A DNA stretch of 64,000 nt from Luteitalea sp. TBR-22. Lineage in GTDB: Bacteria > Acidobacteriota > Vicinamibacteria > Vicinamibacterales > Vicinamibacteraceae. The translations under genes were made by a program, and so were the position numbers. The stretch spans positions 558,001-622,000 of the forward strand of contig NZ_AP024452.1 of NCBI RefSeq assembly GCF_016865485.1. The letters run 5' to 3'. Positions 1 to 64,000 of the stretch are shown in pieces. The notes below the pieces were generated by a model that searched no databases, had not been told where the DNA came from, and worked only from the letters and a program-made list of their open reading frames with translations. Each line of letters begins with the position of its first letter. Position 1 is the stretch's first letter.

Positions 1-1390
1 CGTAATAGCCATGGCGCTTGTCGGCCCGGAAGTAGTCGGCCGGATATGGCCGGCTGCCCAGTTCCGCCAGCAGGAAGCGGTCGCCGACGGCAAGGCTCAC
101 GTGGTTGAGATCGAGGTGCGTGTGGTTGGCTGCGAGCGAGCCGTTCTTGAACGCCAGGAAGTGCGCGGGATCGGGCTGACTCGGGGCGAGCAGCGCCCAA
201 CCGATGCTCGGGAACACGGCGGCGGCCGGCACCCGCGGCAGGTAGTCGCGCTGCCGTTCGGGCAGCCACGGTTGATCGACCGGGCGCCACAGGAGCGCCA
301 GCGCCTCGTCGGGCCAGCCCTCGGCCTGGCGGGGGACGGGCACGCGGTCCTGGTACCAGATGAACGCAGGGTCGCGGTACGTGGCTCCGAGGAGGTAGAA
401 GATGGCGTCGGCGGCCCGGCCGTTCGAGTCGCCAAAGCTTGCCGACAGCGTCGTCCCCGGATTGAAGACGATGGGGAAGTAGCCGGTCTGGCGGACGCCG
501 CTGCGCGCGAAGACCGCGGCGCCGGCCGGATGTCCTGCCCGACGCAACGCCTCGGCGGCCATCAGGCCGTAGCGGTGGCCGTAGCGCCAGTAGCCGGTCC
601 CCTCGTCCCAGGCGCCGTCGGGACCGAGGTGATCCCAGTAGCGCTCCATCGCCGGCACGGCCCTGGCGAGCACGCGCGCCGCCTTGTCGGCGTGCGTCGG
701 CTGCAGCGCGAGCGCCAGCATCGCCGCGCCGCCGTTGCACACGGTGTTCCAGTTGTGTTGCGCCGTGTGCCATGCCGGCGGCTTCTCCCGTTCGACGGCC
801 TCCAGGAACGCGTCGAGCGCGCGCCGCACGACGCCGTCGACGGTCGGCCTGCGACGGTCGTCGGCGACGGCCGGCAGCAGCCAGTCGATGGCGAGCGCAA
901 AGGTGAGCGACAGCTCACCGGTCATCAGGTCGAACGGCGGCTGATGGGCGGTGTCGACCCAGATGTGCCAGGAGCGGACAGCGTGTTCGAGTTGGGCGAT
1001 CGCGCTCTCGAGGAAGCGTGCCTCGCCGGTCAGTTCCCACGCCATGCCGAGCGTGACCACCCGGCCCTGGAGGGCGCGAGCGCAGGCGAGTCCCTTGTCC
1101 TCGCCCGGCGGATCGGGCTCGCCACGCCCGGTGATGGATGGCACGAGCCGCGGCGCCGACACGTATTGCTCGGCCTTGGCAAGGGTGGTATCGCGAAAGC
1201 GGACCAGCTGCGGGTGCGAGGCGCGGGCGCGGACGCGATCGAGTTCCTCGCGGGTGAACAGCAGGCGGGGGCCACGTTCCGGCGCGCCTGGCTGCGCGTC
1301 CCACGTGGCGGCGACCACCGGCGCGGCCAGCGCACCGAGGCACGTGCGGCGATCGATCGATCCGGACCTCAGGCCTTGGCGTCGTTCCAT
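1..1390 (-). CDS. Heparinase II/III-family polysaccharide lyase, Tat-exported (3' end outside window)
   Basis: Open frame running off the left edge, read from an ATG at 1390; about 463 codons are visible. The N-terminus carries a twin-arginine signal (RRTCLGALAAP, residues about 15-25), so export of a folded enzyme is likely. An alpha/alpha-toroid region follows, with the heparinase-type motif HNWNTVCNGG and GPDGAWDEGTGYWRYG. A C-terminal beta-sandwich motif NHTHLDLNH carries the His usually involved in metal or substrate binding in PL12/15/17/21-like enzymes. Family knowledge suggests beta-elimination of uronic-acid polysaccharides such as alginate or glycosaminoglycan-like glycans; the substrate cannot be read from sequence. 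The start codon lies inside the 3' end of polA (22-bp overlap), so it is probably translated from the polA transcript. The start was chosen because it gives a complete Tat signal. Confidence 0.85.
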   Translation of the reverse strand, partial: MERRQGLRSGSIDRRTCLGALAAPVVAATWDAQPGAPERGPRLLFTREELDRVRARASHPQLVRFRDTTLAKAEQYVSAPRLVPSITGRGEPDPPGEDKGLACARALQGRVVTLGMAWELTGEARFLESAIAQLEHAVRSWHIWVDTAHQPPFDLMTGELSLTFALAIDWLLPAVADDRRRPTVDGVVRRALDAFLEAVEREKPPAWHTAQHNWNTVCNGGAAMLALALQPTHADKAARVLARAVPAMERYWDHLGPDGAWDEGTGYWRYGHRYGLMAAEALRRAGHPAGAAVFARSGVRQTGYFPIVFNPGTTLSASFGDSNGRAADAIFYLLGATYRDPAFIWYQDRVPVPRQAEGWPDEALALLWRPVDQPWLPERQRDYLPRVPAAAVFPSIGWALLAPSQPDPAHFLAFKNGSLAANHTHLDLNHVSLAVGDRFLLAELGSRPYPADYFRADKRHGYY

Positions 1391-4050
1391 GTCCGTCCCA
1401 CGCCCACGTCGACGTCGAGCGGCACGTCGAGCGTGACGGCGTGCTCCATGTGGTGCTTCACGAGCGCCGCGGCCTCCTCGGCCCGGTCCTCGGGCGCCTC
1501 GAACACGAGCTCGTCGTGCACGGTCAGGATCATCCGGAGCCCCGGGACCGACGCCTGCGCCGTGTGCAGGTCGATCATGGCGCGCTTGAGGATGTCGGCG
1601 GCAGTGCCCTGGATGGGCAGGTTGACCGTGACGCGCTCGGCGGCGGCGCGGATCTGGCCGTTGCGGCTCGTCAGCTCGGGGACGCGCCGCCGCCGGCCGA
1701 AGAGCGTGCTCACCACGCCCGTGTCGCGCGCCCTGGCAATCGTCTCGTCGATGAACTGTCGCACCGACGGGTAGCCGGCGAAGTAGGCGTCGATGAAGGC
1801 CTGCGCGGCCTGCTGGGTGACGCCGATGTCCTTGGCGAGCGTGAACGCGGTCTTGCCGTAGAGCAGCGCGTAATTGATGATCTTGGCGCGCCGGCGCAGC
1901 TCGTGGGCGCTCAGGCCGCTGTCGGTCCCGAACACGCGCGCCGACGTCTGGTCGTGGATGTCGTCGCCACGCCGGAAGGCGTCGATCAGGCTCTGTTCCT
2001 GCGCCATGTGGGCGAGCACCCGCAACTCGATCTGCGAGTAGTCGGCCGAGATCAGCACGTGCCCGGGCTCGGCGACGAACGCGCCGCGGATCTCGCGACC
2101 GAGCTCGGTGCGGATCGGGATGTTCTGGAGGTTGGGGTCGCTGCTGCTCAGGCGACCGGTGGCCGCGACGGCCTGGTTGAAGGTCGTGTGCACGCGGCCC
2201 GTCTTCGGGTGCACCAGGTGGGGCAGCGCGTCGACGTACGTGCCCTTCAGCTTCATCATCGCGCGCCAGTCGAGAATCTCGCGGGCGATGTCGTGGGTCA
2301 GGGCGAGTTCGTCGAGGACCTCGGCCGCCGTCGACGCCGTGCGCTCCTTGCCCGTGCGCTTGAGCACCGGCAGCTGCATCTTCTCGAACAGCACCTCGCC
2401 CAGCTGCTTGGGCGAGTTGATGTTGAACGTCGTCCCGGCGAGCGCGAAGATGCGCGCCGACCGCGTCTCCAGTTCGGCGTCCATGCGCGTCGACAGGCCG
2501 GCGAGCACCTGCGTGTCGACCCGGATGCCCGCCTGCTCGATGGCGCACAGCGCCGGCAGCAAGGCGAGCTCGAAGTCCTCGTAGATGCCGGTGAGCTGCT
2601 CGGCGTCGAGCGCCTCGCGCAGGTCGCGGGTGAGTTGCACGCCGAGGTCGGCGCGCTCGCAGGCCCAGGTGGTCATCGCCTCCACGGCCACCTGCGACAC
2701 CGGCAGCGCCTTCACGCCCTTGCCGCGCAGGGTCTCCGAGTCCATCGCCTTGTAGCCGAGCCGCTCGAGGGCGAGGGGTTCGAGCGCGTGGGCGGCGGTC
2801 GAGGCGTCGAGGACGTAGCTGGCCAGCATCACGTCGTCGCGCACGCCGTCCAGCGCGAGCCCATGGCGCTCGAGCACCAGGCGCATCGCCTTGATGTCGT
2901 GGCCGGTCTTGGCGATGGCGGGATCGGCGAGCAGCGGCCCGATGACGTCGCGCAGCGCCTGCGCCGACAGGTTCGGGCAGGCGTCGAGGGAGGTGTGGCC
3001 GAGCGGCACGTAGGCGGCGCGACCCTCACCCGTGCCGATCGCGATGCCCACCAGGTCGGCCTGCAGCGCGGGGCGTTGGTCGGTCACCAGGTACACGGCG
3101 CAGCGGCCCGCCGCCCGGATGTGGTCGGCCAGCTCGCGGAGGTCCTCGGCGTCGCCACAGGTGCTGAAGGCGCGCACCACGTCGGCTGCCGTCGGCGCGA
3201 AGGCGGTGACGAGCGACTTGAAGCCCAGGCGGCTGAACAGCTCGTAGCAGCGCGGCTGGTCCGGGCCCGAGTAGCGCAATCCGGCGATGTCGTCGGCCAC
3301 CGGCACGTCGCAGTGCAGACGCACCATCTCGCGGCTCAGGCGGGCGTCCTCGGCATGGTTGGTCAGCGCTTCGCGGTAGCGCTTGCCTGGCAGCGTCGGC
3401 GCGGCCTCGAGCAGTGCATCGAGGGTGCCGTGCTGCGCGATCAGCTCCCGGGCCCCCTTCTCGCCGATGCCGGGCACGCCCTTCACGTTGTCGATGGCGT
3501 CGCCCATCAGCGCCAGCACGTCGACGACCTGGTCGGGCCGGACGCCGAACTTCTCGACGACCCCGGTCGCGTCGTACCACGTGCCCTCGTCGCGCGGGTT
3601 GTACACGCGCACGTGGCCGTCGACCATCTGGAAGAAGTCCTTGTCGCCGGTGACGATGGCGGCGTCGAACCCGTGGGCGACGGCGCGCGTGGCCAGGGTC
3701 GCGATGACGTCGTCGGCCTCGTAGTCGGCGTGCGTCAGGACGGGCACGCCCATGGCTTCGCAGGCCTGGTGGACCAGTGGCACCTGCTCGACCAGGTCAG
3801 GCGGCATGGGGGACCGGTTGGCCTTGTAGTCGGCCTGCATGGCCGAGCGGAAGGTGGGGCCCGCCAGGTCGAAGGCGGCCGCGATGTATGCCGGCTGGTG
3901 GTCCGCGATCAGCTTGCGCAGCATCGTCACGAACCCGTAGACCGCGTTGGTCGACTTGCCGTCCGGCCCCGTCAGTCCGCGGATGGCGTGATACGCGCGG
4001 TACATCTGGTTGTTGCCGTCGATGAGGAACAGGATCGGACGTTCGGGCAC
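1369..4050 (-). CDS. polA: DNA polymerase I
   Basis: 893 aa, normal length for full Pol I. It fills gaps and removes RNA primers during replication and repair. The N-terminal 5'-3' nuclease is intact (DGNNQMYRAYHAI, DYEADDVIATLA, VTGDKDFFQMV, MGDAIDNVKGVPGIG). The middle 3'-5' exonuclease fold is degenerate. Where E. coli has the DTE motif (D355, E357) this protein has Tyr320 and Val322, and the D424 equivalent is Met389, so proofreading is probably absent. The polymerase domain keeps motif A (DYSQIELRVLAH), motif B (RRAKIINYALLYG) and motif C (TVHDELVFEAPE). Motif B has Tyr727 where E. coli has Phe762, the residue governing discrimination against dideoxynucleotides. The downstream lyase gene overlaps its 3' end by 22 bp. 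Confidence 0.97.
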   Translation of the reverse strand: MPERPILFLIDGNNQMYRAYHAIRGLTGPDGKSTNAVYGFVTMLRKLIADHQPAYIAAAFDLAGPTFRSAMQADYKANRSPMPPDLVEQVPLVHQACEAMGVPVLTHADYEADDVIATLATRAVAHGFDAAIVTGDKDFFQMVDGHVRVYNPRDEGTWYDATGVVEKFGVRPDQVVDVLALMGDAIDNVKGVPGIGEKGARELIAQHGTLDALLEAAPTLPGKRYREALTNHAEDARLSREMVRLHCDVPVADDIAGLRYSGPDQPRCYELFSRLGFKSLVTAFAPTAADVVRAFSTCGDAEDLRELADHIRAAGRCAVYLVTDQRPALQADLVGIAIGTGEGRAAYVPLGHTSLDACPNLSAQALRDVIGPLLADPAIAKTGHDIKAMRLVLERHGLALDGVRDDVMLASYVLDASTAAHALEPLALERLGYKAMDSETLRGKGVKALPVSQVAVEAMTTWACERADLGVQLTRDLREALDAEQLTGIYEDFELALLPALCAIEQAGIRVDTQVLAGLSTRMDAELETRSARIFALAGTTFNINSPKQLGEVLFEKMQLPVLKRTGKERTASTAAEVLDELALTHDIAREILDWRAMMKLKGTYVDALPHLVHPKTGRVHTTFNQAVAATGRLSSSDPNLQNIPIRTELGREIRGAFVAEPGHVLISADYSQIELRVLAHMAQEQSLIDAFRRGDDIHDQTSARVFGTDSGLSAHELRRRAKIINYALLYGKTAFTLAKDIGVTQQAAQAFIDAYFAGYPSVRQFIDETIARARDTGVVSTLFGRRRRVPELTSRNGQIRAAAERVTVNLPIQGTAADILKRAMIDLHTAQASVPGLRMILTVHDELVFEAPEDRAEEAAALVKHHMEHAVTLDVPLDVDVGVGRTWNDAKA

Positions 4051-4058
4051 GAGGAGAT

Positions 4059-4262
4059 TCTAGACGGGCAGCGCAAGGGACGAGGGACACGTACGCCAGA
4101 CACGAGGGGCAGCGAGAGACGAGGAGCGGGGGACAAGGACGCAACCGACGAGACGGCGAGGAGGAGGGACCGTTTCCCCGGTCCCTTGCCGCCTGTCTCT
4201 CGTCCCTCGACGCCCTTGTCCCTTTCGTACTCGTCCCTGGTCCCTCGTACTCCGGGTTTACA
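4059..4262. repeat. Heptad-type inverted low-complexity tract (TCGTCCC family)
   Basis: The spacer between the divergent polA and lipoprotein genes has a purine-rich left half with AGGGACG-type words and a pyrimidine-rich right half with the complementary words TCGTCCC, TGGTCCC and TCGTAC, spaced mostly by seven bases. The halves could pair imperfectly as a long hairpin. No convincing promoter was recognised, although both genes must start transcription from here. Confidence 0.6.
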
Positions 4263-4272
4263 CTACTGCTCC

Positions 4273-5028
4273 ATGTCGCTGTTGCCCCGTCAGGCGCTGG
4301 CGCTGACGGCCCTCGCCCTCCTGCTCCTCGCCTCCTGCGCTCGCCCGTTCGGCCGGCAATACGAGTACGAAGAAGAGATCTACATCGACCTCGACGGCTC
4401 GGCGCGCGTCGTCGTGAACACGTCGCTGGCGGCTCTGGCGGCGCTGCACGGGCTCGACGTGCCGCTGGATCCGGCCGTGCCCATCGACCGCGATGCGATT
4501 CGCGCCCTCTACGCCTCGCCGGTCACGGAGGTCACGCGGGTGAGCCGTCCATGGCGACGCGACGGCCGCCGCTTCGTGCAGGTGCGCCTCGACGTGAGCG
4601 ACGTGCGGCGGTTGCCCGAGACCCGGCCATTCGCGTGGGCGCGGTACACGTTCGCGCGGCAGGGCGAGGCGGTGCAGTACGTGCAGGAACTCGGGGCCTC
4701 GGTGAACAAGGCGGTCGGCGACGTCGGCTGGGACGGCAGCGAACTGGTAGCGGTCCGGATGCACGTCCCGAGTCGGGTCACGTTCCACAACGCCCCGAGC
4801 CGGCTCGTGGAGCGCGGCAACATCCTGTCGTGGGAACAGCCGCTGAAGGCGCGGCTGGCCGGCGAACCGCTTCGGATCGAGGCGCGATTCGGGGTGCAGC
4901 GGATCCTGGTGATGACCGTGGCGCTGTTCCTGGCCGCCATGGCGGCCGCCGCGGTGACCCTGACGGGCCTGATCTGGTGGGTGGTCCGCAAGGGCCACCA
5001 ACGCGCCGCCGCTTCGGCACGAGGGTAG
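4273..5028 (+). CDS. Predicted lipoprotein with C-terminal membrane anchor, unknown function
   Basis: 251 aa. The N-terminus is a lipoprotein signal (hydrophobic LALTALALLLLASC with the lipobox Cys at about residue 21). An extracytoplasmic region of about 190 residues follows, with an acidic, tyrosine-rich start (QYEYEEEIYIDLDGS). A single transmembrane helix near residues 215-240 ends in a basic tail. I do not recognise the family; the layout suggests an envelope protein anchored by lipid and helix. The start is the first ATG giving a complete signal peptide; longer upstream frames would run through the repeat tract and the antisense of polA. The stop codon TAG (5026-5028) lies in the first bases of a 65-bp palindromic repeat shared with the convergent gene. 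Confidence 0.8.
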   Translation: MSLLPRQALALTALALLLLASCARPFGRQYEYEEEIYIDLDGSARVVVNTSLAALAALHGLDVPLDPAVPIDRDAIRALYASPVTEVTRVSRPWRRDGRRFVQVRLDVSDVRRLPETRPFAWARYTFARQGEAVQYVQELGASVNKAVGDVGWDGSELVAVRMHVPSRVTFHNAPSRLVERGNILSWEQPLKARLAGEPLRIEARFGVQRILVMTVALFLAAMAAAAVTLTGLIWWVVRKGHQRAAASARG

Positions 5029-5089
5029 GGCGGCGTGTTCCACGCCGCCGCACCCCGTTGAAACGGCCCGGTCGGAGACCGCGCCCTAC
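5025..5089. repeat. 65-bp REP-like palindromic element, copy 1
   Basis: The ends are GTAGGGCG and CGCCCTAC. Inside are two hairpins: GGCGGCGTG/CACGCCGCC with loop TTC, and CGGTC/GACCG with loop GGA. A second 65-bp copy lies at 26156-26220, with its last 21 bases identical and a compensatory C-G to G-C change in the first stem. This copy sits between convergent genes and supplies both stop codons (TAG at 5026-5028 on plus; TAG at 5088-5086 on minus). It could act as a bidirectional terminator or be a non-autonomous mobile element. Confidence 0.8.
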
Positions 5090-5625
5090 CCCTTGGGCTT
5101 GCGCTGTTCCATCCGCTGACGGAACTGAGCCTGGCGGGCCTGCCGCTCGGCGTTGATCTTGGTGGCCTCGGCCTGCTGCTCCGGCGTGAGGATCGCCCAC
5201 ACCTCGTTGCGCACCTTGCTGCGCAGCACCGCTGCCTCGGCGATGACCGCGCCGAGCGCCTGACCCTGCTGCGCCGCCGCGCCCTCATCCACCGTGCCGG
5301 TCGTCGACGTCCGCAGGGCGTCCATCGCCGCCTGAGCCTTCTGCATCAACGCCCGGCCCTCGTCGCGGTGGCCCTGCATGATGGCCCGCACCTGCTCTTC
5401 CTGCGCATCGGTCAGGTTGAGCGCCGGCAGCGGCAGTTCCGGGTGCAGGCCCAACAGGCCACCCAGCGGGCCGCCCATCATCGGGCCACCGGGGCCGCGT
5501 CCATGCCGGCCCGGCCCCTCAGGCCCCCCCGGGCCACCAGGCGCCGGTTGAGCCGTCGCCGCGCCAGCCAGGCCGAGCGTCAGGGCCATCGCGCCGGCCA
5601 TCAGCGTCTTCGTCATCGCACGCAT
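5086..5625 (-). CDS. Spy/CpxP-like periplasmic LTxxQ protein (paralogue 1)
   Basis: 179 aa from the ATG at 5625, preceded by a strong Shine-Dalgarno AGGAGG nine bases upstream. That decides this start over one 27 bases further out. A signal peptide (MTKTLMAGAMALTLGLAGAATAQ) is followed by a Gly/Pro/Met-rich linker, then a helical region with the LTDAQ and LTPEQQ motifs typical of the Spy/CpxP/ZraP group. In that group such proteins are periplasmic chaperones or metal-responsive stress proteins. The protein is clearly paralogous to the next gene upstream (shared blocks GHRDEGRALM, QGQALGAVI, ILTPEQQAEA). The pair faces away from an OmpR/histidine-kinase pair, a layout recalling Cpx- or Zra-type envelope-stress regulons; regulation by that system is inference. 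Confidence 0.85.
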   Translation of the reverse strand: MRAMTKTLMAGAMALTLGLAGAATAQPAPGGPGGPEGPGRHGRGPGGPMMGGPLGGLLGLHPELPLPALNLTDAQEEQVRAIMQGHRDEGRALMQKAQAAMDALRTSTTGTVDEGAAAQQGQALGAVIAEAAVLRSKVRNEVWAILTPEQQAEATKINAERQARQAQFRQRMEQRKPKG

Positions 5626-5758
5626 CGCACACACCCTCCTGGGGGCGGCCATCGCCCCGAGTGCGCCGCCCGGCAGGCCGGACCGGCGCGTCGTTCTGAT
5701 GCATGAGACGGGCTCTCGATGGCCCGCCGGTGTCGTGGTTGTGAAGAAACGAAGGCGC

Positions 5759-6385
5759 CTAGAACGGCACGCCGTCAGGGCGAGGGCGCGGGGGCGGCGG
5801 CATGCGCTCGAACCCCTTGCGCTGGCGCTCCATGCGGTCGGCGGCCATGGCCCTGGCTTCGGCCTGCTGCTCCGGCGTGAGGATCGCGAGGACCTCGTTC
5901 CTGAGCCGGGCGCGCAGCACGGCGGCCTCGCCGATCACTGCTCCGAGCGCCTGACCGCGTTCGATGGCGGCCGCCTCGTCGATCGCCGTCCCGGCGGTGG
6001 CCTTCTGCATGGCCTCCATGGCGCCTCGCGCCCGCTCCATCAAGGCGCGCCCCTCGTCGCGGCGGCCTTGAAGGATCGTCCGCACCTGTTCCCGTTGCGC
6101 GTCCGTGAGGTTGAGGCTGGCCAGGGGCACGTCGGGGTTCAGCGCCAGCAGTCCGCCGAGCGGACCCATCATCCGTCCGCCACCTTCCCCGGGACGCCCT
6201 GGGCCGAATCCACGACCTTCGTGGCCGCCTGGCCCGTCGGGGCCCCCGTGCGGTGGGGGCATGCCGGGGCCGGAACCGCGGCCGCCCTGCGGCGGCTGCG
6301 CGAACGCCGCGCCCGCGACCCCCAGCGTCAACGCCAGGATCGCCGTCGTGCACTTCACGCGCTTGGTCACGTTCTCTCGCCGCAT
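5759..6385 (-). CDS. Spy/CpxP-like periplasmic LTxxQ protein (paralogue 2)
   Basis: 208 aa from the ATG at 6385. The signal peptide (CTTAILALTLGVAGAAFAQ) leads into a long Gly/Pro-rich segment (residues about 30-75) and a helical domain with LTDAQREQ and LTPEQQAEA. It matches paralogue 1 throughout the helical half but has a longer glycine-rich linker and a Pro/Arg-rich C-terminus. It is separated from paralogue 1 by 133 bp, probably in one transcription unit, and is divergent from the response-regulator gene with 219 bp between them. A periplasmic chaperone or metal-sensing role is inferred from the family. The longer open frame upstream runs through the regulator gene and was not used. Confidence 0.83.
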   Translation of the reverse strand: MRRENVTKRVKCTTAILALTLGVAGAAFAQPPQGGRGSGPGMPPPHGGPDGPGGHEGRGFGPGRPGEGGGRMMGPLGGLLALNPDVPLASLNLTDAQREQVRTILQGRRDEGRALMERARGAMEAMQKATAGTAIDEAAAIERGQALGAVIGEAAVLRARLRNEVLAILTPEQQAEARAMAADRMERQRKGFERMPPPPRPRPDGVPF

Positions 6386-6604
6386 GCGGTTTGCTCCGTC
6401 TCGCCGATCTCGGAAGCCACGCCCGAGTCCGTCCCCCGCAGTGTCGCCCGTCGCCATCCCCGGGAGGTGGCGCGCGTGTGAAACGACCGTGTCGCCTGCA
6501 GGTGCCGGAATCCCAAACAGTACCGGAGCCGGGGGAGGCCCGACTGTGAAAAATCCATGACAGGCCTGCGCACGCCTCCCGGAGGCGGGGTAGCCTTGGG
6601 GGCC

Positions 6605-7321
6605 ATGGCGCATGTGCTGGTCGTCGACGACGAGGCCCACATCGGTGAACTGGTGTCGCTGCACCTCTCGTTCGAAGGGCACACGAGCGACAGGTTCCTC
6701 GACGGGCGCGCGGCGCTCGAGGCCGCGAAGACCCAGGCCTACGACCTGTTCATCGTCGACGTGATGCTGCCCGGCATCGACGGCGTGGCGCTGTGCCGCG
6801 CCCTGCGCCAGCACCCGTCGACCCGGAAGGCCCCCATCCTCCTGCTGACCGCCCGCCGCGACGAGACCGACAAGGTGCTCGGCCTCGACAGCGGCGCCGA
6901 CGACTACCTGACCAAGCCGTTCGGCGTCCGTGAGCTCATGGCGCGGGTGCGTGCGCTGCTGCGCCGTGCCTCCACCGGCGCGCCGGCCAACGGCGACGAG
7001 CCCGCCACCGACGTGATTCGCCGCGACGGACTCGAGATCGACCCCTCGCGGCATCAGGTCACCGTCGACGGCCGGGTCGTCGAGACCACCGCGCACGAGT
7101 TCGCCGTCCTCAAGGTGCTCGCCGCCAACCCCGGCATCGTCTTCTCGCGGGAGGCCATCATCAGGCGCGCCTGGGGGCCGGGGACGCACGTCACCGAGCG
7201 CAGCGTCGACACGATCGTCAAGCGCCTGAGGCAGAAGATCGAAGCCGATCCCGCCGAGCCCACCCGCGTCCTCACCGTGTGGGGCGTCGGATACAAGTTC
7301 CGCGACGTCGCGACGCCATGA
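6605..7321 (+). CDS. OmpR/PhoB-family response regulator
   Basis: 238 aa. The receiver domain (residues 1-120) has acidic residues VDDE, phospho-acceptor Asp52 in VDVMLPG, Thr in LLTARR and Lys in TKPFG. A winged-helix DNA-binding domain (about 140-235) contains ETTAHEFAVLKVLAANPG and the recognition-helix region ERSVDTIVKRLRQKIE. The start ATG at 6605 opens directly onto the receiver fold (AHVLVVDDE). It overlaps the following kinase gene by four bases (ATGA), so the two are translationally coupled. Its likely targets include the divergent Spy-like gene pair (by position only). An inverted repeat CCGCCTCC/GGAGGCGG lies 15-30 bases upstream of the start. Confidence 0.93.
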   Translation: MAHVLVVDDEAHIGELVSLHLSFEGHTSDRFLDGRAALEAAKTQAYDLFIVDVMLPGIDGVALCRALRQHPSTRKAPILLLTARRDETDKVLGLDSGADDYLTKPFGVRELMARVRALLRRASTGAPANGDEPATDVIRRDGLEIDPSRHQVTVDGRVVETTAHEFAVLKVLAANPGIVFSREAIIRRAWGPGTHVTERSVDTIVKRLRQKIEADPAEPTRVLTVWGVGYKFRDVATP

Positions 7322-8706
7322 GCGACGGCGATCGGTGGGTGCGGTCGCTCTATTGGCGCATCGCGCTCGCCTGTCTCGGCCTGCTCGCGGCGGGCCTCGC
7401 GGTGCAGATGGCCTTCGTGGTCGCGCAGTTGTCGCGTCCGGAAGGCCTGCACGCGCGCATCACGGCCCAGCAACTGGCCGAGACCATCGCCCGCGACCTC
7501 TCGGAGGCCCTGGAGGTGGACCCCGCCGCCGACGTGCCGCAGGTGCTGGCCCGCTATCTCGACACACCGCTGCCGGCGTTCTTCGTGACGCCGGGCGGGC
7601 GCGTCCGTGGCCCGGACGGCGTCACCGTTCCCGACGACGAGGCTGCCCTGGTCGCCTCGGCCGCCACCACTCCCGACGATGGCCGCCAGCGACCGGTGGG
7701 GATCGCGCGTGTCGAGGTCCTCGGTGAACTCGAGGGGCGTGTGGTGGTCCTGCCGCGTCGTCCAGGGCTGGCGGTGCTGCGCGACCTCGGCCCGATGGCG
7801 CTGGCAGGCGCGGCCATGACGGCCATCGGCGTCGCCGCGCTGCTGGCGTGGCTCGCCTTCGCACCGGCGCATCGCCGCCTGCAGGCGCTCGAGTCGGCGG
7901 CCGTCCGCCTCGGCCAGGGTGACCTGTCGGCGCGCGCCCCGGAGGAAGGCGCCGACGAGATCAGCCGCGTCGCCCGCGCCTTCAACCAGACCGCCGACGC
8001 GCTCGCGACGCAGATCCAGCGCGTCACGTCGGAGCAGGAAATCCGTCGGCAACTGCTGGCCGACGTCTCGCACGAGCTGCACACGCCGCTGACGACCATC
8101 CGCGGGTACGTGGAGACGTTGCAGATGCGCGACCTGCCGATCAGCGAGGACGACCGCGCACGCTATCTCGCCGTGGTGGACGACGAGGCGATCAGGCTGG
8201 AGCGACTCATCGGCGACCTGCTCGACCTGGCCAAGATGGAGGCGGGGGGCCTGGGCCTTCGCCCCGAGCGCGCGCCCCTGTCGTTCCTGTGGTCGCGCCT
8301 GCGTGACCGGCACGGGCCCTCGGCAACTGCCGTCGGCGTCACGCTGGCCTTCGAGCCCACGACCCTGGAAGTGACCGCCGACATCGGGCGACTGGAGCAG
8401 GCGTTGTCCAACCTCGTGGCCAATGCGCTGCGGTTCACGCCCGAGGGTGGCCAGGTGCACGTCACGGCGTCACTGGTGCCCGAGGGGCTGTGCCTCGAGG
8501 TGCGCGACACGGGCGTGGGGTTGCCCCCCGAGAGTCAGGCGCGCGTGTTCGACAGGTTCTTCAAGCAGGACGGCTCGCGCAGCCGTGGGGGCACCGGCCT
8601 CGGGCTGTCGATCGTCCGCGCGATCGCCGAGGCCCACGGCGGCACTGCCACCGTGTCGAGCACACCGGGGGAGGGCAGCACGTTCAGGGTCGTGCTTCCT
8701 CAGTAA
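7318..8706 (+). CDS. Membrane sensor histidine kinase (HAMP-HisKA-HATPase)
   Basis: 462 aa from the ATG that overlaps the regulator stop codon. Transmembrane helix 1 (about residues 9-35), an extracytoplasmic sensor region of about 115 residues with no recognised fold, helix 2 (about 155-180), then a HAMP linker. The HisKA domain has phospho-acceptor His252 in DVSHELHTPL. The HATPase domain has the N box (NLVANALRFTP), G1 (DTGVGLPP), F box (FDRFFKQD) and G2 (GGTGLGLSI). It is the cognate kinase of the preceding regulator by overlap. The neighbouring Spy-like periplasmic genes suggest that it senses envelope or metal stress, but the ligand is unknown. Confidence 0.93.
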   Translation: MSDGDRWVRSLYWRIALACLGLLAAGLAVQMAFVVAQLSRPEGLHARITAQQLAETIARDLSEALEVDPAADVPQVLARYLDTPLPAFFVTPGGRVRGPDGVTVPDDEAALVASAATTPDDGRQRPVGIARVEVLGELEGRVVVLPRRPGLAVLRDLGPMALAGAAMTAIGVAALLAWLAFAPAHRRLQALESAAVRLGQGDLSARAPEEGADEISRVARAFNQTADALATQIQRVTSEQEIRRQLLADVSHELHTPLTTIRGYVETLQMRDLPISEDDRARYLAVVDDEAIRLERLIGDLLDLAKMEAGGLGLRPERAPLSFLWSRLRDRHGPSATAVGVTLAFEPTTLEVTADIGRLEQALSNLVANALRFTPEGGQVHVTASLVPEGLCLEVRDTGVGLPPESQARVFDRFFKQDGSRSRGGTGLGLSIVRAIAEAHGGTATVSSTPGEGSTFRVVLPQ

Positions 8707-8760
8707 GAGCACGGGCGGCCTTCGGGCTTCGGCCGCCGGCCCTGGTAAGTTCCAGGTTCC

Positions 8761-8823
8761 AAGGCCCAAGGCCCAAGGCCCAAGGCCCAAGGCCCAGGGC
8801 CCAGGGCCCAAGGCCCAAGGCTC
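8761..8823. repeat. Heptanucleotide tandem array, AAGGCCC
   Basis: Nine consecutive 7-bp units (AAGGCCC, with AGGGCCC and AAGGCTC variants) lie between the histidine-kinase stop and the terminator of the convergent BON-domain gene. The preceding bases 8750-8760 are degenerate versions of the same words. Confidence 0.9.
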
Positions 8824-8825
8824 AA

Positions 8826-8858
8826 GAAAAAGCCCCACGGAGGAAGGAGTCCGTGGGG
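8826..8858 (-). terminator. Rho-independent terminator of the BON-domain gene
   Basis: On the minus strand a nine-base-pair stem CCCCACGGA/TCCGTGGGG with an eight-base loop is followed directly by CTTTTTC. It lies 65 bp past the stop codon of the BON-domain gene. This is the only hairpin-plus-U-tract terminator I recognised in the window. Confidence 0.8.
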
Positions 8859-8922
8859 CAACAGGAGGTCTTGCGGCTGTCTGTCCGGCGCGTCGCGGGG
8901 GCGCCGGTCCCCGTGGAACGAA

Positions 8923-9483
8923 TCAGTCGATCCGTTCGAGTTCGGCCTCCACCTCGGCGTCGGTCTTCAGGCGGTTCTCGACCGAGAACTCGCCGTAGCC
9001 GATGGCCAGCGACTGCGCGAGCATCCGCTCGACGTGGCTGTTCACCGTGCCCTCGAGCTTCACGCGCCCCTGCTCGACCACGATGTGGATCGGCGGGTTG
9101 GCCATCGACGCGTACTGCCAGAACGACGGGTTGCCGTAGATGGCGCGGGCGATCCGCAGCCGCAGCTCGTCGTCGAACCGCGACACCGGGAGCACCTGGA
9201 TCTGGTTGTCGATCTTGCGGACACCCTCGACGCGCGACACGCGGCGCGTCAGGTCCTGCACCTTGTAGGGCATGGTCACCTTGCCGGTGAGCGTCACCAC
9301 GCCGTCCTGCACCGAGGCGTTGACGCTGTCGAACACGGTGAAGTTGACGTACTGCTGCACCTGGCGAGCAACGCCCTGGAAGATCTGGAAGTCCTTGCGC
9401 TCGACCACGTCTTCGGCGCGCGCGCTGGCGGCGAGAGTGAGGGCGAGCAGGCCGGCGGTGAGAAGTCGAGTGACGGTCATCAT
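8923..9483 (-). CDS. Exported protein with two BON domains (OsmY-like)
   Basis: 186 aa. Signal peptide of about 23 residues (LLTAGLLALTLAASARA), then two BON modules. The first is around residues 35-100 (YVNFTVFDSVNASVQDGVVTLTGKV), the second around 105-175 (IHIVVEQGRVKLEGTVNSHVE). Both carry the alternating hydrophobic and glycine pattern of the family. BON proteins such as OsmY bind phospholipid surfaces and act in the periplasm under osmotic or envelope stress; here the location follows from the signal peptide. It starts MM, so the second ATG is equally possible. The gene is monocistronic, with its own terminator downstream and a 220-bp spacer to the divergent MFS gene. Confidence 0.88.
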   Translation of the reverse strand: MMTVTRLLTAGLLALTLAASARAEDVVERKDFQIFQGVARQVQQYVNFTVFDSVNASVQDGVVTLTGKVTMPYKVQDLTRRVSRVEGVRKIDNQIQVLPVSRFDDELRLRIARAIYGNPSFWQYASMANPPIHIVVEQGRVKLEGTVNSHVERMLAQSLAIGYGEFSVENRLKTDAEVEAELERID

Positions 9484-9665
9484 CTGTGGTCAACGCTCGT
9501 GGCGGCAGGCGATTCGATGCCACTGCCCCGGAGCGTCCTCCGTGCCCTCCTCTTGATCAAACCCCGTGCCACTCCCGTGAGGCGACGCAGCCGCGCTGAA
9601 AGTCGAGAAATGCTCGTGATGTCCCCTGTCGCCTGTGATCGGCAGGCGACTGGCCGCGGTCGGGA

Positions 9666-9692
9666 TGTCCCACGCGAGGGACAGGTGGGACA
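9666..9692. promoter_or_regulatory. Inverted repeat upstream of the MFS gene, candidate operator
   Basis: TGTCCCAC (9666-9673) and GTGGGACA (9685-9692) are perfect inverted copies separated by 11 bases, centred 25 bp upstream of the MFS start codon. A protein bound here would interfere with transcription or ribosome loading. A second perfect 8-bp inverted repeat, GTCGCCTG/CAGGCGAC, lies nearby at about 9628-9650. No regulator gene is adjacent. Confidence 0.4.
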
Positions 9693-9703
9693 ATGACCGC
9701 CCC

Positions 9704-10951
9704 ATGACCCCTGACGCGCGCTGGTTCGGCTGGTGGCAGGACGCCCCCGTGGCGGCCCGGCGCGCCCTCTGGGCGGCGGCGCTGGGCTGGATGCTCGATG
9801 CCTTCGACGTGATGCTCTACGCGCTCGTGCTCACCGCGGTCATGGCCGATCTCGGGCTCACCAAGGCGACGGCCGGGCTCATCGGGTCGGTGACGCTCGT
9901 GGCGGGGGCCGTCGGGGGCGTGGTCTTCGGCCTGGTGGCCGATCGCCACGGCCGTACCCGCGCGCTGATGGCCAGCATCGTCATGTACTCGGTGTTCACG
10001 GCGCTGTGTGGCGTGGCGCAGACGGCGACGCAGTTGGCCGCCTTCCGCATCGGCCTCGGCCTCGGCATGGGCGGCGAGTGGGCGAGCGGGGCGGCGCTGG
10101 TGGCCGAGAGCTGGCCCGACGAGCACCGCGGCAAGGCGCTCGGGCTCATGCAGAGCGCGTGGGCCGTCGGCTACGCGCTTGCCGCCGTCGTGACCAGCCT
10201 CGTGCTCCCGTGGTGGGGGTGGCGCGCCGTCTTCCTGGTGGGCGTGCTGCCGGCGCTCTTCACCGTCTGGATTCGGCGGGCCGTCCCGGAACCGGCGCTC
10301 TGGCGGGAGACCGCCGGGCACGCGTCACGCGCCGGCCTGGGCGGCGTCGTGGCCGACGGCCGCCTCGGCATCACCCTGGCGCTGGCGGCCATGAACGCGT
10401 GCTGCCTGTTTGCGTGGTGGGGCTTCAACTCCTGGATTCCGGCCTACCTGTCGTTGCCGCCCGCGCAGGGCGGCATCGGCCTCTCGGCGGGCACCATGGC
10501 CTGGCTGGTCGTCTTCATGCAGGTCGGAATGTGGTTCGGCTACGTGACCTTCGGCGCGGTCGCCGATCGTGCCGGGCGCAAGCGTACGTACGTGACGTAC
10601 TTGTTGATGGCCGCGCTGCTGCTCGGCCTCTACGCGCAGGTCCGCGTCCCGCTGGTGTTGTTGCTGCTGGGGCCGTTCGTCGCGTTCTTCGGCACCGGCT
10701 ACTTCACGGGGTTCGGCATCGTCACGGCCGAGTCGTATCCGACCGCCGTGCGCGCCACCGCACAGGGGCTCACCTACAACACCGGCCGGCTGGCCAGCGC
10801 GGCCGCGCCGTTCGTCGTCGGGTCGCTTGCCGATACGCGCGGCTTCGCCACGGCGTTCACCCTGGTCGCCATGGCGTTCGTGCTCGCCGCGGTGCTCTGG
10901 GTGTTCATCCCCGAGACGCGTGGCCGGTCGGTCAGAGCATCAGCAGCGTGA
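9704..10951 (+). CDS. Major facilitator superfamily transporter
   Basis: 415 aa with about 12 hydrophobic helices. Helix 1 contains DAFDVMLYALVL, the Asp-containing signature common in the aromatic acid/H+ symporter and related lactate/sialate branches. The loop 2-3 motif A is present as ADRHGRTRAL and its second-half relative as ADRAGRKRTY. It is therefore probably a proton-coupled organic-anion importer in the inner membrane; the substrate is not predictable. The ATG at 9704 was chosen because it precedes the amphipathic start of helix 1 and follows a perfect inverted repeat. The last 20 bp overlap tail-to-tail with the ZIP transporter gene. Confidence 0.9.
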   Translation: MTPDARWFGWWQDAPVAARRALWAAALGWMLDAFDVMLYALVLTAVMADLGLTKATAGLIGSVTLVAGAVGGVVFGLVADRHGRTRALMASIVMYSVFTALCGVAQTATQLAAFRIGLGLGMGGEWASGAALVAESWPDEHRGKALGLMQSAWAVGYALAAVVTSLVLPWWGWRAVFLVGVLPALFTVWIRRAVPEPALWRETAGHASRAGLGGVVADGRLGITLALAAMNACCLFAWWGFNSWIPAYLSLPPAQGGIGLSAGTMAWLVVFMQVGMWFGYVTFGAVADRAGRKRTYVTYLLMAALLLGLYAQVRVPLVLLLLGPFVAFFGTGYFTGFGIVTAESYPTAVRATAQGLTYNTGRLASAAAPFVVGSLADTRGFATAFTLVAMAFVLAAVLWVFIPETRGRSVRASAA

Positions 10952-11672
10952 AGAGCCCGGCGCTGATGAGGAGCACCTGCGCGACCGGGTTCACTTCCAT
11001 GTGGCCCTGGTGCAGGCTCGGGATCAGGTCCGACATCGCCACGTAGAGGAAACTGCCCGACGCGAAGGCGATCACGTACGGCAGCACGGTGGGCAACTGG
11101 TTCAGCGCCAGGTACACGAACACCGCGCCGACCAGCCCGCCCAGTCCCGACAACAGGTTCAGCCCCAGCGCTTGCACGCGGCCGTACCCGGCCTTGAGCA
11201 GGATTGCGGCGTCGCCGAGTTCCTGCGGGATCTCGTGCGCCGCCGCCGCGAGCGCCGTCGTCACGCCCAGCCACGGCGAGGTGAGCGTCGCGGCGGCGAT
11301 GATCGCGCCGTCGATGAACGTGTGGAACGCGTCGCCGATGATGACCAGGCTGGCGGCGGTGCTGTGCACTTCGCACTCGTGCGTGTCGTGGCAGTGACGC
11401 CAGAGCACCAGCTTCTCGAGGATGAAGAAGGTGAGGATGCCGAACAGGAGCGCGCCGAGCGCGCGCTCGGGCGGCAGTGTCTCGAGGGCGCCCGGCAGCA
11501 GGTGCAGCAGCGAGACGCCGAGCAGCGACCCGACGGCATACGAGACCAGCCAGGACACCAGCCGCTCACGTGCCTCGTCGCCGAACAGGTAGATCGCCGA
11601 GGCGACCAGCACGCCGGCGAAGCTGCCGGCGAGGCTGAGCGCCATGGCGAGAACGAAGGGGGAGACGGACAC
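10932..11672 (-). CDS. ZIP-family divalent metal transporter
   Basis: 246 aa from a GTG codon, eight predicted helices. Helix 4 has the metal-site motif HTFIDGAIIAAA and helix 5 has HEIPQELGD, matching the bimetal centre of ZIP proteins. The loop between helices 3 and 4 is rich in His and Cys (RHCHDTHECEVH) and is a likely metal-binding segment. Family function is import of Zn2+ or another divalent metal into the cytoplasm. The gene is convergent with the MFS gene and overlaps its end by 20 bp. No Zur-like site was recognised upstream. Confidence 0.92.
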   Translation of the reverse strand: MSVSPFVLAMALSLAGSFAGVLVASAIYLFGDEARERLVSWLVSYAVGSLLGVSLLHLLPGALETLPPERALGALLFGILTFFILEKLVLWRHCHDTHECEVHSTAASLVIIGDAFHTFIDGAIIAAATLTSPWLGVTTALAAAAHEIPQELGDAAILLKAGYGRVQALGLNLLSGLGGLVGAVFVYLALNQLPTVLPYVIAFASGSFLYVAMSDLIPSLHQGHMEVNPVAQVLLISAGLFTLLML

Positions 11673-11870
11673 GCGCCCCGATCATAAGGGCACCGTGCCC
11701 GCCACCAGCGCCTTCAGGGCTCCCGGCCCATCGGGACACTGGTGGCGGCCTGCCCCCGCGCGCTTCCCGGCGGCGACGGGGGAAGGGCTGTGAAACGCCG
11801 ATGCCGAAGCCGAACGAACTCCGCTTCGGCGAAGAACTGTCCGGCAGCGCGTACCAGGGCGCGCTGCCCA

Positions 11871-11940
11871 TTACCCGCTACCCGCTGCCCGCTGCCCGCT
11901 GCCCGGCGCGCGCTGCCCGGTGCCCGGTACCCGGTACTAC
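11871..11940. repeat. Heptanucleotide tandem array, CTGCCCG
   Basis: Ten units in exact 7-bp phase (TTACCCG, CTACCCG, CTGCCCG three times, GCGCGCG, CTGCCCG, GTGCCCG, GTACCCG, GTACTAC). The last unit contains the TAG stop codon (minus strand) of the VWFA gene. The remaining spacer 11673-11870, between the VWFA stop and the divergently read ZIP start, shows no gene. Confidence 0.92.
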
Positions 11941-12962
11941 TGCGCCAGATACCCCCGCCGGGCACGGACCTGGTGGCGGCCGCCGGTCACGTCGACGCGG
12001 ATGGCGTGCCAACGACCGTCGCGGGCCCGCGGGGGCACGTACCCGATCGAGTACTGGCGCGAGAGCTCGTCGGCGATGCTCGCGGTGGTCGGGTCGAGGT
12101 CGTTCGCGTAGCGGATCACCTCGGTGCGGCCGCCGCTGTCGTCGGTGATCGCCCGCAGCACGTTCACGTTCACCGCGTCGTCGTTGCCGGTGCGACCGCG
12201 GCTGCCGGTGCGCGGCTGCCGACCGCCCCCCCAGGTGCCGCCGGGGAACGGGAAGGGGAAGGGCAGCTGCACGCGCGCCGGTCCCTGCCAGGTGCCACCC
12301 GACGAGTAGCCGCTCGGCGTGCCGCCGCCATCGATGCCGATTGCGTAGACGAGCACTTCCGTTTCGCGGATCAGCCGCTGCAGCGCCACCGGATCCGTGC
12401 TGCTGTCGGTGTCGTTGCCGTCGGAAATCACGACCACCGCCTTCTTCTTGTGACGTCCGCCCTGCGCCATGGGCACGGCCTCGGCCACCGCGTCATAGAG
12501 GGCGGTGCCGCCGCGCGGGCGAATCTGCTGCAGGCCCGCCGACAACTGGCGGCGGTCGGTGGTCCAGTCGCTCACCAGGTCGGTGCGGTCCGAGAAGCTC
12601 AGGAGGAACAGCTCGTCCTCCGGCGCGAGCAGGTCGTACATGAACCGATCCAGCGCCGCCTGCGCGGCCCGGAACTTCTCGCCCGACATGCTGCCGCTCA
12701 CGTCGAGCACGATGCCGAGGCTCACCGGGACGCGCTCGCTGCTGAAGTGCGAGATCTGCTGGCGCTCGCCGTCCTCGTACACCACGAAGTCCTCCTTGCG
12801 GAGGTTGGACACGAACCGCCCCGACGCGTCGGTGACCGTCGCGGTGACGTTGATCAGCTCCGTCGTGCTGCGGAACTTGAAGCCGTCCTGCGCTGCGAGC
12901 GGCACGACCGAAGCCGCCGCGACCAGGGGGAGAACGAGCGAGCGACGAAGGGTGGTGATCAT
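11937..12962 (-). CDS. VWFA-related secreted protein of the acidobacterial type
   Basis: 341 aa with signal peptide (SLVLPLVAAASVVPLAAQ). An N-terminal beta-rich segment (residues about 25-75) contains VNVTATVTD-like and EDFVVYEDGERQQI motifs characteristic of this family. A von Willebrand factor A domain (about 80-290) follows, with a complete MIDAS site: DVSGSMSG, Thr in GGTALYDAV and Asp in VVVISDGNDTD. The C-terminal 60 residues include a Gly/Pro-rich disordered segment. Such proteins are abundant in Acidobacteriota; adhesion or protein-protein interaction in the envelope is inferred. It is the last gene of an apparent operon with the HTH-TonB protein and a membrane protein. Its stop codon lies inside a heptanucleotide array. 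Confidence 0.88.
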   Translation of the reverse strand: MITTLRRSLVLPLVAAASVVPLAAQDGFKFRSTTELINVTATVTDASGRFVSNLRKEDFVVYEDGERQQISHFSSERVPVSLGIVLDVSGSMSGEKFRAAQAALDRFMYDLLAPEDELFLLSFSDRTDLVSDWTTDRRQLSAGLQQIRPRGGTALYDAVAEAVPMAQGGRHKKKAVVVISDGNDTDSSTDPVALQRLIRETEVLVYAIGIDGGGTPSGYSSGGTWQGPARVQLPFPFPFPGGTWGGGRQPRTGSRGRTGNDDAVNVNVLRAITDDSGGRTEVIRYANDLDPTTASIADELSRQYSIGYVPPRARDGRWHAIRVDVTGGRHQVRARRGYLAQ

Positions 12963-12966
12963 GGGT

Positions 12967-13071
12967 GAACGCCTGACGCTTGACGCTTAACGCCTGATGT
13001 CGAATGACCCGACGCTTGACGGTTGTGACCGATACGAAGGCCGAAGGCCGCCTGCCGAAGGCCGCCGGTTC
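12967..13071. repeat. Heptad tract joining two word families in phase (TGACGCT then AAGGCCG)
   Basis: Fifteen consecutive 7-bp units fill nearly the whole spacer between two co-directional genes. The tract begins with GAACGCC, TGACGCT, TGACGCT and TAACGCC, decays in the middle, and continues as AAGGCCG, AAGGCCG, CCTGCCG and AAGGCCG without losing phase. It abuts the VWFA start codon and reaches the stop codon of the upstream gene. No Shine-Dalgarno is visible for the VWFA gene in it. Confidence 0.85.
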
Positions 13072-13955
13072 TACCGCTTGTCCACGTGCGGCACCAGCGC
13101 GCCGTCGGGGCCGCGGAACGTGACGCGGTAGCGGCGTCCGTCCTTGTGCACGGGGAGCTCGACCGCGAAGCTCGCTGCCTCGCCCGGCCGCAAGCGGGCG
13201 GCATCGACGGGCGTCCGTGCGCTGCCGAGGAAGCCGCCGGCCTGGTCGAGCAGCATCACGCTGGCAACCAGGCTGGTGCGCGCCGAGCCGGCCACGGGGT
13301 TCTTGACGCGGCCACGCACCAGCAGCGTGTTGCCGTTCCGCTCGTGACCCAGTGCCTCCAGTTCGAGCGGAATGCCGGTCGTGGCCAGTGCCTGGGTCGG
13401 GGCGGTCGTGGAGGTTGCCGCCGGCGTCGCCGGGCGACCGAACAGCAGATAGGCGGCGGCGATCAGGCTCACCAGCACCAGGCCACCGAGCGCGATGAAC
13501 TTGCGCAGGTCGGTGCCGGTCGCCGTGTCCGGCCCCTCGCCGAAAAGTCCGCCGGTGCGCGCCGCAGGACCGTCGGACGGCGTTGGCGACGAGGTCGTCG
13601 CCCACTGGTGCGCCAGCGCATCGTGCAACGGCGCGTCGATCGTCGGCGCGTCGTCGTCGACGGCCTCGCTCCTGAACGCCCGCAGCTGCTGCGTGTCCGA
13701 CTCGAGATAGACCACGTCGGGAGTGCGCGGTCCCACCACCTGCGGCGCGGCCGCCGCCGGCGCGGCGGCCCGGGCGGCAAAGCCCACGGGCGTCGCGCGT
13801 GGCAGGCCGGCGGCGTACGCAGAGTCACCGTCGAGCGCGGCGGTCAGCACCGCGACGCGCGCGTCGGACCGACGCTGTTCTTCACGCAGCAGGCGGTATG
13901 CGAACCAGCCGAGGCTGGCGGCCATCACGAGGGCGGCAATGGTGACGATGAACAT
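13071..13955 (-). CDS. Membrane protein with extracytoplasmic beta domain, unknown function
   Basis: 294 aa. Helix at the N-terminus (IVTIAALVMAASLGWFAYRLL), a low-complexity Ala-rich cytoplasmic or linker region to about residue 145, a second helix (FIALGGLVLVSLIAAAYLLFG, about 150-171), a Thr/Ala linker, and a C-terminal domain of about 100 residues. The C-terminal pattern (LVRGRVKNP, SVMLLDQAGGFLGSART, LRPGEAASFAVELP) resembles FxLYD/DUF3426-type beta-sandwich domains. It starts nine bases after the HTH-TonB gene with a GAGGAA ribosome-binding site, so the two are likely co-translated. The function is unknown; the context suggests an envelope complex with TonB. Confidence 0.75.
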   Translation of the reverse strand: MFIVTIAALVMAASLGWFAYRLLREEQRRSDARVAVLTAALDGDSAYAAGLPRATPVGFAARAAAPAAAAPQVVGPRTPDVVYLESDTQQLRAFRSEAVDDDAPTIDAPLHDALAHQWATTSSPTPSDGPAARTGGLFGEGPDTATGTDLRKFIALGGLVLVSLIAAAYLLFGRPATPAATSTTAPTQALATTGIPLELEALGHERNGNTLLVRGRVKNPVAGSARTSLVASVMLLDQAGGFLGSARTPVDAARLRPGEAASFAVELPVHKDGRRYRVTFRGPDGALVPHVDKR

Positions 13956-13964
13956 GGGAGTTCC

Positions 13965-15041
13965 TCAGCGCAACCTGAATTCGACGGCGACTTCGACGAT
14001 GACGTCGACGGGGCGACCCTTGCGCGTCGCGGCCGCGAACGACCAGCGACGCACGGCCTGGATGGCCTGCTGGTCGAGGCCGGCACCCAGTCCGCGCAGC
14101 ACGCGCACGTCGCCCACGCGTCCGTCGCGCCGCACCACGATTTCGAGCACCACCTCGCCCTCCACCCCGCGGCGCCGCGCGTCCTCGGTGTAGTCGGGCT
14201 TCACTTCGTTCAGCAGGCGCGGCGGCTGGATGCCGCTGCCGGGGCGGAACGGGCCACCGCCCTCGCCGCCCCCTTCGCCCTCGCCGACACCGGAGCCCTG
14301 CCCCTCGCCGAGGCCGGTTCCCGAGCCGGTGCCCGCACCGCCTCCGTCACCCGATCCACGGCTGGGTGGGGCTGGCGGGCGCTGCTCGAGCACGCCGGCC
14401 TGCGTGTCGGCATCGTGGCTGCGGGCAGCCACCGGCGCCTCGACCGGCGGGAGCGGCTCGGGGGCCTTCGGCGTGGGAGGCGGCTCCTCGATGGTCGGGG
14501 CCGGCTTCTCCACGACGGGCTTGCGTTCGGGGAGCGGGCTCTTCAGCGGCGACGTGCCTTCACGCCGTGCCTGCGGCGCCGGCGTCTTCATGCGCAGCCC
14601 GCCGCCGCCACCGCCGCCGCCGGGACCCGGCAAATTCAGGTAGACCAGGCGCATCTTCTCGGCGGGGCGCTCGATGGCCTGCGCCGACGTCGAGCCGAGC
14701 GGCACCAGCGTGGCCAGCAGGAGGCCGCCGATCATCGCGCCGTGCACGGCCGCCGAGGCGGCGGCCGGCAGGCCCGGCGAGCGCCTGGAGCCGTTGGCGC
14801 GGGAGAACAACGATCCGGGCGTGGCGGTGACCGCGGCCGCGTTGGCCAGCGGGAACGGCAGGCCGGCGCGCAGTCGACGGGCGGCATCCACGGCGTCGTC
14901 CGGTGCGACGAACTCCCCGTCGATGCTGCGCAACGTCCCGGCCGCGATCAGGTCGGCGACCAGCTTGGGACGTACTCCGGCAGCCCTGGCGATCTCGCGG
15001 GCGGTGAAGACGTCGGGCAGCGTGAGAGGTGTGTGTGGCAT
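13965..15041 (-). CDS. TonB-family protein with N-terminal MerR/excisionase-like HTH domain
   Basis: 358 aa. Residues about 10-55 form a helix-turn-helix of the MerR/excisionase type (FTAREIARAAGVRPKLVAD then IAAGTLRSIDGEFV). A membrane anchor follows (about 90-118, HGAMIGGLLLATLVPLG), then a long Pro-, Glu- and Gly-rich periplasmic spacer including runs of eight glycines. A C-terminal TonB domain ends the protein (about 275-358: KPDYTEDARRRGVEGEVVL, AVRRWSFAAAT). Standard TonB proteins transduce proton-motive force to outer-membrane receptors and have only a short cytoplasmic N-terminus. Here a DNA-binding-like domain would lie in the cytoplasm, suggesting a membrane-bound regulator or a protein-protein module. 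It is the first gene of a three-gene operon with the downstream membrane and VWFA proteins. Confidence 0.85.
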   Translation of the reverse strand: MPHTPLTLPDVFTAREIARAAGVRPKLVADLIAAGTLRSIDGEFVAPDDAVDAARRLRAGLPFPLANAAAVTATPGSLFSRANGSRRSPGLPAAASAAVHGAMIGGLLLATLVPLGSTSAQAIERPAEKMRLVYLNLPGPGGGGGGGGLRMKTPAPQARREGTSPLKSPLPERKPVVEKPAPTIEEPPPTPKAPEPLPPVEAPVAARSHDADTQAGVLEQRPPAPPSRGSGDGGGAGTGSGTGLGEGQGSGVGEGEGGGEGGGPFRPGSGIQPPRLLNEVKPDYTEDARRRGVEGEVVLEIVVRRDGRVGDVRVLRGLGAGLDQQAIQAVRRWSFAAATRKGRPVDVIVEVAVEFRLR

Positions 15042-15196
15042 CCGTCCCCCCGCGGGGTGTATGAACGCCGACTCTCAGCGCAACAACCGTGCCCGATGCC
15101 CACCGGGGCGAAATCTGGCGATCTTTCGCGGGAAACGCGCCAGCGGGCTTGCCGGGCGCGACGGGCAGGACAGGCGTGTCCTGCCGTGGGGACACT

Positions 15197-15739
15197 TCAG
15201 CCGGGCTGCCCCTTGAGCGCCTCGACGATGGCAGCGCCGTCCCGGTCGAAGAGGACCCGGGCTCCGCGGAAGTGAGCGGCACAGGTGGCCTGGACCTCGG
15301 CCGGCGGCGGTGCGCCGGGCGCTTTGTGGCGTACCACCAGCACGACGCGTCCGCCCGACCGGAGCACCCGCCGAATCTCGGGCAGGACGTCGGCCACCGG
15401 AGCCGAGGCGGCGTCGACGACGACCAGATCGAAGTCGCCTTCGGCAAACGGCCAGGTGGCGGCCTCGACCTCGGCGACCTCCACGAGCACGCCGGCCCGT
15501 TCCGCGGCCAGGTGCAGGGTGTTGGCGTCCTCGGCGGTCGTGGCCAGCGCGATCGCCTTGCCGCTCAGGCCCGTGACCTTCGCGAGGGCGGCGACCAGGC
15601 CCGCGTCGCCGGCGCCGACCGTCAGCAGGCGGTCACCGAGGCGGGCGTCGATCATGCGCGTCAGCAGGTCGTAACGGCCCGGGTCGCCGCGCAGCCAGCG
15701 GACCAGCACGTTCGATGCGAAGACCTCGGCGAGCGACAC
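15197..15739 (-). CDS. Class I SAM-dependent methyltransferase-like protein
   Basis: 180 aa from a GTG codon. The Rossmann core shows a SAM-binding glycine motif as LLTVGAGDAGLVAALAK (about residues 38-54), an acidic residue after strand 2, the strand-4 motif FDLVVVDAAS (about 103-112) and the post-motif LRSGGRVVLVVRH. The protein is short and lacks a recognisable substrate domain, as in ubiE/methyltransferase-11-like proteins. The substrate is unknown. The 155-bp spacer to the tonB-like gene upstream contains nothing recognisable. It may form the end of that region's transcription or be independent. Confidence 0.7.
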   Translation of the reverse strand: MSLAEVFASNVLVRWLRGDPGRYDLLTRMIDARLGDRLLTVGAGDAGLVAALAKVTGLSGKAIALATTAEDANTLHLAAERAGVLVEVAEVEAATWPFAEGDFDLVVVDAASAPVADVLPEIRRVLRSGGRVVLVVRHKAPGAPPPAEVQATCAAHFRGARVLFDRDGAAIVEALKGQPG

Positions 15740-15835
15740 GCCCCCAGCCTACCATCGCGTCGCCGCGGCGCTGCGGCCCGTCGGACGGCGAACCGACGCG
15801 CGCACGGCGCGGGTGGTGTGCAGTAGAGTGACGCC

Positions 15836-16366
15836 ATGCGCGCATCGAAGCTGCAGCCGGCGCTGGTCGGCGGACTCGTCATCGGGGTGCTGTCGGCGCT
15901 TCCCGTCATCTCGATGGGCAACTGCCTGTGCTGCGCCTGGGTGGTACTCGGCGGCGTGGTGGCCACCTACCTGCTGCAGCAGGCGCAGCCCACGCCGGTC
16001 GACGGCGTGGACGCGGCCATCACTGGCGCCCTGGCCGGCGTGGCGGGCGCCGTCTTCGCCGCGCTGATCGCGATCCCCGTCCACATGATCACGGGGCCGA
16101 TGGGCGCCGACGTGCTGCAGCGCCTCCTCGATCAGGGCGGCAACGACATTCCGCCCGAGATGCGCGGCACCCTGCAGTCGCTGGCGCGCGGTGGCGTCGG
16201 GGGCGTCATCTCGGTGTTGTCGTTCCTGCTCGGCCTGTGCGTCAACGCGATCTTCGCGTCGCTCGGCGGCCTGCTCGGCATGGCCATCTTCAAGCCGTCT
16301 GCGCCGCCCCCGCCGCCGGTGCCGGGCTTTGTCGATCCCGGCCGGCCGCATGCCCCCGAGCAGTGA
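15836..16366 (+). CDS. Integral membrane protein with conserved Cys-rich motif, unknown function
   Basis: 176 aa with four predicted helices (about residues 10-30, 33-50, 60-85 and 115-150). Between helices 1 and 2 lies GNCLCCAW, a cysteine cluster I associate with a family of small membrane proteins in Acidobacteriota and related phyla, though I cannot name it with certainty. The C-terminal 25 residues are Pro-rich. Start ATG at 15836, with GAGTGA eight bases upstream as a ribosome-binding site. Its last 17 bases overlap the start of the PAP2-like gene, so the two are translationally coupled. Confidence 0.75.
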   Translation: MRASKLQPALVGGLVIGVLSALPVISMGNCLCCAWVVLGGVVATYLLQQAQPTPVDGVDAAITGALAGVAGAVFAALIAIPVHMITGPMGADVLQRLLDQGGNDIPPEMRGTLQSLARGGVGGVISVLSFLLGLCVNAIFASLGGLLGMAIFKPSAPPPPPVPGFVDPGRPHAPEQ

Positions 16367-17267
16367 GTACAGGCTGGCGTGGCAACTGGCGGCGGTGCAG
16401 GCCGCCGGTCTGTCGCTGGCGCTGCTGGCCTGCGCACGGCTCGGGCTCCGTGTAGACGCCTCGAGCCTCGCCTGGCCCATCGTCGTGATGGCGGCCGCCC
16501 TGGGTGTGGCGGTCGTGTTCGTGCGTCGACGCCCCGCAGGGCCGCTGGACTGGATGGTGCCCGACGGCCTGATCGCCTTCGCGCTGGTCGTGGCGCTCTG
16601 CCTGACCAGCGTGCCGATGCAGTACGCGGGGGCCGCCCTGGCGCGCCCGGTCATCGATCCGTGGCTGGCTGCCGCGGATCGGGCGCTGGGCGTGCACGTG
16701 CCCGACCTGGCGGCGTGGACCCGGGCGCATCCACGCGTCGCCGCGGCACTGGCGTGGGCGTACGGCTCGTTCGGCCTGCAGATCCTCGTCGCGCCGCCGG
16801 TGCTGGTGCTGCTCGGCCTGCGACGGGCGCTCTGGGAGTATGTCTTCCTGCTGCACGCCTGCCTGCTGGCGACGATCGCCTGCTTCGCGTGGTTCCCGGC
16901 GGCCTGCGCGTTCCAGTGGTACGGCTTCACGTCGACGCTGCCGCAGGGCGACTTCATCGCGCAGTTCGCCGGCTTCCGCAGTGGCGCCCTCACCCTGATC
17001 GACTACCGCGCGGTGACCGGCCTGGTGTCGGCGCCGTCGTTCCACGTCGCCGGCGCGCTGGTGGTCACGTGGGTGGTGCGCGAGCGATGGTGGGTGCTCG
17101 TGCCCATCGCCCTGCTCAACCTGGCGCTCTGTGCGGCGACCGTGCTCTCGGGGGCGCACTACGCGGTCGACGTGCTCCTCTCGATCGCGCTGTTCGGCGT
17201 GTCCGTGGTCGCCTGGCAGGCCTACGGATCTGCTCGCCGTCCAGTCTCGTTTGATGTCCGCGCCTGA
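16350..17267 (+). CDS. PAP2/AUR1-like membrane phosphatase or phosphotransferase
   Basis: 305 aa from an ATG inside the end of the preceding gene, with about eight helices. The C-terminal half has the catalytic signatures of the PAP2 superfamily: SAPSFHVAGAL (phosphatase motif 2, like the PSLHVA of AUR1-type proteins) and SGAHYAVDVL (motif 3, His plus Asp). Motif 1 is weak. Related proteins dephosphorylate lipid phosphates or transfer inositol-phosphate head groups in the membrane. A role in lipid remodelling is plausible; the substrate is unknown. Longer in-frame starts upstream would read through the previous gene in another frame. Confidence 0.8.
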   Translation: MPPSSEYRLAWQLAAVQAAGLSLALLACARLGLRVDASSLAWPIVVMAAALGVAVVFVRRRPAGPLDWMVPDGLIAFALVVALCLTSVPMQYAGAALARPVIDPWLAAADRALGVHVPDLAAWTRAHPRVAAALAWAYGSFGLQILVAPPVLVLLGLRRALWEYVFLLHACLLATIACFAWFPAACAFQWYGFTSTLPQGDFIAQFAGFRSGALTLIDYRAVTGLVSAPSFHVAGALVVTWVVRERWWVLVPIALLNLALCAATVLSGAHYAVDVLLSIALFGVSVVAWQAYGSARRPVSFDVRA

Positions 17268-17410
17268 TTCAATCGTGCCGGGTCGCCTACCGCGTTCGTA
17301 CTATTTGCCCCCTACAGCCGGGTCGCTACGCTGACGCGTCCCTCATCGCGTGGCTCATCGGCGACCCGCGTTTCCGTCGCTCCTGGTGCCCGTGTGTCGG
17401 TCAGCACTCC

Positions 17411-20400
17411 ATGCTCGCCAGGCTCTTCGCGCTCGTCCTCCTGCTGTCCGCCATCCTTGCGCCCGGCCGCGCCTCTGCGCAGCTCACGGACGCCTCGCTG
17501 AAGGGGCACGTCCGCGCCCTCGACGGCCGGCCCGTCGGCGGCGGCACGGTCACGGTCACGCACGCCGCCACCGGGCAGTCGCGCAACACCTCGACGACGC
17601 CCGAGGGGACGTTCCTGCTCGCCGGTCTGACGCCGGGCGACTACGTGCTGCTCGTGGAGGCGCAGGGATTCCAGCCGGTGGGGCAGTCGGACCTTCGCCT
17701 CGCCAGCGGCGCCACCGTCGACGTCACCGTGGATCTGCCCGATGCTGGCGGGCTGGCCGAGCAGGTGGACGTCACCGCCTCGCGCGTCACCATCGCCGCG
17801 TCGCGTGACCCGCGGCTGTCGGAGACCTTCGACCGCAAGGCCGTGCAGGACCTGCCCCTGCCGCAGCGCGACATCTTCCTGCTGCCGTCGTTGAGCGCCG
17901 GCGCGGCGCTCGTACCGGGCGCGGCAAACTCCACCAAGCTCACGAGTTCGCCGGTCGTCACCGTCAACGGCAACCGCTATCGTGGCAACAACTACGTGCT
18001 CGACGGCGCGATGAACACCAACCCGAACAACAGCGGCGAGCCGGCCATCGTGCCCAGCGCCGAGGCGGTCGACGAGGTGTCGGTGCAGACGTCGAACTTC
18101 GCCGCCGAGTTCGGGCGTGGCAACGGGTCGGTCATCAACGTCCAGGTGCGCGCCGGCAACAACACGACCACCGGTCGCCTGTACGAGTACCACCGCAACG
18201 ACGCGCTCAACGCCACCAACTACTTCGCGACGACCAAGCCGCAGCAGGACTTCCACCAGTTCGGCGGCTCGGTGGGCGGGCCGTTGCGGCGCAACCGCAC
18301 CTTCTTCTTCGGCGCCTACGAGGGCACCCGCAACGACATCGAACGTCCCTACAGCTACCAGGTGGAGACGCCCGAACTGCGCGACTACGTCCAGCGTGTG
18401 TCCCCCGGCAGCGTCGCGGCGCGCCTGTTCCGCGAGTTCCCGGCGCCGACGCCGGTGCGCAGCGGCAACGGGTACCTCGACCAGCGCGTGCTCGTCACCC
18501 CCGAGGGCCCCATCCCGGCGATTGCCCGCGCCAACGTCACGATCGCCGACGACGTGCGGTTCGATCAGTACATCGCGCGCATCGACCATGTGGTCAGCTC
18601 GCGCGACAGGCTCGCCATTCGCGTCATCGCCGAGCAGCAGCGCGACGAGGGCGGCACGAGCTCGAACGCCGCGACGCTCGGGCGTGCGCTTCGCGGCAGC
18701 CGCGGCCCCTTCACGGGCTGGTTCGGCAACCTCAACACCGGCTACACCAGCGTCTTCGGCCACGCCGTCAACGACGTGCGCGTCGCCTACCAGCTGACCG
18801 ACGTGGAGCGCGGCGACCCCGACGCGATCGTGCCGACGATCACCGTGACCGGCATGACCGCCCCCTACGGCGACGTGTTCCTCGACGCGAGCCGCCTTGG
18901 GACGCTCGAGATCCGCGACGTGCTGACGCTCGATCGCGGCCGTCACGCCATCCGCATGGGCCTCGAGGTCCGCCGCATCACCAAGGACCTGGCCGTCGGG
19001 CCGGCCCAGGCGGGCACGTTCGCCTTCAACTCGATCGGCGACTTCATCGCGGACCGTCCGTTCCGGCAGACCCTCACCGTCGAGCCGACCACGGGCGAGC
19101 CGACCAACTTTCCCCGCTACTTCACGCAGTACGAGAGCGGCGCGTTCATCCAGGACCAGTGGACCGTCTCCGATCGCCTGAGCATCAGCCTCGGCCTGCG
19201 CCACGACTACTTCGGCACGGTGTCGGAGCGCGAGGGCCGCCTGTCGTCGGTGATCCTCGGCCCCGGCGCGACCTTCGAGGAGCAGCTCCGGACCGCGGCC
19301 ATCGGCCGCGTCGATCGCCTGTACCGGCCCGAGCGGTTCAACGTGTCGCCGCGCCTCGGGATCGCGTGGGATCCGCGCGGCACCGGCCGCACGTCGATCC
19401 GCACCGGTTACTCGCTCGCGTACCAGCCCCACCACGGCCAGTCGATCTCCGGCGCCCGCGCGCTGCCGCCGGACGCCGTGCAGGGCGTCATCCAGCCCTC
19501 CACGGGCATCGGCACGACGATCCTCTACGACATCCCCGTGCCGATGAACCCGGAGTTCGGCCGCGGCCTCAACGCCCAGGGTGGCGTGCAGAGCCGGCCC
19601 GGCGAGCCGCCCATCCGCACGACCGGCTTCGTCGTCAACCCGACGATCAAGACCCAGTACACCCAGAGCTGGTTCCTCAACGGGCAGCAGCGCCTCGGGC
19701 AGCGCTGGCGTGTCGAGCTCGGGTACGTGGGCACGCGCGGCGTGAACCTCGAGCGCATCGACGACGTGAACCGCTTCGCGGGCGACCTGCTCGACGGCCG
19801 CGAGGACCGCATCAACCCGAACTTCAGCGTGCTGTTGTTCGTGACCAACGGCGTGTCGTCCTCGTACCACGCGTTCACGTCGGAGGTCCGGCGCGAGTTC
19901 GCCGGCGGGCTCTCGTTCTCGGCCAACTACCGCTACTCGAAGTGGCTCGACACCTCGTCGGACACCTCGACGGGACAGTTCCAGGACAACTCGGAGCCGG
20001 GCAAGGGGGCACAGGACGTGTCGTGCCTGCGCTGCGAGAAGGCGCCCTCGTTGTTCGACGTGCCGCATCGCGTCGCCGCGACCGTCGTGTGGGCGCCGCA
20101 GGCGTTTGCCGGACGCAGCGGGTTGCTGCCGATGCTGCTGCGCAACTGGCAGGTGTCGAGCATCTTCTCGGCGCAGTCCGGGCGGCCGTTCTCGGTCTGG
20201 AACGGGGCCGCGTTCGCCGCCGGCGGCGACTACAATGCCGACGGCGGCGGCGGCGCGGTCGGCGGCGGCTTCTACGATCGACCCGACGCGCCCGCGGCCG
20301 GCAGCATCGCGACGTCGTTCTCGCAGGACGACTTCCTGGACGGCCTGTTCCCGGCCAGCGCGTTCCCGAAGCCGGCGCCCGGGCGCAACGGCACGCTGGG

Positions 20401-20629
20401 GCGCAACACGTTCCGCGGGCCGCGGTACCTGTCGCTCGATGCCTCGATCATGCGCGGCTTCTCGATGGGCGGTCGTCGCCAGCTGCAGGTGCGCGTCGAC
20501 GTCTTCAACGCCCTGAACACCCTCAACCTGTTCCTCCCGAACGCGGACCTGTCGCTGGCCACGTTCGGCAAGTCCACGCAGGCCTTCGACGCACGCACCA
20601 TGCAGGTGGGCGCGCGTTTCGTCTTCTGA
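17411..20629 (+). CDS. Oar-like TonB-dependent outer-membrane receptor
   Basis: 1072 aa. Signal peptide (LFALVLLLSAILAPGRASAQ), a carboxypeptidase-regulatory-like Ig fold (residues about 25-110, LTPGDYVLLVEAQGFQPV), a plug domain (about 115-250, with NGNRYRGNNYVLDGAMNTN and VDEVSVQTSNFAAEFGRGNG), then a large beta-barrel ending in aromatic residues (VGARFVF). This Oar/CarboxypepD_reg-plus-TonB architecture is greatly expanded in Acidobacteriota and is thought to import oligosaccharides or other large solutes, or to act in surface adhesion. The next gene, for an exported AhpD-like protein, follows after 14 bp and is probably co-transcribed. The 143-bp upstream spacer shows no clear promoter. 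Confidence 0.93.
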   Translation: MLARLFALVLLLSAILAPGRASAQLTDASLKGHVRALDGRPVGGGTVTVTHAATGQSRNTSTTPEGTFLLAGLTPGDYVLLVEAQGFQPVGQSDLRLASGATVDVTVDLPDAGGLAEQVDVTASRVTIAASRDPRLSETFDRKAVQDLPLPQRDIFLLPSLSAGAALVPGAANSTKLTSSPVVTVNGNRYRGNNYVLDGAMNTNPNNSGEPAIVPSAEAVDEVSVQTSNFAAEFGRGNGSVINVQVRAGNNTTTGRLYEYHRNDALNATNYFATTKPQQDFHQFGGSVGGPLRRNRTFFFGAYEGTRNDIERPYSYQVETPELRDYVQRVSPGSVAARLFREFPAPTPVRSGNGYLDQRVLVTPEGPIPAIARANVTIADDVRFDQYIARIDHVVSSRDRLAIRVIAEQQRDEGGTSSNAATLGRALRGSRGPFTGWFGNLNTGYTSVFGHAVNDVRVAYQLTDVERGDPDAIVPTITVTGMTAPYGDVFLDASRLGTLEIRDVLTLDRGRHAIRMGLEVRRITKDLAVGPAQAGTFAFNSIGDFIADRPFRQTLTVEPTTGEPTNFPRYFTQYESGAFIQDQWTVSDRLSISLGLRHDYFGTVSEREGRLSSVILGPGATFEEQLRTAAIGRVDRLYRPERFNVSPRLGIAWDPRGTGRTSIRTGYSLAYQPHHGQSISGARALPPDAVQGVIQPSTGIGTTILYDIPVPMNPEFGRGLNAQGGVQSRPGEPPIRTTGFVVNPTIKTQYTQSWFLNGQQRLGQRWRVELGYVGTRGVNLERIDDVNRFAGDLLDGREDRINPNFSVLLFVTNGVSSSYHAFTSEVRREFAGGLSFSANYRYSKWLDTSSDTSTGQFQDNSEPGKGAQDVSCLRCEKAPSLFDVPHRVAATVVWAPQAFAGRSGLLPMLLRNWQVSSIFSAQSGRPFSVWNGAAFAAGGDYNADGGGGAVGGGFYDRPDAPAAGSIATSFSQDDFLDGLFPASAFPKPAPGRNGTLGRNTFRGPRYLSLDASIMRGFSMGGRRQLQVRVDVFNALNTLNLFLPNADLSLATFGKSTQAFDARTMQVGARFVF

Positions 20630-20643
20630 TCAGGATGGCCACG

Positions 20644-21927
20644 ATGTCGTTCCGACTGCCCGCGCTCGCCCTCGTGGCGGCGCTCCTCACTCCTCACGCC
20701 GCCGGCGCTGCCGACGAGGCGTTGCCGTCGCTGCCGCAACTCGAGAAGGCGGCCCGGGCTCGCGTACAGGCGCAGTCGCGGGTCGATCTGTCGCGGCAGG
20801 TCGCCTGGCCGACCGAGCCCGAGCTGAAGCTCTACGGCCCCGACGTGCCCAACGTCGTCCGGGCGATGGGCGTGGTGCCGGAAGCGGTACGCCCGATGGC
20901 CGACATGGTGCGCGCGGTGCTCTTCGAGGGCAGCGTCGCCACGTCGACCCGCGCCGCCATGGGCCTGCGGGTGGCGCAGATCCTCAGGAGCCCGTACCTG
21001 GCGGCGCACATGGTGCGCGTCATCGCCGCCTCCCCCGAGGAACCGGCCTGGCGCCCCGTCTTCCGCGACGGAAACGGCACATCCCTGTCGGCGCGGCAGC
21101 GGCTGGCCCTGGCGTACGCCGAGTCGCTGACCCGCGACGTGCACGGCGTGACCGACGAGCAGTTCACCAACGTCGGGGCCCACTTCACCGACAGCGAGAT
21201 CGTCGAGCTGACCATCGTGACGGCGTTCTTCAACCACATGGCGCGGCTGGCCGAGGCCGCCCGCCTGCCGGTCGAGCCGTGGGCGTTCGAGCGCCCGTCC
21301 GTGCCGCTGCCCCACGTGGTCGAGGACAAGGGGGCGCCCCGGATCGGCCTGATCTCCGACGCCGAGATGGCGGCCACCGCCGCGGCCGCCGCGGCAGCGA
21401 AGGACCCGGCCGCCCAGAAGGGCGGGCTCGGGCTCGGCATCGCCAACTCCATGCGCGCCATGTTCCGGGCCCCCGGCCTGGCGCTGCCGTGGCGCGCGCT
21501 CGGAACGGCCCTTCGCGAGCACGAGGAGGTGGGCCGCGACGTCAAGCTGCAGGTGTCGCTGGCGGTGTCGACGATGAACGGGTGCCGATACTGCGTGCGT
21601 CACCAGGTGCTGGGGCTGCGGCGCATCGGCGTCGACCCGGCGCGTCTGGTCGCCCTGCAGAAGGACGACACGGCCCTGACCCCGCGCGAGCGCACCGCCG
21701 TGCTCTTCGCCCGCCAGGTGACCGGCGACCCGACCAGGGTCAGCGACGCCGACTGGGCCGCCCTGACCACCGAATTCGGCCCCCGCGGCGCCGTCGAAGT
21801 GCTGCTCCAGACCTGCACGTTCGCCTTCATGAACCGGTTCACGGACAACCTGAAGCTCCCCTCCGAGGACGAGGCGGTCAAGGTGTACCAGGAGACGTAC
21901 GGCACACCGAAAAAGGAAGAAGAGTAG
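20644..21927 (+). CDS. Exported carboxymuconolactone decarboxylase/AhpD-like double-domain protein
   Basis: 427 aa from the ATG at 20644, which has AGGA eight bases upstream; an ATG nine bases earlier is possible. A signal peptide (LALVAALLTPHAAGA) makes export likely, which is unusual for AhpD-like proteins. Two alpha-helical CMD modules follow: residues about 70-220, without redox cysteines, and about 270-400, with Cys314-x2-Cys317 (NGCRYCVRH). In AhpD the His sits three residues after the second Cys; here His320 is one position early and Gln321 takes that place. AhpD-type enzymes are thiol peroxidase partners, but other CMD proteins have unrelated chemistry. It follows the Oar-like receptor by 14 bp. 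Its last residues KKEEE and stop codon lie in the left arm of a heptad inverted repeat. Confidence 0.83.
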   Translation: MSFRLPALALVAALLTPHAAGAADEALPSLPQLEKAARARVQAQSRVDLSRQVAWPTEPELKLYGPDVPNVVRAMGVVPEAVRPMADMVRAVLFEGSVATSTRAAMGLRVAQILRSPYLAAHMVRVIAASPEEPAWRPVFRDGNGTSLSARQRLALAYAESLTRDVHGVTDEQFTNVGAHFTDSEIVELTIVTAFFNHMARLAEAARLPVEPWAFERPSVPLPHVVEDKGAPRIGLISDAEMAATAAAAAAAKDPAAQKGGLGLGIANSMRAMFRAPGLALPWRALGTALREHEEVGRDVKLQVSLAVSTMNGCRYCVRHQVLGLRRIGVDPARLVALQKDDTALTPRERTAVLFARQVTGDPTRVSDADWAALTTEFGPRGAVEVLLQTCTFAFMNRFTDNLKLPSEDEAVKVYQETYGTPKKEEE

Positions 21928-22093
21928 AAGGGCAGAAGAGCAGAAGGCAGAGCGGGAAGGGCGAAGGAACGCCAAGGGGGCAGAAGGTTCGACGGCAGAA
22001 GGCAGGCCTTGCCGGCTTCGCCACTTCGGAAGCCGTCCGGCCTTCCGCCTTCCCGCCCTGCCTTCTTCCTTTTACTCTTCTACTCTTCTTACC
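21914..22093. repeat. Large inverted repeat with purine/pyrimidine heptad arms (GCAGAAG family)
   Basis: The left arm (21914-21966, GGCAGAA/GAGCAGA/AGGCAGA words) and right arm (22041-22093, complementary CCTTCCG/CTTCTTC words) are about 53 bp each. They match as inverted copies with roughly ten differences. The GC-rich middle holds further heptads. The tract fills the spacer between the AhpD-like gene and acs and includes the stop codon of the former. Confidence 0.8.
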
Positions 22094-22119
22094 TTGCTCT
22101 TTTGATATCGTTTCCGCCC

Positions 22120-24084
22120 ATGGCGGAGTCTTCTTCCAACGACATCCAGGCGCTGCTCGACGAGCAACGCACCTTCCCCCCCTCCGAAGCGTTCACCCGG
22201 ACCGCGAACCTGTCCGACCCCGGCGTCTACGCGAAGGCGGCGGCCGACCCCGAGGCCTTCTGGGCCGAGCAGGCCAGGCAGCTCGAGTGGATGACGCCGT
22301 TCTCGACGGTGCTCGAGTGGAATGCGCCGCACGCCAAGTGGTTCGTCGGCGGCAAGCTCAACGCGTCGGTCAACTGCGCCGACCGCCACGTCCGCGGCGG
22401 GAAGCGGAACAAGGCCGCCATCATCTGGGAGGGCGAGCCCGGCGACCGCCGCACGCTCACCTACTACGACCTGCAGCGCGAGGTGAACCTCGCCGCCAAC
22501 GTCCTCAAGTCGCTCGGCGTCAAGCGCGGCGACCGCGTGGCGATGTACATGCCGCTCATCCCCGAGCTGGCCATCGCCATGCTGGCCTGCGCTCGCATCG
22601 GCGCGATTCACACGGTGGTGTTCGGCGGCTTCAGCGCCGAGGCGCTCGCCGACCGCATCAACGACTGCCAGTGCTCGCTGCTCATCACGGCCGATGGCGG
22701 GTATCGCCGCGGCTCGCTGCTGCCGCTCAAGCAGATCGCCGACGAGGCGCTCAAGCACACCCCGTCGATCCGCAACGTCCTCATCGTCAAGCGTGATTCG
22801 TCGGATCGCTTCCCGGTGCACGTCACCGAGGGCCGCGACCACTGGTATCACCGCATCGTGCAGGACGTCGAGAAGTGGTGCGAGCCCGAGGCGATGGACA
22901 GCGAGGACATGCTGTACATCCTCTACACCTCCGGCACCACCGGGAAGCCGAAGGGCATCGTCCACACGACGGGCGGCTACCTGACGGGCACGATGGCAAC
23001 CGCCAGGGCGGTCTTCGACCTCAAGGACGACGACGTCTACTGGTGCACGGCCGACATCGGCTGGGTGACCGGCCACAGCTACGTGGTGTACGGGCCGCTC
23101 GCGGCGGGCGCCACGGTGTTCATGTACGAAGGCGCGCCGGACTGGCCCGAGCGCGATCGCTTCTGGAGCATCATCGAGCGCCACGGCGTCACCATCTTCT
23201 ACACGGCGCCGACCGCAATCCGCGCCTTCATGCGCTGGGGCGAGGACCTGCCCGCCCGGCACGACCTGAGCAGCATCCGCCTGCTCGGGTCGGTGGGCGA
23301 GCCGATCAACCCCGAGGCGTGGATGTGGTACCACGAGCACATCGGCGGCCAGCGCTGCCCGATCGTCGACACGTGGTGGCAGACCGAGACGGGGCAGATC
23401 ATGATCACGCCGTTGCCCGGCCTCACCACGACCAAGCCCGGCTCGGCGACCCACCCGTTCCCGGGGATCAGCATCGAGGTCCGCAACGAGAAGGGCGAGC
23501 CGATCAAGCAGGGCGGCGGCCTCCTCACCATCAGCAAGCCGTGGCCGGCGATGCTGCGCGGCATCTACGGCAACGAGGCGCGCTACGTCTCGGCCTACTG
23601 GAAGAAGTGGCCCGATGGCGCCTACTTCGCCGGCGATGGCGCCCGCGTCGACGCCGACGGCTGCATCTGGCTGCTCGGCCGCGTCGACGACGTGCTGAAC
23701 GTCAGCGGCCACCGGATCGGCACGATGGAGGTCGAGAGCGCGCTGGTCGACCACCCGGCCGTCGCGGAAGCGGCAGTCGTGGGCCGGACCCACGACATCA
23801 AGGGCCAGTCGATCACGGCCTTCGTCACGCTCAAGGACGGCCAGCACAGCTCGTTCACGCTGGTCGAGGCGCTGCGTGAGCACGTGGTCAAGAAGATCGG
23901 CGCGCTTGCCCGGCCCGAGGAGATCCACTTCGCGGCCGACCTGCCCAAGACGCGGTCGGGCAAGATCATGCGTCGCCTGCTGCGCGACATCGCCGAGGGC
24001 AAGGCCATCGGCGACACCACGACGCTGGCCGACCCGAACGTGGTCGCCAAGCTGAAGGCTCAGTACGAGACGCACGAAGACTAG
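22120..24084 (+). CDS. acs: Acetyl-CoA synthetase (AMP-forming)
   Basis: 654 aa, the usual length. Converts acetate, ATP and CoA to acetyl-CoA through acetyl-AMP in the cytoplasm. Adenylation motifs are complete: [11 protein letters not shown] (A3), the acetate pocket region [24 protein letters not shown] (A5), YFAGDGA and [18 protein letters not shown] (A7-A8), and [11 protein letters not shown] containing the catalytic Lys that acetylation controls in enteric Acs. The ATG at 22120 was chosen since upstream in-frame codons run through the inverted repeat. It is monocistronic; both flanks carry heptad repeat tracts. No cognate acetyltransferase or deacetylase gene is adjacent. Confidence 0.96.
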
Positions 24085-24169
24085 GACGGGAGTGGGGAAT
24101 CGGGTAGGGCGCGACACCCGACTCCCGTCTCCCCACTCCCGACTCCCGACTCCCGACTCCCGACTCCCG
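24085..24169. repeat. Heptanucleotide tract, ACTCCCG family with inverted left arm
   Basis: Seven units in phase at 24121-24169 (ACTCCCG, TCTCCCC, then five ACTCCCG), preceded at 24085-24105 by the complementary words GACGGGAGTGGGGAATCGGG. The tract starts at the first base after the acs stop codon. The same word occurs at 34452, 52537 and 63324. Confidence 0.9.
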
Positions 24170-24190
24170 GATCCTGATACAAAGGAGTCC

Positions 24191-24676
24191 GTGCCCGACG
24201 ACGCGCTCCTGCCCTTTATCGACGCCTACAGCGTCGACATCGAGGCCCCGGCCCGCGACGTGTGGGACGCGGTGCTCGCGCTCTCGCCGGGCGCCCACCC
24301 CTCGATCGCGTTGCGTGCGTTCGCGTGGGCCTGGGCGGCCGATCCGGCTGCCAGCAACGGCCTGGGGTCTCATGTCCTGGGTGCCGAGCGGCCCGGCTTC
24401 GCGGTCTGCGAGGTCGTGCCGCCGGCCACGTACGCCCTGGCCGGGCGGCACCGGTTCGCCCGCTACCAGCTGGTGTTCCGCATCGAGCAACGCGGGCCCG
24501 GCCGCTCTCGTCTCATCGCCGAGACCTTCGCCGTCTTCCCCGGGTGGAAGGGGCGCCTGTACCGGGCCGCTCTGCTGGATGCCAGGCTGCATGCCATGGT
24601 GATGTGGATCATGGTGCGCCTGGTCCGGAGGCGCGCCGAAGCGCTTGCCTGCAAGCGAGACAAGATCGACGCGTGA
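24191..24676 (+). CDS. Small SRPBCC/DUF2867-like protein
   Basis: 161 aa from GTG at 24191, after an AAAGGAG with very short spacing. A longer frame from an ATG at 24092 would begin with residues coded by the heptad repeat ([12 protein letters not shown]) and is unlikely. The N-terminus (SVDIEAPARDVWDAVLAL) matches the opening strand-helix of START/SRPBCC-fold proteins. FAVCEVVPPATYALAGRHRF and YQLVFRIEQ form the following sheet, and the C-terminal helix is basic. The fold binds hydrophobic ligands; no catalytic residues are evident. The next gene starts four bases after its stop, so the two are probably co-translated. Confidence 0.65.
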   Translation: MPDDALLPFIDAYSVDIEAPARDVWDAVLALSPGAHPSIALRAFAWAWAADPAASNGLGSHVLGAERPGFAVCEVVPPATYALAGRHRFARYQLVFRIEQRGPGRSRLIAETFAVFPGWKGRLYRAALLDARLHAMVMWIMVRLVRRRAEALACKRDKIDA

Positions 24677-24680
24677 CCGC

Positions 24681-25280
24681 GTGACAGATACCCAGCTTCC
24701 TCCCGCCCCGCCGCCCCCGTCGTCGCGCCAACGTTGGCTGCTGCCCGCGGCCGGCCTCACGCTCGTCCTCGCGGCCTTGCTGGCCATCGGGGCGCTCCGC
24801 CGGTCCGACACGCCGCGCCCGGCGCCAGCGCCGGCTGGTCCTGCCGCGCCCGCCCCGCCTCCCGTGCTGGCCGAGACGACCGGGGAGGAGGGCCACCTGA
24901 CCATCGGCGTGGTCTCGCTCGACCGGGTGGCGGCCGACACTCTCGAACTGCGCCTGGCCGTGACGTACACGGCGGCGGCTGGCTCTCCGGCCCTCGACAT
25001 CTCGCAGCGTTTCAGCGCCGATGGGCCCGACCGTGGCACGCTCGCGGAGGTGTACCTGGCCGACCTGAGCCACGAGCACAAGTTCTTCGTGCTGCGCGAC
25101 GGCCAGAACGCCCCACTCGGGAGCCGCGACGTCACCCCCCTGGCGGCCGGCGAGCGTCGCATCCTCTGGGCCCGATACCCGGCCCCGGGCGAGGAAGACC
25201 TCGAGGTGGTGGTCCACGTGCCTCACGCTGACCCGCTGCCGAACGTGCCGGTCGGGCAGCGGCCGACGAATACCCCCTGA
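24681..25280 (+). CDS. Membrane-anchored extracytoplasmic protein, unknown function
   Basis: 199 aa from a GTG four bases after the previous stop codon. A Pro-rich cytoplasmic N-terminus of about 20 residues, one transmembrane helix (LLPAAGLTLVLAALLAIGAL, about 22-42), a Pro/Ala linker, then a beta-rich domain of about 120 residues (HLTIGVVSLDRVAADTLEL, VAADTLELRLAVTYTAA, FFVLRDGQN). The layout resembles DUF4352-like or NEAT-unrelated Ig folds, but I do not recognise a specific family. Co-translation with the SRPBCC-like gene is likely. A heptad tract starts directly at its stop codon. Confidence 0.65.
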   Translation: MTDTQLPPAPPPPSSRQRWLLPAAGLTLVLAALLAIGALRRSDTPRPAPAPAGPAAPAPPPVLAETTGEEGHLTIGVVSLDRVAADTLELRLAVTYTAAAGSPALDISQRFSADGPDRGTLAEVYLADLSHEHKFFVLRDGQNAPLGSRDVTPLAAGERRILWARYPAPGEEDLEVVVHVPHADPLPNVPVGQRPTNTP

Positions 25281-25316
25281 AGGCCTTCGTCCTTCGGCCT
25301 TGGGCCTTCGAAGGCA
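25279..25316. repeat. Short heptad tract, CCTTCGG family
   Basis: CCTTCGT, CCTTCGG, CCTTGGG and CCTTCGA follow in 7-bp phase immediately after the stop codon of the preceding gene; these words are the complement of the CGAAGGC/AAGGCCG family elsewhere. Further on, 25349-25375 holds a partial copy of the AATTTCA-type arm (GAATTTCAACGTTCAGATTTCC). Confidence 0.75.
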
Positions 25317-25427
25317 TCGATGGGGCCGGGCGACAGCCCGCCCCCGAGAATTTCAACGTTCAGATTTCCAATCGGCAGGGGACGCCCCGGAACCCGTGCG
25401 CTGCCGGGGCCGTACTAAGCTGTTGCC

Positions 25428-26129
<702 letters not shown>

Positions 26130-26132
26130 GGC

Positions 26133-26288
26133 GGCAATTCGAAATTCGAGATCAGGTAGGGCGGGGTGTCCTCACCCCGCCGTTGGCTGGCTAACGGCGC
26201 GGTCGGAGACCGCGCCCTACCTCTGTCCCGAGGGGCAGCGCCGAAGTCGCGCACCCATCAATTTCGAATTTCAAAATTTCAAATTGCC
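26133..26288. repeat. AT-rich heptad inverted repeat enclosing a REP-like element
   Basis: The left arm GGCAATTCGAAATTCGAG (26133-26150) and right arm of ATTTCGA, ATTTCAA, AATTTCA and AATTGCC units (26259-26288) are inverted relatives with ends GGCAATT and AATTGCC. The interior contains the second copy of the 65-bp palindromic element (26156-26220). The tract fills the spacer between the ABC ATPase and the SGNH lipoprotein. The same arms occur at 31366 and 59224. Confidence 0.85.
26156..26220. repeat. 65-bp REP-like palindromic element, copy 2
   Basis: Same length and ends as the copy at 5025-5089. The first stem here is GGCGGGGTG/CACCCCGCC, against GGCGGCGTG/CACGCCGCC in copy 1, so the base pair is kept by changes on both sides. 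The last 21 bases are identical in both copies. It is nested inside the AT-rich inverted repeat. Confidence 0.8.
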
Positions 26289-26307
26289 AGCGCAGAATCT
26301 GGGCAGA

Positions 26308-27267
26308 ATGCGCCGCCTGCTCGCGGCGGCCTCCGCCGCCCTGACCCTTGCCGCCTGTGGCGGCGGGTCCTCGTCCCCGTCCACGCCCACCCAACCCACC
26401 ACGCCGACGGCCGCGCCGCTGGCATTGACGTGCCCGGCGCCGGTCGCGCTGCGCACGACCACCGGGCAGCCGGTGCCGTTGACGTACGTCACGCCGCAGG
26501 CCACCGGTGGCACTGCTCCCGTGAGCGTCGCGTGCACGCCGGCCTCGGGCGTCGCCGTGCCTGTCGGTTCCTCGACCGTGAGTTGCACGGCCACTGACGC
26601 GCGCGCGCAGACCACCTCCTGCAACTTCGGCGTCACGGTGGCGATCGCGCCGACGCTCTCGGTGGAGCGGTTCCTCTCGCTCGGCGACAGCTTCACGTTC
26701 GGCACCACGTCGCGCCTCGAGCGCGTGCTGCAGGGCGACACGTACGTCCAGAAGCTGGAGTTCCTGCTGCGCGAGCGCTACCCGGACCAGTCGTTCACGC
26801 TCACCAACGCCGGCGTGCCCGGGCAGTTCATGGACCAGATCGAGGACCGCTACCCGGCGGCGCTGCGGCAGAGCAACGCGCAGGTGCTGATCCTGCAGGG
26901 CGGCGCCAATGACCTGAACACAGAGGGCGCCCGCTCGATCACCGACGTGATCACGCGCCTCGAGCGCATCACGCGCGACGCGCAGGGCCGTCGCGTGTCG
27001 GTGATCCTGGCCACGCTCACGCCGCAGCGGCCGAACTCGTCGAAAGGCACGACGCCGCCCGCCGACATCCGGAACATCAACGGCCGCATCCTCGACCTGT
27101 GTCGTCGCTACCAGACCGGCTGCGCCGACCTGTACGCTGCGTTTGGCGGCGAGCAGTCGCCGCTCATCGGCACTGATGGCCTGCACCCGACCCCGGCCGG
27201 CTACGACCTCATCGCCGAGACGTACTTCGAGGTCATCCGACGGCTCTTCGAGCGAACCGCCGGTTGA
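26308..27267 (+). CDS. SGNH/GDSL-family hydrolase lipoprotein with HYR-like domain
   Basis: 319 aa. A lipoprotein signal (LLAAASAALTLAAC) is followed by a Ser/Thr/Pro linker. A HYR/Ig-like domain follows (residues about 40-115, ACTPASGVAVPVGSSTVSCTA). The SGNH hydrolase domain (about 120-319) has block I LSLGDSFTFG with the catalytic Ser, block II Gly (AGVPGQ), block III QGGANDLN and block V DGLHPTPAGY with the Asp-His pair. Such enzymes are esterases or acetylhydrolases acting on glycans or lipids; lipid anchoring places it in the periplasm or on the outer membrane. The ATG at 26308 starts the signal exactly; codons upstream lie in the repeat arm. Confidence 0.88.
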   Translation: MRRLLAAASAALTLAACGGGSSSPSTPTQPTTPTAAPLALTCPAPVALRTTTGQPVPLTYVTPQATGGTAPVSVACTPASGVAVPVGSSTVSCTATDARAQTTSCNFGVTVAIAPTLSVERFLSLGDSFTFGTTSRLERVLQGDTYVQKLEFLLRERYPDQSFTLTNAGVPGQFMDQIEDRYPAALRQSNAQVLILQGGANDLNTEGARSITDVITRLERITRDAQGRRVSVILATLTPQRPNSSKGTTPPADIRNINGRILDLCRRYQTGCADLYAAFGGEQSPLIGTDGLHPTPAGYDLIAETYFEVIRRLFERTAG

Positions 27268-27463
27268 GAAGGCCGCGATGCCCTTCGACGTCGCTCAGGG
27301 CAAGCCGCGATGCCGGGAATGCGAAGCCGAGTCGACCCTGTCCAGGCGTCACGACTGCGCGACGGTCAACCGGGTCCCTCCCCGGTCGCCCCCCTCAGCG
27401 TCGACCAAGGTCGACGCCTACGTCCGAGCGGCCGGTCGACGTCTGGGCCAATCGTCATCAAAC

Positions 27464-27519
27464 GTCAAACGTCAAACGTCAAACGTCAGGCGTTAAACGT
27501 CAAACGTTAAGCGTTAAAG
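27464..27519. repeat. Heptanucleotide tandem array, GTCAAAC
   Basis: Eight units in phase: GTCAAAC three times, GTCAGGC, GTTAAAC, GTCAAAC, GTTAAGC, GTTAAAG. The array ends ten bases before the start codon of the glutaminyl-cyclase gene, where a promoter or ribosome-binding site is expected. The complementary words (GCTTGAC, GCTTAAC) occur at 12967. The rest of the spacer, 27268-27463, shows no gene. Confidence 0.92.
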
Positions 27520-27528
27520 TTGTTCCCC

Positions 27529-28368
27529 ATGTCCCTCCCGTCCCGCCTCGCCGTCGCCCTGCTCGGGGCCTCGTCGCTCGTCGTCGCCTGCGGCGCATCC
27601 TCGTCCACGCCCGCACCCGAAGCGTCGACGCAGGCCCGACCTGCAGCCGTCGCCACGGCAGCACCGGCGGTCGAGTCCTACGGCTACGAGATCATCAAGA
27701 GCCACCCGCACGACCCGGCGTCGTTCACGCAGGGCCTGACCATCGCCGACGGGCAGCTCTACGAGGGCACGGGCCTGCACGGGCAGTCGTCGCTCAAGCG
27801 CGTCGACCTGCAGACCGGCGCGGCATTGCAGCGAATCGAGCTCGACAGCAAGTACTTCGGCGAGGGCATCGCGGTGGTCGGCGACCGCATCGTGCAGCTC
27901 ACCTACCAGACCGGCGTCGGCTTCGTGTACGACCGCAAGACCTTCGCGAAGCTGAAGGAGTTCACCTACAGCGGCGAGGGCTGGGGGCTCACCTACGACG
28001 GGCAGCGGCTCATCATGAGCGACGGATCCGACACGCTGCGCTTCTGGAACCCGGAGACGCAAGAGGAGATAGGCCGGCTGCGCGTCCGGGACGGCGATCG
28101 CGCCATCGAGCGCATCAACGAGCTCGAGTACGTCGACGGCGCGCTCTACGCCAACATCTGGCAGGAAGACCGGATCGCGCGCATCGACCCGAAGACGGGC
28201 GTGGTGACGGCCTGGATCGACATGTCGAACCTGCTCACCGCCACCGAGCGCTCACGCGGCGTGGACGTGCTCAACGGCATCGCTCACGATCCGAAGACCG
28301 GCAACTTCCTCATCACCGGCAAGCTGTGGCCGTGGGTCTTCGAGGTGAAGTTCGTCAGGCGGGGCTGA
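27529..28368 (+). CDS. Glutaminyl-peptide cyclotransferase lipoprotein
   Basis: 279 aa. Lipoprotein signal (LAVALLGASSLVVAC) with Cys at about residue 22, an Ala/Thr-rich linker, then a five-bladed beta-propeller of the plant/bacterial glutamine-cyclotransferase family (PF05096 type). Characteristic blocks are HDPASFTQGLTIADGQLYEG, KYFGEGIAVVGDRIVQLTY, GEGWGLTYDGQRLIMSDGS, INELEYVDGALYANIWQED and VLNGIAHDP. The family converts N-terminal Gln to pyroglutamate in exported peptides. It starts ATG at 27529 directly after a heptad array, with no visible Shine-Dalgarno. It is convergent with the VOC gene, 16 bp apart. Confidence 0.9.
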   Translation: MSLPSRLAVALLGASSLVVACGASSSTPAPEASTQARPAAVATAAPAVESYGYEIIKSHPHDPASFTQGLTIADGQLYEGTGLHGQSSLKRVDLQTGAALQRIELDSKYFGEGIAVVGDRIVQLTYQTGVGFVYDRKTFAKLKEFTYSGEGWGLTYDGQRLIMSDGSDTLRFWNPETQEEIGRLRVRDGDRAIERINELEYVDGALYANIWQEDRIARIDPKTGVVTAWIDMSNLLTATERSRGVDVLNGIAHDPKTGNFLITGKLWPWVFEVKFVRRG

Positions 28369-28384
28369 CGGGACTCGCCCCGAG

Positions 28385-28777
28385 CTACGTCGACGGGCGC
28401 TTCTCCTCCATCAATCCGAGCAGGTTGCCCGAAGGATCGCGGAAGAACGCCATCCAGAGCTCGTGGTCGGGCATGACCGCGATGCAGTGCGCACCCTTCT
28501 CGAAGCTCGCGCCGTTCTGGCGCAAGGCGGCCTCGGTCTCCACGATGCCGCTCACCTTGAAATAGAGCACCGACGCCGTTCCCGGCGGGCCGGGGCCGTC
28601 CTCGGGCAGCGTCAGCATCAACCGGATGTCGCCAGCCCGGAGGAAGGCGAGGTTCGGCGGCGCCTCGAAGAGCAGCGTCAGGCCGAGGACGTCGCGGTAG
28701 AACGCGACGGCGGCGGGGATGTCGGCCACGGTCAGTGCGATCTGGCCGATGGCGGCAGCAGTCAGTGGTCCGGGCAT
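28385..28777 (-). CDS. VOC-superfamily (glyoxalase/bleomycin-resistance-like) protein
   Basis: 130 aa, one pair of beta-alpha-beta-beta-beta modules. The opening IGQIALTVADIPAAVAFYRDVLGL is the classical first module; LMLTLPEDG and SVLYFKVSGI continue the sheet, and FFRDPSGNLLGLMEE is the closing module with the metal-ligand Glu. His is absent at the first ligand position (IALTV instead of xHxxx), so metal binding may be partial. The start ATG at 28777 gives a canonical domain; an ATG at 28813 is possible. Substrate unknown. Downstream of its neighbour's end it is convergent with the glutaminyl-cyclase gene. Confidence 0.85.
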   Translation of the reverse strand: MPGPLTAAAIGQIALTVADIPAAVAFYRDVLGLTLLFEAPPNLAFLRAGDIRLMLTLPEDGPGPPGTASVLYFKVSGIVETEAALRQNGASFEKGAHCIAVMPDHELWMAFFRDPSGNLLGLMEEKRPST

Positions 28778-28828
28778 GCGCGGCACGGTAGCACAGAGCT
28801 CGGCCTTCGTCATGGCAGCCGTCACTCT

Positions 28829-28915
28829 CGGCCTTGGGCATTCGGCCTTGGGCCGTCGGGAATGCCGAAGGAGGGCGCAGGCCTCCAAGGCCGAAGAACG
28901 AAGGCCGAAGGCCGT
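28829..28915. repeat. Inverted heptad tract, CGGCCTT/AAGGCCG
   Basis: The left arm has CGGCCTT and GGGCATT words; the right arm has AAGGCCG, AAGAACG, AAGGCCG and AAGGCCG. The arms are complementary and flank a 20-bp GC-rich middle. It lies between the dppF-like stop and the VOC start. Confidence 0.8.
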
Positions 28916-28945
28916 CATGCGCTGAGCGGCGCGCCCGCGCGACGC

Positions 28946-29818
28946 TCAGCGCGAGTAATGTCCCGGCGCCACTTCCGTCAGTGGGGCGTCGAGATCCACG
29001 CTCGCCGGATCGAAGGCGATGCGCTGCGGCGGCACGTCGGGGTCGGGCACGGGCACGGCCGACAGGAGGGCGCGCGTGTAGGGATGGCGCGGCGAATCGA
29101 ACAGCGCCGCGACGGGAGCCAGCTCGACGATGCGTCCCCGGTACATCACGGCCACCCGCGTGCAGATGTGGCGCACGAGGCGAAGGTCGTGCGAGATGAA
29201 CAGATACGTCAGCGACAACTGCTGCTGCAGCTGCGCCAGCAGGTTGACGATCTGCGCCTGCACGGAGACGTCGAGCGCCGACACCGGCTCGTCGGCGACG
29301 ATCAGCGACGGCTCGAGCGCGAGCGCCCGGGCGATGCCGATCCGTTGACGCTGGCCGCCGCTGAACTCGTGGGGATACCGCGTGATGGCGTCGCGGTCGA
29401 GGCCCACGAGTTCCAGCAGCTCGATGGCGCGGGCCCTGCGCCACGTCGGCGTGCCCACCTGGTGGATGTCGAGCGGCTCCTCGAGGATCGTCGACACGCG
29501 ATGCCGCGGGTTCAGCGACGCATACGGGTCCTGGAAGACCATCTGCATCTGCCGTCGCAATGCGCGCAGTCGCTTCCGGTCGAGCGCCAGCACGTCCTCG
29601 CCCCGGAACCGCACGTGCCCTGACGTCGGCTCGATCAACCGCAGCACGCACCGGCCCGTGGTCGTCTTGCCGGAGCCCGACTCGCCGACCAGCCCGAACG
29701 TCTCTCCGGGGTCGATGGCGAAGCTCACGTCGCGCACGGCGTCGGTCACGCGCGCCGGGCGCCACAGGGCGCGCTGCTCGTAGCGCTTGCCGAGTCCCTC
29801 GACCTCGAGCAGCGGCAT
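28946..29818 (-). CDS. Oligopeptide/dipeptide ABC transporter ATP-binding protein, DppF/OppF type
   Basis: 290 aa. One nucleotide-binding domain: Walker [11 protein letters not shown]-loop [13 protein letters not shown], signature [15 protein letters not shown], Walker [17 protein letters not shown]-loop LFISHDL. The C-terminal oligopeptide-type extension starts after the [12 protein letters not shown] motif, diagnostic of Opp/Dpp ATPases. It energises uptake of peptides or related solutes with a DppD-type partner. Its ATG overlaps the TGA of that partner by one base, so the two are translationally coupled. No substrate-binding protein or permease gene is present nearby. Confidence 0.92.
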
Positions 29819-30798
29819 CACTCTCGGGCGAGCTCGGCGGCCTCGCGCACCAGCACGCACCGCGACGCATGGGTCTCGTCGACCGGGTACATGTCGGGCG
29901 GCGCGGCGTCGCAGGCGTCGTGGCGCCAGGCGCACCGCGGCGCGAAGGCGCATCCCGGCGGCTGCCTGTCGAGCGCCGGCACCTGCCCCTCGATCGGCTC
30001 GAGTCGCCGCGCGCTGTGCGTCGACCCGGGCATCGCCCGCAGGAGCGCCTGCGTGTACGGGTGGGCGGGGTTCTTGAACAGGGCCCGCACCGGGCCGACC
30101 TCGACGATCCGGCCGGCGTACATGACCGCGACCCGGTCGGCCGTGTGCGCGACGACGCCGAGGTCGTGGGTGATGAGCAGGAGGGACAGGCCGAACTCGT
30201 GCTTCAACTGGCGGAGCAGGTTGAGGATCTCGGCCTGGATGGTCACGTCGAGCGCGGTGGTGGGCTCGTCGGCCACCAGCAGCGCCGGGCGGCAGCAGAG
30301 GGCCAGGGCGATCAGGGCCCGTTGCCGCAGCCCGCCGGACAACTGGTGCGGATACTCCCCGAAACGGCGCGCCGGGTCGTCCATGCGGACGGTGGCGAGC
30401 AGGTCCAGGGCCGCGGTCTTCGGGTCGGTGCCGCCGCGCCCGTGCACGGTCATCGCCTCGACGAGCTGGCTGCCGATGGTCAGCACCGGGTTGAGGGCGC
30501 TCATCGGCTCCTGGAAGATCAGCGAGATGCGGGCGCCGCGCACCTTCTCCATCTCCGCTTCCGGAAGGGCCATGAGGTCCTGGCCGTCGAGGCGAATCTC
30601 GCCGGCGATGATGCGCCCGGGAGGCGGCACCAGCCGCAGCAGGGAGAAGGCGGTCAGCGACTTGCCGCTGCCCGACTCGCCGACCAGCGCCAGCGTCTCC
30701 CCTGCGGCGATCTCGAAGCTCACGTCCTGGACGGCCGGGAGCCACCGGTCCCCGTGGGGGAATCCTGTCGAGAGGTGACGGACGGAGAGCAGCGGCAT
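29818..30798 (-). CDS. Oligopeptide/dipeptide ABC transporter ATP-binding protein, DppD/OppD type
   Basis: 326 aa from the ATG at 30798, which starts the domain ([13 protein letters not shown]) exactly like its partner. Walker [11 protein letters not shown]-loop [12 protein letters not shown], signature [15 protein letters not shown], Walker [16 protein letters not shown]-loop LLITHDL. The C-terminal extension has [13 protein letters not shown] followed by the Cys-rich segment [14 protein letters not shown] typical of OppD/DppD. It forms a heterodimer with the downstream DppF-like protein. The permease and binding-protein genes expected in such operons are missing here. Confidence 0.92.
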
Positions 30799-30844
30799 GG
30801 CGACGGCGGGCCGATCGTACCACCCGGCCCTCCGGCGGGACGCC

Positions 30845-30874
30845 TTGCGGTGGGGGGACACCGGTCGATACAAT
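30845..30874 (+). promoter_or_regulatory. Candidate sigma-70 promoter upstream of a small gene
   Basis: TTGCGG (30845-30850), an 18-bp spacer, and TACAAT (30869-30874). It lies 145 bp upstream of the GTG start of the 99-aa gene, divergent from the dppD-like gene. The -35 match is 4 of 6 and the -10 match is 5 of 6. Confidence 0.4.
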
Positions 30875-31018
30875 CCGCCAAGATCCGTCGATCACATCTG
30901 GACCGCCGCTTCATGAAACGCAGCTGTCGCCCGACCGCACCGATCCTCCCCGCAGATCCGGTGTGCCTCGTCGGGCTGGGCGCAGGGCATTCCCCCGCGT
31001 GCCCGAAGGGAGAACAGC

Positions 31019-31318
31019 GTGGACGACACCCTGAACCGCCTGGCGAAGGATCTGGCTGCCGCCATGGCCGAGGCCGTCGCCTCTGACCCGCGCGTCGATG
31101 CCTGCCGGGCGCGTGCGCGGGAAGCCGGGTACGACCTGCGGGTGACCCTCGACGCCGAGATCGGCTTCGCTGCCCGGTCGGGCCAGCCGCCCAGGCGCGC
31201 GGCCACGCCGGCCAGGCGCCCCTCCCATGCCACCCGCCACGTGGCCATGACCGACAACGACCGCCGCTTCCTCAAGTCGCTGCGCATCGCCACGGATGCG
31301 GCGACGGAAGAGGTCTAG
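31019..31318 (+). CDS. Small basic protein, unknown function
   Basis: 99 aa from GTG, with AAGGGAG about seven bases upstream as a good ribosome-binding site. The N-terminal half is helical (DTLNRLAKDLAAAMAEAVAS); the middle is rich in Arg, Pro and Ala, and the end has a second helix (TDNDRRFLKSLRIATDAA). No signal peptide, membrane helix or known domain. The protein resembles small nucleoid- or ribosome-associated proteins only in composition. It is followed four bases after the stop by a perfect 16-bp hairpin, which supports it as a real short transcription unit. Confidence 0.65.
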   Translation: MDDTLNRLAKDLAAAMAEAVASDPRVDACRARAREAGYDLRVTLDAEIGFAARSGQPPRRAATPARRPSHATRHVAMTDNDRRFLKSLRIATDAATEEV

Positions 31319-31321
31319 AGA

Positions 31322-31357
31322 CACGAAGGGCCCGCTGGTATCAGCGGGCCCTTCGTG
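31322..31357. terminator. Perfect 16-bp hairpin, probable terminator without U-tract
   Basis: CACGAAGGGCCCGCTG, loop GTAT, and its exact inverse complement. It lies four bases after the stop of the 99-aa gene and ahead of the convergent gpmI gene. There is no T-run on either strand, so if it terminates it does so by stem strength or Rho, possibly in both directions. Confidence 0.6.
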
Positions 31358-31365
31358 CATGTGCT

Positions 31366-31474
31366 GGCAATTCGGAATTTGAAAATCGAAATTGCGGGCG
31401 GCCTGGCCTCCGGCCCTCGCCGCGCGAGGCGAAGCCGGCGCGCCCGAATTTCAAATTTCCAATCTCAAATTGCC
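31366..31474. repeat. AT-rich heptad inverted repeat with conserved GC-rich core (reverse orientation)
   Basis: The left arm has AATTCGG, AATTTGA, AAATCGA and AATTGCG units from 31369; the right arm has GAATTTC, AAATTTC, CAATCTC and AAATTGCC at 31446-31474. The core 31397-31445, read on the minus strand, aligns closely with the core of the element at 59224-59330 (shared GCGCCGGCT, GCGCGGCGA and GGCCGGAGGCCA blocks). It lies between convergent genes. Confidence 0.85.
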
Positions 31475-31477
31475 ACC

Positions 31478-33016
31478 TCAGTCGATCAGGCTCTTCCCCG
31501 TCATCTCCGCCGGCTGCGGCAGCCCCAGCAGGTGCAGCAGCGTCGGCGACACGTCGGTCAGCGCGCCGTCGTGGATCGTCTTGCCCGCCGTGTCCGGCCC
31601 CACCAGGATCACGGGCACCAGGTTGGTGGTGTGGGCCGTGTGCGGGGCGTTCAGCTCGTAGTCCCACATCTGCTCGGCGTTGCCGTGGTCGGCCGTGACG
31701 ATGGCCGTGCCGCCGACCGCGAGCAGGGCGTCGATGCAGCGGCCCAGGCACGCGTCGACGGCCTTGATCGCCGCGATCGCCGCGTCGAGCCTCCCGGTGT
31801 GTCCCACCATGTCCGGGTTGGCGAAGTTGCAGATGATGACGTCGTGCTTGCGGTTGGACACGCTGTCGACGAACGCGTCGGCGACCCCTGACGCGCTCAT
31901 CTCCGGCTGCAGGTCGTAGGTGGCCACCTTCGGCGACGGCAGCAGCACGCGATCCTCGCCGGCGAACGGCGTCTCGACGCCGCCGTTGAAGAAGTACGTG
32001 ACGTGCGGGTACTTCTCCGTCTCGGCCAGGCGCATGTTGGTGAGCCCGTGCGCCTGCAGCACCTCGCCGAAGTACTGCGTGGCGGCCTGCGGTGGGAACG
32101 CGATCGGGTACGGGTACGTCGCGTCGTACTCGGTGAACGTCGTCAGCTGGACCTTCGGGCGGGAGCCCGTAGGGAAGCCGTCGAAGTCGTCCGCGAGCAG
32201 CGCGCGGATGATCTGGCGGGCCCGGTCGGCGCGGAAGTTGAAGAAGATCACCGAGTCGCCGTCGGCCATGGGGCCGATGGGCTGGCGCCGGTCGTCCACC
32301 AGCGTCGCCGGCAGGATGAACTCGTCGGTCGTCCCCTTGTCGTACGCCTCGGCGATGACCCCTCCGGCGGTGGAGCCCTGGGGCGCCGTCCCCGTGACGA
32401 TGGCGTCGTAGGCGAGCTTGACGCGCTCCCAGCGCTTGTCGCGGTCCATGGCGTAGTAGCGCCCGGACACGCTGGCGATGCGCGCGCCGGTCTGGGCGCA
32501 CACCGCCTCGAGCTCGCGCACGTAGCCGCGCCCGCCCTGCGGCGAGGTGTCGCGGCCGTCGGTGATCACGTGCACGAACACCTTCGGCGCGCCCATGTCC
32601 CTGGCCAGGTGGAGCAGCGCGTGGAGGTGCTGCTGGTGGCTGTGCACGCCGCCGTCCGACAGCAGGCCGAGCAGGTGCACGGCCGTGCCCTTGTCGATGG
32701 CGGCCTGGATGGCGGCACGCAGCGCCGGGGTCTGCGCGAACGTGCCGTCACTGATGGCCTTGTCGATGCGCGTCAGGTCCTGGTAGACCGTGCGCCCCGC
32801 GCCGAGGTTGGTGTGGCCGACCTCGGAGTTGCCCATCTGCCCGGCTGGCAGGCCCACCGCTTCACCGGAGGCCTGCAGGGTGGCGTGCGGGTAGGTGGCC
32901 CAGAGCTTCGTGAAGACCGGCGGTTCGGCCAGCTTCACGGCGTTCTGGTCGGCCTCCTCGCGGAGGCCCCAACCGTCAAGGATGATGAGCGCCACGGGGG
33001 CGCGCTTGCTCGACAT
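31478..33016 (-). CDS. gpmI: 2,3-bisphosphoglycerate-independent phosphoglycerate mutase
   Basis: 512 aa, the usual length. Interconverts 3- and 2-phosphoglycerate in glycolysis/gluconeogenesis using two Mn2+ ions. Phosphatase-domain motifs: LIILDGWGLRE near the start, GNSEVGHTNLGAGR with the catalytic Ser, and the C-terminal ADHGNAEQMWD and PHTAHTTNLVP metal ligands. The phosphotransferase domain has LLSDGGVHSHQQHLHAL and ITDGRDTSPQGG. Next upstream on the same strand is eno, the following step of the pathway, so the two may be co-transcribed across a 103-bp spacer that holds a heptad tract. Confidence 0.97.
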   Translation of the reverse strand: MSSKRAPVALIILDGWGLREEADQNAVKLAEPPVFTKLWATYPHATLQASGEAVGLPAGQMGNSEVGHTNLGAGRTVYQDLTRIDKAISDGTFAQTPALRAAIQAAIDKGTAVHLLGLLSDGGVHSHQQHLHALLHLARDMGAPKVFVHVITDGRDTSPQGGRGYVRELEAVCAQTGARIASVSGRYYAMDRDKRWERVKLAYDAIVTGTAPQGSTAGGVIAEAYDKGTTDEFILPATLVDDRRQPIGPMADGDSVIFFNFRADRARQIIRALLADDFDGFPTGSRPKVQLTTFTEYDATYPYPIAFPPQAATQYFGEVLQAHGLTNMRLAETEKYPHVTYFFNGGVETPFAGEDRVLLPSPKVATYDLQPEMSASGVADAFVDSVSNRKHDVIICNFANPDMVGHTGRLDAAIAAIKAVDACLGRCIDALLAVGGTAIVTADHGNAEQMWDYELNAPHTAHTTNLVPVILVGPDTAGKTIHDGALTDVSPTLLHLLGLPQPAEMTGKSLID

Positions 33017-33051
33017 GGTTCCCTGTTCGTGCGTTGAAGCGGATGGAGTGA

Positions 33052-33119
33052 TTCAGCGTTCAGGATTCAGGATGAAGGGGAGTCGATACGCTGGAGCTCG
33101 CCCCCCTTCATTCTGAGCC

Positions 33120-33122
<3 letters not shown>
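33052..33122. repeat. Inverted heptad tract, GGATTCA family
   Basis: GCGTTCA, GGATTCA and GGATGAA on the left, and the complementary CCCCTTCATTCTGAGCCCTAAG on the right. The right arm contains the TAG stop codon of eno (minus strand, 33122-33120). Confidence 0.7.
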
Positions 33123-34541
<1,419 letters not shown>

Positions 34542-34542
<1 letters not shown>

Positions 34543-35822
34543 TAGTGCTGTCCGCGCGCGTCGGCTTCCTGCTCCTGCTGTCGCCTGGTGTCGACGGGGG
34601 GCTCGATCCAGGGCTCGTCGTCGGTGGTCACCACCACGACCCCCTTGGCCGTCACGGTGTGCCGCTTCCGATCCTCCTCGAGGTTGTACCCGATGACCGC
34701 GCCGCGCGGGATGAACACGTCGCGATCGATGATCGCGTTGCGGATCCTGGCGTGACGACCGACGCGCACCCCGGGCATCAGGATACTCCGGTCGATGTCG
34801 CAGTAGCTGTGCACGCGGACGTTGGGGCACAGGATGCTGCCGCGCACGCTGCTGCCCGACACGATCACGCCCGACGAGATGATCGAGTCGAGCGCGTGCC
34901 CGCGCCGCCCCTCGTCGTCGAACACGAACTTGGCCGGCGGCGCCTGCGGCATCCAGGTCCGGATCGGCCATTCCGGGTCATAGAGGTTGAACTCCGGGCT
35001 CACCTGCACGAGGTCCATGTTGGCCTCGTAGTAGGCGTCGAGTTCGCCGATGTCGCGCCAGTACTTGCCCGCCTTCTTGTTCTCGTCGGAGAAGCGGTAG
35101 GAGTACACCGGGGCGTGGCCGATCAGCGACGGCAGGATGTCCTTGCCGAAGTCGTGCTTGCTGGCGTCCTTGCCGGCGTCCTCCTCGAGCGCCTTGATCA
35201 GCAGGTCGGCCTCGAAGACGTAGATGCCCATCGAGGCGAGCGCCACGCCCGGCATGCCGGGGATCGGCTTGGGCTCGGCCGGCTTCTCCTCGAACCCGAT
35301 GACCCGCTCCTCCTCGTCCACCTGCAGCACGCCGAAGCGCCGCGCCGCCTCGGCGACGGGCACCTCGTAGGTCGCCACCGTCGCCGCGGCCCCCTTGTCG
35401 ATGTGCCAGCGCAGCATCTTCGAGTAATCCATCTTGTAGATGTGATCGCCCGAGAGGATGACGACGCGCTTGGGGCCCTCGCGGACCACCGAGTAGAGGT
35501 TCTGGTACACCGCGTCGGCGGTCCCGAGGTACCAGTTGTCGCTGACGCGCTTCTGCGGCGGCAGGATCTCGATGAACTCGCCGAGTTCCTCCGCGACGAC
35601 GTTCCAGCCCATCCTGATGTGGCGGTTCAGCGACAGGCTCTTGTACTGCGTGACGATGAAGATGCGGCGCAGGCCGGCATTGATGCAGTTGCTGAGCGTG
35701 AAGTCGATGATGCGGTAGGGACCGCCGAAGTACACCGCAGGCTTGGCGCGTTCCTTCGTCAGGGGGAACAGGCGTTCGCCCACCCCTCCGGCCAGGACGA
35801 TCACGAGCGAGTCGTTGAGCAT
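34542..35822 (-). CDS. glgC: Glucose-1-phosphate adenylyltransferase
   Basis: 426 aa, normal length. Makes ADP-glucose for glycogen synthesis, the rate-limiting allosteric step. The nucleotidyltransferase domain has LAGGVGERLFPLTKERAKP, WYLGTADAVYQNLY, ILSGDHIYKMDY with the catalytic Asp, and GFEEKPAEPKP. The C-terminal half is a left-handed beta-helix (VVSGSSVRGSILCPNVRVHSY-like hexapeptides) that carries allosteric sites. It is followed by eno and gpmI on the same strand, tying glycogen storage to lower glycolysis by position. A 272-bp spacer separates it from the divergent secreted-protein gene. Confidence 0.97.
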
Positions 35823-36019
35823 GGGCCACCCGGGTCCAGTGCGCGCGCCACCGGGCCAGCCCGGCCCTGCGCGCCGAATGCGCCCCGCCGGGGGCGCGTC
35901 AGGCGGGGTGGCGTCGGGCCCTGCGGGCCCGCCGGCCGACCCCTGCGTCAGCGACAGGAATTCTAGCGCCCGTCGGGCGACCGTGGCGCTTTCGCCCGGA
36001 AATCCGGGCGCGCCGTGCC

Positions 36020-36048
36020 TTGGACTTTCCCGCCAACGGTCTTAGAAT
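36020..36048 (+). promoter_or_regulatory. Sigma-70 promoter of the secreted-protein gene
   Basis: TTGGAC (36020-36025), a 17-bp spacer, TAGAAT (36043-36048). Both boxes match the consensus at five of six positions. It predicts a start of transcription near 36055 and a 40-nt leader before the ATG at 36095, and argues against longer upstream starts for that gene. Confidence 0.7.
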
Positions 36049-36059
36049 GCGGAATCTTG

Positions 36060-36079
36060 GGCATGCGCTGCCGCATGCC
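36060..36079. promoter_or_regulatory. Palindrome in the 5' leader
   Basis: GGCATGCG (36060-36067) and its exact inverse CGCATGCC (36072-36079), loop CTGC. It sits just downstream of the predicted transcription start and could be an operator or a leader hairpin that influences mRNA stability. Confidence 0.5.
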
Positions 36080-36094
36080 GGGGGACCAGGCTTC

Positions 36095-37270
36095 ATGCGA
36101 CAGACGACTCGAATCACGTGGCTTGCGACGGGCCTTGCCGTCGCCCTCGGCCTTGCGCCGGCGTACGCCCAGAAGAAGGACGAGAAGGCGGGCCCGCCCG
36201 CGGACCCGAAGCAGGTGCTGATCAGCGCCATCGTCGGGGCCACCAACGAGGCGATGAAGGGTGAGGCGGGCACCACGGTGTTCAACGCCGACCCGGCAAC
36301 GCGTTCGGTGGCCGCCGACCCGGCCACCAAGGTCGAGATGACCCTCGGGATCGACTACCTGAAGGCGTCCGACAACAAGATCTACGCGCCGTTCACGGTC
36401 ACGATCCAGCCGGACGTGATCGGCAAGGGGGCCAACTTCGGCGCCTACATCCGCCTCGCCCCCAAGGGCGCCCAGCCGCCTGCCGCTCCGCCGGTGCTCG
36501 ACGAGAAGGCCCGGAAGGAGAAGGAGAAGCAGGACAAGAAGAACAAGAAGAAGGGCAAGGAAGCCCAGGATCTGGCCGGGCAGTCGGTCTCCGGCGTCGA
36601 GTACCCCTGGGAGGACTACTACGACCTCACGGCGACGCCGCGAGGGCCGGGCGGGCCGCTGACCTTCAGCCGCCCGTTCAGCGTGGCGGCCGGCGAGTAC
36701 GACGCGTACGTGGCCGTCACGGTGAAGGACCCGGCGGCGGCCGCTGGCCCGCTCAAGGTCGCGGTCCACAAGGCGACGATCACGGTGCCGAACTACTGGG
36801 CCGACACGTTCCAGATCTCGAGCGTGTTCGTGGCCAACAAGGTCACGCCGCTGGCCGAGGTGCCGACCGGCGAGGCCCAGAAGCTCAAGCCGTACGTCAT
36901 CGGCAACCTGGAGGTCTCGCCGACCGTGGATGGGAAGTTCACCAAGGCCGACGAGCTCTCGGTGTTCTTCATCATCTACGGCGTGGCGCTCGGCGACGAC
37001 AAGAAGCCGGACGTCACCATCGAGTGGCAGCCCTACAAGAAGGGCCCGCTCGGCGAGGCCAAGTTCCGGGGCGTTGCGCCCCAGAAGCTGAACAGCGAGA
37101 CCCTGCCGCCAGGCTTCGACGTGGCCCAGGGGCATCAGCTGGTCGGCAGCCTGAACGTGCCCGTCGAGGTATTCGAGCCGGGGGACTACCGCTTGGCCAT
37201 CAAAGTGACGGACAATAAGACCGGCAAGTCCCTGACCCACGACGTGGCGTTCACGGTCGCCGGCTCCTGA
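36095..37270 (+). CDS. Secreted protein, unknown function
   Basis: 391 aa from the ATG at 36095, which opens a clean signal peptide (MRQTTRITWLATGLAVALGL with AYAQ cleavage). The mature protein starts with a Lys/Asp-rich stretch and has a highly charged insertion (EKARKEKEKQDKKNKKKGK, residues about 140-160). The flanking regions are beta-rich with regular repeats (FTVTIQPDVIGKGANFGAYI; YDAYVAVTVKDPAA; GDYRLAIKVTDNKTGK). The charged stretch is predicted to be disordered. I recognise no family; the beta pattern suggests one or two Ig-like or invasin-like domains. It has its own sigma-70 promoter and may be transcribed with the outer-membrane protein gene 77 bp downstream. Confidence 0.75.
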   Translation: MRQTTRITWLATGLAVALGLAPAYAQKKDEKAGPPADPKQVLISAIVGATNEAMKGEAGTTVFNADPATRSVAADPATKVEMTLGIDYLKASDNKIYAPFTVTIQPDVIGKGANFGAYIRLAPKGAQPPAAPPVLDEKARKEKEKQDKKNKKKGKEAQDLAGQSVSGVEYPWEDYYDLTATPRGPGGPLTFSRPFSVAAGEYDAYVAVTVKDPAAAAGPLKVAVHKATITVPNYWADTFQISSVFVANKVTPLAEVPTGEAQKLKPYVIGNLEVSPTVDGKFTKADELSVFFIIYGVALGDDKKPDVTIEWQPYKKGPLGEAKFRGVAPQKLNSETLPPGFDVAQGHQLVGSLNVPVEVFEPGDYRLAIKVTDNKTGKSLTHDVAFTVAGS

Positions 37271-37347
37271 GTCGTCGACGGTGAACCCGGGGCGCCCCGC
37301 GGGACCTTCCCGCGGAGCGTTCCTGTGGACCTGTCACTGGAGTTCCC

Positions 37348-39273
37348 ATGACCCGATCGGTGACGCTGACGGCGCTCGCGCTCGGCCTGAGTCTCGCCCC
37401 CACGGCAGACGCGCAGCCGCTCGTGCAGGCACGCGCACACACAGGTCCGTCATCGGTGGCTCCTGGGGTCGCGCTCGTCGCTGGGCGCATCGAAGGCGTG
37501 GTCACCGATGAGCGCGGCGCGCCGCTTGCCGGCGTGGCCGTCTCGGCCCTCGGGCCCGACGCGCTGTTCGGGGTCACCGATCAGTCCGGGCGCTTCGTCT
37601 TCTCCGCCGTCCCGGTCGGCACGTACCTGATTCGCGCGCAGCGCGCCGGCTATCGCGCGTCGACGCGCGAGTTCGTCGACGTGACGCCCGCCGCCAGCGC
37701 CCGCCACACCGTCAAGCTCACCCGCCTGTCGGGCACCGCGCCGGCGGCGCCCCCGGTGGCCTCCGACAGCCCCACCCCGGTGATTGCCGCCGGATTCGGC
37801 GGCGGCGCCACGATCGCGCCCGCGCCTGCGGCCCAGGCCGAGGGCGACGATCACGAGCACTCGCCGCGCCTGTGGCGGCTGCGACACATGAAGCGCTCGG
37901 TCCTGCGCGAGACGCAGGGCCAGCTGGCGCTCGACGCCATCGAGGAGGATCTCGACTGGCTCGACGAGCGGCTCGGCGCGCCGACCGTCGAAGCCTCGGC
38001 CCGGAGCACGTCGTCGTTCTTCGGCGACGCCTCCCTGTCGGGCCAGATCCAGTTCCTCACCGCCACGGCCTTCGACGAGAGCGGTGGCGAGGGCACGTCC
38101 TGGGCGCAGGGCCCATCGGGCGTCGCCTATGCCACCGTCGGCGCGCCGATTGGCAACACGGGCGCGTGGTCGGTGCGCGGCGCCTTCGGCCGTGGCGACA
38201 TGTCCTCGTGGATCGTCGCGGGCAACTACCTGCGCCCCACCGAGGCCAGCCACGCGCTCGACCTCGGGGCGTCGTTTGCAGCGCAGAACTTCTCCGACGA
38301 CACGCCGGCCGCGCTCCTGAGCGTGCCCGAGCGCAGCCGCGTCGCCGGCACGATCCACGCCTTCGACACGTGGCGCCTGCATCGGCGTGCCGTGGTCACC
38401 TACGGCTCGCGCTACGCCTACCACGACTACCTCGATCGCCCGACGCTCCTCAGCCCGAGCGCATCGATGTCGGTCTCGCCCTTCGAGAAGACCTGGGTGC
38501 GCGTCGCGGTCACCCAGCAGATGCTCGCCCCCGGCGCCGAGGAGTTCGACGCCCGCAACCTGTCGGCGTTCTCGGTGCCGCCGCAGCGCACCTTCACGTC
38601 GGCGACCGCTGGCGGCCGCCTCAGCGCGGAGCGCACACGGCACGTCGAGATTGGTCTCGAGCGGCAGATCGGGCAGGTGCTGCTCAACCTGCGCCGCTTC
38701 GAGCAGGCCGTCGACAACCAGCTGGTCACCATGTTCGGCACCGGCCCGCAGGGCCTCGGCGCCGACCTGGGCCACTACGTCGTCGCCAACGGGGGCAACG
38801 TCAACGCCGGCGGCTGGGTGATGGGCATCTCGCAGGACGCCGGGCCGCGCTTCCGCGGCGCGCTCGAGTACACCATCGCGAGGGCCGAATGGTTCGGCGC
38901 TGGCGATCGCGGCCTCATCGCGCTGATGGCGCCGTCGGCCGACCGCACGGGACGCGAGCGGATCCACGACGTCACCGCGCGGGTGGTCACCGACATCGCC
39001 GAGTCGGGGACGCGCGTGGCGGCGACCTGGAAGGTCAATTCCGCCTTCTCGCGTCGCAGCCCCAACCTGGCCGACGCGGCCACCGACGCGCGCTTCGACG
39101 TGCAGGTCTCGCAGCGACTGCCGTTCCTCAGCGCCACCGGCGCCGACTGGGAGTTCGTGGTCGCGGTCCGCAACCTGTTCCGCGACGGCGAGGCGGTGGG
39201 CTCCATCTACGACGAACTCCTCGTCATCCGTCCGCCCAAGCGCGTCGTCGGCGGCGTCCTCGTCAAGTTCTAG
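37348..39273 (+). CDS. Outer-membrane barrel protein with carboxypeptidase-regulatory domain
   Basis: 641 aa. Signal peptide (TLTALALGLSLAPTADAQ), a CarboxypepD_reg-like Ig fold (residues about 50-125: GRIEGVVTDERGAPLAGVAV, FVFSAVPVGTYLIRAQRAGY), a His/Asp-containing linker (GDDHEHSPRLW), a helical segment, then a beta-barrel of roughly 430 residues ending VVGGVLVKF. It is a small relative of Oar-type receptors. No plug domain or TonB box is obvious, so it may be a porin-like or TonB-independent barrel. GGAG lies about eight bases upstream of the ATG. Its final codons (VKF-stop) belong to the first unit of a three-copy 77-bp tandem repeat. Confidence 0.82.
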   Translation: MTRSVTLTALALGLSLAPTADAQPLVQARAHTGPSSVAPGVALVAGRIEGVVTDERGAPLAGVAVSALGPDALFGVTDQSGRFVFSAVPVGTYLIRAQRAGYRASTREFVDVTPAASARHTVKLTRLSGTAPAAPPVASDSPTPVIAAGFGGGATIAPAPAAQAEGDDHEHSPRLWRLRHMKRSVLRETQGQLALDAIEEDLDWLDERLGAPTVEASARSTSSFFGDASLSGQIQFLTATAFDESGGEGTSWAQGPSGVAYATVGAPIGNTGAWSVRGAFGRGDMSSWIVAGNYLRPTEASHALDLGASFAAQNFSDDTPAALLSVPERSRVAGTIHAFDTWRLHRRAVVTYGSRYAYHDYLDRPTLLSPSASMSVSPFEKTWVRVAVTQQMLAPGAEEFDARNLSAFSVPPQRTFTSATAGGRLSAERTRHVEIGLERQIGQVLLNLRRFEQAVDNQLVTMFGTGPQGLGADLGHYVVANGGNVNAGGWVMGISQDAGPRFRGALEYTIARAEWFGAGDRGLIALMAPSADRTGRERIHDVTARVVTDIAESGTRVAATWKVNSAFSRRSPNLADAATDARFDVQVSQRLPFLSATGADWEFVVAVRNLFRDGEAVGSIYDELLVIRPPKRVVGGVLVKF

Positions 39274-39493
39274 TCAGCCTCCGCTCGCTCACGCGAGCTC
39301 GGCTGACAACGCTCACGCGAGGCGGCCGTCGCCACCTCGTCAAGTTCTAGTCAGCCTCCGCTCGCTCACGCGAGCTCGGCTGACAACGCGCACGCGAGGC
39401 GGCGGTCGCCACCTCGCGAGTTCTAGGCAGCCTCCGGTTCGCTCACGCGAGCTCGGCTGACAACGCTCACGCGAGGCGGCCGGCGCCACCTCG
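39261..39493. repeat. Three tandem copies of a 77-bp unit containing the gene end
   Basis: Copies at 39261-39337, 39338-39414 and 39415-39493. Each starts with the last codons and stop of the barrel gene (CGTCAAGTTCTAG or variant) and continues with two hairpins: GTCAGCC...GGCTGAC, enclosing GCTCG...CGAGC, and CGAGGCG...CGCCACCTCG. Copy 3 has a slightly changed gene-end sequence (CGCGAGTTCTAG). The hairpins may act as terminators or mRNA 3'-end stabilisers. Confidence 0.9.
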
Positions 39494-39765
39494 CCACCCT
39501 CTCCTGCGCCTCTGTGGGCTGCTCGGTCGAATGGCCCGTGCAAGTGGCGCTTGGGTGCTGATCCAATAAAGCGTCACGCCGATCCCTTTCCTTGGAGGCG
39601 AGCCGGGCCGTCGACCCTCCTCGCCGGAGCATCGTCGCGGAAATGCCTCAAAAGCAGGGACTTGCGAGGGGACGTCCCGATCTGCCCATGGAACGTCCTT
39701 TGCTATATCAAGGGCGACTCGACGTGCCCGGCTGCCCAGGCCAGTACCTCGTCGATACGTAACCG
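39494..39765. other. Spacer before the sensor-kinase gene
   Basis: 272 bp without a recognisable gene or RNA. The only features I support are the sigma-54 site at 39689-39704 and a GGGACGTCCC palindrome at 39669-39678, which is too close to the -24 box for an ordinary enhancer site. Confidence 0.6.
39689..39704 (+). promoter_or_regulatory. Candidate sigma-54 (RpoN) promoter
   Basis: TGGAACGTCCTTTGCT matches the -24/-12 consensus TGGCACG-N4-TTGCW at all but one base. The invariant GG (39690-39691) and GC (39702-39703) have the required ten-base spacing. It is about 62 bp upstream of the kinase gene whose partner is a sigma-54 activator, so the pair may be autoregulated. No other sigma-54 site was noticed. 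Confidence 0.65.
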
Positions 39766-42675
39766 ATGACCGAGGGTATCTGGCCAACATCCCCAGAGGG
39801 GCCGAGGCGCGTGCAATGGGGCCGCGCCGCCCTCGCCGTGGTCGTCACGGCGATCCTCCTCGCGCTCGTCGGCGCCAACATCGCCGTCCGCTTCTCGTGG
39901 CTCGAGATCGAGGACGGGATTCTGTGGGAAGCGCGCGCCGAGGGCGTGGTGGCCGCCAGCGTCGGGGCCGAGGGCGCGGGCGCGCGGGCGGGCATCCGAC
40001 CCGGTGACGTCCTGGTCGCGGTCAACGGCCGCGGCATCGACCGGGTGGAGCAGGTACTCGACGCGCAGCACGGCAGCCAGCGCGGTCGTCCGCTGGCCTA
40101 CGTGGTGTCCCGGGCAGGCTACGAGCGCCCGCTGCGGCTCGACCTGCAGCCCTTGCCCGACGGCGCGCGCCTGCTCTATTACGCGATGGCGGCCGTGGCC
40201 ATCTTCGCGCTGCTGGTCGGCTGCTCGGTGCGCGTGCAGCGGCCACGCGATCCCGCCACCCTGCACTTCTTCTGGCTGACGGTCGCCTTCTTCGGCGTGT
40301 GCGGCTTCTCGTACAGCGGCCGCCTCGATCGGCTCGACTGGGTCTTCTACTGGGCCGACGTCGTGGCGATGCTGGCCCTGCCGCCGCTGTTCGTGCACTT
40401 CGCGCTGGTGTTCCCGGAACGGCAGGACAGCTGGGTGCGCTCGCCGCGCGGTCGCGCCGCGGTGCCGCTGCTCTACCTGCCGGCCATCCTGCTCGGGCTG
40501 ACCCGCGTGTCGGTGCTCTCGGCCGGGGCGCTGCCGGGCGACAGCCTCGAGAACTGGGTCGTGGCGCTCGATCGCGCCGAGATGCTGCAGCTGGTGGCGG
40601 CGCTGGTGATCGGCCAGACGATCATGACGCGCACGCTCGGTCGCCTGCGGTCGGTGACGGCGCGGCGGCAGCTGCGCTGGATCGTGTGGGGCACGCTGGC
40701 CGGCGCGTTGCCGTTCGCGCTCTTCTACGGCCTGCCTTATGCCCTCGGCTACCAGCCGTGGGAGCCGCTCGGCCTGCTCGTGGTGCTGCTGGCGCTCGTG
40801 CCGCTCGCCTTCGCCTCGGCGGTGGTCCGCTACCGCCTGATGGACGTCGAGGTGATCATCAAGCGCACCGTGGTGTACGCCACGGTGCTCGCCGCGATCG
40901 CGACCATCTACACCATCACGCTGCGGCTGGCCAGCGAGATGTTCCTCGGTGGTTCCGAGCAGCACAACTCGGTGATCGCCATCCTGGCGACGCTGCTGGT
41001 GGTGCTGCTCGCGCCGATGGTCAAGAACGCCATCCAGACGGCGCTCGACTACGCCCATTACCGCGACCGCTACGACTACCGCCGGGCGCTCCTCGCCTTC
41101 GCCCGTGACCTGAACGCCGACCTCGACCTCGACCGGCTGGCCGAGCGGCTCGTGCAGCGTCTCTCCGAGACGTTCGGCGTCGATCGCGTCACGCTGCTCG
41201 TCGCTGCCGCGCCTGGCGCCGAGGGCTTCTCGGCGCTTCGCACCGTCGGCGCCGCGGCCGACGCCGTGCCATGCCTCAAGCGCTTCTCCGGCATCGGCAC
41301 GCGGCTCGAGAGCGGGCAGGTGGTGAACCTCGACGACCCGTTCACGGTACGGCGGTTCTCGGCCGACGAGGTGCGCGCGTGGCGCGACCGCGGCCTGCAC
41401 TACTTCGTGCCCTGCCTGGCCAAGGACGGCCCGATTGCGGTCATCGGCCTCGGTTCGCGGCCGAGCGGCGAGCCTCTCAGCACAGAGGACCTGACGCTGC
41501 TCAACGCCGTCGCCGCCCAGGTCGCGACGGCGATCGAGAACGGCCGCCTGTACGTGGCGCTGCGCGACAAGGCCGAGGAACTCGACCGCATGCGCCAGTT
41601 CAGCGAGAACGTGGTGCAATCGCTGCAGGACGGCCTGCTGGTGATCGACCTGCAGGGCACGGTGGTGCACTGGAACCCGGCGATGGAGCAGATCGCCGGC
41701 GTGCCCGCCGCCCAGGCCGTGGGCAAGCGCGTCGACGAGCTGTTCGATCCCGAGTTCCTCGCGGCCGTGCGCATGGCCGAGCGCGACGGCTCCGACGCGG
41801 CCACCATCTACCGCACGCCGCTGGTCTCGCGACACGCCGACGGCGCGCGCAAGCGCCTGGTCAACGCCGCCATGCACCCGCTCCGCGGCTCGTCGAGCTC
41901 GCCGGTCGGCTCGGTGCTGATGATCGACGACATCACCTCGCGCGTGCAGCTCGAGGAGCAACTCCAGATCTCCGAGAAGATGGCCTCGATCGGCTTGCTG
42001 GCCGCCGGCGTCGCGCACGAGGTCAACACCCCGCTCACCGGCATCTCGAGCTTCACGCAGATGCTGCTCGAGAACGCCGACCCCGAGGATCCGCGGACCC
42101 GCCTGCTCGAGAAGATCGAGCGGCAGACGTTCCGGGCGGCCAAGATCGTCAACAGCCTGTTGCACCTGTCGCGGCCCGTGCAGAGCGAGACCGGACCGGT
42201 CGACCTGCACGTGGTGATCAACGACGTGCTCTCGCTGCTCGAGCACCAGTTCCGCACGGCGAGCGTGCAGGTGCGCAAGGACCTGCAGGCCGACGGACCG
42301 ATGGTGCGCGCGGTCGAGCACAAGCTGCAGCAGGTGTTCCTCAACCTGTTCCTGAACGCGCGCGACGCCATGCCCAAGGGGGGCTGGCTGGGCATCGGCA
42401 CGCGGCGCGACGGCGACCACGTGGTCGTCGAGGTGAGCGACACGGGCGCCGGCATCCCCGCCGAGCACCTCGCGCGCATCTACGACCCGTTCTTCTCGAC
42501 CAAGCCGATCGGGCAGGGCACCGGCCTCGGACTCTCGATCACGTACGGTATCGTGCAGGAGCACGAAGGCACGATCGTGTGCGACAGCCAGCTCGGGCAG
42601 GGGACGCGCTTCACGCTCTCGTTCCCGCGGCTCGGCGGCGCACGCACCGAGAGTGCAGGCACGGGCGCCGGCTGA
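39766..42675 (+). CDS. Large membrane sensor histidine kinase with PDZ, GAF and PAS domains
   Basis: 969 aa. Helix 1 (about residues 18-40), an extracytoplasmic PDZ domain (about 55-125; AGIRPGDVLVAVNGRGIDRV), eight or nine further transmembrane helices to about 425, a GAF domain (about 455-605), a PAS domain (about 615-735; VIDLQGTVVHWNPAMEQIAG), HisKA with His751 in AAGVAHEVNTPLTG, and HATPase with NLFLNARDAMP, DTGAGIPA and GTGLGLSITYG. It is organised like the PrsK/NtrY-type kinases that phosphorylate NtrC-family regulators. A PDZ domain in the sensor part is unusual and suggests that it recognises C-termini of exported or damaged proteins. The cognate regulator gene follows 25 bp after its stop. 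Confidence 0.9.
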   Translation: MTEGIWPTSPEGPRRVQWGRAALAVVVTAILLALVGANIAVRFSWLEIEDGILWEARAEGVVAASVGAEGAGARAGIRPGDVLVAVNGRGIDRVEQVLDAQHGSQRGRPLAYVVSRAGYERPLRLDLQPLPDGARLLYYAMAAVAIFALLVGCSVRVQRPRDPATLHFFWLTVAFFGVCGFSYSGRLDRLDWVFYWADVVAMLALPPLFVHFALVFPERQDSWVRSPRGRAAVPLLYLPAILLGLTRVSVLSAGALPGDSLENWVVALDRAEMLQLVAALVIGQTIMTRTLGRLRSVTARRQLRWIVWGTLAGALPFALFYGLPYALGYQPWEPLGLLVVLLALVPLAFASAVVRYRLMDVEVIIKRTVVYATVLAAIATIYTITLRLASEMFLGGSEQHNSVIAILATLLVVLLAPMVKNAIQTALDYAHYRDRYDYRRALLAFARDLNADLDLDRLAERLVQRLSETFGVDRVTLLVAAAPGAEGFSALRTVGAAADAVPCLKRFSGIGTRLESGQVVNLDDPFTVRRFSADEVRAWRDRGLHYFVPCLAKDGPIAVIGLGSRPSGEPLSTEDLTLLNAVAAQVATAIENGRLYVALRDKAEELDRMRQFSENVVQSLQDGLLVIDLQGTVVHWNPAMEQIAGVPAAQAVGKRVDELFDPEFLAAVRMAERDGSDAATIYRTPLVSRHADGARKRLVNAAMHPLRGSSSSPVGSVLMIDDITSRVQLEEQLQISEKMASIGLLAAGVAHEVNTPLTGISSFTQMLLENADPEDPRTRLLEKIERQTFRAAKIVNSLLHLSRPVQSETGPVDLHVVINDVLSLLEHQFRTASVQVRKDLQADGPMVRAVEHKLQQVFLNLFLNARDAMPKGGWLGIGTRRDGDHVVVEVSDTGAGIPAEHLARIYDPFFSTKPIGQGTGLGLSITYGIVQEHEGTIVCDSQLGQGTRFTLSFPRLGGARTESAGTGAG

Positions 42676-42700
42676 CGCGCCCGGGAGCGACTTTTCCGCA

Positions 42701-44110
42701 ATGGCCACTGCCAGGGGGACGATCCTCGTCATCGACGACGAGGAGGTGATGCGCGAGGTGCTCGAGGCGCTGCTCGAGCGCGAGGGCTACGACGTGCGCA
42801 TGGCGGTGAACGGCATGGAAGGCCTCGAGCTGGCCCGCGCCCACGCCTTCGATGCCGCCATCGTCGACGTGATGATGCCGGGCATGGACGGCCTGTCGGT
42901 GCTCGGCGAGCTCCGCGCGATGGACGAGGACCTGCCCGTCGTCATGGTCACCGCCTTCGCCTCGGTCGAGACCGCGCTGTCGGCGATGAAGCGCGGCGCC
43001 TTCGACTACATCACCAAGCCGTTCAAGAACGACGAGGTCGCCGCGGTCCTGCGCAACGCCGTCGAGCGCACGCGCCTGGCGCGCGAGAACCGCATCCTGC
43101 GGCAGCACCTCCAGACGCACGGCAGCCGGTTTGCCAACATCATCGGCCGCAGCAGCAAGATGCGGCAGGTATTCGACCTGGTGATCCAGGCCGCGCCGAG
43201 CCGCTCCACGGTGCTCGTATACGGCGAGAGTGGCACCGGCAAGGAACTGGTCGCGCGGGCGCTGCACAACAACTCGCTGCGGGCCGACAAGCCGTTCGTC
43301 ACCGTCAACTCGGGGAACCTGCCGCCCGACCTGCTCGAGAGCAACCTGTTCGGCCACGTGAAGGGCGCCTTCACCGGCGCCGTCGCGCCGAAGAAGGGCC
43401 TGTTCGAGGTCGCCGACAAGGGCAGCATCTTCTTCGACGAGATCGGCAACGTGCCGCTCGAGACGCAGGCCAAGCTGCTGCGGGTGATCCAGGAGCGCGA
43501 GTTCATGCGCCTCGGCGGCGTCGACACGATCAAGGTCGACGTGCGGATCATCGCGGCGACCAACGTCGACCTGCGCACCATGGTCGACGAGGGCCGCTTC
43601 CGCGAGGACCTGTACTACCGCCTGCACGTCATCACCGTGAACCTCCCGTCGCTGCGCCAGCGCAAGGAGGACATCCCGCTGCTCGTGCAGCACTTCCTCG
43701 ACAAGTACGGCGAGGAGAACAACCGCCGCGACCTCGAGCTGGCTCCCGAAGCCCTCGACCTGCTGCTCGAGTACGACTGGCCGGGCAACGTCCGCGAGCT
43801 CGAGAACGTCATCGAGCGCGCCGTCGTCCTCTGCACCGGGAGCCGCATCGGCCCCGACCTCATCCCGGACACGGTGCGATCGACCCGCCGCTTCCAGATT
43901 CCCAACTTCGTGCTGCCGCCCGAGGGCATCTCGTTCAAGGACGTCACGAGCGACTTCGAGCGTCGCCTCATCGAGACGACGCTGGAGGCCGCCGGCGGCG
44001 TCCAGAAGCGCGCCGCCGAGCTGCTGCACATCAAGCCGACGACGCTCAACGAGATGATCAAGCGGTACGACATCCGGCCGCGCCGCAAGAAGGACGACGC
44101 CGGCGCCTGA
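42701..44110 (+). CDS. NtrC-family sigma-54-dependent response regulator
   Basis: 469 aa. The receiver domain (residues 1-120) has Asp56 in IVDVMMPGMDG. The AAA+ domain (about 145-385) has Walker A YGESGTGKELVARALH, the sigma-54 contact loop KGAFTGA, Walker B SIFFDEIGNV and arginine finger region FREDLYYRLHV. A Fis-type HTH ends the protein (about 425-465, GGVQKRAAELLHIKPTTLNEM). It activates RpoN promoters after phosphorylation by the upstream kinase. The likely first target is the sigma-54 site ahead of the kinase gene itself. The start ATG at 42701 directly precedes the receiver fold. Confidence 0.94.
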   Translation: MATARGTILVIDDEEVMREVLEALLEREGYDVRMAVNGMEGLELARAHAFDAAIVDVMMPGMDGLSVLGELRAMDEDLPVVMVTAFASVETALSAMKRGAFDYITKPFKNDEVAAVLRNAVERTRLARENRILRQHLQTHGSRFANIIGRSSKMRQVFDLVIQAAPSRSTVLVYGESGTGKELVARALHNNSLRADKPFVTVNSGNLPPDLLESNLFGHVKGAFTGAVAPKKGLFEVADKGSIFFDEIGNVPLETQAKLLRVIQEREFMRLGGVDTIKVDVRIIAATNVDLRTMVDEGRFREDLYYRLHVITVNLPSLRQRKEDIPLLVQHFLDKYGEENNRRDLELAPEALDLLLEYDWPGNVRELENVIERAVVLCTGSRIGPDLIPDTVRSTRRFQIPNFVLPPEGISFKDVTSDFERRLIETTLEAAGGVQKRAAELLHIKPTTLNEMIKRYDIRPRRKKDDAGA

Positions 44111-44218
44111 GGGGCGGGACCCCTCGCCCCGCAGTGCCCGGCACCTGGCCTGTCGGCCCCGCATCGCGGTGCTGTGCGCCGAGCCGCCCCGGCAGTAGGA
44201 TGGTTGCCGGAGGACCTC

Positions 44219-45646
44219 ATGCTGTTCCGTCAGATCGCCGACCCCGAGCTGTCGCAGTACGCCTATCTCGTGGGTTGCCAGCGCACCGGTGAGGCGCTGC
44301 TGATCGATCCCGAGCGCGACATCGACAGGTACGACCGTCTGGCCGCCGACGAGGGATTCCGCATCACCACCGTCGCCGAGACCCACATCCACGCCGACTA
44401 CGTGTCCGGGCTGCGCGAGTTCGCGGAGCGCCCCGGCGTCCGCGTCGTGCTGTCCAAGGCCGGTCCGCCCGAGTGGCAGTACGCCTGGGTGGGACAGGGA
44501 CGCGCCGAGTACCTCCTGGTCGGCGACGGCGACCGCTTCTCGATCGGCCACATCGACATCGAGGTGCGGCACACGCCCGGGCACACGCCCGAGCACGTCG
44601 TGTTCGTCGTGACCGACCGCGGCTCCGGCGCCGACCGGCCGATCGGCGTGGCGACGGGCGACTTCCTGTTCGTCGGCGACGTCGGCCGGCCCGACCTGCT
44701 CGAGTCTGCGGCCGGACACGTCGGCGCGATGCGGCCGTCGGCGGTGCAACTGCAGGCCTCGCTGCGACAGGTGGACGCGTGGCCAGAGTTCATGCAGGTG
44801 TGGCCGGGGCACGGGGCCGGCAGCGCGTGTGGAAAGGCGCTCGGGGCCGTGCCGATGTCCACGGTGGGGTACGAGCGCCGCTTCAACGGCGTGCTGTCGC
44901 TGGCCCGCGATCAGGGGGATGCGTTCGTGGACGCCATCCTCGACGGACAGCCGGCACCGCCGCCGTACTTCGCGCGCATGAAGCAGGTCAACAGGGACGG
45001 CGCCCCGCTGATCGGCGCCGTGCCGTCGCCGCCGCGGCTGGCCATCGCCGATGTGGCCGGGCGTCCCGAACTGGTGGTGCTCGACACACGTGAGGACCGG
45101 GCGGCGTTCATGGAGGCGCACCTGCCGGGCAGCCTGCATGCGCCCCGCACGCGCCAGTTCACGGCGGCCACCGGCGCGTACGTCGACCCGGGGCAGTCGA
45201 TGGTCCTGCTGGCCGAGGAGTCCGACGTCGATCGTCTCGTGCGCCAACTGTTACGCATCGGCCTCGATCGCATCGAGGGCTGGATCGCGCCCGCCGAGCT
45301 CGACCGGTGGCGCGCCGACGGCGGCGCCACCTCGTCGATTGAGCGGATCAGCTTTTCTCAGGCACCGCAACCGGGGCAGGATGGCACGTGGATCGACGTG
45401 CGCAGTGCCGCCGAGTTCGCCGCCGATCACGTGCCGGGCGCGCTGCACGTGCCGCAGAGCCGCCTCGCCGTGGAGCAGGCGCGCGTGCCGCGCGGGCGTC
45501 CAGTGATCGTGCACTGCGCGACGGGCGGGCGAGCCGCCCTCGCCAGCGCCTTCCTCGCGCGTCTCGGCCATGACGTGCGCTATGTGGACGACGACTTCGC
45601 CCGCTGGCGCGCGCAGGCCCGCCAGGAGAAGGTCGGCACCACCTAG
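44219..45646 (+). CDS. Metallo-beta-lactamase-fold persulfide dioxygenase-like protein with two rhodanese domains
   Basis: 475 aa from the ATG with GGAGG five bases upstream. The MBL domain (about residues 1-240) resembles ETHE1/PDO enzymes: THIHADYVSG, HTPGHTPEHV, GDFLFVGDVGRPDL and WPGHGAG supply the iron ligands for oxidising glutathione persulfide to sulfite. The first rhodanese module (about 275-350) has no active-site Cys (LLAEESDVD). The second (about 390-470) has CATGGRA, containing the catalytic Cys. The arrangement (MBL, inactive rhodanese, active rhodanese) is common in sulfide-oxidising systems. No persulfide-forming partner (SQR) lies nearby. Confidence 0.9.
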   Translation: MLFRQIADPELSQYAYLVGCQRTGEALLIDPERDIDRYDRLAADEGFRITTVAETHIHADYVSGLREFAERPGVRVVLSKAGPPEWQYAWVGQGRAEYLLVGDGDRFSIGHIDIEVRHTPGHTPEHVVFVVTDRGSGADRPIGVATGDFLFVGDVGRPDLLESAAGHVGAMRPSAVQLQASLRQVDAWPEFMQVWPGHGAGSACGKALGAVPMSTVGYERRFNGVLSLARDQGDAFVDAILDGQPAPPPYFARMKQVNRDGAPLIGAVPSPPRLAIADVAGRPELVVLDTREDRAAFMEAHLPGSLHAPRTRQFTAATGAYVDPGQSMVLLAEESDVDRLVRQLLRIGLDRIEGWIAPAELDRWRADGGATSSIERISFSQAPQPGQDGTWIDVRSAAEFAADHVPGALHVPQSRLAVEQARVPRGRPVIVHCATGGRAALASAFLARLGHDVRYVDDDFARWRAQARQEKVGTT

Positions 45647-45691
45647 GGCCGGCCGCAGGGCAGCGCGCGCCACCACCGGGGACGCGCGCTG

Positions 45692-47752
45692 ATGCGGACG
45701 TACTCGATCCTCGCGCGGGCGCTGATCCTCGTCGCGGTGCCGGGCCTCGTGCTCGTGCTGCTGCTGCTCGCCTTCACCAGCGCGCAGCGCCGGCAGGCCG
45801 AGGCCCAGGCGTGGTCGCACCACACGCGCGACGTGCTCGACGAGGCGCAGCGCCTCCTCACCCAGCTGTCGGACGCCCAGACCGGCATCCGCGGGTTCAT
45901 CATCACCAGGGACGGCTCGTTCCTCGAGGCGTACGAGCGCGGTCGCAGCCGGCTGGTCCCCACCGTGCGACGCCTCGGTGCGCTCACCGCCGACAACCCC
46001 GTGCAGCACCAACGCGCGCAGCAACTGGCGCAGCGCGTCGACGAGATGTCGGCACATTACGCGCACGTCCTCGAGGTCGTGAGCAGGAGCTCGCCCGGTC
46101 GCGACGAGGAACGGGCACTCGTCCTCCGCGGCAAGGCGCTGATGGACCGCCTCCGCGACGAGATCACCGTCTTCCGTACCGAGGAACGGCAACTCGACGA
46201 CCTGCGCCGCGACACCCTGGCCGCCGCGGACCGCCGGCTCTCCAGGGTGGTGGTGGGCGGGGCCGGGGCCGCGCTCTTCGTCGCCCTCGCCCTCGGCGTC
46301 TGGTTCCATCGCGCGCTCGCCTGGCGCGTCGACAACCTGCTCGCCACCGCCACCACGCTCGCGCAGGGACGTGAGGCGCCTCCGACTCCGGGCGTCGACG
46401 ATGAACTCAGGCCGGTCGAGGACGCGCTCCATGTCATGGCCGCGTCGCTGGCGCAGCGGCAACGCGCGGCGGTCAGCGCGCTGGCCGATGCGGTCAGCCT
46501 CTTCTCTGTCGCCGGGACGCGGCACGACGTGCTCGACGTCGCCACCGGGCGCGCCCTCGCCCTGGTCGACGCCGGCGTCGCCGTCTGCACGCTCGAACAG
46601 GGCACGCCGCCCGCCCAGGTGGTCGCCGCGGCGCAGGCCCTGCCCGGACGACCGGCTCCGATCACCGGAAGTCCCTTCGAGTGGGCGGCTGCCCACGACG
46701 TGCTGCACCACGGCTGCGCGATTCACCTCGACGTCGCCTCGCGCGCCGCGCACCAGCCGCCGCAGGAGGTCGATCGCGTGCTCGGCCCCGGCGACTGGAT
46801 CGGCGTGCCGCTCGGCGACGACCGGCGTACGCCCATCGGCGTCCTGCAGGTCGCCGCCCTGCCGGGGCGCACCTTCCGCGCCGACGATCTCGACGTGGTC
46901 GGCACCCTCGGGCAGGCCGCGTCTGTGGCCCTCGCGCTGGCCCGGTCGCGCCAGCGGCTCGAGGCGGCCAATGCCGATCTGGCGGCCACCAACCGCGAGA
47001 ACGAGCTGTTCATCTACAGCGTCTCGCACGATCTCCGGTCGCCGCTGGTGAACCTCGAGGGCTTCAGTCGCGAGCTCGCGGCCGCGGCAGACGGGTTGCG
47101 CACGCTGCTGGCGCAGGAGGACGTCCCCGCGCCCGTGCGCTCGCGCGCCGCCGCGATCCTCGAGGACGACGTGGCGGCCCCGGTCCGCTTCATCCGCACG
47201 GCGGTCGGACGGCTGAGCGGGATCATCGACGGGCTCCTCCGCCTGTCGCGCGCCGGCCGTGTCGAGTACCAGCCGAGCCCGCTGTCGCTCGCCCCCCTCG
47301 TCTCGCGCATCGCCGAGTCGATGCAGGCCACGCTGGCCGAGACCGGCGGGCAGGTGCGCGTCTCGGCGCTGCCGGTCGTGCACGGCGATCCGCTCGCCAT
47401 CGAGCAGGTCTTCGCCAACCTGATCGGCAATGCGGTTGCGTATGCGCGTCCGGGCGTCCCGGTGCGCATCGACGTCGCCGCCGAGGACGACCTGGCGAGC
47501 AGTGACGCGTTCACAGTGATCCGCGTCAGCGACAACGGGCGGGGGATCGCCGAGGCGCACGCGGAGCAGGCGTTCCAGCCGCTGCAGCGGCTGCACCCCG
47601 GCGTCGGTCATGGCGAGGGCATGGGCCTGGCCATCGTCCGCCGCGTCGTCGAGCGACATGGCGGCCGCGTGTGGCTGCGGTCGGAGGTCGGGGCTGGCAC
47701 CACGTTCTACGTCGAGCTGCCCCGAGCGATGGAAGGAGACGCGCATGGTTGA
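45692..47752 (+). CDS. CHASE3-domain sensor histidine kinase with GAF domain
   Basis: 686 aa. Helix 1 (RALILVAVPGLVLVLLLLAF), an extracytoplasmic CHASE3 domain (about residues 35-180; LLTQLSDAQTGIRGFIITRD and the following helices), helix 2 (about 190-212), a HAMP-like linker, a GAF domain (about 265-425), HisKA with His446 in YSVSHDLRSPLV, and HATPase (NLIGNAVAYARPG, DNGRGIAE, GEGMGLAIVRRV). The last eight bases overlap the following response-regulator gene. The kinase resembles the phytochrome-type kinases that work with small Rcp1-like regulators. The extracytoplasmic signal is unknown. Confidence 0.9.
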   Translation: MRTYSILARALILVAVPGLVLVLLLLAFTSAQRRQAEAQAWSHHTRDVLDEAQRLLTQLSDAQTGIRGFIITRDGSFLEAYERGRSRLVPTVRRLGALTADNPVQHQRAQQLAQRVDEMSAHYAHVLEVVSRSSPGRDEERALVLRGKALMDRLRDEITVFRTEERQLDDLRRDTLAAADRRLSRVVVGGAGAALFVALALGVWFHRALAWRVDNLLATATTLAQGREAPPTPGVDDELRPVEDALHVMAASLAQRQRAAVSALADAVSLFSVAGTRHDVLDVATGRALALVDAGVAVCTLEQGTPPAQVVAAAQALPGRPAPITGSPFEWAAAHDVLHHGCAIHLDVASRAAHQPPQEVDRVLGPGDWIGVPLGDDRRTPIGVLQVAALPGRTFRADDLDVVGTLGQAASVALALARSRQRLEAANADLAATNRENELFIYSVSHDLRSPLVNLEGFSRELAAAADGLRTLLAQEDVPAPVRSRAAAILEDDVAAPVRFIRTAVGRLSGIIDGLLRLSRAGRVEYQPSPLSLAPLVSRIAESMQATLAETGGQVRVSALPVVHGDPLAIEQVFANLIGNAVAYARPGVPVRIDVAAEDDLASSDAFTVIRVSDNGRGIAEAHAEQAFQPLQRLHPGVGHGEGMGLAIVRRVVERHGGRVWLRSEVGAGTTFYVELPRAMEGDAHG

Positions 47753-48200
47753 CCCGACGCTCACCATCCTGCTGGCCGAGGACGACGATGGGCATGCGTG
47801 GCTGGTGGAACGCCACCTGCGTCGTGCCGGGGTGCAGGCCGCGATCAGCCGGGCCAGCGACGGGCAGGCCGCGCTCGACTACGTGCACGGGCGCAACGCC
47901 GTTCGTCCCGGGCCGCTGCTGGTGCTGCTCGACATCCGGATGCCGCGCGTCGACGGCGTCGAGGTGCTCCGGCAGCTCAAGTCCGCGCGGGCGACCGCCG
48001 CGATCCCGGTGATCATGCTCACGACCACGGACAATCCCGCCGAGATCAGGCGCTGCTACGCCCTCGGGTGCAACGTCTACCTCACCAAGCCGGTGGCGGC
48101 CGACGGCCTCGCCGAGGCGATGCGCAGGCTCGGCGAGTTCCTCGCGATCATGCGCGTGTCCGACGAGGCCTCGCCCACGCCACAGGAGCGTCCGTCGTGA
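47745..48200 (+). CDS. Rcp1-like single-domain response regulator
   Basis: 151 aa. One CheY-like receiver: acidic triad EDDD, phospho-acceptor Asp63 in LLDIRMPRVDGVEVL, Thr in MLTTTDN, Lys in YLTKPV. The loop after the phospho-acceptor and the insertion between strands 4 and 5 are typical of Rcp1-type regulators that work with phytochrome-like kinases. There is no output domain, so signalling continues by protein contact or phosphorelay. GGAAGGAG six bases upstream of its ATG. It overlaps the kinase gene by eight bases and the next gene by four (GTGA). Confidence 0.9.
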   Translation: MVDPTLTILLAEDDDGHAWLVERHLRRAGVQAAISRASDGQAALDYVHGRNAVRPGPLLVLLDIRMPRVDGVEVLRQLKSARATAAIPVIMLTTTDNPAEIRRCYALGCNVYLTKPVAADGLAEAMRRLGEFLAIMRVSDEASPTPQERPS

Positions 48201-50077
48201 GCGCGCCGCAGGGCGTCATCCTGATCGTCGAGGACGACGAGGGGGTGGCGCACCTCGAGCGCCGGCAGCTCGAGAGGGCCGGCTTCGCCGTGATGGCCGT
48301 CTCCACCACGCGCGACGCGCTCGCGGCCATCGAACAGGAGGCCGTCGCGCTGGTGCTCCTCGACTACCACCTGCCGGGGCAGGCCGACGGCCTGGCGTTC
48401 CACGAGGATCTGCGGCACCGCGGGCACCACGTGCCCGTGATCCTCGTGACCGGTCGGAGCGACGAGGGCACGGCCATCCGCGCCCTGCGTGCCGGCGTGC
48501 GCGACTTCGTCACCAAGAGCGCCGAGTACATCGAGTACCTGCCGGAGGCCGTGTCTCGCGTGCTGGCGCAGGTGCGCACCGAGCAGCAGCTCGCCGAGTC
48601 GGAGGCCCGCCTGGCCAGCCTGATCGCCTCCGCGGAGGATGCGCTGCTGGTGGCCGATGCGGATGGTCATCTGTCGCTTTTCAACCCGGCCGCCGAGCGC
48701 GCCTTCGGGATCACGGCCGCCGAGGCCGCGCGGCGTCGGCTCGACGAGCTGTGCACGATCACCAGCGAAGGGGGCGCCCACGTGCTGGCGCCTGCCGCCC
48801 GTCGCCCCGACGGCAGCACCTTCCCCGTGGAAGGCACGGTGTCGCGGGTGCCGCTCGGTGGCCGCGAGGGCCTGGCGGTGATCCTGCGCGACGTGAGCGA
48901 GCGGCGTGCCGCCGAGGAGCGGCAGCGCAAGCTCGAGTCACAGCTGCTGCACGCGCAGCGCATGGAGGCGATCGGCAGGCTCGCCGGCGGCGTCGCCCAC
49001 GACTTCAACAACCTGCTGACGGTGATCTCGGGCTACAGCGAGTTGCTCCTGCACGCGCTGCCGGAAGACAGCCCGCTGCGCGAGGCCGTCACGACGATGC
49101 GCGACACCGGAGAGCGCGCCGCAGCGCTGACGTCGCAGTTGCTGACGTTCAGTCGCGCCCAGGTCGCCAGCCCCACCCGGCTCGATCTCAACGCCGTCGT
49201 GGACGACTTCGCGCGGATGCTCCGCCGGCTGATCGGCGACGACGTGGACCTCGTGCTGCGGCTGTCGTCGGCGCCGTGCCCGGTGATGGCCGACCCGCGA
49301 CTGATCGAGCAGGTCGTGATGAACCTGGTCGTCAACGCGCGCGACGCCATGCCGGGCGGCGGGACGCTGGTGATCGAGACCGACGAGGTGTCGCTCGGCG
49401 ACGACGCGTTGCCCGTGCCGCATGGGTTGAAGCCCGGGCGTTTCGTCCGCCTGCTGGTGAGCGACACCGGCATGGGCATGCCCGCCGACGTGCGCGTGCG
49501 GATCTTCGAGCCGTTCTTCACGACCAAGCAGGCGGGCAAGGGCACCGGGCTCGGGCTCTCCACCGTGTACGGCATCGTGCGACAGGCCGGCGGCCACGTC
49601 GACGTCTACAGCGAGGTGGGGCAGGGCACCGTGTTCAAGGTGTACCTGCCGTCGGCTGCGGGGCCGGCGGAGGCGGCCGCCGCGGCGGGGCTGGCCGAGC
49701 ACCCGCGTGGCCACGAGGCCGTGCTCGTCGTCGAGGACGATCAGGCCGTCCGCGACATCATCACGCACGTGCTGCGCAACCACGGCTATCGTGTGACCGC
49801 GATGCCGGGCGGTGCGGCGGCCCTGGCCTACGTGGAAGGCGGGGGAGAGGTCGACCTGCTGGTCTCCGACGTGATGATGCCGTCGATGTCGGGACCGGCG
49901 CTGGTGGACGAGCTGACCCGGGTGCGTCCCGGGCTGCGCGTCCTGTTCCTCTCCGGATACACGGAGGAAGCCACCGCCATCACGGGCCTGCGGCCCGCAC
50001 ACGTGGCCTTCCTGCAGAAGCCGTTCACCTTCAGCGCGCTGCTGACGAAGACGCGCGAGGCGCTGGCGTGCCCATGA
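48197..50077 (+). CDS. Hybrid signalling protein: receiver-PAS-HisKA-HATPase-receiver
   Basis: 626 aa from the GTG that overlaps the previous stop codon. N-terminal receiver (residues 1-125, Asp in VLLDYHLPG), PAS domain (about 135-255, ALLVADADGHLSLFNPAAE), HisKA of the HDFNN type with His268 in GGVAHDFNNLLTVISGY, HATPase (NLVVNARDAMPGG, GTGLGLSTVYG), and a C-terminal receiver (about 515-626, DLLVSDVMMPSMSG). No transmembrane helix. Receivers at both ends allow a relay from the preceding Rcp1-like protein or directly from the CHASE3 kinase. Its last 47 bases overlap tail-to-tail with a glycosyltransferase gene. Confidence 0.9.
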   Translation: MSAPQGVILIVEDDEGVAHLERRQLERAGFAVMAVSTTRDALAAIEQEAVALVLLDYHLPGQADGLAFHEDLRHRGHHVPVILVTGRSDEGTAIRALRAGVRDFVTKSAEYIEYLPEAVSRVLAQVRTEQQLAESEARLASLIASAEDALLVADADGHLSLFNPAAERAFGITAAEAARRRLDELCTITSEGGAHVLAPAARRPDGSTFPVEGTVSRVPLGGREGLAVILRDVSERRAAEERQRKLESQLLHAQRMEAIGRLAGGVAHDFNNLLTVISGYSELLLHALPEDSPLREAVTTMRDTGERAAALTSQLLTFSRAQVASPTRLDLNAVVDDFARMLRRLIGDDVDLVLRLSSAPCPVMADPRLIEQVVMNLVVNARDAMPGGGTLVIETDEVSLGDDALPVPHGLKPGRFVRLLVSDTGMGMPADVRVRIFEPFFTTKQAGKGTGLGLSTVYGIVRQAGGHVDVYSEVGQGTVFKVYLPSAAGPAEAAAAAGLAEHPRGHEAVLVVEDDQAVRDIITHVLRNHGYRVTAMPGGAAALAYVEGGGEVDLLVSDVMMPSMSGPALVDELTRVRPGLRVLFLSGYTEEATAITGLRPAHVAFLQKPFTFSALLTKTREALACP

Positions 50078-51398
50078 GGCCGCCGATCAGGCGGTCGTAC
50101 TTGCCGAGGATGACGTCCCACCGGTAATTGGCATCGACGTAGGCGCGTCCGTTGCGCCCCATCGCGCGCCGCAGCCGGTCGTCGGCCATCAGCACCGACA
50201 GGGACTCGACGAACTCGTCGCGATCGGCGTAGTACAGGCCGGCGTTGCTGCGGCGGCAGTGCTCGACGAGGACCTCGGCGCGGGCGTTGCACAGCACCGG
50301 CGTGCCCATCGCCATCGCCTCGAGAGCGAGCAGCGAGAGGCTCTCGAGGGGCGACGGCACGATGACGACGTCGGCGGCGTCGAGGGCCTGCAGGCGCTCG
50401 GCTTCGGGCAGCATCCCGGCGAAGCGGATCCACGGCGTCTCGGGGATGGGCATCAGCTTGGCGCCCATCAGCGCGAGCGTGGCGTCGCCACCGGCCTGCC
50501 GGTAGGTGTCGAAGTACTCGAAGAGTTCCTCGCAACCCTTGCCCGGATCGATGCGGCCGCCGTAGAGCGCGACATGGCCGAAGAGGCGATGCCGACGACG
50601 GAAGGCCTCGCCGATGCCACGCTTGCGGTCGCTCACCGGCCGCTCGGGGCGCGGACCGCGGCCGCGTCGGCCACGCGGCACGCCGTCCTTCGGCGCCTGG
50701 GCCGCGGCCTCGGGTTCGTCCTCGGGCACGAGTGGCCCCTCGAGCGGCGCGTCGACGCCCCGCCGCGGCTTGCCGTGGCCCTCGGTGTCGAGCAGGTCGA
50801 CGCCGCAGCCCACCGTCTCGCCCGCCAGCGGTCGCAGGTCGAAGGTGCGCATCAGGAACGCCTTCTCGGTCTCGGTGTTGAACGCCACGGCGTGCGCCGC
50901 GGCGAACAGGTCGCGGTAGATCCCGAGGTGGATGGCCGGCTCGTCGTGCGCGGTGGGCACGAGGATGCTCTTCTTCGGGGCGATCTGCAGGCCCAGGACG
51001 GTGGGCGCATACAGGTAGGTGAAGAAGACGAGCACGTCGTACTGCTGGTGCGAGCGCTGCAGGTACTCGAGCAGCGCCGGGCACCACGGCCCCTGTTCCT
51101 CCAGCCACCGCATCTCGTCCTCGCGGCTGTGCGGGTAGTTGAAGATCCAGTCCGAGAACGCGTTGAACGACTCGAGATCGCGCGTGCGCGCGTTGGCGAA
51201 CCGCCGGACGTTGACGCCGCGGACCCGGTCGGTGCCCTCCGGGTACTCGTTCTTCCAGGTGGTGTACTCGCGGGCGCAGGTGGTGAGCACGTCCACGTGG
51301 TGCCGCGCGGCCATGCGCTCGGCGATGAGCCGGCAGTGGTACTCGGATCCGCCGAGGATCTCGGTGCCGTAGCGCTGGATGATGAACGCGATCTTCAC
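50031..51398 (-). CDS. GT4-type glycosyltransferase (A2), with charged inter-domain insertion
   Basis: 455 aa from GTG with AGGA upstream. GT-B fold. The N-terminal half (IIQRYGTEILGGSEYHCRL) is paralogous to the A1 glycosyltransferase at 53800-55194 (VVQRYGADINGGAELHARY); both share LTTCARxYxTWxNExPEG. The C-terminal donor-binding half has YGGRIDPGKGCEELFEYF and PSPLESLSLLALEAMAMGTP with the Glu of the EX7E motif. Between the halves is an insertion of about 65 residues (GKPRRGVDAP...) that is Pro- and Arg-rich (GRRGRGPRPERP) and probably disordered. It is the last gene of a seven-gene operon. It overlaps the end of the convergent hybrid kinase gene by 47 bp. Confidence 0.85.
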   Translation of the reverse strand: MKIAFIIQRYGTEILGGSEYHCRLIAERMAARHHVDVLTTCAREYTTWKNEYPEGTDRVRGVNVRRFANARTRDLESFNAFSDWIFNYPHSREDEMRWLEEQGPWCPALLEYLQRSHQQYDVLVFFTYLYAPTVLGLQIAPKKSILVPTAHDEPAIHLGIYRDLFAAAHAVAFNTETEKAFLMRTFDLRPLAGETVGCGVDLLDTEGHGKPRRGVDAPLEGPLVPEDEPEAAAQAPKDGVPRGRRGRGPRPERPVSDRKRGIGEAFRRRHRLFGHVALYGGRIDPGKGCEELFEYFDTYRQAGGDATLALMGAKLMPIPETPWIRFAGMLPEAERLQALDAADVVIVPSPLESLSLLALEAMAMGTPVLCNARAEVLVEHCRRSNAGLYYADRDEFVESLSVLMADDRLRRAMGRNGRAYVDANYRWDVILGKYDRLIGGLMGTPAPRASSSAAR

Positions 51399-51423
51399 TG
51401 GGGCATCCTGGGTGAACGGGACG

Positions 51424-52494
51424 TCAGGCGAACGGCGCGAGCAGGGCATCGAGGTGTGCCTGCATGCGTGCCTCGCTGAACGCCTCGAGCCGCGCGTACT
51501 GGCCCTCGATGATGGCCTTGCGCAGCGTGTCGTCGTAGATGAGCCGGCCGAGCCACTCGGCCGCGAACTCGAGATCCTTGGGCGTGAACACCACGCCCGC
51601 GCCGCCCATCGTCTCGGGGACGGCCGCCGCGCCGTAGGCCAGCACCGGCACGCCCGCGGCCATCGCCTCGAGCAGCGGTACGCAGAACCCCTCGTGCTCG
51701 CTGAGCGACACATAGGCGCTCGCGTAGCGGTAGAAGGCCGCGAGGTCGGCGTTGGGCACGGGCCCGGTGAACCAGAAGCGGTCGGCCGGCATCTGGTACT
51801 TCTCCATCAGCGCGCGCACCGTCGCGTAGTACGACGGAACCGCATCGTACCGGCCCACGAAGATGAAGCGGTAATGGCTGTCGACGTAGCGCTTGTAGTG
51901 CTCGGCCAGCCGGATGTGGTCCTCGATGCGCTTGTTGGGCGCGATCCGCCCGACGAAGAGGATGTTGGTCAGGCCGTCGCCGAGGATCTTCTCGAGCGCC
52001 GGCCGGCGCGGCGCTGCCGTGATCCGCTCGAGATCCATGGCGATCGGCATCACGCCGGTCGGGGCGAAGCCGAGCGCGTCGAGCTCCTCGCGGTTGTAGG
52101 TGCTGTCGCCGAGCGCGAGGTCGGCGTGGCCGACAAGCGTGGCCAGTTCCTGCCGCCCGAGCATCGCGAGGCGGCAGATGTGCGGCGCGTAGTCGGCGAA
52201 GAAGTGCGCCGGCGTGATGTTGTGGTACTGCAGCACCCGCCCGCCGGGCAGCGAGGCGAACGCGGCCGTCATCGGCGACGGCAACGCGAAGTGGAAGATG
52301 GTGACGTCGCCGCGCCTGGCCTCGGGATCGCCGAAGGGCCGCACCTCGTGGCGGAGGTCGTCGTCGATGGTCAGCGCGAAGATCTCGGAGGCGTGGCCGC
52401 GCGCCCGCAGCAGGGCGCGGACGCGCCGGGCCGAGTCGCCGATGGCGTCGCCCTTGTGCGCGGCCGGGACCCATTGGTGCACGCTGAGCATCAC
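51424..52494 (-). CDS. GT4-type glycosyltransferase (B2)
   Basis: 356 aa. GT-B fold. The N-terminal half (KGDAIGDSARRVRALLRARG, VLQYHNITPAHFFADY) is paralogous to that of B1 at 52491-53798 (GDAIGHEVLGIQRVLRAAGY, LVYHNITPPEFF). The donor half has NILFVGRIAPNKRIEDHI, FTGPVPNADLAAFYRYA and the EX7E motif in SEHEGFCVPLLEAMAAG. It is predicted to transfer a hexose-type sugar to a growing glycan on a lipid carrier; specificity is unknown. Its start codon overlaps the stop of B1 (ATGA), and A2 starts 25 bp after its stop. Confidence 0.88.
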   Translation of the reverse strand: MMLSVHQWVPAAHKGDAIGDSARRVRALLRARGHASEIFALTIDDDLRHEVRPFGDPEARRGDVTIFHFALPSPMTAAFASLPGGRVLQYHNITPAHFFADYAPHICRLAMLGRQELATLVGHADLALGDSTYNREELDALGFAPTGVMPIAMDLERITAAPRRPALEKILGDGLTNILFVGRIAPNKRIEDHIRLAEHYKRYVDSHYRFIFVGRYDAVPSYYATVRALMEKYQMPADRFWFTGPVPNADLAAFYRYASAYVSLSEHEGFCVPLLEAMAAGVPVLAYGAAAVPETMGGAGVVFTPKDLEFAAEWLGRLIYDDTLRKAIIEGQYARLEAFSEARMQAHLDALLAPFA

Positions 52495-53798
52495 GCGCCC
52501 GGACCCGTGCGTGGAATGGCGTGATCCCTCTCGACGACTCCCGACTCCCGACTCCCGACTCCCGGTTCCTGCCCTGCGACTCCCGACTCCCGACTCCCGA
52601 CTCCCGGTTCCTGCTTCGGCAGTGCGCGAAGTGCGGACGGCCGGTACTGGCGCACTTCCTCGAGTTGCTCCTGCAACTCGAACTGGTCCCAGAAGTCGAA
52701 TGACACCTTCGGCGCCTCGCCGGCCGGCGCGGCGACGGCCTGCTCGACGAAGTTGAGCAGCGTGCCGTCGAAGTCCTGGCGGGCCAAGCGCTCGAGGGCG
52801 GCGTCCTGCGAGGCGAGGATCCGCTCGACGAGGTCCTCGTCGTCGAGGATGGCCTGCATCACCGAGGCGACGTGCGCCGGGTTCTTGGTCTCGAACAGCA
52901 CGCCGCCGCCGTCCATCGTGGCCGGCACGGCCGTGGCTGCGTAGGCCATCACCGGCACGCGCTTGTGGAAGGCCTCCATGAGCGGCACGCAGAACCCCTC
53001 GTGCTCGCTCGCGCAGAGGAACAGGTCGGCCACGTCGTAGAAGGCCGAGAGCTCCTCGTTGCTGACGTGCCCCATGAAGAACACGTCGGGCAGCTTCAGC
53101 GTCGCGACCAACTGCTGCAGCATCGCGAAGTACAGGTCGAAGCCGCCGTAGGAGCCGACCAGCAACAGGCGCGACCGCGGGTTGCAGCGCGTCTTGTAGG
53201 CGTGGAAGAACCGGATGATGTCGTCGATCTTCTTGTTCGGGATCATCCGGCCCACGAACAGGATGTTCGTCCAGCCGTCGTCGAAGCTGTCGGCGATGGT
53301 GCCGGTCGCCGTCGCTTCGAGGTGCGTGAAGCTCGGGACGACGGGCAGCACGCCGGTCCGGGGGAAGCCGGCCTCGACCAGCTCCTGGGTGTTGAACGCC
53401 GAGTCGCCGAGCGCCAGCACGCAGCGATCGCGATAGGCGCCGAGCTCGCGTCGCCCCATGTAACAGAGCTGCACGAGCAGCGGGTGCACGTCGACGAAGA
53501 ACTCGGGCGGCGTGATGTTGTGGTAGACGAGCACCATCTTGTCGGGCAGCGCGTACGCGACGCGGCTGGCGCGCGACCCGATGGAGAAGTGGTGGATGAG
53601 GACGTTGTCGGGCGAGCTCTCGTCGATCAGGTCGCGGTAGTCGCGCGTCAGGTGCTCGAGGCGCGGGTCGGCGGTCTGGACGAAGATCTCGGACGCGTAG
53701 CCGGCGGCCCGCAGCACGCGCTGGATGCCCAGCACCTCGTGGCCGATGGCGTCGCCGTACCCGAGCGTGGCGAGGACCTGGTGGACGGCCTGGGCCAT
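52491..53798 (-). CDS. GT4-type glycosyltransferase (B1), with repeat-encoded C-terminus
   Basis: 435 aa from the ATG at 53798, one base after the A1 stop region. N-terminal acceptor half (GYGDAIGHEVLGIQ, YHNITPPEFFVDV, LALGDSAFNTQEL), donor half with NILFVGRMIPNKKIDDII, FFMGHVSNEELSAFYD and SEHEGFCVPLMEAFHK. Paralogue of B2. The last 35 or so residues are unrelated to the family and are translated from a heptad DNA repeat: [11 protein letters not shown] appears twice. The repeat carries the reading frame to the start of B2 and overlaps it by four bases. The conserved GT domain ends near residue 370. Confidence 0.85.
   Translation of the reverse strand: MAQAVHQVLATLGYGDAIGHEVLGIQRVLRAAGYASEIFVQTADPRLEHLTRDYRDLIDESSPDNVLIHHFSIGSRASRVAYALPDKMVLVYHNITPPEFFVDVHPLLVQLCYMGRRELGAYRDRCVLALGDSAFNTQELVEAGFPRTGVLPVVPSFTHLEATATGTIADSFDDGWTNILFVGRMIPNKKIDDIIRFFHAYKTRCNPRSRLLLVGSYGGFDLYFAMLQQLVATLKLPDVFFMGHVSNEELSAFYDVADLFLCASEHEGFCVPLMEAFHKRVPVMAYAATAVPATMDGGGVLFETKNPAHVASVMQAILDDEDLVERILASQDAALERLARQDFDGTLLNFVEQAVAAPAGEAPKVSFDFWDQFELQEQLEEVRQYRPSALRALPKQEPGVGSRESGVAGQEPGVGSRESGVVERDHAIPRTGPGA
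52537..52613. repeat. Heptad tract inside coding sequence, ACTCCCG family
   Basis: Eleven units in phase with a higher-order pattern: four ACTCCCG plus GTTCCTG, then CCCTGCG, then again four ACTCCCG plus GTTCCTG. It lies within the 3' end of the B1 glycosyltransferase gene; the 42-bp spacing of the two blocks keeps both in one frame. Confidence 0.95.
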
Positions 53799-53799
53799 G

Positions 53800-55194
53800 T
53801 CAGCGCCCCTGCCTTGCGTGCGCCGGGCGCCCGGTCGGACGACGACGCGTGCCACGCCGACCACCGCGCGGCGGCCCTTCGGGACGGGTCCGCGGCCCGG
53901 AGGCAACCGGCCTCGGCGCCGGGCCGTCGGGCACCCCCGCGAGCACCTCGCGCGCCGGCGGCAGCGTCGCGCGGCGACGCGCCAGCCAGCCGGGGATCGG
54001 CTCGATGCCGCGGGTCGCCGCTGGCGCCTGCGTCAACTGGTCCAGCATGCGGTCGTACTTGCCGTCGAACACCGGCCAGGCGTAGTTGTCCCGGTAGTAC
54101 CGGCGGCCGTTCTCGCCGAGCGCCTCCGCCAGCGCCCGGTTGGTCGTCACCGTGCGCAGCGTCTCGGCGAACTCGCGGAAGTCGGCATAGAACAGCCCGG
54201 CGTTGCTGCGGAGGCACTGGCCCTGCAGCACGTCGCAGCGGGCGTTGGCCAGCACCGGCTTGCCCATCGCCCACGCCTCGATGGCCACCATCGAGAGGCT
54301 CTCGTAGAACGAGGGCATGATCAGCGCCTCGCACCCGGCCAGCGCGTCGAACTTGTCCTGGTCGGAGATGAAGCCGACGTGCCGCACCAGCGGGTGCTCG
54401 GGAATCGGCAGCAGCGCCTTGCCCGCGAGCACGAGCTGCAGCGGTCGGCGCGAGGTGAACAGGTACTGCTGGAAGAACTGGAACAGCTCGCGGCAGCCCT
54501 TGTTCTCGTCGATCCGGCCGACGTACAGCACGTACGGTCCCCGGATGTCGTACGTGCGCCTGAAGCGCTCGGCCACCGCCTCCGACGGGATCTCCGAGCC
54601 GACCCCGACGACCACCCCGGGCACGGCGTCGTTGCGCGACACCGCGCGGATCATCGCCTGCTCCTCGTGCGAGTTGTACATGATCGCCCGCACGCCGCGG
54701 AACACCGGCGGGAACAGCGCGAGGCCGATCGCCGGGTCGCGCTCGGCGGTCGGCACGAGGATCGCCCGGTCGGCCGCCGCACGGATCCCGTGCCAGGCGT
54801 GGTGGTACCGGTAGCTGAAGAAGAACAGGTAATCGAACGTCGACGCGTGACGGGCCAGGTGGGCGATCAACGCCGGGCTGGTCGGCCCCTCGCTGTCGAG
54901 CCACGCGAGCTCGTCGTTGAAGGAGTGCGGCGTCTCGAAGACCTGGAACGAGCGCCTGCCGAACTCCTCGGGATCGCGCTCGCGCGACACCGGGAAGCGG
55001 CGTACGGCGACCGGGCCGATCCGCTCCTGCCCCTCGGGGCACTCGTTGCGCCACGTGACGTAGTCGCGCGCGCACGTGGTGAGCACCTCGACCTCGTGCT
55101 TGCGCGCGAGCCGCTCGGCCAGGTACCTGGCGTGCAGTTCCGCGCCGCCGTTGATGTCGGCGCCGTACCGCTGGACGACGACCCCGAGTTTCAC
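53800..55194 (-). CDS. GT4-type glycosyltransferase (A1), with Arg-rich tail
   Basis: 464 aa. GT-B fold, paralogue of A2. Key blocks are VVQRYGADINGGAELHARYL, ILVPTAERDPAIGLALFPP, YVLYVGRIDENKGCRELFQF, VRHVGFISDQDKFDALAGCE and PSFYESLSMVAIEAWAMGKP with the EX7E glutamates. The C-terminal 40 residues are Pro-, Gly- and Arg-rich (PPRGGRRGTRRRPTGRP), are probably disordered, and are absent from A2's C-terminus. It overlaps the coiled-coil gene upstream by four bases and is followed by B1 with a one-base gap, so the whole set is tightly coupled. Confidence 0.87.
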   Translation of the reverse strand: MKLGVVVQRYGADINGGAELHARYLAERLARKHEVEVLTTCARDYVTWRNECPEGQERIGPVAVRRFPVSRERDPEEFGRRSFQVFETPHSFNDELAWLDSEGPTSPALIAHLARHASTFDYLFFFSYRYHHAWHGIRAAADRAILVPTAERDPAIGLALFPPVFRGVRAIMYNSHEEQAMIRAVSRNDAVPGVVVGVGSEIPSEAVAERFRRTYDIRGPYVLYVGRIDENKGCRELFQFFQQYLFTSRRPLQLVLAGKALLPIPEHPLVRHVGFISDQDKFDALAGCEALIMPSFYESLSMVAIEAWAMGKPVLANARCDVLQGQCLRSNAGLFYADFREFAETLRTVTTNRALAEALGENGRRYYRDNYAWPVFDGKYDRMLDQLTQAPAATRGIEPIPGWLARRRATLPPAREVLAGVPDGPAPRPVASGPRTRPEGPPRGGRRGTRRRPTGRPAHARQGR

Positions 55195-56045
55195 GACTCG
55201 GAAGGTTCGGCGCCGCCGTCGCCGGCAGCATTGGCGCGTGATTCCGCGGACGGCGACGAGCCCGCGTCCGACCCGCCCTCGCCCTCTGCGAAGCCCTCCG
55301 CGCCGTTGCCCTCGCCGCCCTCACCGGGGCCACCTTCACCGGGGCCGCGTCGCCGGCCGCGGCGCCGGCGGCGCCGCCGGCCCGCCTTGTCGGCGTCCTC
55401 GGGCGCGAGGCTCGCGTCGGCGACCGGTTCGAGCGTGGTCAGCGACACGGCCGACGCGCCCGGCTTGTACTGCACCACGCCTTCGAGCGCCCGGGCGCGC
55501 CGCTCGGCGAAGTCGAGGCGCGTGTTCAGCGACTCGACCCGCATCTTCAGGTTGCGGTTCTCGATGCTCAGTCGCGTCAACTCGACGACGACGTTGTGCA
55601 GCACCTCGAAGTTGAGCGCCTCGCGGCTACCGACGCGGGCAATCGACCGCGTGAAGTATCCGTTGAGCGCCGCCTGCATGTTCAGCACGCGGATCAGCGG
55701 GTTCGGGTTGAAGAACAGCTTCAGGATCGGGTTGAGCAGGCGCCGGATGCTGCGCAGCAGGCCGCCGCGTGTCGAGGCGTAGATCGACTCCTCGTCGAAC
55801 CCGTACAGGTCCGGCGCCGGCTCGATGTCGGCCAGCGTCGTCGTCGAGCGCGCGTTGCGGTATTCCTCGAGCAGCCCGGAGCGCACGGCGAGCGGATCGA
55901 GGAACTTCTCGAGCTTCACGCCCGCGAGTTCCTTGATCTCCTCCTCGGTGTAGTCGGCGCCGCGCTTCTCCTTCACGCGGGCGCGGATCTGCCGCATGAT
56001 CTCCTCGACGTTCACGGAATCGGCGCGCACGGAAATATCGGACAT
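55191..56045 (-). CDS. Coiled-coil protein with Arg-rich tail in glycosyltransferase operon
   Basis: 284 aa from the ATG at 56045. The N-terminus (VNVEEIMRQIRARVKEKRG) is a conserved-looking helical start that I have seen in proteins encoded beside glycosyltransferases, but I cannot name the family with certainty. The middle has a hydrophobic segment (ILKLFFNPNPLIRVLNMQAAL) and a predicted coiled coil (about residues 140-200, ELTRLSIENRNLKMRVESLN). The C-terminal 80 residues are disordered, with a run of Arg (RRRRRRRGRRRG) and then Gly/Glu-rich sequence. It may scaffold the glycosyltransferases or determine chain length; this is inference. Confidence 0.7.
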   Translation of the reverse strand: MSDISVRADSVNVEEIMRQIRARVKEKRGADYTEEEIKELAGVKLEKFLDPLAVRSGLLEEYRNARSTTTLADIEPAPDLYGFDEESIYASTRGGLLRSIRRLLNPILKLFFNPNPLIRVLNMQAALNGYFTRSIARVGSREALNFEVLHNVVVELTRLSIENRNLKMRVESLNTRLDFAERRARALEGVVQYKPGASAVSLTTLEPVADASLAPEDADKAGRRRRRRRGRRRGPGEGGPGEGGEGNGAEGFAEGEGGSDAGSSPSAESRANAAGDGGAEPSES

Positions 56046-56084
56046 GGCTCTGTGACGCTCAGGACACCCCACGCGCGACGCGGG

Positions 56085-57041
56085 TCAGCGGGCGAGTGTC
56101 CACGGATGGTAGATCAGCGCGACGGTGGTCGCGCCCCAGAGGGCCACGCACAGCAGCAGGGGCCGGTCCGCGAGCAGGAGCTCGGTGGGACTGCCGCCCT
56201 GGCTGCGGCGATGGACCAGGTAAAGGTACCGGAAGATGCCGTACAGCGGGAATGGGAACGTCAGCCCGAGCCAGGGCGTCCCGAACCGCTCCGCGGTGTC
56301 GGCGCTGACCGTGTAGAACGCGTACCCCATCAGCGTGGACGCCGTGACCACGGCGATCATCTGGTCCACGAGGTAGGGCGTGTACTCGCCCAGGATGGCG
56401 CGGTGCCGCGCCGCCTCGTCGCCCAGCAGGGTGATCTCGTGGCGCCGCTTGGCCAGGGCCAGGAACAGCGCCAGCAGGATCGTGCACATCAGCAGCCACT
56501 GGCTGACCGGCACGCCGATGGCCGCCCCACCCGCCGAGGCCCGGATCACGAAGCCCAGGGCGATCGACAGCACGTCGAGGATCACCTGTCGCTTGAGGCC
56601 CAGCGAGTAGCCGACCTGCAGCGCGACGTACGCGAGTGCATGCACGAGGAACGCCGGGCCCAGCCACGCCGATGCGGCCAGCCCGGCCAGGAGCATCGTC
56701 GCCCCGAAGCCGAGGGCGAGCCCGACCGTGAGGTGACCCGCCGCAATCGGGCGGTGCCGCTTGATCGGGTGCTGGCGATCGGCCTCCCGATCGACCACGT
56801 CGTTGAGCAGGTAGACGACACCCGAGAGCGCACAGAAGGCGAGAAACGCGACGCCGGCGCGCACCACGGCCTCGCCGTCGAGCAGCCGCTGCCCGAAGAT
56901 CAGCGCCGCAAAGACGATGAGGTTCTTTGTCCACTGTGCGGGACGGAGGGCCAGAAACAGCGACGCCGCGACGGAGGGTCGCGGCGTGCCGGGTGCGTGC
57001 AAGGCGGTCAACGCTCGTGGGCGGCGGGTGCCGCGAGGCAC
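56085..57041 (-). CDS. Decaprenyl-phosphate phosphoribosyltransferase-like UbiA protein
   Basis: 318 aa with nine predicted helices, UbiA superfamily. The first aspartate motif is LNDVVDREADRQHP followed by KRHRPIAAG, and the second is in the GxxxRAxAG block (ALGFVIRASAGGAAIGV). The pattern is that of DPPR synthases (Rv3806c-like), which transfer 5-phosphoribose to decaprenyl phosphate, the first step to lipid-linked arabinose. In this operon it would supply an arabinosyl-type or similar lipid donor for the glycosyltransferases. The GTG start at 57041 has no clear ribosome-binding site; a later start near residue 20 is possible. It follows the STAS gene by 21 bp. Confidence 0.85.
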   Translation of the reverse strand: MPRGTRRPRALTALHAPGTPRPSVAASLFLALRPAQWTKNLIVFAALIFGQRLLDGEAVVRAGVAFLAFCALSGVVYLLNDVVDREADRQHPIKRHRPIAAGHLTVGLALGFGATMLLAGLAASAWLGPAFLVHALAYVALQVGYSLGLKRQVILDVLSIALGFVIRASAGGAAIGVPVSQWLLMCTILLALFLALAKRRHEITLLGDEAARHRAILGEYTPYLVDQMIAVVTASTLMGYAFYTVSADTAERFGTPWLGLTFPFPLYGIFRYLYLVHRRSQGGSPTELLLADRPLLLCVALWGATTVALIYHPWTLAR

Positions 57042-57062
57042 CCGGGAACAACCAGGTCCGGC

Positions 57063-57404
57063 CTAGGCCGAGAAGCTCTGGATGGCTTCCGCTTCGGTGT
57101 CGAAGGTCTCGAACACGGTCAGCAGCTTGGTGATCGAGAGGAGATCCTCGATGCGCTTGGTGAGGTTCAGCAGCTTCAGCTTGCCGCCCTGGCGGCTCAC
57201 GGTGGTGTAGGAGCGCACCATCTCGCCGAGGCCCGCACTGTCGATGTAGGGCACGCCGTCGAGGTTGAGCAACAGGTTCTTCTGGCCGGCGTTGACCAGG
57301 CTGGCAATCTTCTCGCGCAGCATCTCGTCGCCCTCGCCGAGCGTCATCTTGCCCGAGAGGTCCAGAATCGTCACTCCGCCGACGACCCGCTCTTCAATCT
57401 GCAT
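57063..57404 (-). CDS. STAS-domain anti-anti-sigma factor
   Basis: 113 aa from the ATG with GGGGAG upstream. A complete STAS fold: VTILDLSGKMTLGEGDEML, LLLNLDGVPYIDSAGLGEM with the phosphorylatable Ser56, and GGKLKLLNLTKRIEDLL. SpoIIAA/RsbV-type proteins bind an anti-sigma kinase when unphosphorylated and release the sigma factor. No anti-sigma kinase or sigma gene is adjacent. It is the first gene of the seven-gene glycan operon and has a good sigma-70 promoter 65-95 bp upstream, so its placement couples a regulator to glycan genes. Confidence 0.92.
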   Translation of the reverse strand: MQIEERVVGGVTILDLSGKMTLGEGDEMLREKIASLVNAGQKNLLLNLDGVPYIDSAGLGEMVRSYTTVSRQGGKLKLLNLTKRIEDLLSITKLLTVFETFDTEAEAIQSFSA

Positions 57405-57468
57405 CGCCTTCTCCCCGCTCCGAAAAATCCCCGCAAACTCGCGGAAAAACTGTACTTCAGGAGGGCTG

Positions 57469-57497
57469 ACAGTAGCACCAAGCCAGCACAGGGTCAA
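57469..57497 (-). promoter_or_regulatory. Sigma-70 promoter of the STAS/glycosyltransferase operon
   Basis: On the minus strand TTGACC (57497-57492), a 17-bp spacer, TACTGT (57474-57469). It gives a leader of about 55 nt to the STAS ATG at 57404, with a small hairpin CCGCGAGTTTGCGG in it. This is the best-matched promoter I see for that operon. Confidence 0.65.
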
Positions 57498-57634
57498 GGC
57501 GTACGGCCGAGCCTGTGGCGGTGCTGCGCAGTGCCACCGGGACCAGCGATCCCGGCGGCACTGCAGACGTTCATGCCTGGACCGCCCTTCGACTCCGCGC
57601 GGGCTCGCCCGTCGCGTCGCCAGGGCGAGCCTGC

Positions 57635-57832
57635 TCAGTCGGTTTCCCGCCGCTGCTTCTTGCGGCTCCGCTTGCGGGCGAGGGCCTGCTTGGCGCGACG
57701 CTTGTCGCCCGGCTTCAGGTAGAACGAATGTTTCTTGATGTCCTTGATGATATCTTCCTGCTGCACCTTGCGCTTGAAACGCCGCAGGGCGCTTTCGATC
57801 GATTCACCTTCCTGCACCTTGACTTCGGCCAC
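57635..57832 (-). CDS. rpsU: 30S ribosomal protein S21
   Basis: 65 aa from GTG, preceded by a perfect Shine-Dalgarno AGGAGG with nine-base spacing. Basic throughout; ESIESALRRFKRKVQQEDII and HSFYLKPGDKRRAKQALARK match S21, and the highly basic tail is typical. S21 helps position the mRNA leader in the 30S subunit. It is divergent from purD. The spacer to the downstream STAS gene (57405-57634) contains the promoter of the STAS operon. Confidence 0.96.
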   Translation of the reverse strand: MAEVKVQEGESIESALRRFKRKVQQEDIIKDIKKHSFYLKPGDKRRAKQALARKRSRKKQRRETD

Positions 57833-57957
57833 GTCGACTCACCTCCTCCCGCATGGCGTTTCCTTCGACTTGCCGGCGTCTCACCGCGTGCAGACGCCGA
57901 CGCGCTCAGGATTAGGGGTCGGCCGTCGCCGGCCAACCAAACCGGAAGCTTAACACG

Positions 57958-59226
57958 ATGAAGGTCCTCGTCCTCGGCGGCGGGGGGCGCGAACACGCGC
58001 TCGCCTGGAAGCTGCGACAGGAATCAGGCGTCGCCGAGGTGCTCTGCGCCCCTGGCAACCCCGGCACCGCCACCTGCGCCAGGACGGTGGCCCTCGACAT
58101 CCTCGATCCTGCCGCCGTCACGGCCCTCGTTGCTGCCGAGGGCGTCGATTTGGTCATCGTCGGCCCGGAGCAACCGTTGGCAGCGGGAGTGTCCGACGCC
58201 CTGCGCGCGGCCGGGCACCCGGTCTTCGGTCCGTCGCAGGACGCCGCCCGGCTCGAGACCAGCAAGGCCTTCTCGAAGGCCTTCATGGATCGCCATGGCG
58301 TGCCGACGGCCCGCGCCCGCATCTGCACCACCGCCGACGAGGCCGAGGTCGCCGTCCGCGCCTTCGGGGCGCCGGTCGTCGTCAAGGCCGACGGCCTGGC
58401 CGCAGGGAAGGGCGTGACCGTGGCGGCGACACTCGACGAGGCGCTCGCCGCCGTCGACGCCGCGATGCGCCAGGGCGCCTTCGGGGCCGCCGGGAGCACC
58501 GTGGTCGTGGAGGAATGCCTCACCGGCCCGGAAGTGTCCTACTTCGCCGTCTGCGACGGCACGCGGGCCCTGCCGTTGGGCACCGCGCAGGACCACAAGC
58601 GTGCCTACGACGGTGATGCGGGGCCGAACACGGGCGGCATGGGCGCGCTGGCTCCGAGCCCGCTCGTCGACGCCGGCCTCTCGGCCCGCGTCATGCGTAC
58701 CATCGTGGAACCTGTCCTTGCGGGCATGCGCGCCGAGGGCTACCCGTTCGCGGGCATCCTCTACTGCGGCCTGATGCTGACTCCCGACGGCCCGAAGGTG
58801 ATCGAGTTCAACGTCCGGTTCGGCGACCCCGAGGCCCAGGTCGTACTGCCGCTGCTGCCCGTGCCGCTCGCCCCGCTCGCCCTCGCGGCCGCGAAGGGCG
58901 CCCTGCCCGCCGAGCCGCTGCCCGCCGTGTCGGGCGCCCGCGTCGGCGTGGTGCTCGCCTCCGGGGGGTATCCGGGCGCGATGACCACCGGGTATCCCAT
59001 CGACGGCCTTGCTGCCGCCGCGGCGATGCCGGGCGTCACCGTCTTCCACGCCGGCACGAAGACGGGCCCCGATGGCACCGTGCTGACATCAGGCGGCCGC
59101 GTGCTGACGGTCGTTGGGGAGGGGGTGACCTTGCAGGAGGCGCGCGACCGCGCCTATGCAGGCGTGGCGCAGATCTCCTTCAAGGACATGGAGTTCCGCC
59201 GCGACATCGCTGCCCGATACGTGTAA
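57958..59226 (+). CDS. purD: Phosphoribosylamine-glycine ligase (GAR synthetase)
   Basis: 422 aa, normal length. Second step of de novo purine synthesis: ATP-dependent joining of phosphoribosylamine and glycine. N-terminal Rossmann (VLVLGGGGREHALAWKL), ATP-grasp domain (FGAPVVVKADGLAAGKGVTV; EVSYFAVCDG; QDHKRAYDGDAGPNTGGMGA; VIEFNVRFGDPEAQVVL) and C-terminal domain (GVVLASGGYPG). It is the first of four pur genes in the window but is separated from purB by rlmN and an M16 protease gene. The TAA stop codon lies in the first bases of an AT-rich inverted-repeat element. Confidence 0.97.
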   Translation: MKVLVLGGGGREHALAWKLRQESGVAEVLCAPGNPGTATCARTVALDILDPAAVTALVAAEGVDLVIVGPEQPLAAGVSDALRAAGHPVFGPSQDAARLETSKAFSKAFMDRHGVPTARARICTTADEAEVAVRAFGAPVVVKADGLAAGKGVTVAATLDEALAAVDAAMRQGAFGAAGSTVVVEECLTGPEVSYFAVCDGTRALPLGTAQDHKRAYDGDAGPNTGGMGALAPSPLVDAGLSARVMRTIVEPVLAGMRAEGYPFAGILYCGLMLTPDGPKVIEFNVRFGDPEAQVVLPLLPVPLAPLALAAAKGALPAEPLPAVSGARVGVVLASGGYPGAMTTGYPIDGLAAAAAMPGVTVFHAGTKTGPDGTVLTSGGRVLTVVGEGVTLQEARDRAYAGVAQISFKDMEFRRDIAARYV

Positions 59227-59330
59227 TTCGAAATTGGAAATTTGAAATTCTCGAGCGCCGGCTATGCCTGGCGCGGCGAAGGCCGGAGGCCAAGCCGCCT
59301 ATCAATTTCAGATTTCAAATTTCAAATTGC
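59224..59330. repeat. AT-rich heptad inverted repeat with conserved GC-rich core (forward orientation)
   Basis: The left arm has AATTCGA, AATTGGA, AATTTGA and AATTCTC units (59225-59252); the right arm has CAATTTC, AGATTTC, AAATTTC and AAATTGC units (59303-59330). The core is the same as that of the element at 31366-31474 in the other orientation. It lies between convergent purD and rlmN and supplies both stop codons: TAA of purD at the left end, TGA of rlmN in the right arm. Confidence 0.88.
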
Positions 59331-60398
59331 CGGCTTCTCCACGGCCAGCTGCCCACACGCCGCCCGGATGTCCCGCCCGCGGCTCTTGCGGACCGACACG
59401 GTGATGTGGGCGTTGGCCAGCACCTGGGCGAACGCGTCCACCGTCTCGTCGGACGGTCGGCGGTAGGGGATCCCGGCGGCCTCGTTCAGGGGCAGCAGGT
59501 TCACCTTCGCCTTGAGGCCGTTGAGCAGCCGCACCAGCCGCCGCGCGTCCTCGATCGTGTCGTTGACGCCGGCCAGCATCACGTACTCGAACGTGATCCG
59601 GCTGCGCTTCTTCAGCGGGAAGCGCCGGCAGGCGTCCATCAACTGGGCCAGCGTGTACTTGCGGTTGATCGGCACCAGCCGGTCGCGCTGCTCCTCGGTC
59701 GTCGCGTGCAGCGAGATCGCGAGGTTGGGCATGTAGGGCTCCTCGGCCAGCTTCTGCAGCCCGGGCAGCACGCCCACGGTCGACAGCGTGACTCGCCGGG
59801 GCGACACGTGCAGCCCCTCCTCGCTGCCCACCAACTGCAGCGCGCGCATCGTCGCGTCGTAGTTGTGCAGCGGTTCGCCCATCCCCATGACGACGATGTT
59901 GAAGGGGGTGTCGAGGAAGTCGAGCTCGCGCGCGAGGACGCGGACCTGGCCGGCAATCTCTGCCGCCGTCAGGTGTCGCGTCAGGCCCATCGTGCCGGTC
60001 AGGCAGAAGCCGCATTTCATGGCGCAGCCCACCTGCGTCGAGATGCAGAAGGTCTGCGACGGCGTGTCGGGGATGAACACCGACTCGATCTGGCGACCGT
60101 CGGCCAGGCGCAACAGGAACTTGGTGGTGCCGTCGGAGGACGTGTCGCGGCGGACGACCTCGGGCGTGCTCACGACGGTGCGCTCGGCCAACGCGGCGCG
60201 CAGGGGCTTGGGCAGGGTGGTCATGGCCGAGAAATCAGTGACCCCCTTCTTGTGGATCCAGCGGAAGAGCTGCTTGCCCTGGAAGGGTTTGCCCCCAAGC
60301 TCGACCACGAGCGACGACAACTCGTCCGGCGTCAGGCCGGCCAGGTCGGGCCGGTCTGCTCCTTGCGGCACGTCGATGGCGTCGTCGAGTTCAGTCAT
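59322..60398 (-). CDS. rlmN: Dual-specificity 23S rRNA/tRNA adenine C2-methyltransferase RlmN
   Basis: 358 aa. Radical-SAM enzyme that methylates A2503 of 23S rRNA and A37 of certain tRNAs. The 4Fe-4S cysteine motif CX3CX2C is in GCAMKCGFCLTG (about residues 114-125). MGMGEPLHNYD is the SAM-binding GGE-type motif, and the C-terminal RGRDIRAACGQLA carries the second catalytic Cys. The N-terminal helical domain (PFQGKQLFRWIHKKGVTDFS) is canonical. The gene is on the opposite strand to purD and the M16 gene, and its last codons (ATT TGA) are part of the AT-rich repeat. Confidence 0.96.
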   Translation of the reverse strand: MTELDDAIDVPQGADRPDLAGLTPDELSSLVVELGGKPFQGKQLFRWIHKKGVTDFSAMTTLPKPLRAALAERTVVSTPEVVRRDTSSDGTTKFLLRLADGRQIESVFIPDTPSQTFCISTQVGCAMKCGFCLTGTMGLTRHLTAAEIAGQVRVLARELDFLDTPFNIVVMGMGEPLHNYDATMRALQLVGSEEGLHVSPRRVTLSTVGVLPGLQKLAEEPYMPNLAISLHATTEEQRDRLVPINRKYTLAQLMDACRRFPLKKRSRITFEYVMLAGVNDTIEDARRLVRLLNGLKAKVNLLPLNEAAGIPYRRPSDETVDAFAQVLANAHITVSVRKSRGRDIRAACGQLAVEKPAI

Positions 60399-60437
60399 GG
60401 GCGACCTCCTATTGTGACGGATGTCGGGGGGGGCGAC

Positions 60438-60633
60438 GGCTCAAGGGCCAGGGCTCATGGCTCAGAAACCCTCCTGACGCCTGCGGCATGCTTCCTTGCC
60501 TCGAGCCCTGCGCCAATCCCCCCAGCTCCCAGCCCCCAGCCGCCCAGCCGCCCAGCCGCCCAGTGCCCGGTGCCCGGTGTCCGGTGCTCGGTGTCCGGTG
60601 CTCGGTGCCCGGTGCCCGGTGCCCGGTGCCCGG
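60438..60633. repeat. Composite heptad region in a 301-bp spacer, ending in a TGCCCGG array
   Basis: Four GGCTCAA-type heptads at 60438-60465, a CCCAGCC tract at about 60530-60563 that changes from 7- to 8-bp spacing, and ten TGCCCGG/TGTCCGG/TGCTCGG units in exact phase at 60564-60633. The region is the upstream sequence of both divergent genes (rlmN and the M16 protease). The rest of the spacer (60399-60699) shows no gene. Confidence 0.9.
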
Positions 60634-60699
60634 CTGCTATGATTGACGTTTCCCGGCCGCCTCGCGGCTCCTGCGGTGGACGCCGGGACACCCCTTCCG

Positions 60700-61959
60700 A
60701 TGATCGTCCACGACACGCTCCCCAATGGCGTCCGGCTCGTCACCGAGACCATGCCGCACGTGCGCTCGGTGAGCCTCGGCGTGTGGCTCGCTCGCGGGTC
60801 CCGCCATGAGGTCCCCGAGGAGGGCGGCATCGCGCACTTCATCGAGCACATGCTGTTCAAGGGGACCGAACGCCGCACCGCGCAGCAGATCGCGGAGCAG
60901 TTCGACTCGATGGGCGGCAACCTCGACGCGTTCACGTCCAAGGAGTACGCCGGCTATTACCTCAAGGTGATGGACGAGCACCTGCCGCGGGCCTTCGACA
61001 TCCTGTCGGACCTGGTGCTGCACCCGGCCTTCCCCGTCGACGAGATCGAGCGCGAGAAGAAGGTGATCCTCGAGGAGATCAAGATGGTCGAGGACACCCC
61101 CGACGATCTGGTCCACGAGTGGTTCACCGAGCTGTACTGGCCGGATCACCCGCTCGGTCGCCCGATTCTGGGCACGCCGGACACCGTGGCCTCCTTCACG
61201 CAGGACACCCTGTTCCGGTACTTCCGCGAGGCGTACGTCGGCCGCAACCTGATCGTCTCGGCGGCGGGCAACTTCTCCCACGACGAGCTGCGGCGGATGG
61301 TCGAGGGCGCGTTCGGCGGCGTGACCGACGCCGGCGCGGACTGGCAGGAGACGGCGCCGGCCCCCCGTGCGCCCCGCATCGAGCGCGTCAAGGATCTCGA
61401 GCAGAGCCATCTCGTGATCGGCACGCCGGCCTTCCCGCAGGCGCACCACGACCGCTACCCGGCCTACCTGCTGAACGTGATCCTCGGCGGTTCGATGAGC
61501 TCGCGCCTGTTCCAGACCATCCGTGAGCAGCGGGGCCTGGCCTATGCGGTGTTCAGCGGCGTCTCGTCGTATCGCGACACCGGGATGCTGTCGGTGTATG
61601 CCGGCTGCGCGGCCGAGAGCGTGGCCGAGGTCGTGGATCTCGTGGCGCAGGAACTGCGGACCATGCGCACGGCGCCGGTCGGCGACGACGAACTGCGTCG
61701 CGCCAAGGACCACCTGAAGGGCAGCCTCATGCTGAGCCTCGAGAGCACCTCGAGTCGCATGACGCACCTGGCGCGGCAGGAGATGTACTTCGGGCGGCAC
61801 GTCACGCTCGACGAGATCATCGCCGGCATCGAGGGCGTGACGCGCGAGGACGTGCTGCGCGTCGCCGGCGAGCTGTTCACGCAGGACACCGTCGGCGTGA
61901 CGGTGCTGGGGCCGGCTGGGCCGGCTGCGCTCGACTTCTCGCGACTCGCGGTGGCCTGA
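60700..61959 (+). CDS. M16-family zinc peptidase
   Basis: 419 aa from the ATG at 60700. An in-frame start 57 bases earlier is possible. The N-terminal half has the inverted zinc motif HXXEH (GIAHFIEHMLFKGT, about residues 45-58) and the third ligand Glu in the following helix (VILEEIKMVEDTPDD). The C-terminal half has the R/Y substrate-binding motif in SSRLFQTIREQRGLAYAVFS. It is about the length of processing-peptidase beta-like and YmxG-type bacterial enzymes. No signal peptide is seen, so a cytoplasmic role is likely; the substrate is unknown. It is followed by purB, 42 bp later, on the same strand. Confidence 0.92.
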   Translation: MIVHDTLPNGVRLVTETMPHVRSVSLGVWLARGSRHEVPEEGGIAHFIEHMLFKGTERRTAQQIAEQFDSMGGNLDAFTSKEYAGYYLKVMDEHLPRAFDILSDLVLHPAFPVDEIEREKKVILEEIKMVEDTPDDLVHEWFTELYWPDHPLGRPILGTPDTVASFTQDTLFRYFREAYVGRNLIVSAAGNFSHDELRRMVEGAFGGVTDAGADWQETAPAPRAPRIERVKDLEQSHLVIGTPAFPQAHHDRYPAYLLNVILGGSMSSRLFQTIREQRGLAYAVFSGVSSYRDTGMLSVYAGCAAESVAEVVDLVAQELRTMRTAPVGDDELRRAKDHLKGSLMLSLESTSSRMTHLARQEMYFGRHVTLDEIIAGIEGVTREDVLRVAGELFTQDTVGVTVLGPAGPAALDFSRLAVA

Positions 61960-62001
61960 GGCCCCGTGGCGCGGCGTGCCCCCGGAGGGCGCGACCACAC
62001 G

Positions 62002-63312
62002 ATGATCCGACGTTACGCACAGCCGGCCATGTCCGCCATCTGGGCCGAGCAACGCCGCTTCGAGACCTGGCTGGCCGTGGAACTGGCCGCCACCGACACC
62101 ATGGCGGAGGCCGGCATCGTGCCTGCCGACGCTGCCCGCGAGCTGCGCCAGAAGGCCGGCTTCGACATCGCGCGCATCGACGAGATCGAGCAGACGACCC
62201 AGCACGACGTCATCGCGTTCACCACCGCGGTGGCCGAGCGGGTCGGCCCGGCGGCGCGCTGGCTCCACTTCGGCCTCACCTCGTCGGACGTGGTCGACAC
62301 GGCGCTGGCGCTGCAGATGCGCGAGGCGTGCGACCTCATCCTGGAGGACCTCGACGCGCTGGCCGCCGCCATCAAGGGCCGCGCCTTCGAGCACAAGCGC
62401 ACCCCGATGATGGGCCGCACCCACGGCGTGCACGCCGAGCCGATGACGTTCGGCCTCAAGCTGGCGCTCTGGTACGCGGAAGTGCAGCGCGACATCGTGC
62501 GCGTGCGACGCGCCCGCGAGGCCGTCGCCGTCGGCAAGATCTCCGGCGCGGTCGGCACGTTCGCGCATCTGCCGCCCGAGATCGAGGAAGGCGTGTGCCG
62601 GCGTCTCGGGCTCACGCCGGCGCCGATTGCCACGCAGGTGATCCAGCGCGATCGCCACGCCGAGCTGATGACGGCGCTGGCCATCACCGCGGCGTCGCTC
62701 GAGAAGTTCGCCCTCGAGATCCGCGGGCTCCAGAAGACGGAGCTCGGCGAGGTCGAGGAGCCGTTCGGCAAGGGGCAGAAGGGCTCGTCGGCGATGCCGC
62801 ACAAGCGCAACCCGGTGGGCTGCGAGCAGGTCTGCGGCCTGGCGCGCGTCGTCCGCGCCAACGCCATGGCGGCGCTCGAGAACGTCGCGCTGTGGCACGA
62901 GCGCGACATCTCGCATTCCTCGGTGGAGCGCGTCATCCTCCCGGACAGTTTCCTGGCGCTCGACCACATGCTGCGCCGCTTCACGCGCATCGTCGCCGGC
63001 ATGGTCGTGTACCCCGAGCGCATGCGCGAGAACATCGGCCGTTCGCGTGGCGTGGTCTTCTCGGGCCAGGTGCTGCTCGAGCTCGCGCGCCGTGGCCTGT
63101 CGCGCGAGCAGGCCTACCTGTGGGTGCAGCGCAACGCCATGCGCTCGTTCCACGAGCAGCAGGACTTCCGCGAACTCCTGCTCGCCGACGCCGACATCAT
63201 GGGCGTGCTGACCCGCGAGGAGATCGACCGCACGTTCAGCCTCGACGAGCAACTCAAGCACGTCGACACGCTCTTCACCCGCGTATTCGGACCCGACGCT
63301 GCGCAGGCCTGA
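62002..63312 (+). CDS. purB: Adenylosuccinate lyase
   Basis: 436 aa. Cleaves SAICAR and adenylosuccinate, releasing fumarate, in two steps of purine synthesis. Fumarase/aspartase-superfamily motifs: [18 protein letters not shown] (C1), [14 protein letters not shown] with the catalytic His (C2), and the signature [11 protein letters not shown] (C3). The ATG at 62002 begins directly with the conserved [13 protein letters not shown]. It is followed 47 bp later by purS, with a short heptad array between them, and then purQ. Confidence 0.97.
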
Positions 63313-63323
63313 CGCGACAGCCC

Positions 63324-63351
63324 ACTCCCGACTCCCGACTCCCGACTCCCG
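63324..63351. repeat. Heptanucleotide array, ACTCCCG, between purB and purS
   Basis: Four perfect units ending eight bases before the purS start codon. Its word is the same as at 24121, 34452 (complement) and 52537. No Shine-Dalgarno for purS is visible because the array occupies that position. Confidence 0.9.
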
Positions 63352-63359
63352 AGCCCGCG

Positions 63360-63620
63360 ATGCCTCTGTTTGCCACCCGCGTCTACGTCACCCTGAAGCC
63401 CTCCGTGTTCGACCCGCAGGGCCGCACCATCGTCGAGTCGCTGCACAGCCTCGGGTACGCCGGCGTCGCCGACGTGCGCCAGGGCAAGTACTTCGAGGTG
63501 CAGGTCGAGGCCGCCGATGCCGCCGCGGCCGAAGCGCTGGTCCGCGAGGTGTCGGGCAAGCTGCTCGCCAATCCTGTCATCGAGAGCTTCCGCGTCGACG
63601 TGCCGGCGCCGGTCGCCTGA
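63360..63620 (+). CDS. purS: Phosphoribosylformylglycinamidine synthase subunit PurS
   Basis: 86 aa, full length. Small structural subunit of the three-part FGAM synthase (PurL-PurQ-PurS) used by many bacteria. [38 protein letters not shown] and the C-terminal [14 protein letters not shown] are the diagnostic blocks. It is followed by purQ, whose ATG starts eight bases after its stop codon. Presence of purS predicts a small-type purL elsewhere. Confidence 0.95.
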
Positions 63621-63628
63621 GGCCGCAC

Positions 63629-64000
63629 ATGAAGTTCGCCATCGTCGTCTTTCCCGGATCGAACTGCGACCACGACGCGTACCACGCCGTGAAGCACGTG
63701 CTCGGCCAGCCGGCCGAGTTCCTGTGGCACAAGGACACGTCGCTGCAGGGCGCCGACGTGGTGATCCTGCCCGGCGGGTTCTCCTACGGCGACTACCTGC
63801 GTACCGGCGCCATCGCGCGCTTCTCCCCGGTGATGCAGGCCGTCTCGGCCTTCGCGGCGCAGGGCGGCCCGGTGCTCGGCATCTGCAACGGCTTCCAGAT
63901 TCTGTGCGAGGCCGGGCTGCTCGACGGCGTGCTGATTCGCAACCAGCAGGTGCAGTTCCGCTGCGAGCACGTCCACGTGCGCGTCGAGCAGGTCGACACG
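63629..64000 (+). CDS. purQ: Phosphoribosylformylglycinamidine synthase glutaminase subunit (3' end outside window)
   Basis: 124 codons visible of an expected 225 or so. Glutamine amidotransferase that feeds ammonia to Pur[21 protein letters not shown] at the start, [18 protein letters not shown], and the nucleophile Cys in [16 protein letters not shown] are all intact. The catalytic His and Glu lie beyond the window. It is translationally coupled to purS by an eight-base gap. Confidence 0.96.

Follow-up and report, generated by a model that had tools for sequence, protein, structure and literature searches.

A predicted winged helix-turn-helix before the membrane anchor of a TonB protein in Luteitalea sp. 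TBR-22 and its order

What is a helix-turn-helix (HTH) doing in front of the membrane anchor of a TonB protein? The question is raised by a gene in a 64,000-nucleotide stretch of the Luteitalea sp. TBR-22 genome (NZ_AP024452.1, positions 558,001 to 622,000), which is called the window here and in which all coordinates are given; the genome is one contig of 6.47 Mb. A first-pass annotation, made from the sequence, had read the product as a cytoplasmic MerR/excisionase HTH joined through a membrane anchor to a periplasmic TonB domain, and had suggested that it connects receptors directly to DNA, or to another HTH partner, as a possible regulator of receptor genes. The gene, HTH-TonB, lies at 13965..15041 on the minus strand, as do all features given with window coordinates below, and encodes 358 amino acids; its ORF, coordinates, and strand were confirmed. 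The protein has a winged HTH in residues 10-60 (14862..15014), a single transmembrane (TM) helix in residues 90-112 (14706..14774) with a TonB-type S96-x-x-x-H100 motif, which was placed by AlphaFold2 and the alignment, a Pro-rich and Gly-rich, presumably periplasmic linker in residues 138-270 (14232..14630), which was read from sequence and alignment, and a TonB C-terminal domain (TonB_C) in residues 281-357 (13971..14201). TonB_C was matched by Pfam PF03544 at 4.7e-21 (75.5 bits, cut-off 24.6) and by TIGR01352 at 8.1e-17 (61.3 bits, cut-off 27.1); Rfam gave no match anywhere in the window. In 44 of 53 orthologs the net charge of the 20 amino acids preceding the TM helix is greater than that of the 20 following it, and from this topology, which comes from sequence only, we infer that the HTH is on the cytoplasmic side and TonB_C in the periplasm, as had been proposed.

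By Pfam score the HTH of the window protein is below the cut-offs, AbiEi_4 reaching 15.1 bits with the whole protein and 18.2 bits with the first 63 amino acids where 25 is required; the protein has the same predicted fold as HTH_17, MerR_1, and AbiEi_4 but is no member of these families by score. When the 53 orthologous N-termini were searched singly, the most often matched Pfam families were HTH families, namely, AbiEi_4 (21 of 53, best 1.5e-6), HTH_17 (19), Rv2175c_wHTH (7), and MerR_1 (6), and HTH_3 and HTH_31 were matched in one member each. Matches of these N-termini in PHROGs were to MerR-like (11), HTH DNA binding (9), and excisionase (9) families. An AlphaFold2 model of the N-terminal part, built on an 8-row alignment, gave a confident three-helix HTH domain with helices at residues 14-21, 25-34, and 47-59 and small strands between them, and the mean pLDDT in five blocks of residues 11-60 was 95, 96, 90, 89, and 94. 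A Foldseek search of the PDB with this model yielded no match at E<=0.001, a value that a 50-residue domain within a 140-residue model would rarely reach. The top Foldseek probabilities were those of BldC (0.92 and 0.91), Pukovnik Xis (0.89), and RacA (0.77), and the VIA-align Z scores, modest for a small domain, were at most 5.4 (BldC), with CvkR at 5.0 and RacA at 4.9; SoxR, other MerR proteins, and CbpM were also among the best fold matches. The N-terminal domain is thus predicted to be a MerR/excisionase-like winged HTH, that is, a two-helix HTH, a wing, and a third helix, and here the first-pass annotation was borne out. The BldC, Xis, and MerR-type proteins share this predicted fold but are soluble DNA binders, whereas the domain described here is anchored through a TM helix and varies in its recognition helix and wing.

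Translation does not start after residue 60, because codons 10-60 are under purifying selection, the start ATG is common to both congeners, and the domain is conserved across the order. The pN/pS of codons 10-60 was 0.21, 0.29, and 0.29 in the three within-genus pairs, and that of TonB_C was 0.08-0.13 in the within-genus comparisons. Over the 53 rows variability within the domain peaks at the exposed positions of the recognition helix, whose mean entropy is 2.73 bits; that of the HTH core is 0.96 bits. The wing-containing segment is 8 to 27 residues long across the orthologs and 15 in the window, and the wing is nearly gone in about nine of the 53 rows. Orthologs of family f5 (e.g., L056, L058, L061, L063, and L071) have a wing region of about 8-10 residues and retain the helix-3 motif; they form a naturally occurring set of deletions with which the role of the wing could be probed. 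The conserved charged positions are acidic 10 (49/53), acidic 49 (47/53), R52 (38/53), and R55 (42/53). D/E10 precedes helix 1, and D/E49, R52, and R55 are at or within helix 3, so that none is on the recognition helix; the window protein has D at position 52, unlike those 38 orthologs. Conserved charges so placed would favour protein contact, and D/E10, R52, and R55 may have a structural role. That the HTH is kept purely for folding or stability and has no partner is hardly credible to us: its wing and recognition helix do drift freely, but the pN/pS of 0.21-0.29 and the conserved charged positions argue against it.

The HTH-TM-TonB architecture, when sought in other genomes, was found in 57 loci that were fetched, all from the order to which Luteitalea belongs. 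An initial scan of genome contigs with the window protein alone as query gave nothing. Among the 120 genomes that were searched, the TBR-22 genome included, 118 had some match, mostly to TonB_C. The 57 fetched loci represent 13 families of the order and 56 of 119 relatives, so that at least 56 relatives have the architecture; in each locus the N-terminus is HTH-like, as recognised with a strict text pattern for 52 and on inspection for 5. Loci L040, L054, L084, L091, and L092, which failed the text pattern and have readable HTH-like N-termini, are outside the 53-row counts; L096, a truncated TonB, and the contig-edge fragments G003 and G069 are outside the 57 loci. A profile built on the HTH-TM part was run against 297 genomes sampled from the phylum. 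It matched over the HTH in 15 of the 30 genomes that belong to the order, including G019 in which the gene is broken, the remaining in-order matches spanned the TM part only, and 0 of 267 genomes outside the order matched at E<=0.001. Since the profile matches are confined to one order and are absent or broken in some of its members, the HTH-TonB fusion is, judging by these sequences, an order-level invention that some members of the order have since lost or retain only in broken form. Split or fragmentary in-order genes were seen at L208 (G035), L205 (G013), and L209 (G019) and reflect either decay or assembly errors; G035 and G013 retain beside them the membrane-protein gene described below. 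No paper on an HTH-TM-TonB protein was found in the open-access literature.

Does the protein function as a TonB? Like TonB of the ExbB-ExbD-TonB system, it has TonB_C, one TM helix with S-x-x-x-H, and a Pro-rich linker. The SHLS motif of TonB is needed for contact with ExbB (PMC8928145), and S96 (53/53 orthologs) and H100 (52/53) match S16 and H20 of this motif by spacing; its later L and S are partly kept, residue 107 being L in 21 and residue 111 being T, A, or S. The genome has three ExbD matches and four ExbB matches above the cut-off, and the two genes are together at two places. Because the TM helix retains the S-x-x-x-H of TonB, coupling to ExbB/ExbD is likely and HTH-TonB probably works as a TonB. 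Unlike TonB, it places approximately 90 residues, the winged HTH among them, on the presumed cytoplasmic side of the membrane, has a long Gly-rich stretch, and lacks exbB and exbD in the window operon. In this genome TonB_C is attached as well to L003 (at C1:2730416), a signalling-type membrane protein whose HELAH protease motif is M56/BlaR1-like, with further TonB_C genes (L004 and L006) close by; this protein shares TonB_C with HTH-TonB but has a protease part where HTH-TonB has the HTH. Elsewhere in the genome there is an HTH-less paralog that is 47% identical over residues 84-358, has S-x-x-x-H, and is adjoined by its own VWFA gene. The presence of this paralog speaks for the HTH being a homodimerisation or paralog-specificity module that pairs two TonBs or keeps the TonB on its own ExbB pentamer and away from the paralog, and so does the position of the HTH, about 30 residues from the TM helix, where it would lie beside the presumed cytoplasmic part of ExbB. 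On the other hand, the operon has no ExbB gene, and such a module seems unlikely.

The HTH-TonB gene is followed on the same strand by a gene for a membrane protein (13071..13955) and a gene for an exported-looking VWFA protein (11937..12962) that matches TIGR03436, an acidobacterial VWFA family, at 8.3e-60. This order is found in 55 of 57 loci, the two exceptions (L042 and L086) being those in which the contig stops within 181 and 355 bp past the HTH-TonB gene, and thus the operon that had been proposed for the window stands. In its AlphaFold2 model the membrane protein spans the membrane with two TM helices; the cytoplasmic loop between them (residues 51-147) is disordered and some 100 residues long, and the periplasmic part is a beta-sandwich, which in Foldseek matched many unrelated Ig-like domains. 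The protein has no Pfam family and a family search gave only weak similarity to DUF3426. Of 57 VWFA ORFs, 54 retain the metal motif DxSxS. HTH-TonB loci often have methyltransferase, ZIP, and BON genes as neighbours, and in the window Pfam and the neighbourhood identify the usual upstream neighbour as a methyltransferase gene (15197..15739) and a frequent downstream neighbour as a BON-domain gene (8923..9483). In the window and in orthologs, an L-F motif with basic residues behind it is found both in the pre-TM linker of HTH-TonB (about 14780-14830), where F79 is kept in 41 of 53 orthologs, and in the loop before the second TM helix of the membrane protein (about 13420-13560); the two proteins possibly have one shared partner. 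Strong matches to the membrane protein came from 18 of the 30 genomes sampled from the order; an intact HTH-TonB is present in 14 of them, two have no visible adjacent TonB, and two have a broken or split TonB. The partners can therefore part, as 4 of 18 genomes have the membrane protein and no intact TonB adjacent to it. Outside the order 21 genomes have weak relatives of the membrane protein (E 1e-13 to 1e-3), and the seven such regions that were inspected had no HTH-TonB or VWFA match. Oar-type receptors work with TonB in Myxococcus (PMC6434023), and in the window, as in one congener, an Oar-like receptor gene lies not far from HTH-TonB. This gene is the only evidence found that links HTH-TonB to receptors, and the suggestion that the protein regulates receptor genes gains nothing beyond it.

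Upstream of HTH-TonB, 39-52 bp before the start codon, there is a sigma-54-like box, GGCACGGTTGTTGC (15080..15093), that was recognised by pattern and conservation. Boxes were scored as 14-mers with GG and GC 10 bp apart by their matches to GGCACG-N4-TTGC out of 10, with GG and GC obligatory in both observed and shuffled sequences, and L048, whose contig starts 38 nt upstream, was excluded. A score of at least 9 was found in 35 of 52 upstreams (shuffles, mean 0.38 and maximum 3), with a full 10 of 10 in the window and two congeners, and 17 of 52 had no box at this level; with an alternative start definition the box precedes HTH-TonB in 34 of 57. The box is partly palindromic, and on the reverse strand the same scoring gave 18 of 52 upstreams at >=8 and 3 of 52 at >=9. 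For other genes the counts at >=9 were 0/57 (membrane protein), 2/57 (VWFA), 1/49 (methyltransferase), 0/37 (DUF5518), and 1/39 (ZIP); the background at >=8 is not small (VWFA 12/57, methyltransferase 8/49). The commonest form of the box, GGCAAGNNTTTTGC, is present once each in three of eight genomes, always before the HTH-TonB gene, and is absent in the other five. RpoN is encoded once in the genome. Genome-wide, GGCAMGNNNNTTGC had 29 matches versus 24 for the reversed pattern, which is no enrichment, so the case for sigma-54 rests on conservation. On this conservation a sigma-54 promoter probably drives the operon, with the box as its putative -24/-12 element. Sigma-54 has been proposed as a controller of the bacterial exterior (PMC3162934), and such control would fit an envelope operon. 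The word GGCCGAAA occurs in the last 200 nt of 15 of 53 upstreams, about 50-110 bp before the start, and is a possible activator site; how far it lies from the sigma-54-like box differs between them. In relatives the BON gene has the box in 11 of 37 upstreams at >=9 and in 31 of 37 at >=8 (shuffled 1.6), often as TGGCAY...TTGC and in many with a classical TGGCA start (-24/-12-like), and this suggests that the neighbourhood has a putative second unit under sigma-54; the BON box of the window is poor and is without TTGC.

Could the box instead be the autoregulatory operator of the HTH, given forms that are partly palindromic (GGCAAG...TTGCC)? This was ruled out because identical boxes accompany different recognition helices, 7 distinct ones in 8 loci and 5 in 5, and thus the HTH is not the reader of the box. 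Wing-short proteins (e.g., those of L056, L058, and L063) still have the box, and the form in the window genus, GGCACG...TTGCG, is not palindromic.

Does the HTH then bind any DNA? Regulators of the ToxR/CadC type are membrane-bound and have an OmpR-type winged HTH, one TM helix, and a periplasmic domain. HTH-TonB could be a transmembrane regulator of this kind, with the TonB domain as the sensor of receptor engagement or force and the HTH, held at the membrane, binding to promoter DNA; its fold is that of the DNA-binding MerR, BldC, and Xis proteins, and the domain is selected and kept order-wide. However, the recognition helix and the wing (8-27 residues) are variable, the HTH does not read the upstream box, its charge is near neutral, and no DNA target was found, and GGCAMGNNNNTTGC shows no genome enrichment (29 vs 24), so that such a regulator is unlikely. 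HTH-TonB differs from ToxR and CadC in having TonB_C, and Trans_reg_C is absent, with no match at E<=1 in the window protein and none among the 25 families listed for 53 members. The same observations go against the direct receptor-to-DNA link of the first-pass annotation, whose domain architecture and operon are upheld and whose direct gene regulation is not. Low-specificity DNA binding, by which the HTH would tie the chromosome to a PMF-moved envelope protein as a RacA-like nucleoid tether, is very unlikely: RacA is among the best fold matches (probability 0.77, Z 4.9), but the domain is slightly acidic on average (-0.9; 0 in the window), there are 8 lysines in total across 53 HTH domains, and the wing is almost absent in about nine rows. 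The net charge is a weak argument against DNA binding, seven HTH_17/MerR domains of the same genome having -1 to +7. The broader proposal that a membrane-tethered, PMF-driven TonB itself binds DNA, with periplasmic force or receptor status passed through the TM helix to the HTH, we also consider unlikely, although the only target of the HTH that the data take away is the box upstream of its own gene. If true, a DNA-binding TonB would be a one-protein mechanosensitive device for transcription or nucleoid positioning.

The explanation that we prefer, with moderate confidence, is that HTH-TonB is a PMF-driven TonB energised by ExbB/ExbD whose MerR/BldC-like winged HTH is a cytoplasmic protein-docking adaptor. 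The N-terminus of such a TonB would have gained the HTH, which would dock a protein, with ExbB, a soluble partner, and the membrane protein (through its cytoplasmic loop) as candidates; docking would place or gate the TonB stroke, and the stroke would act in the periplasm on the membrane protein or the VWFA protein of the operon or on an outer-membrane receptor. The cytoplasmic placement of the HTH, the docking, and the gating are the inferred parts of this scheme. A docking adaptor is favoured because the HTH core is conserved but the exposed recognition helix and wing are variable, because acidic 10, acidic 49, R52, and R55 are retained, and because the membrane protein co-occurs with an intact HTH-TonB in 14 of 18 in-order genomes. 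It is also favoured because one and the same upstream box accompanies different recognition helices, and because there are precedents for protein binding in RodZ, in GltG, and in CbpM, a MerR-like fold that was solved with the J-domain of CbpA and is among the HTH fold matches. Counting against an adaptor, the leading structural matches are all DNA binders except CbpM and DafA, and variable recognition helices could also mean DNA targets that shifted between lineages.

In gliding machinery, GltJ has a zinc ribbon and GYF; no paper treating GltJ, MglA, and GYF together was found in the open-access literature. GltG of the Myxococcus gliding machinery is described in PMC3169522 as an FHA-TM-TonB_C protein that binds the motor part AglR. 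On that description GltG and HTH-TonB share a cytoplasmic adaptor domain, a single TM helix, and a TonB-like C-terminus; the adaptor is FHA in GltG but an HTH here, and the window protein has no FHA Pfam match. HTH-TonB would be a further adaptor-TM-TonB protein, with the HTH as the adaptor. In RodZ (PMC6946637), an N-terminal cytoplasmic HTH before the TM helix binds MreB and not DNA. An N-terminal HTH before one TM helix is common to both, cytoplasmic here by charge only, whereas the periplasmic domain of RodZ is another one than TonB_C. The HTH of RodZ is of XRE type; the family and fold matches of the HTH described here are mainly MerR/excisionase-like.

In the usual picture a TonB motor stops immediately inside the membrane. 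An HTH conserved at the cytoplasmic end throughout an order of soil Acidobacteria would mean that a TonB motor talks to something in the cytoplasm. The operon, which may be controlled by sigma-54, would also link such a motor to a VWFA protein whose family NCBIfam has named for the Acidobacteria. HTH-TonB allows a clear two-way test, for a protein partner or for DNA. Taken with GltG (FHA) and RodZ (HTH), it suggests that transmembrane force transducers have repeatedly gained cytoplasmic docking domains.
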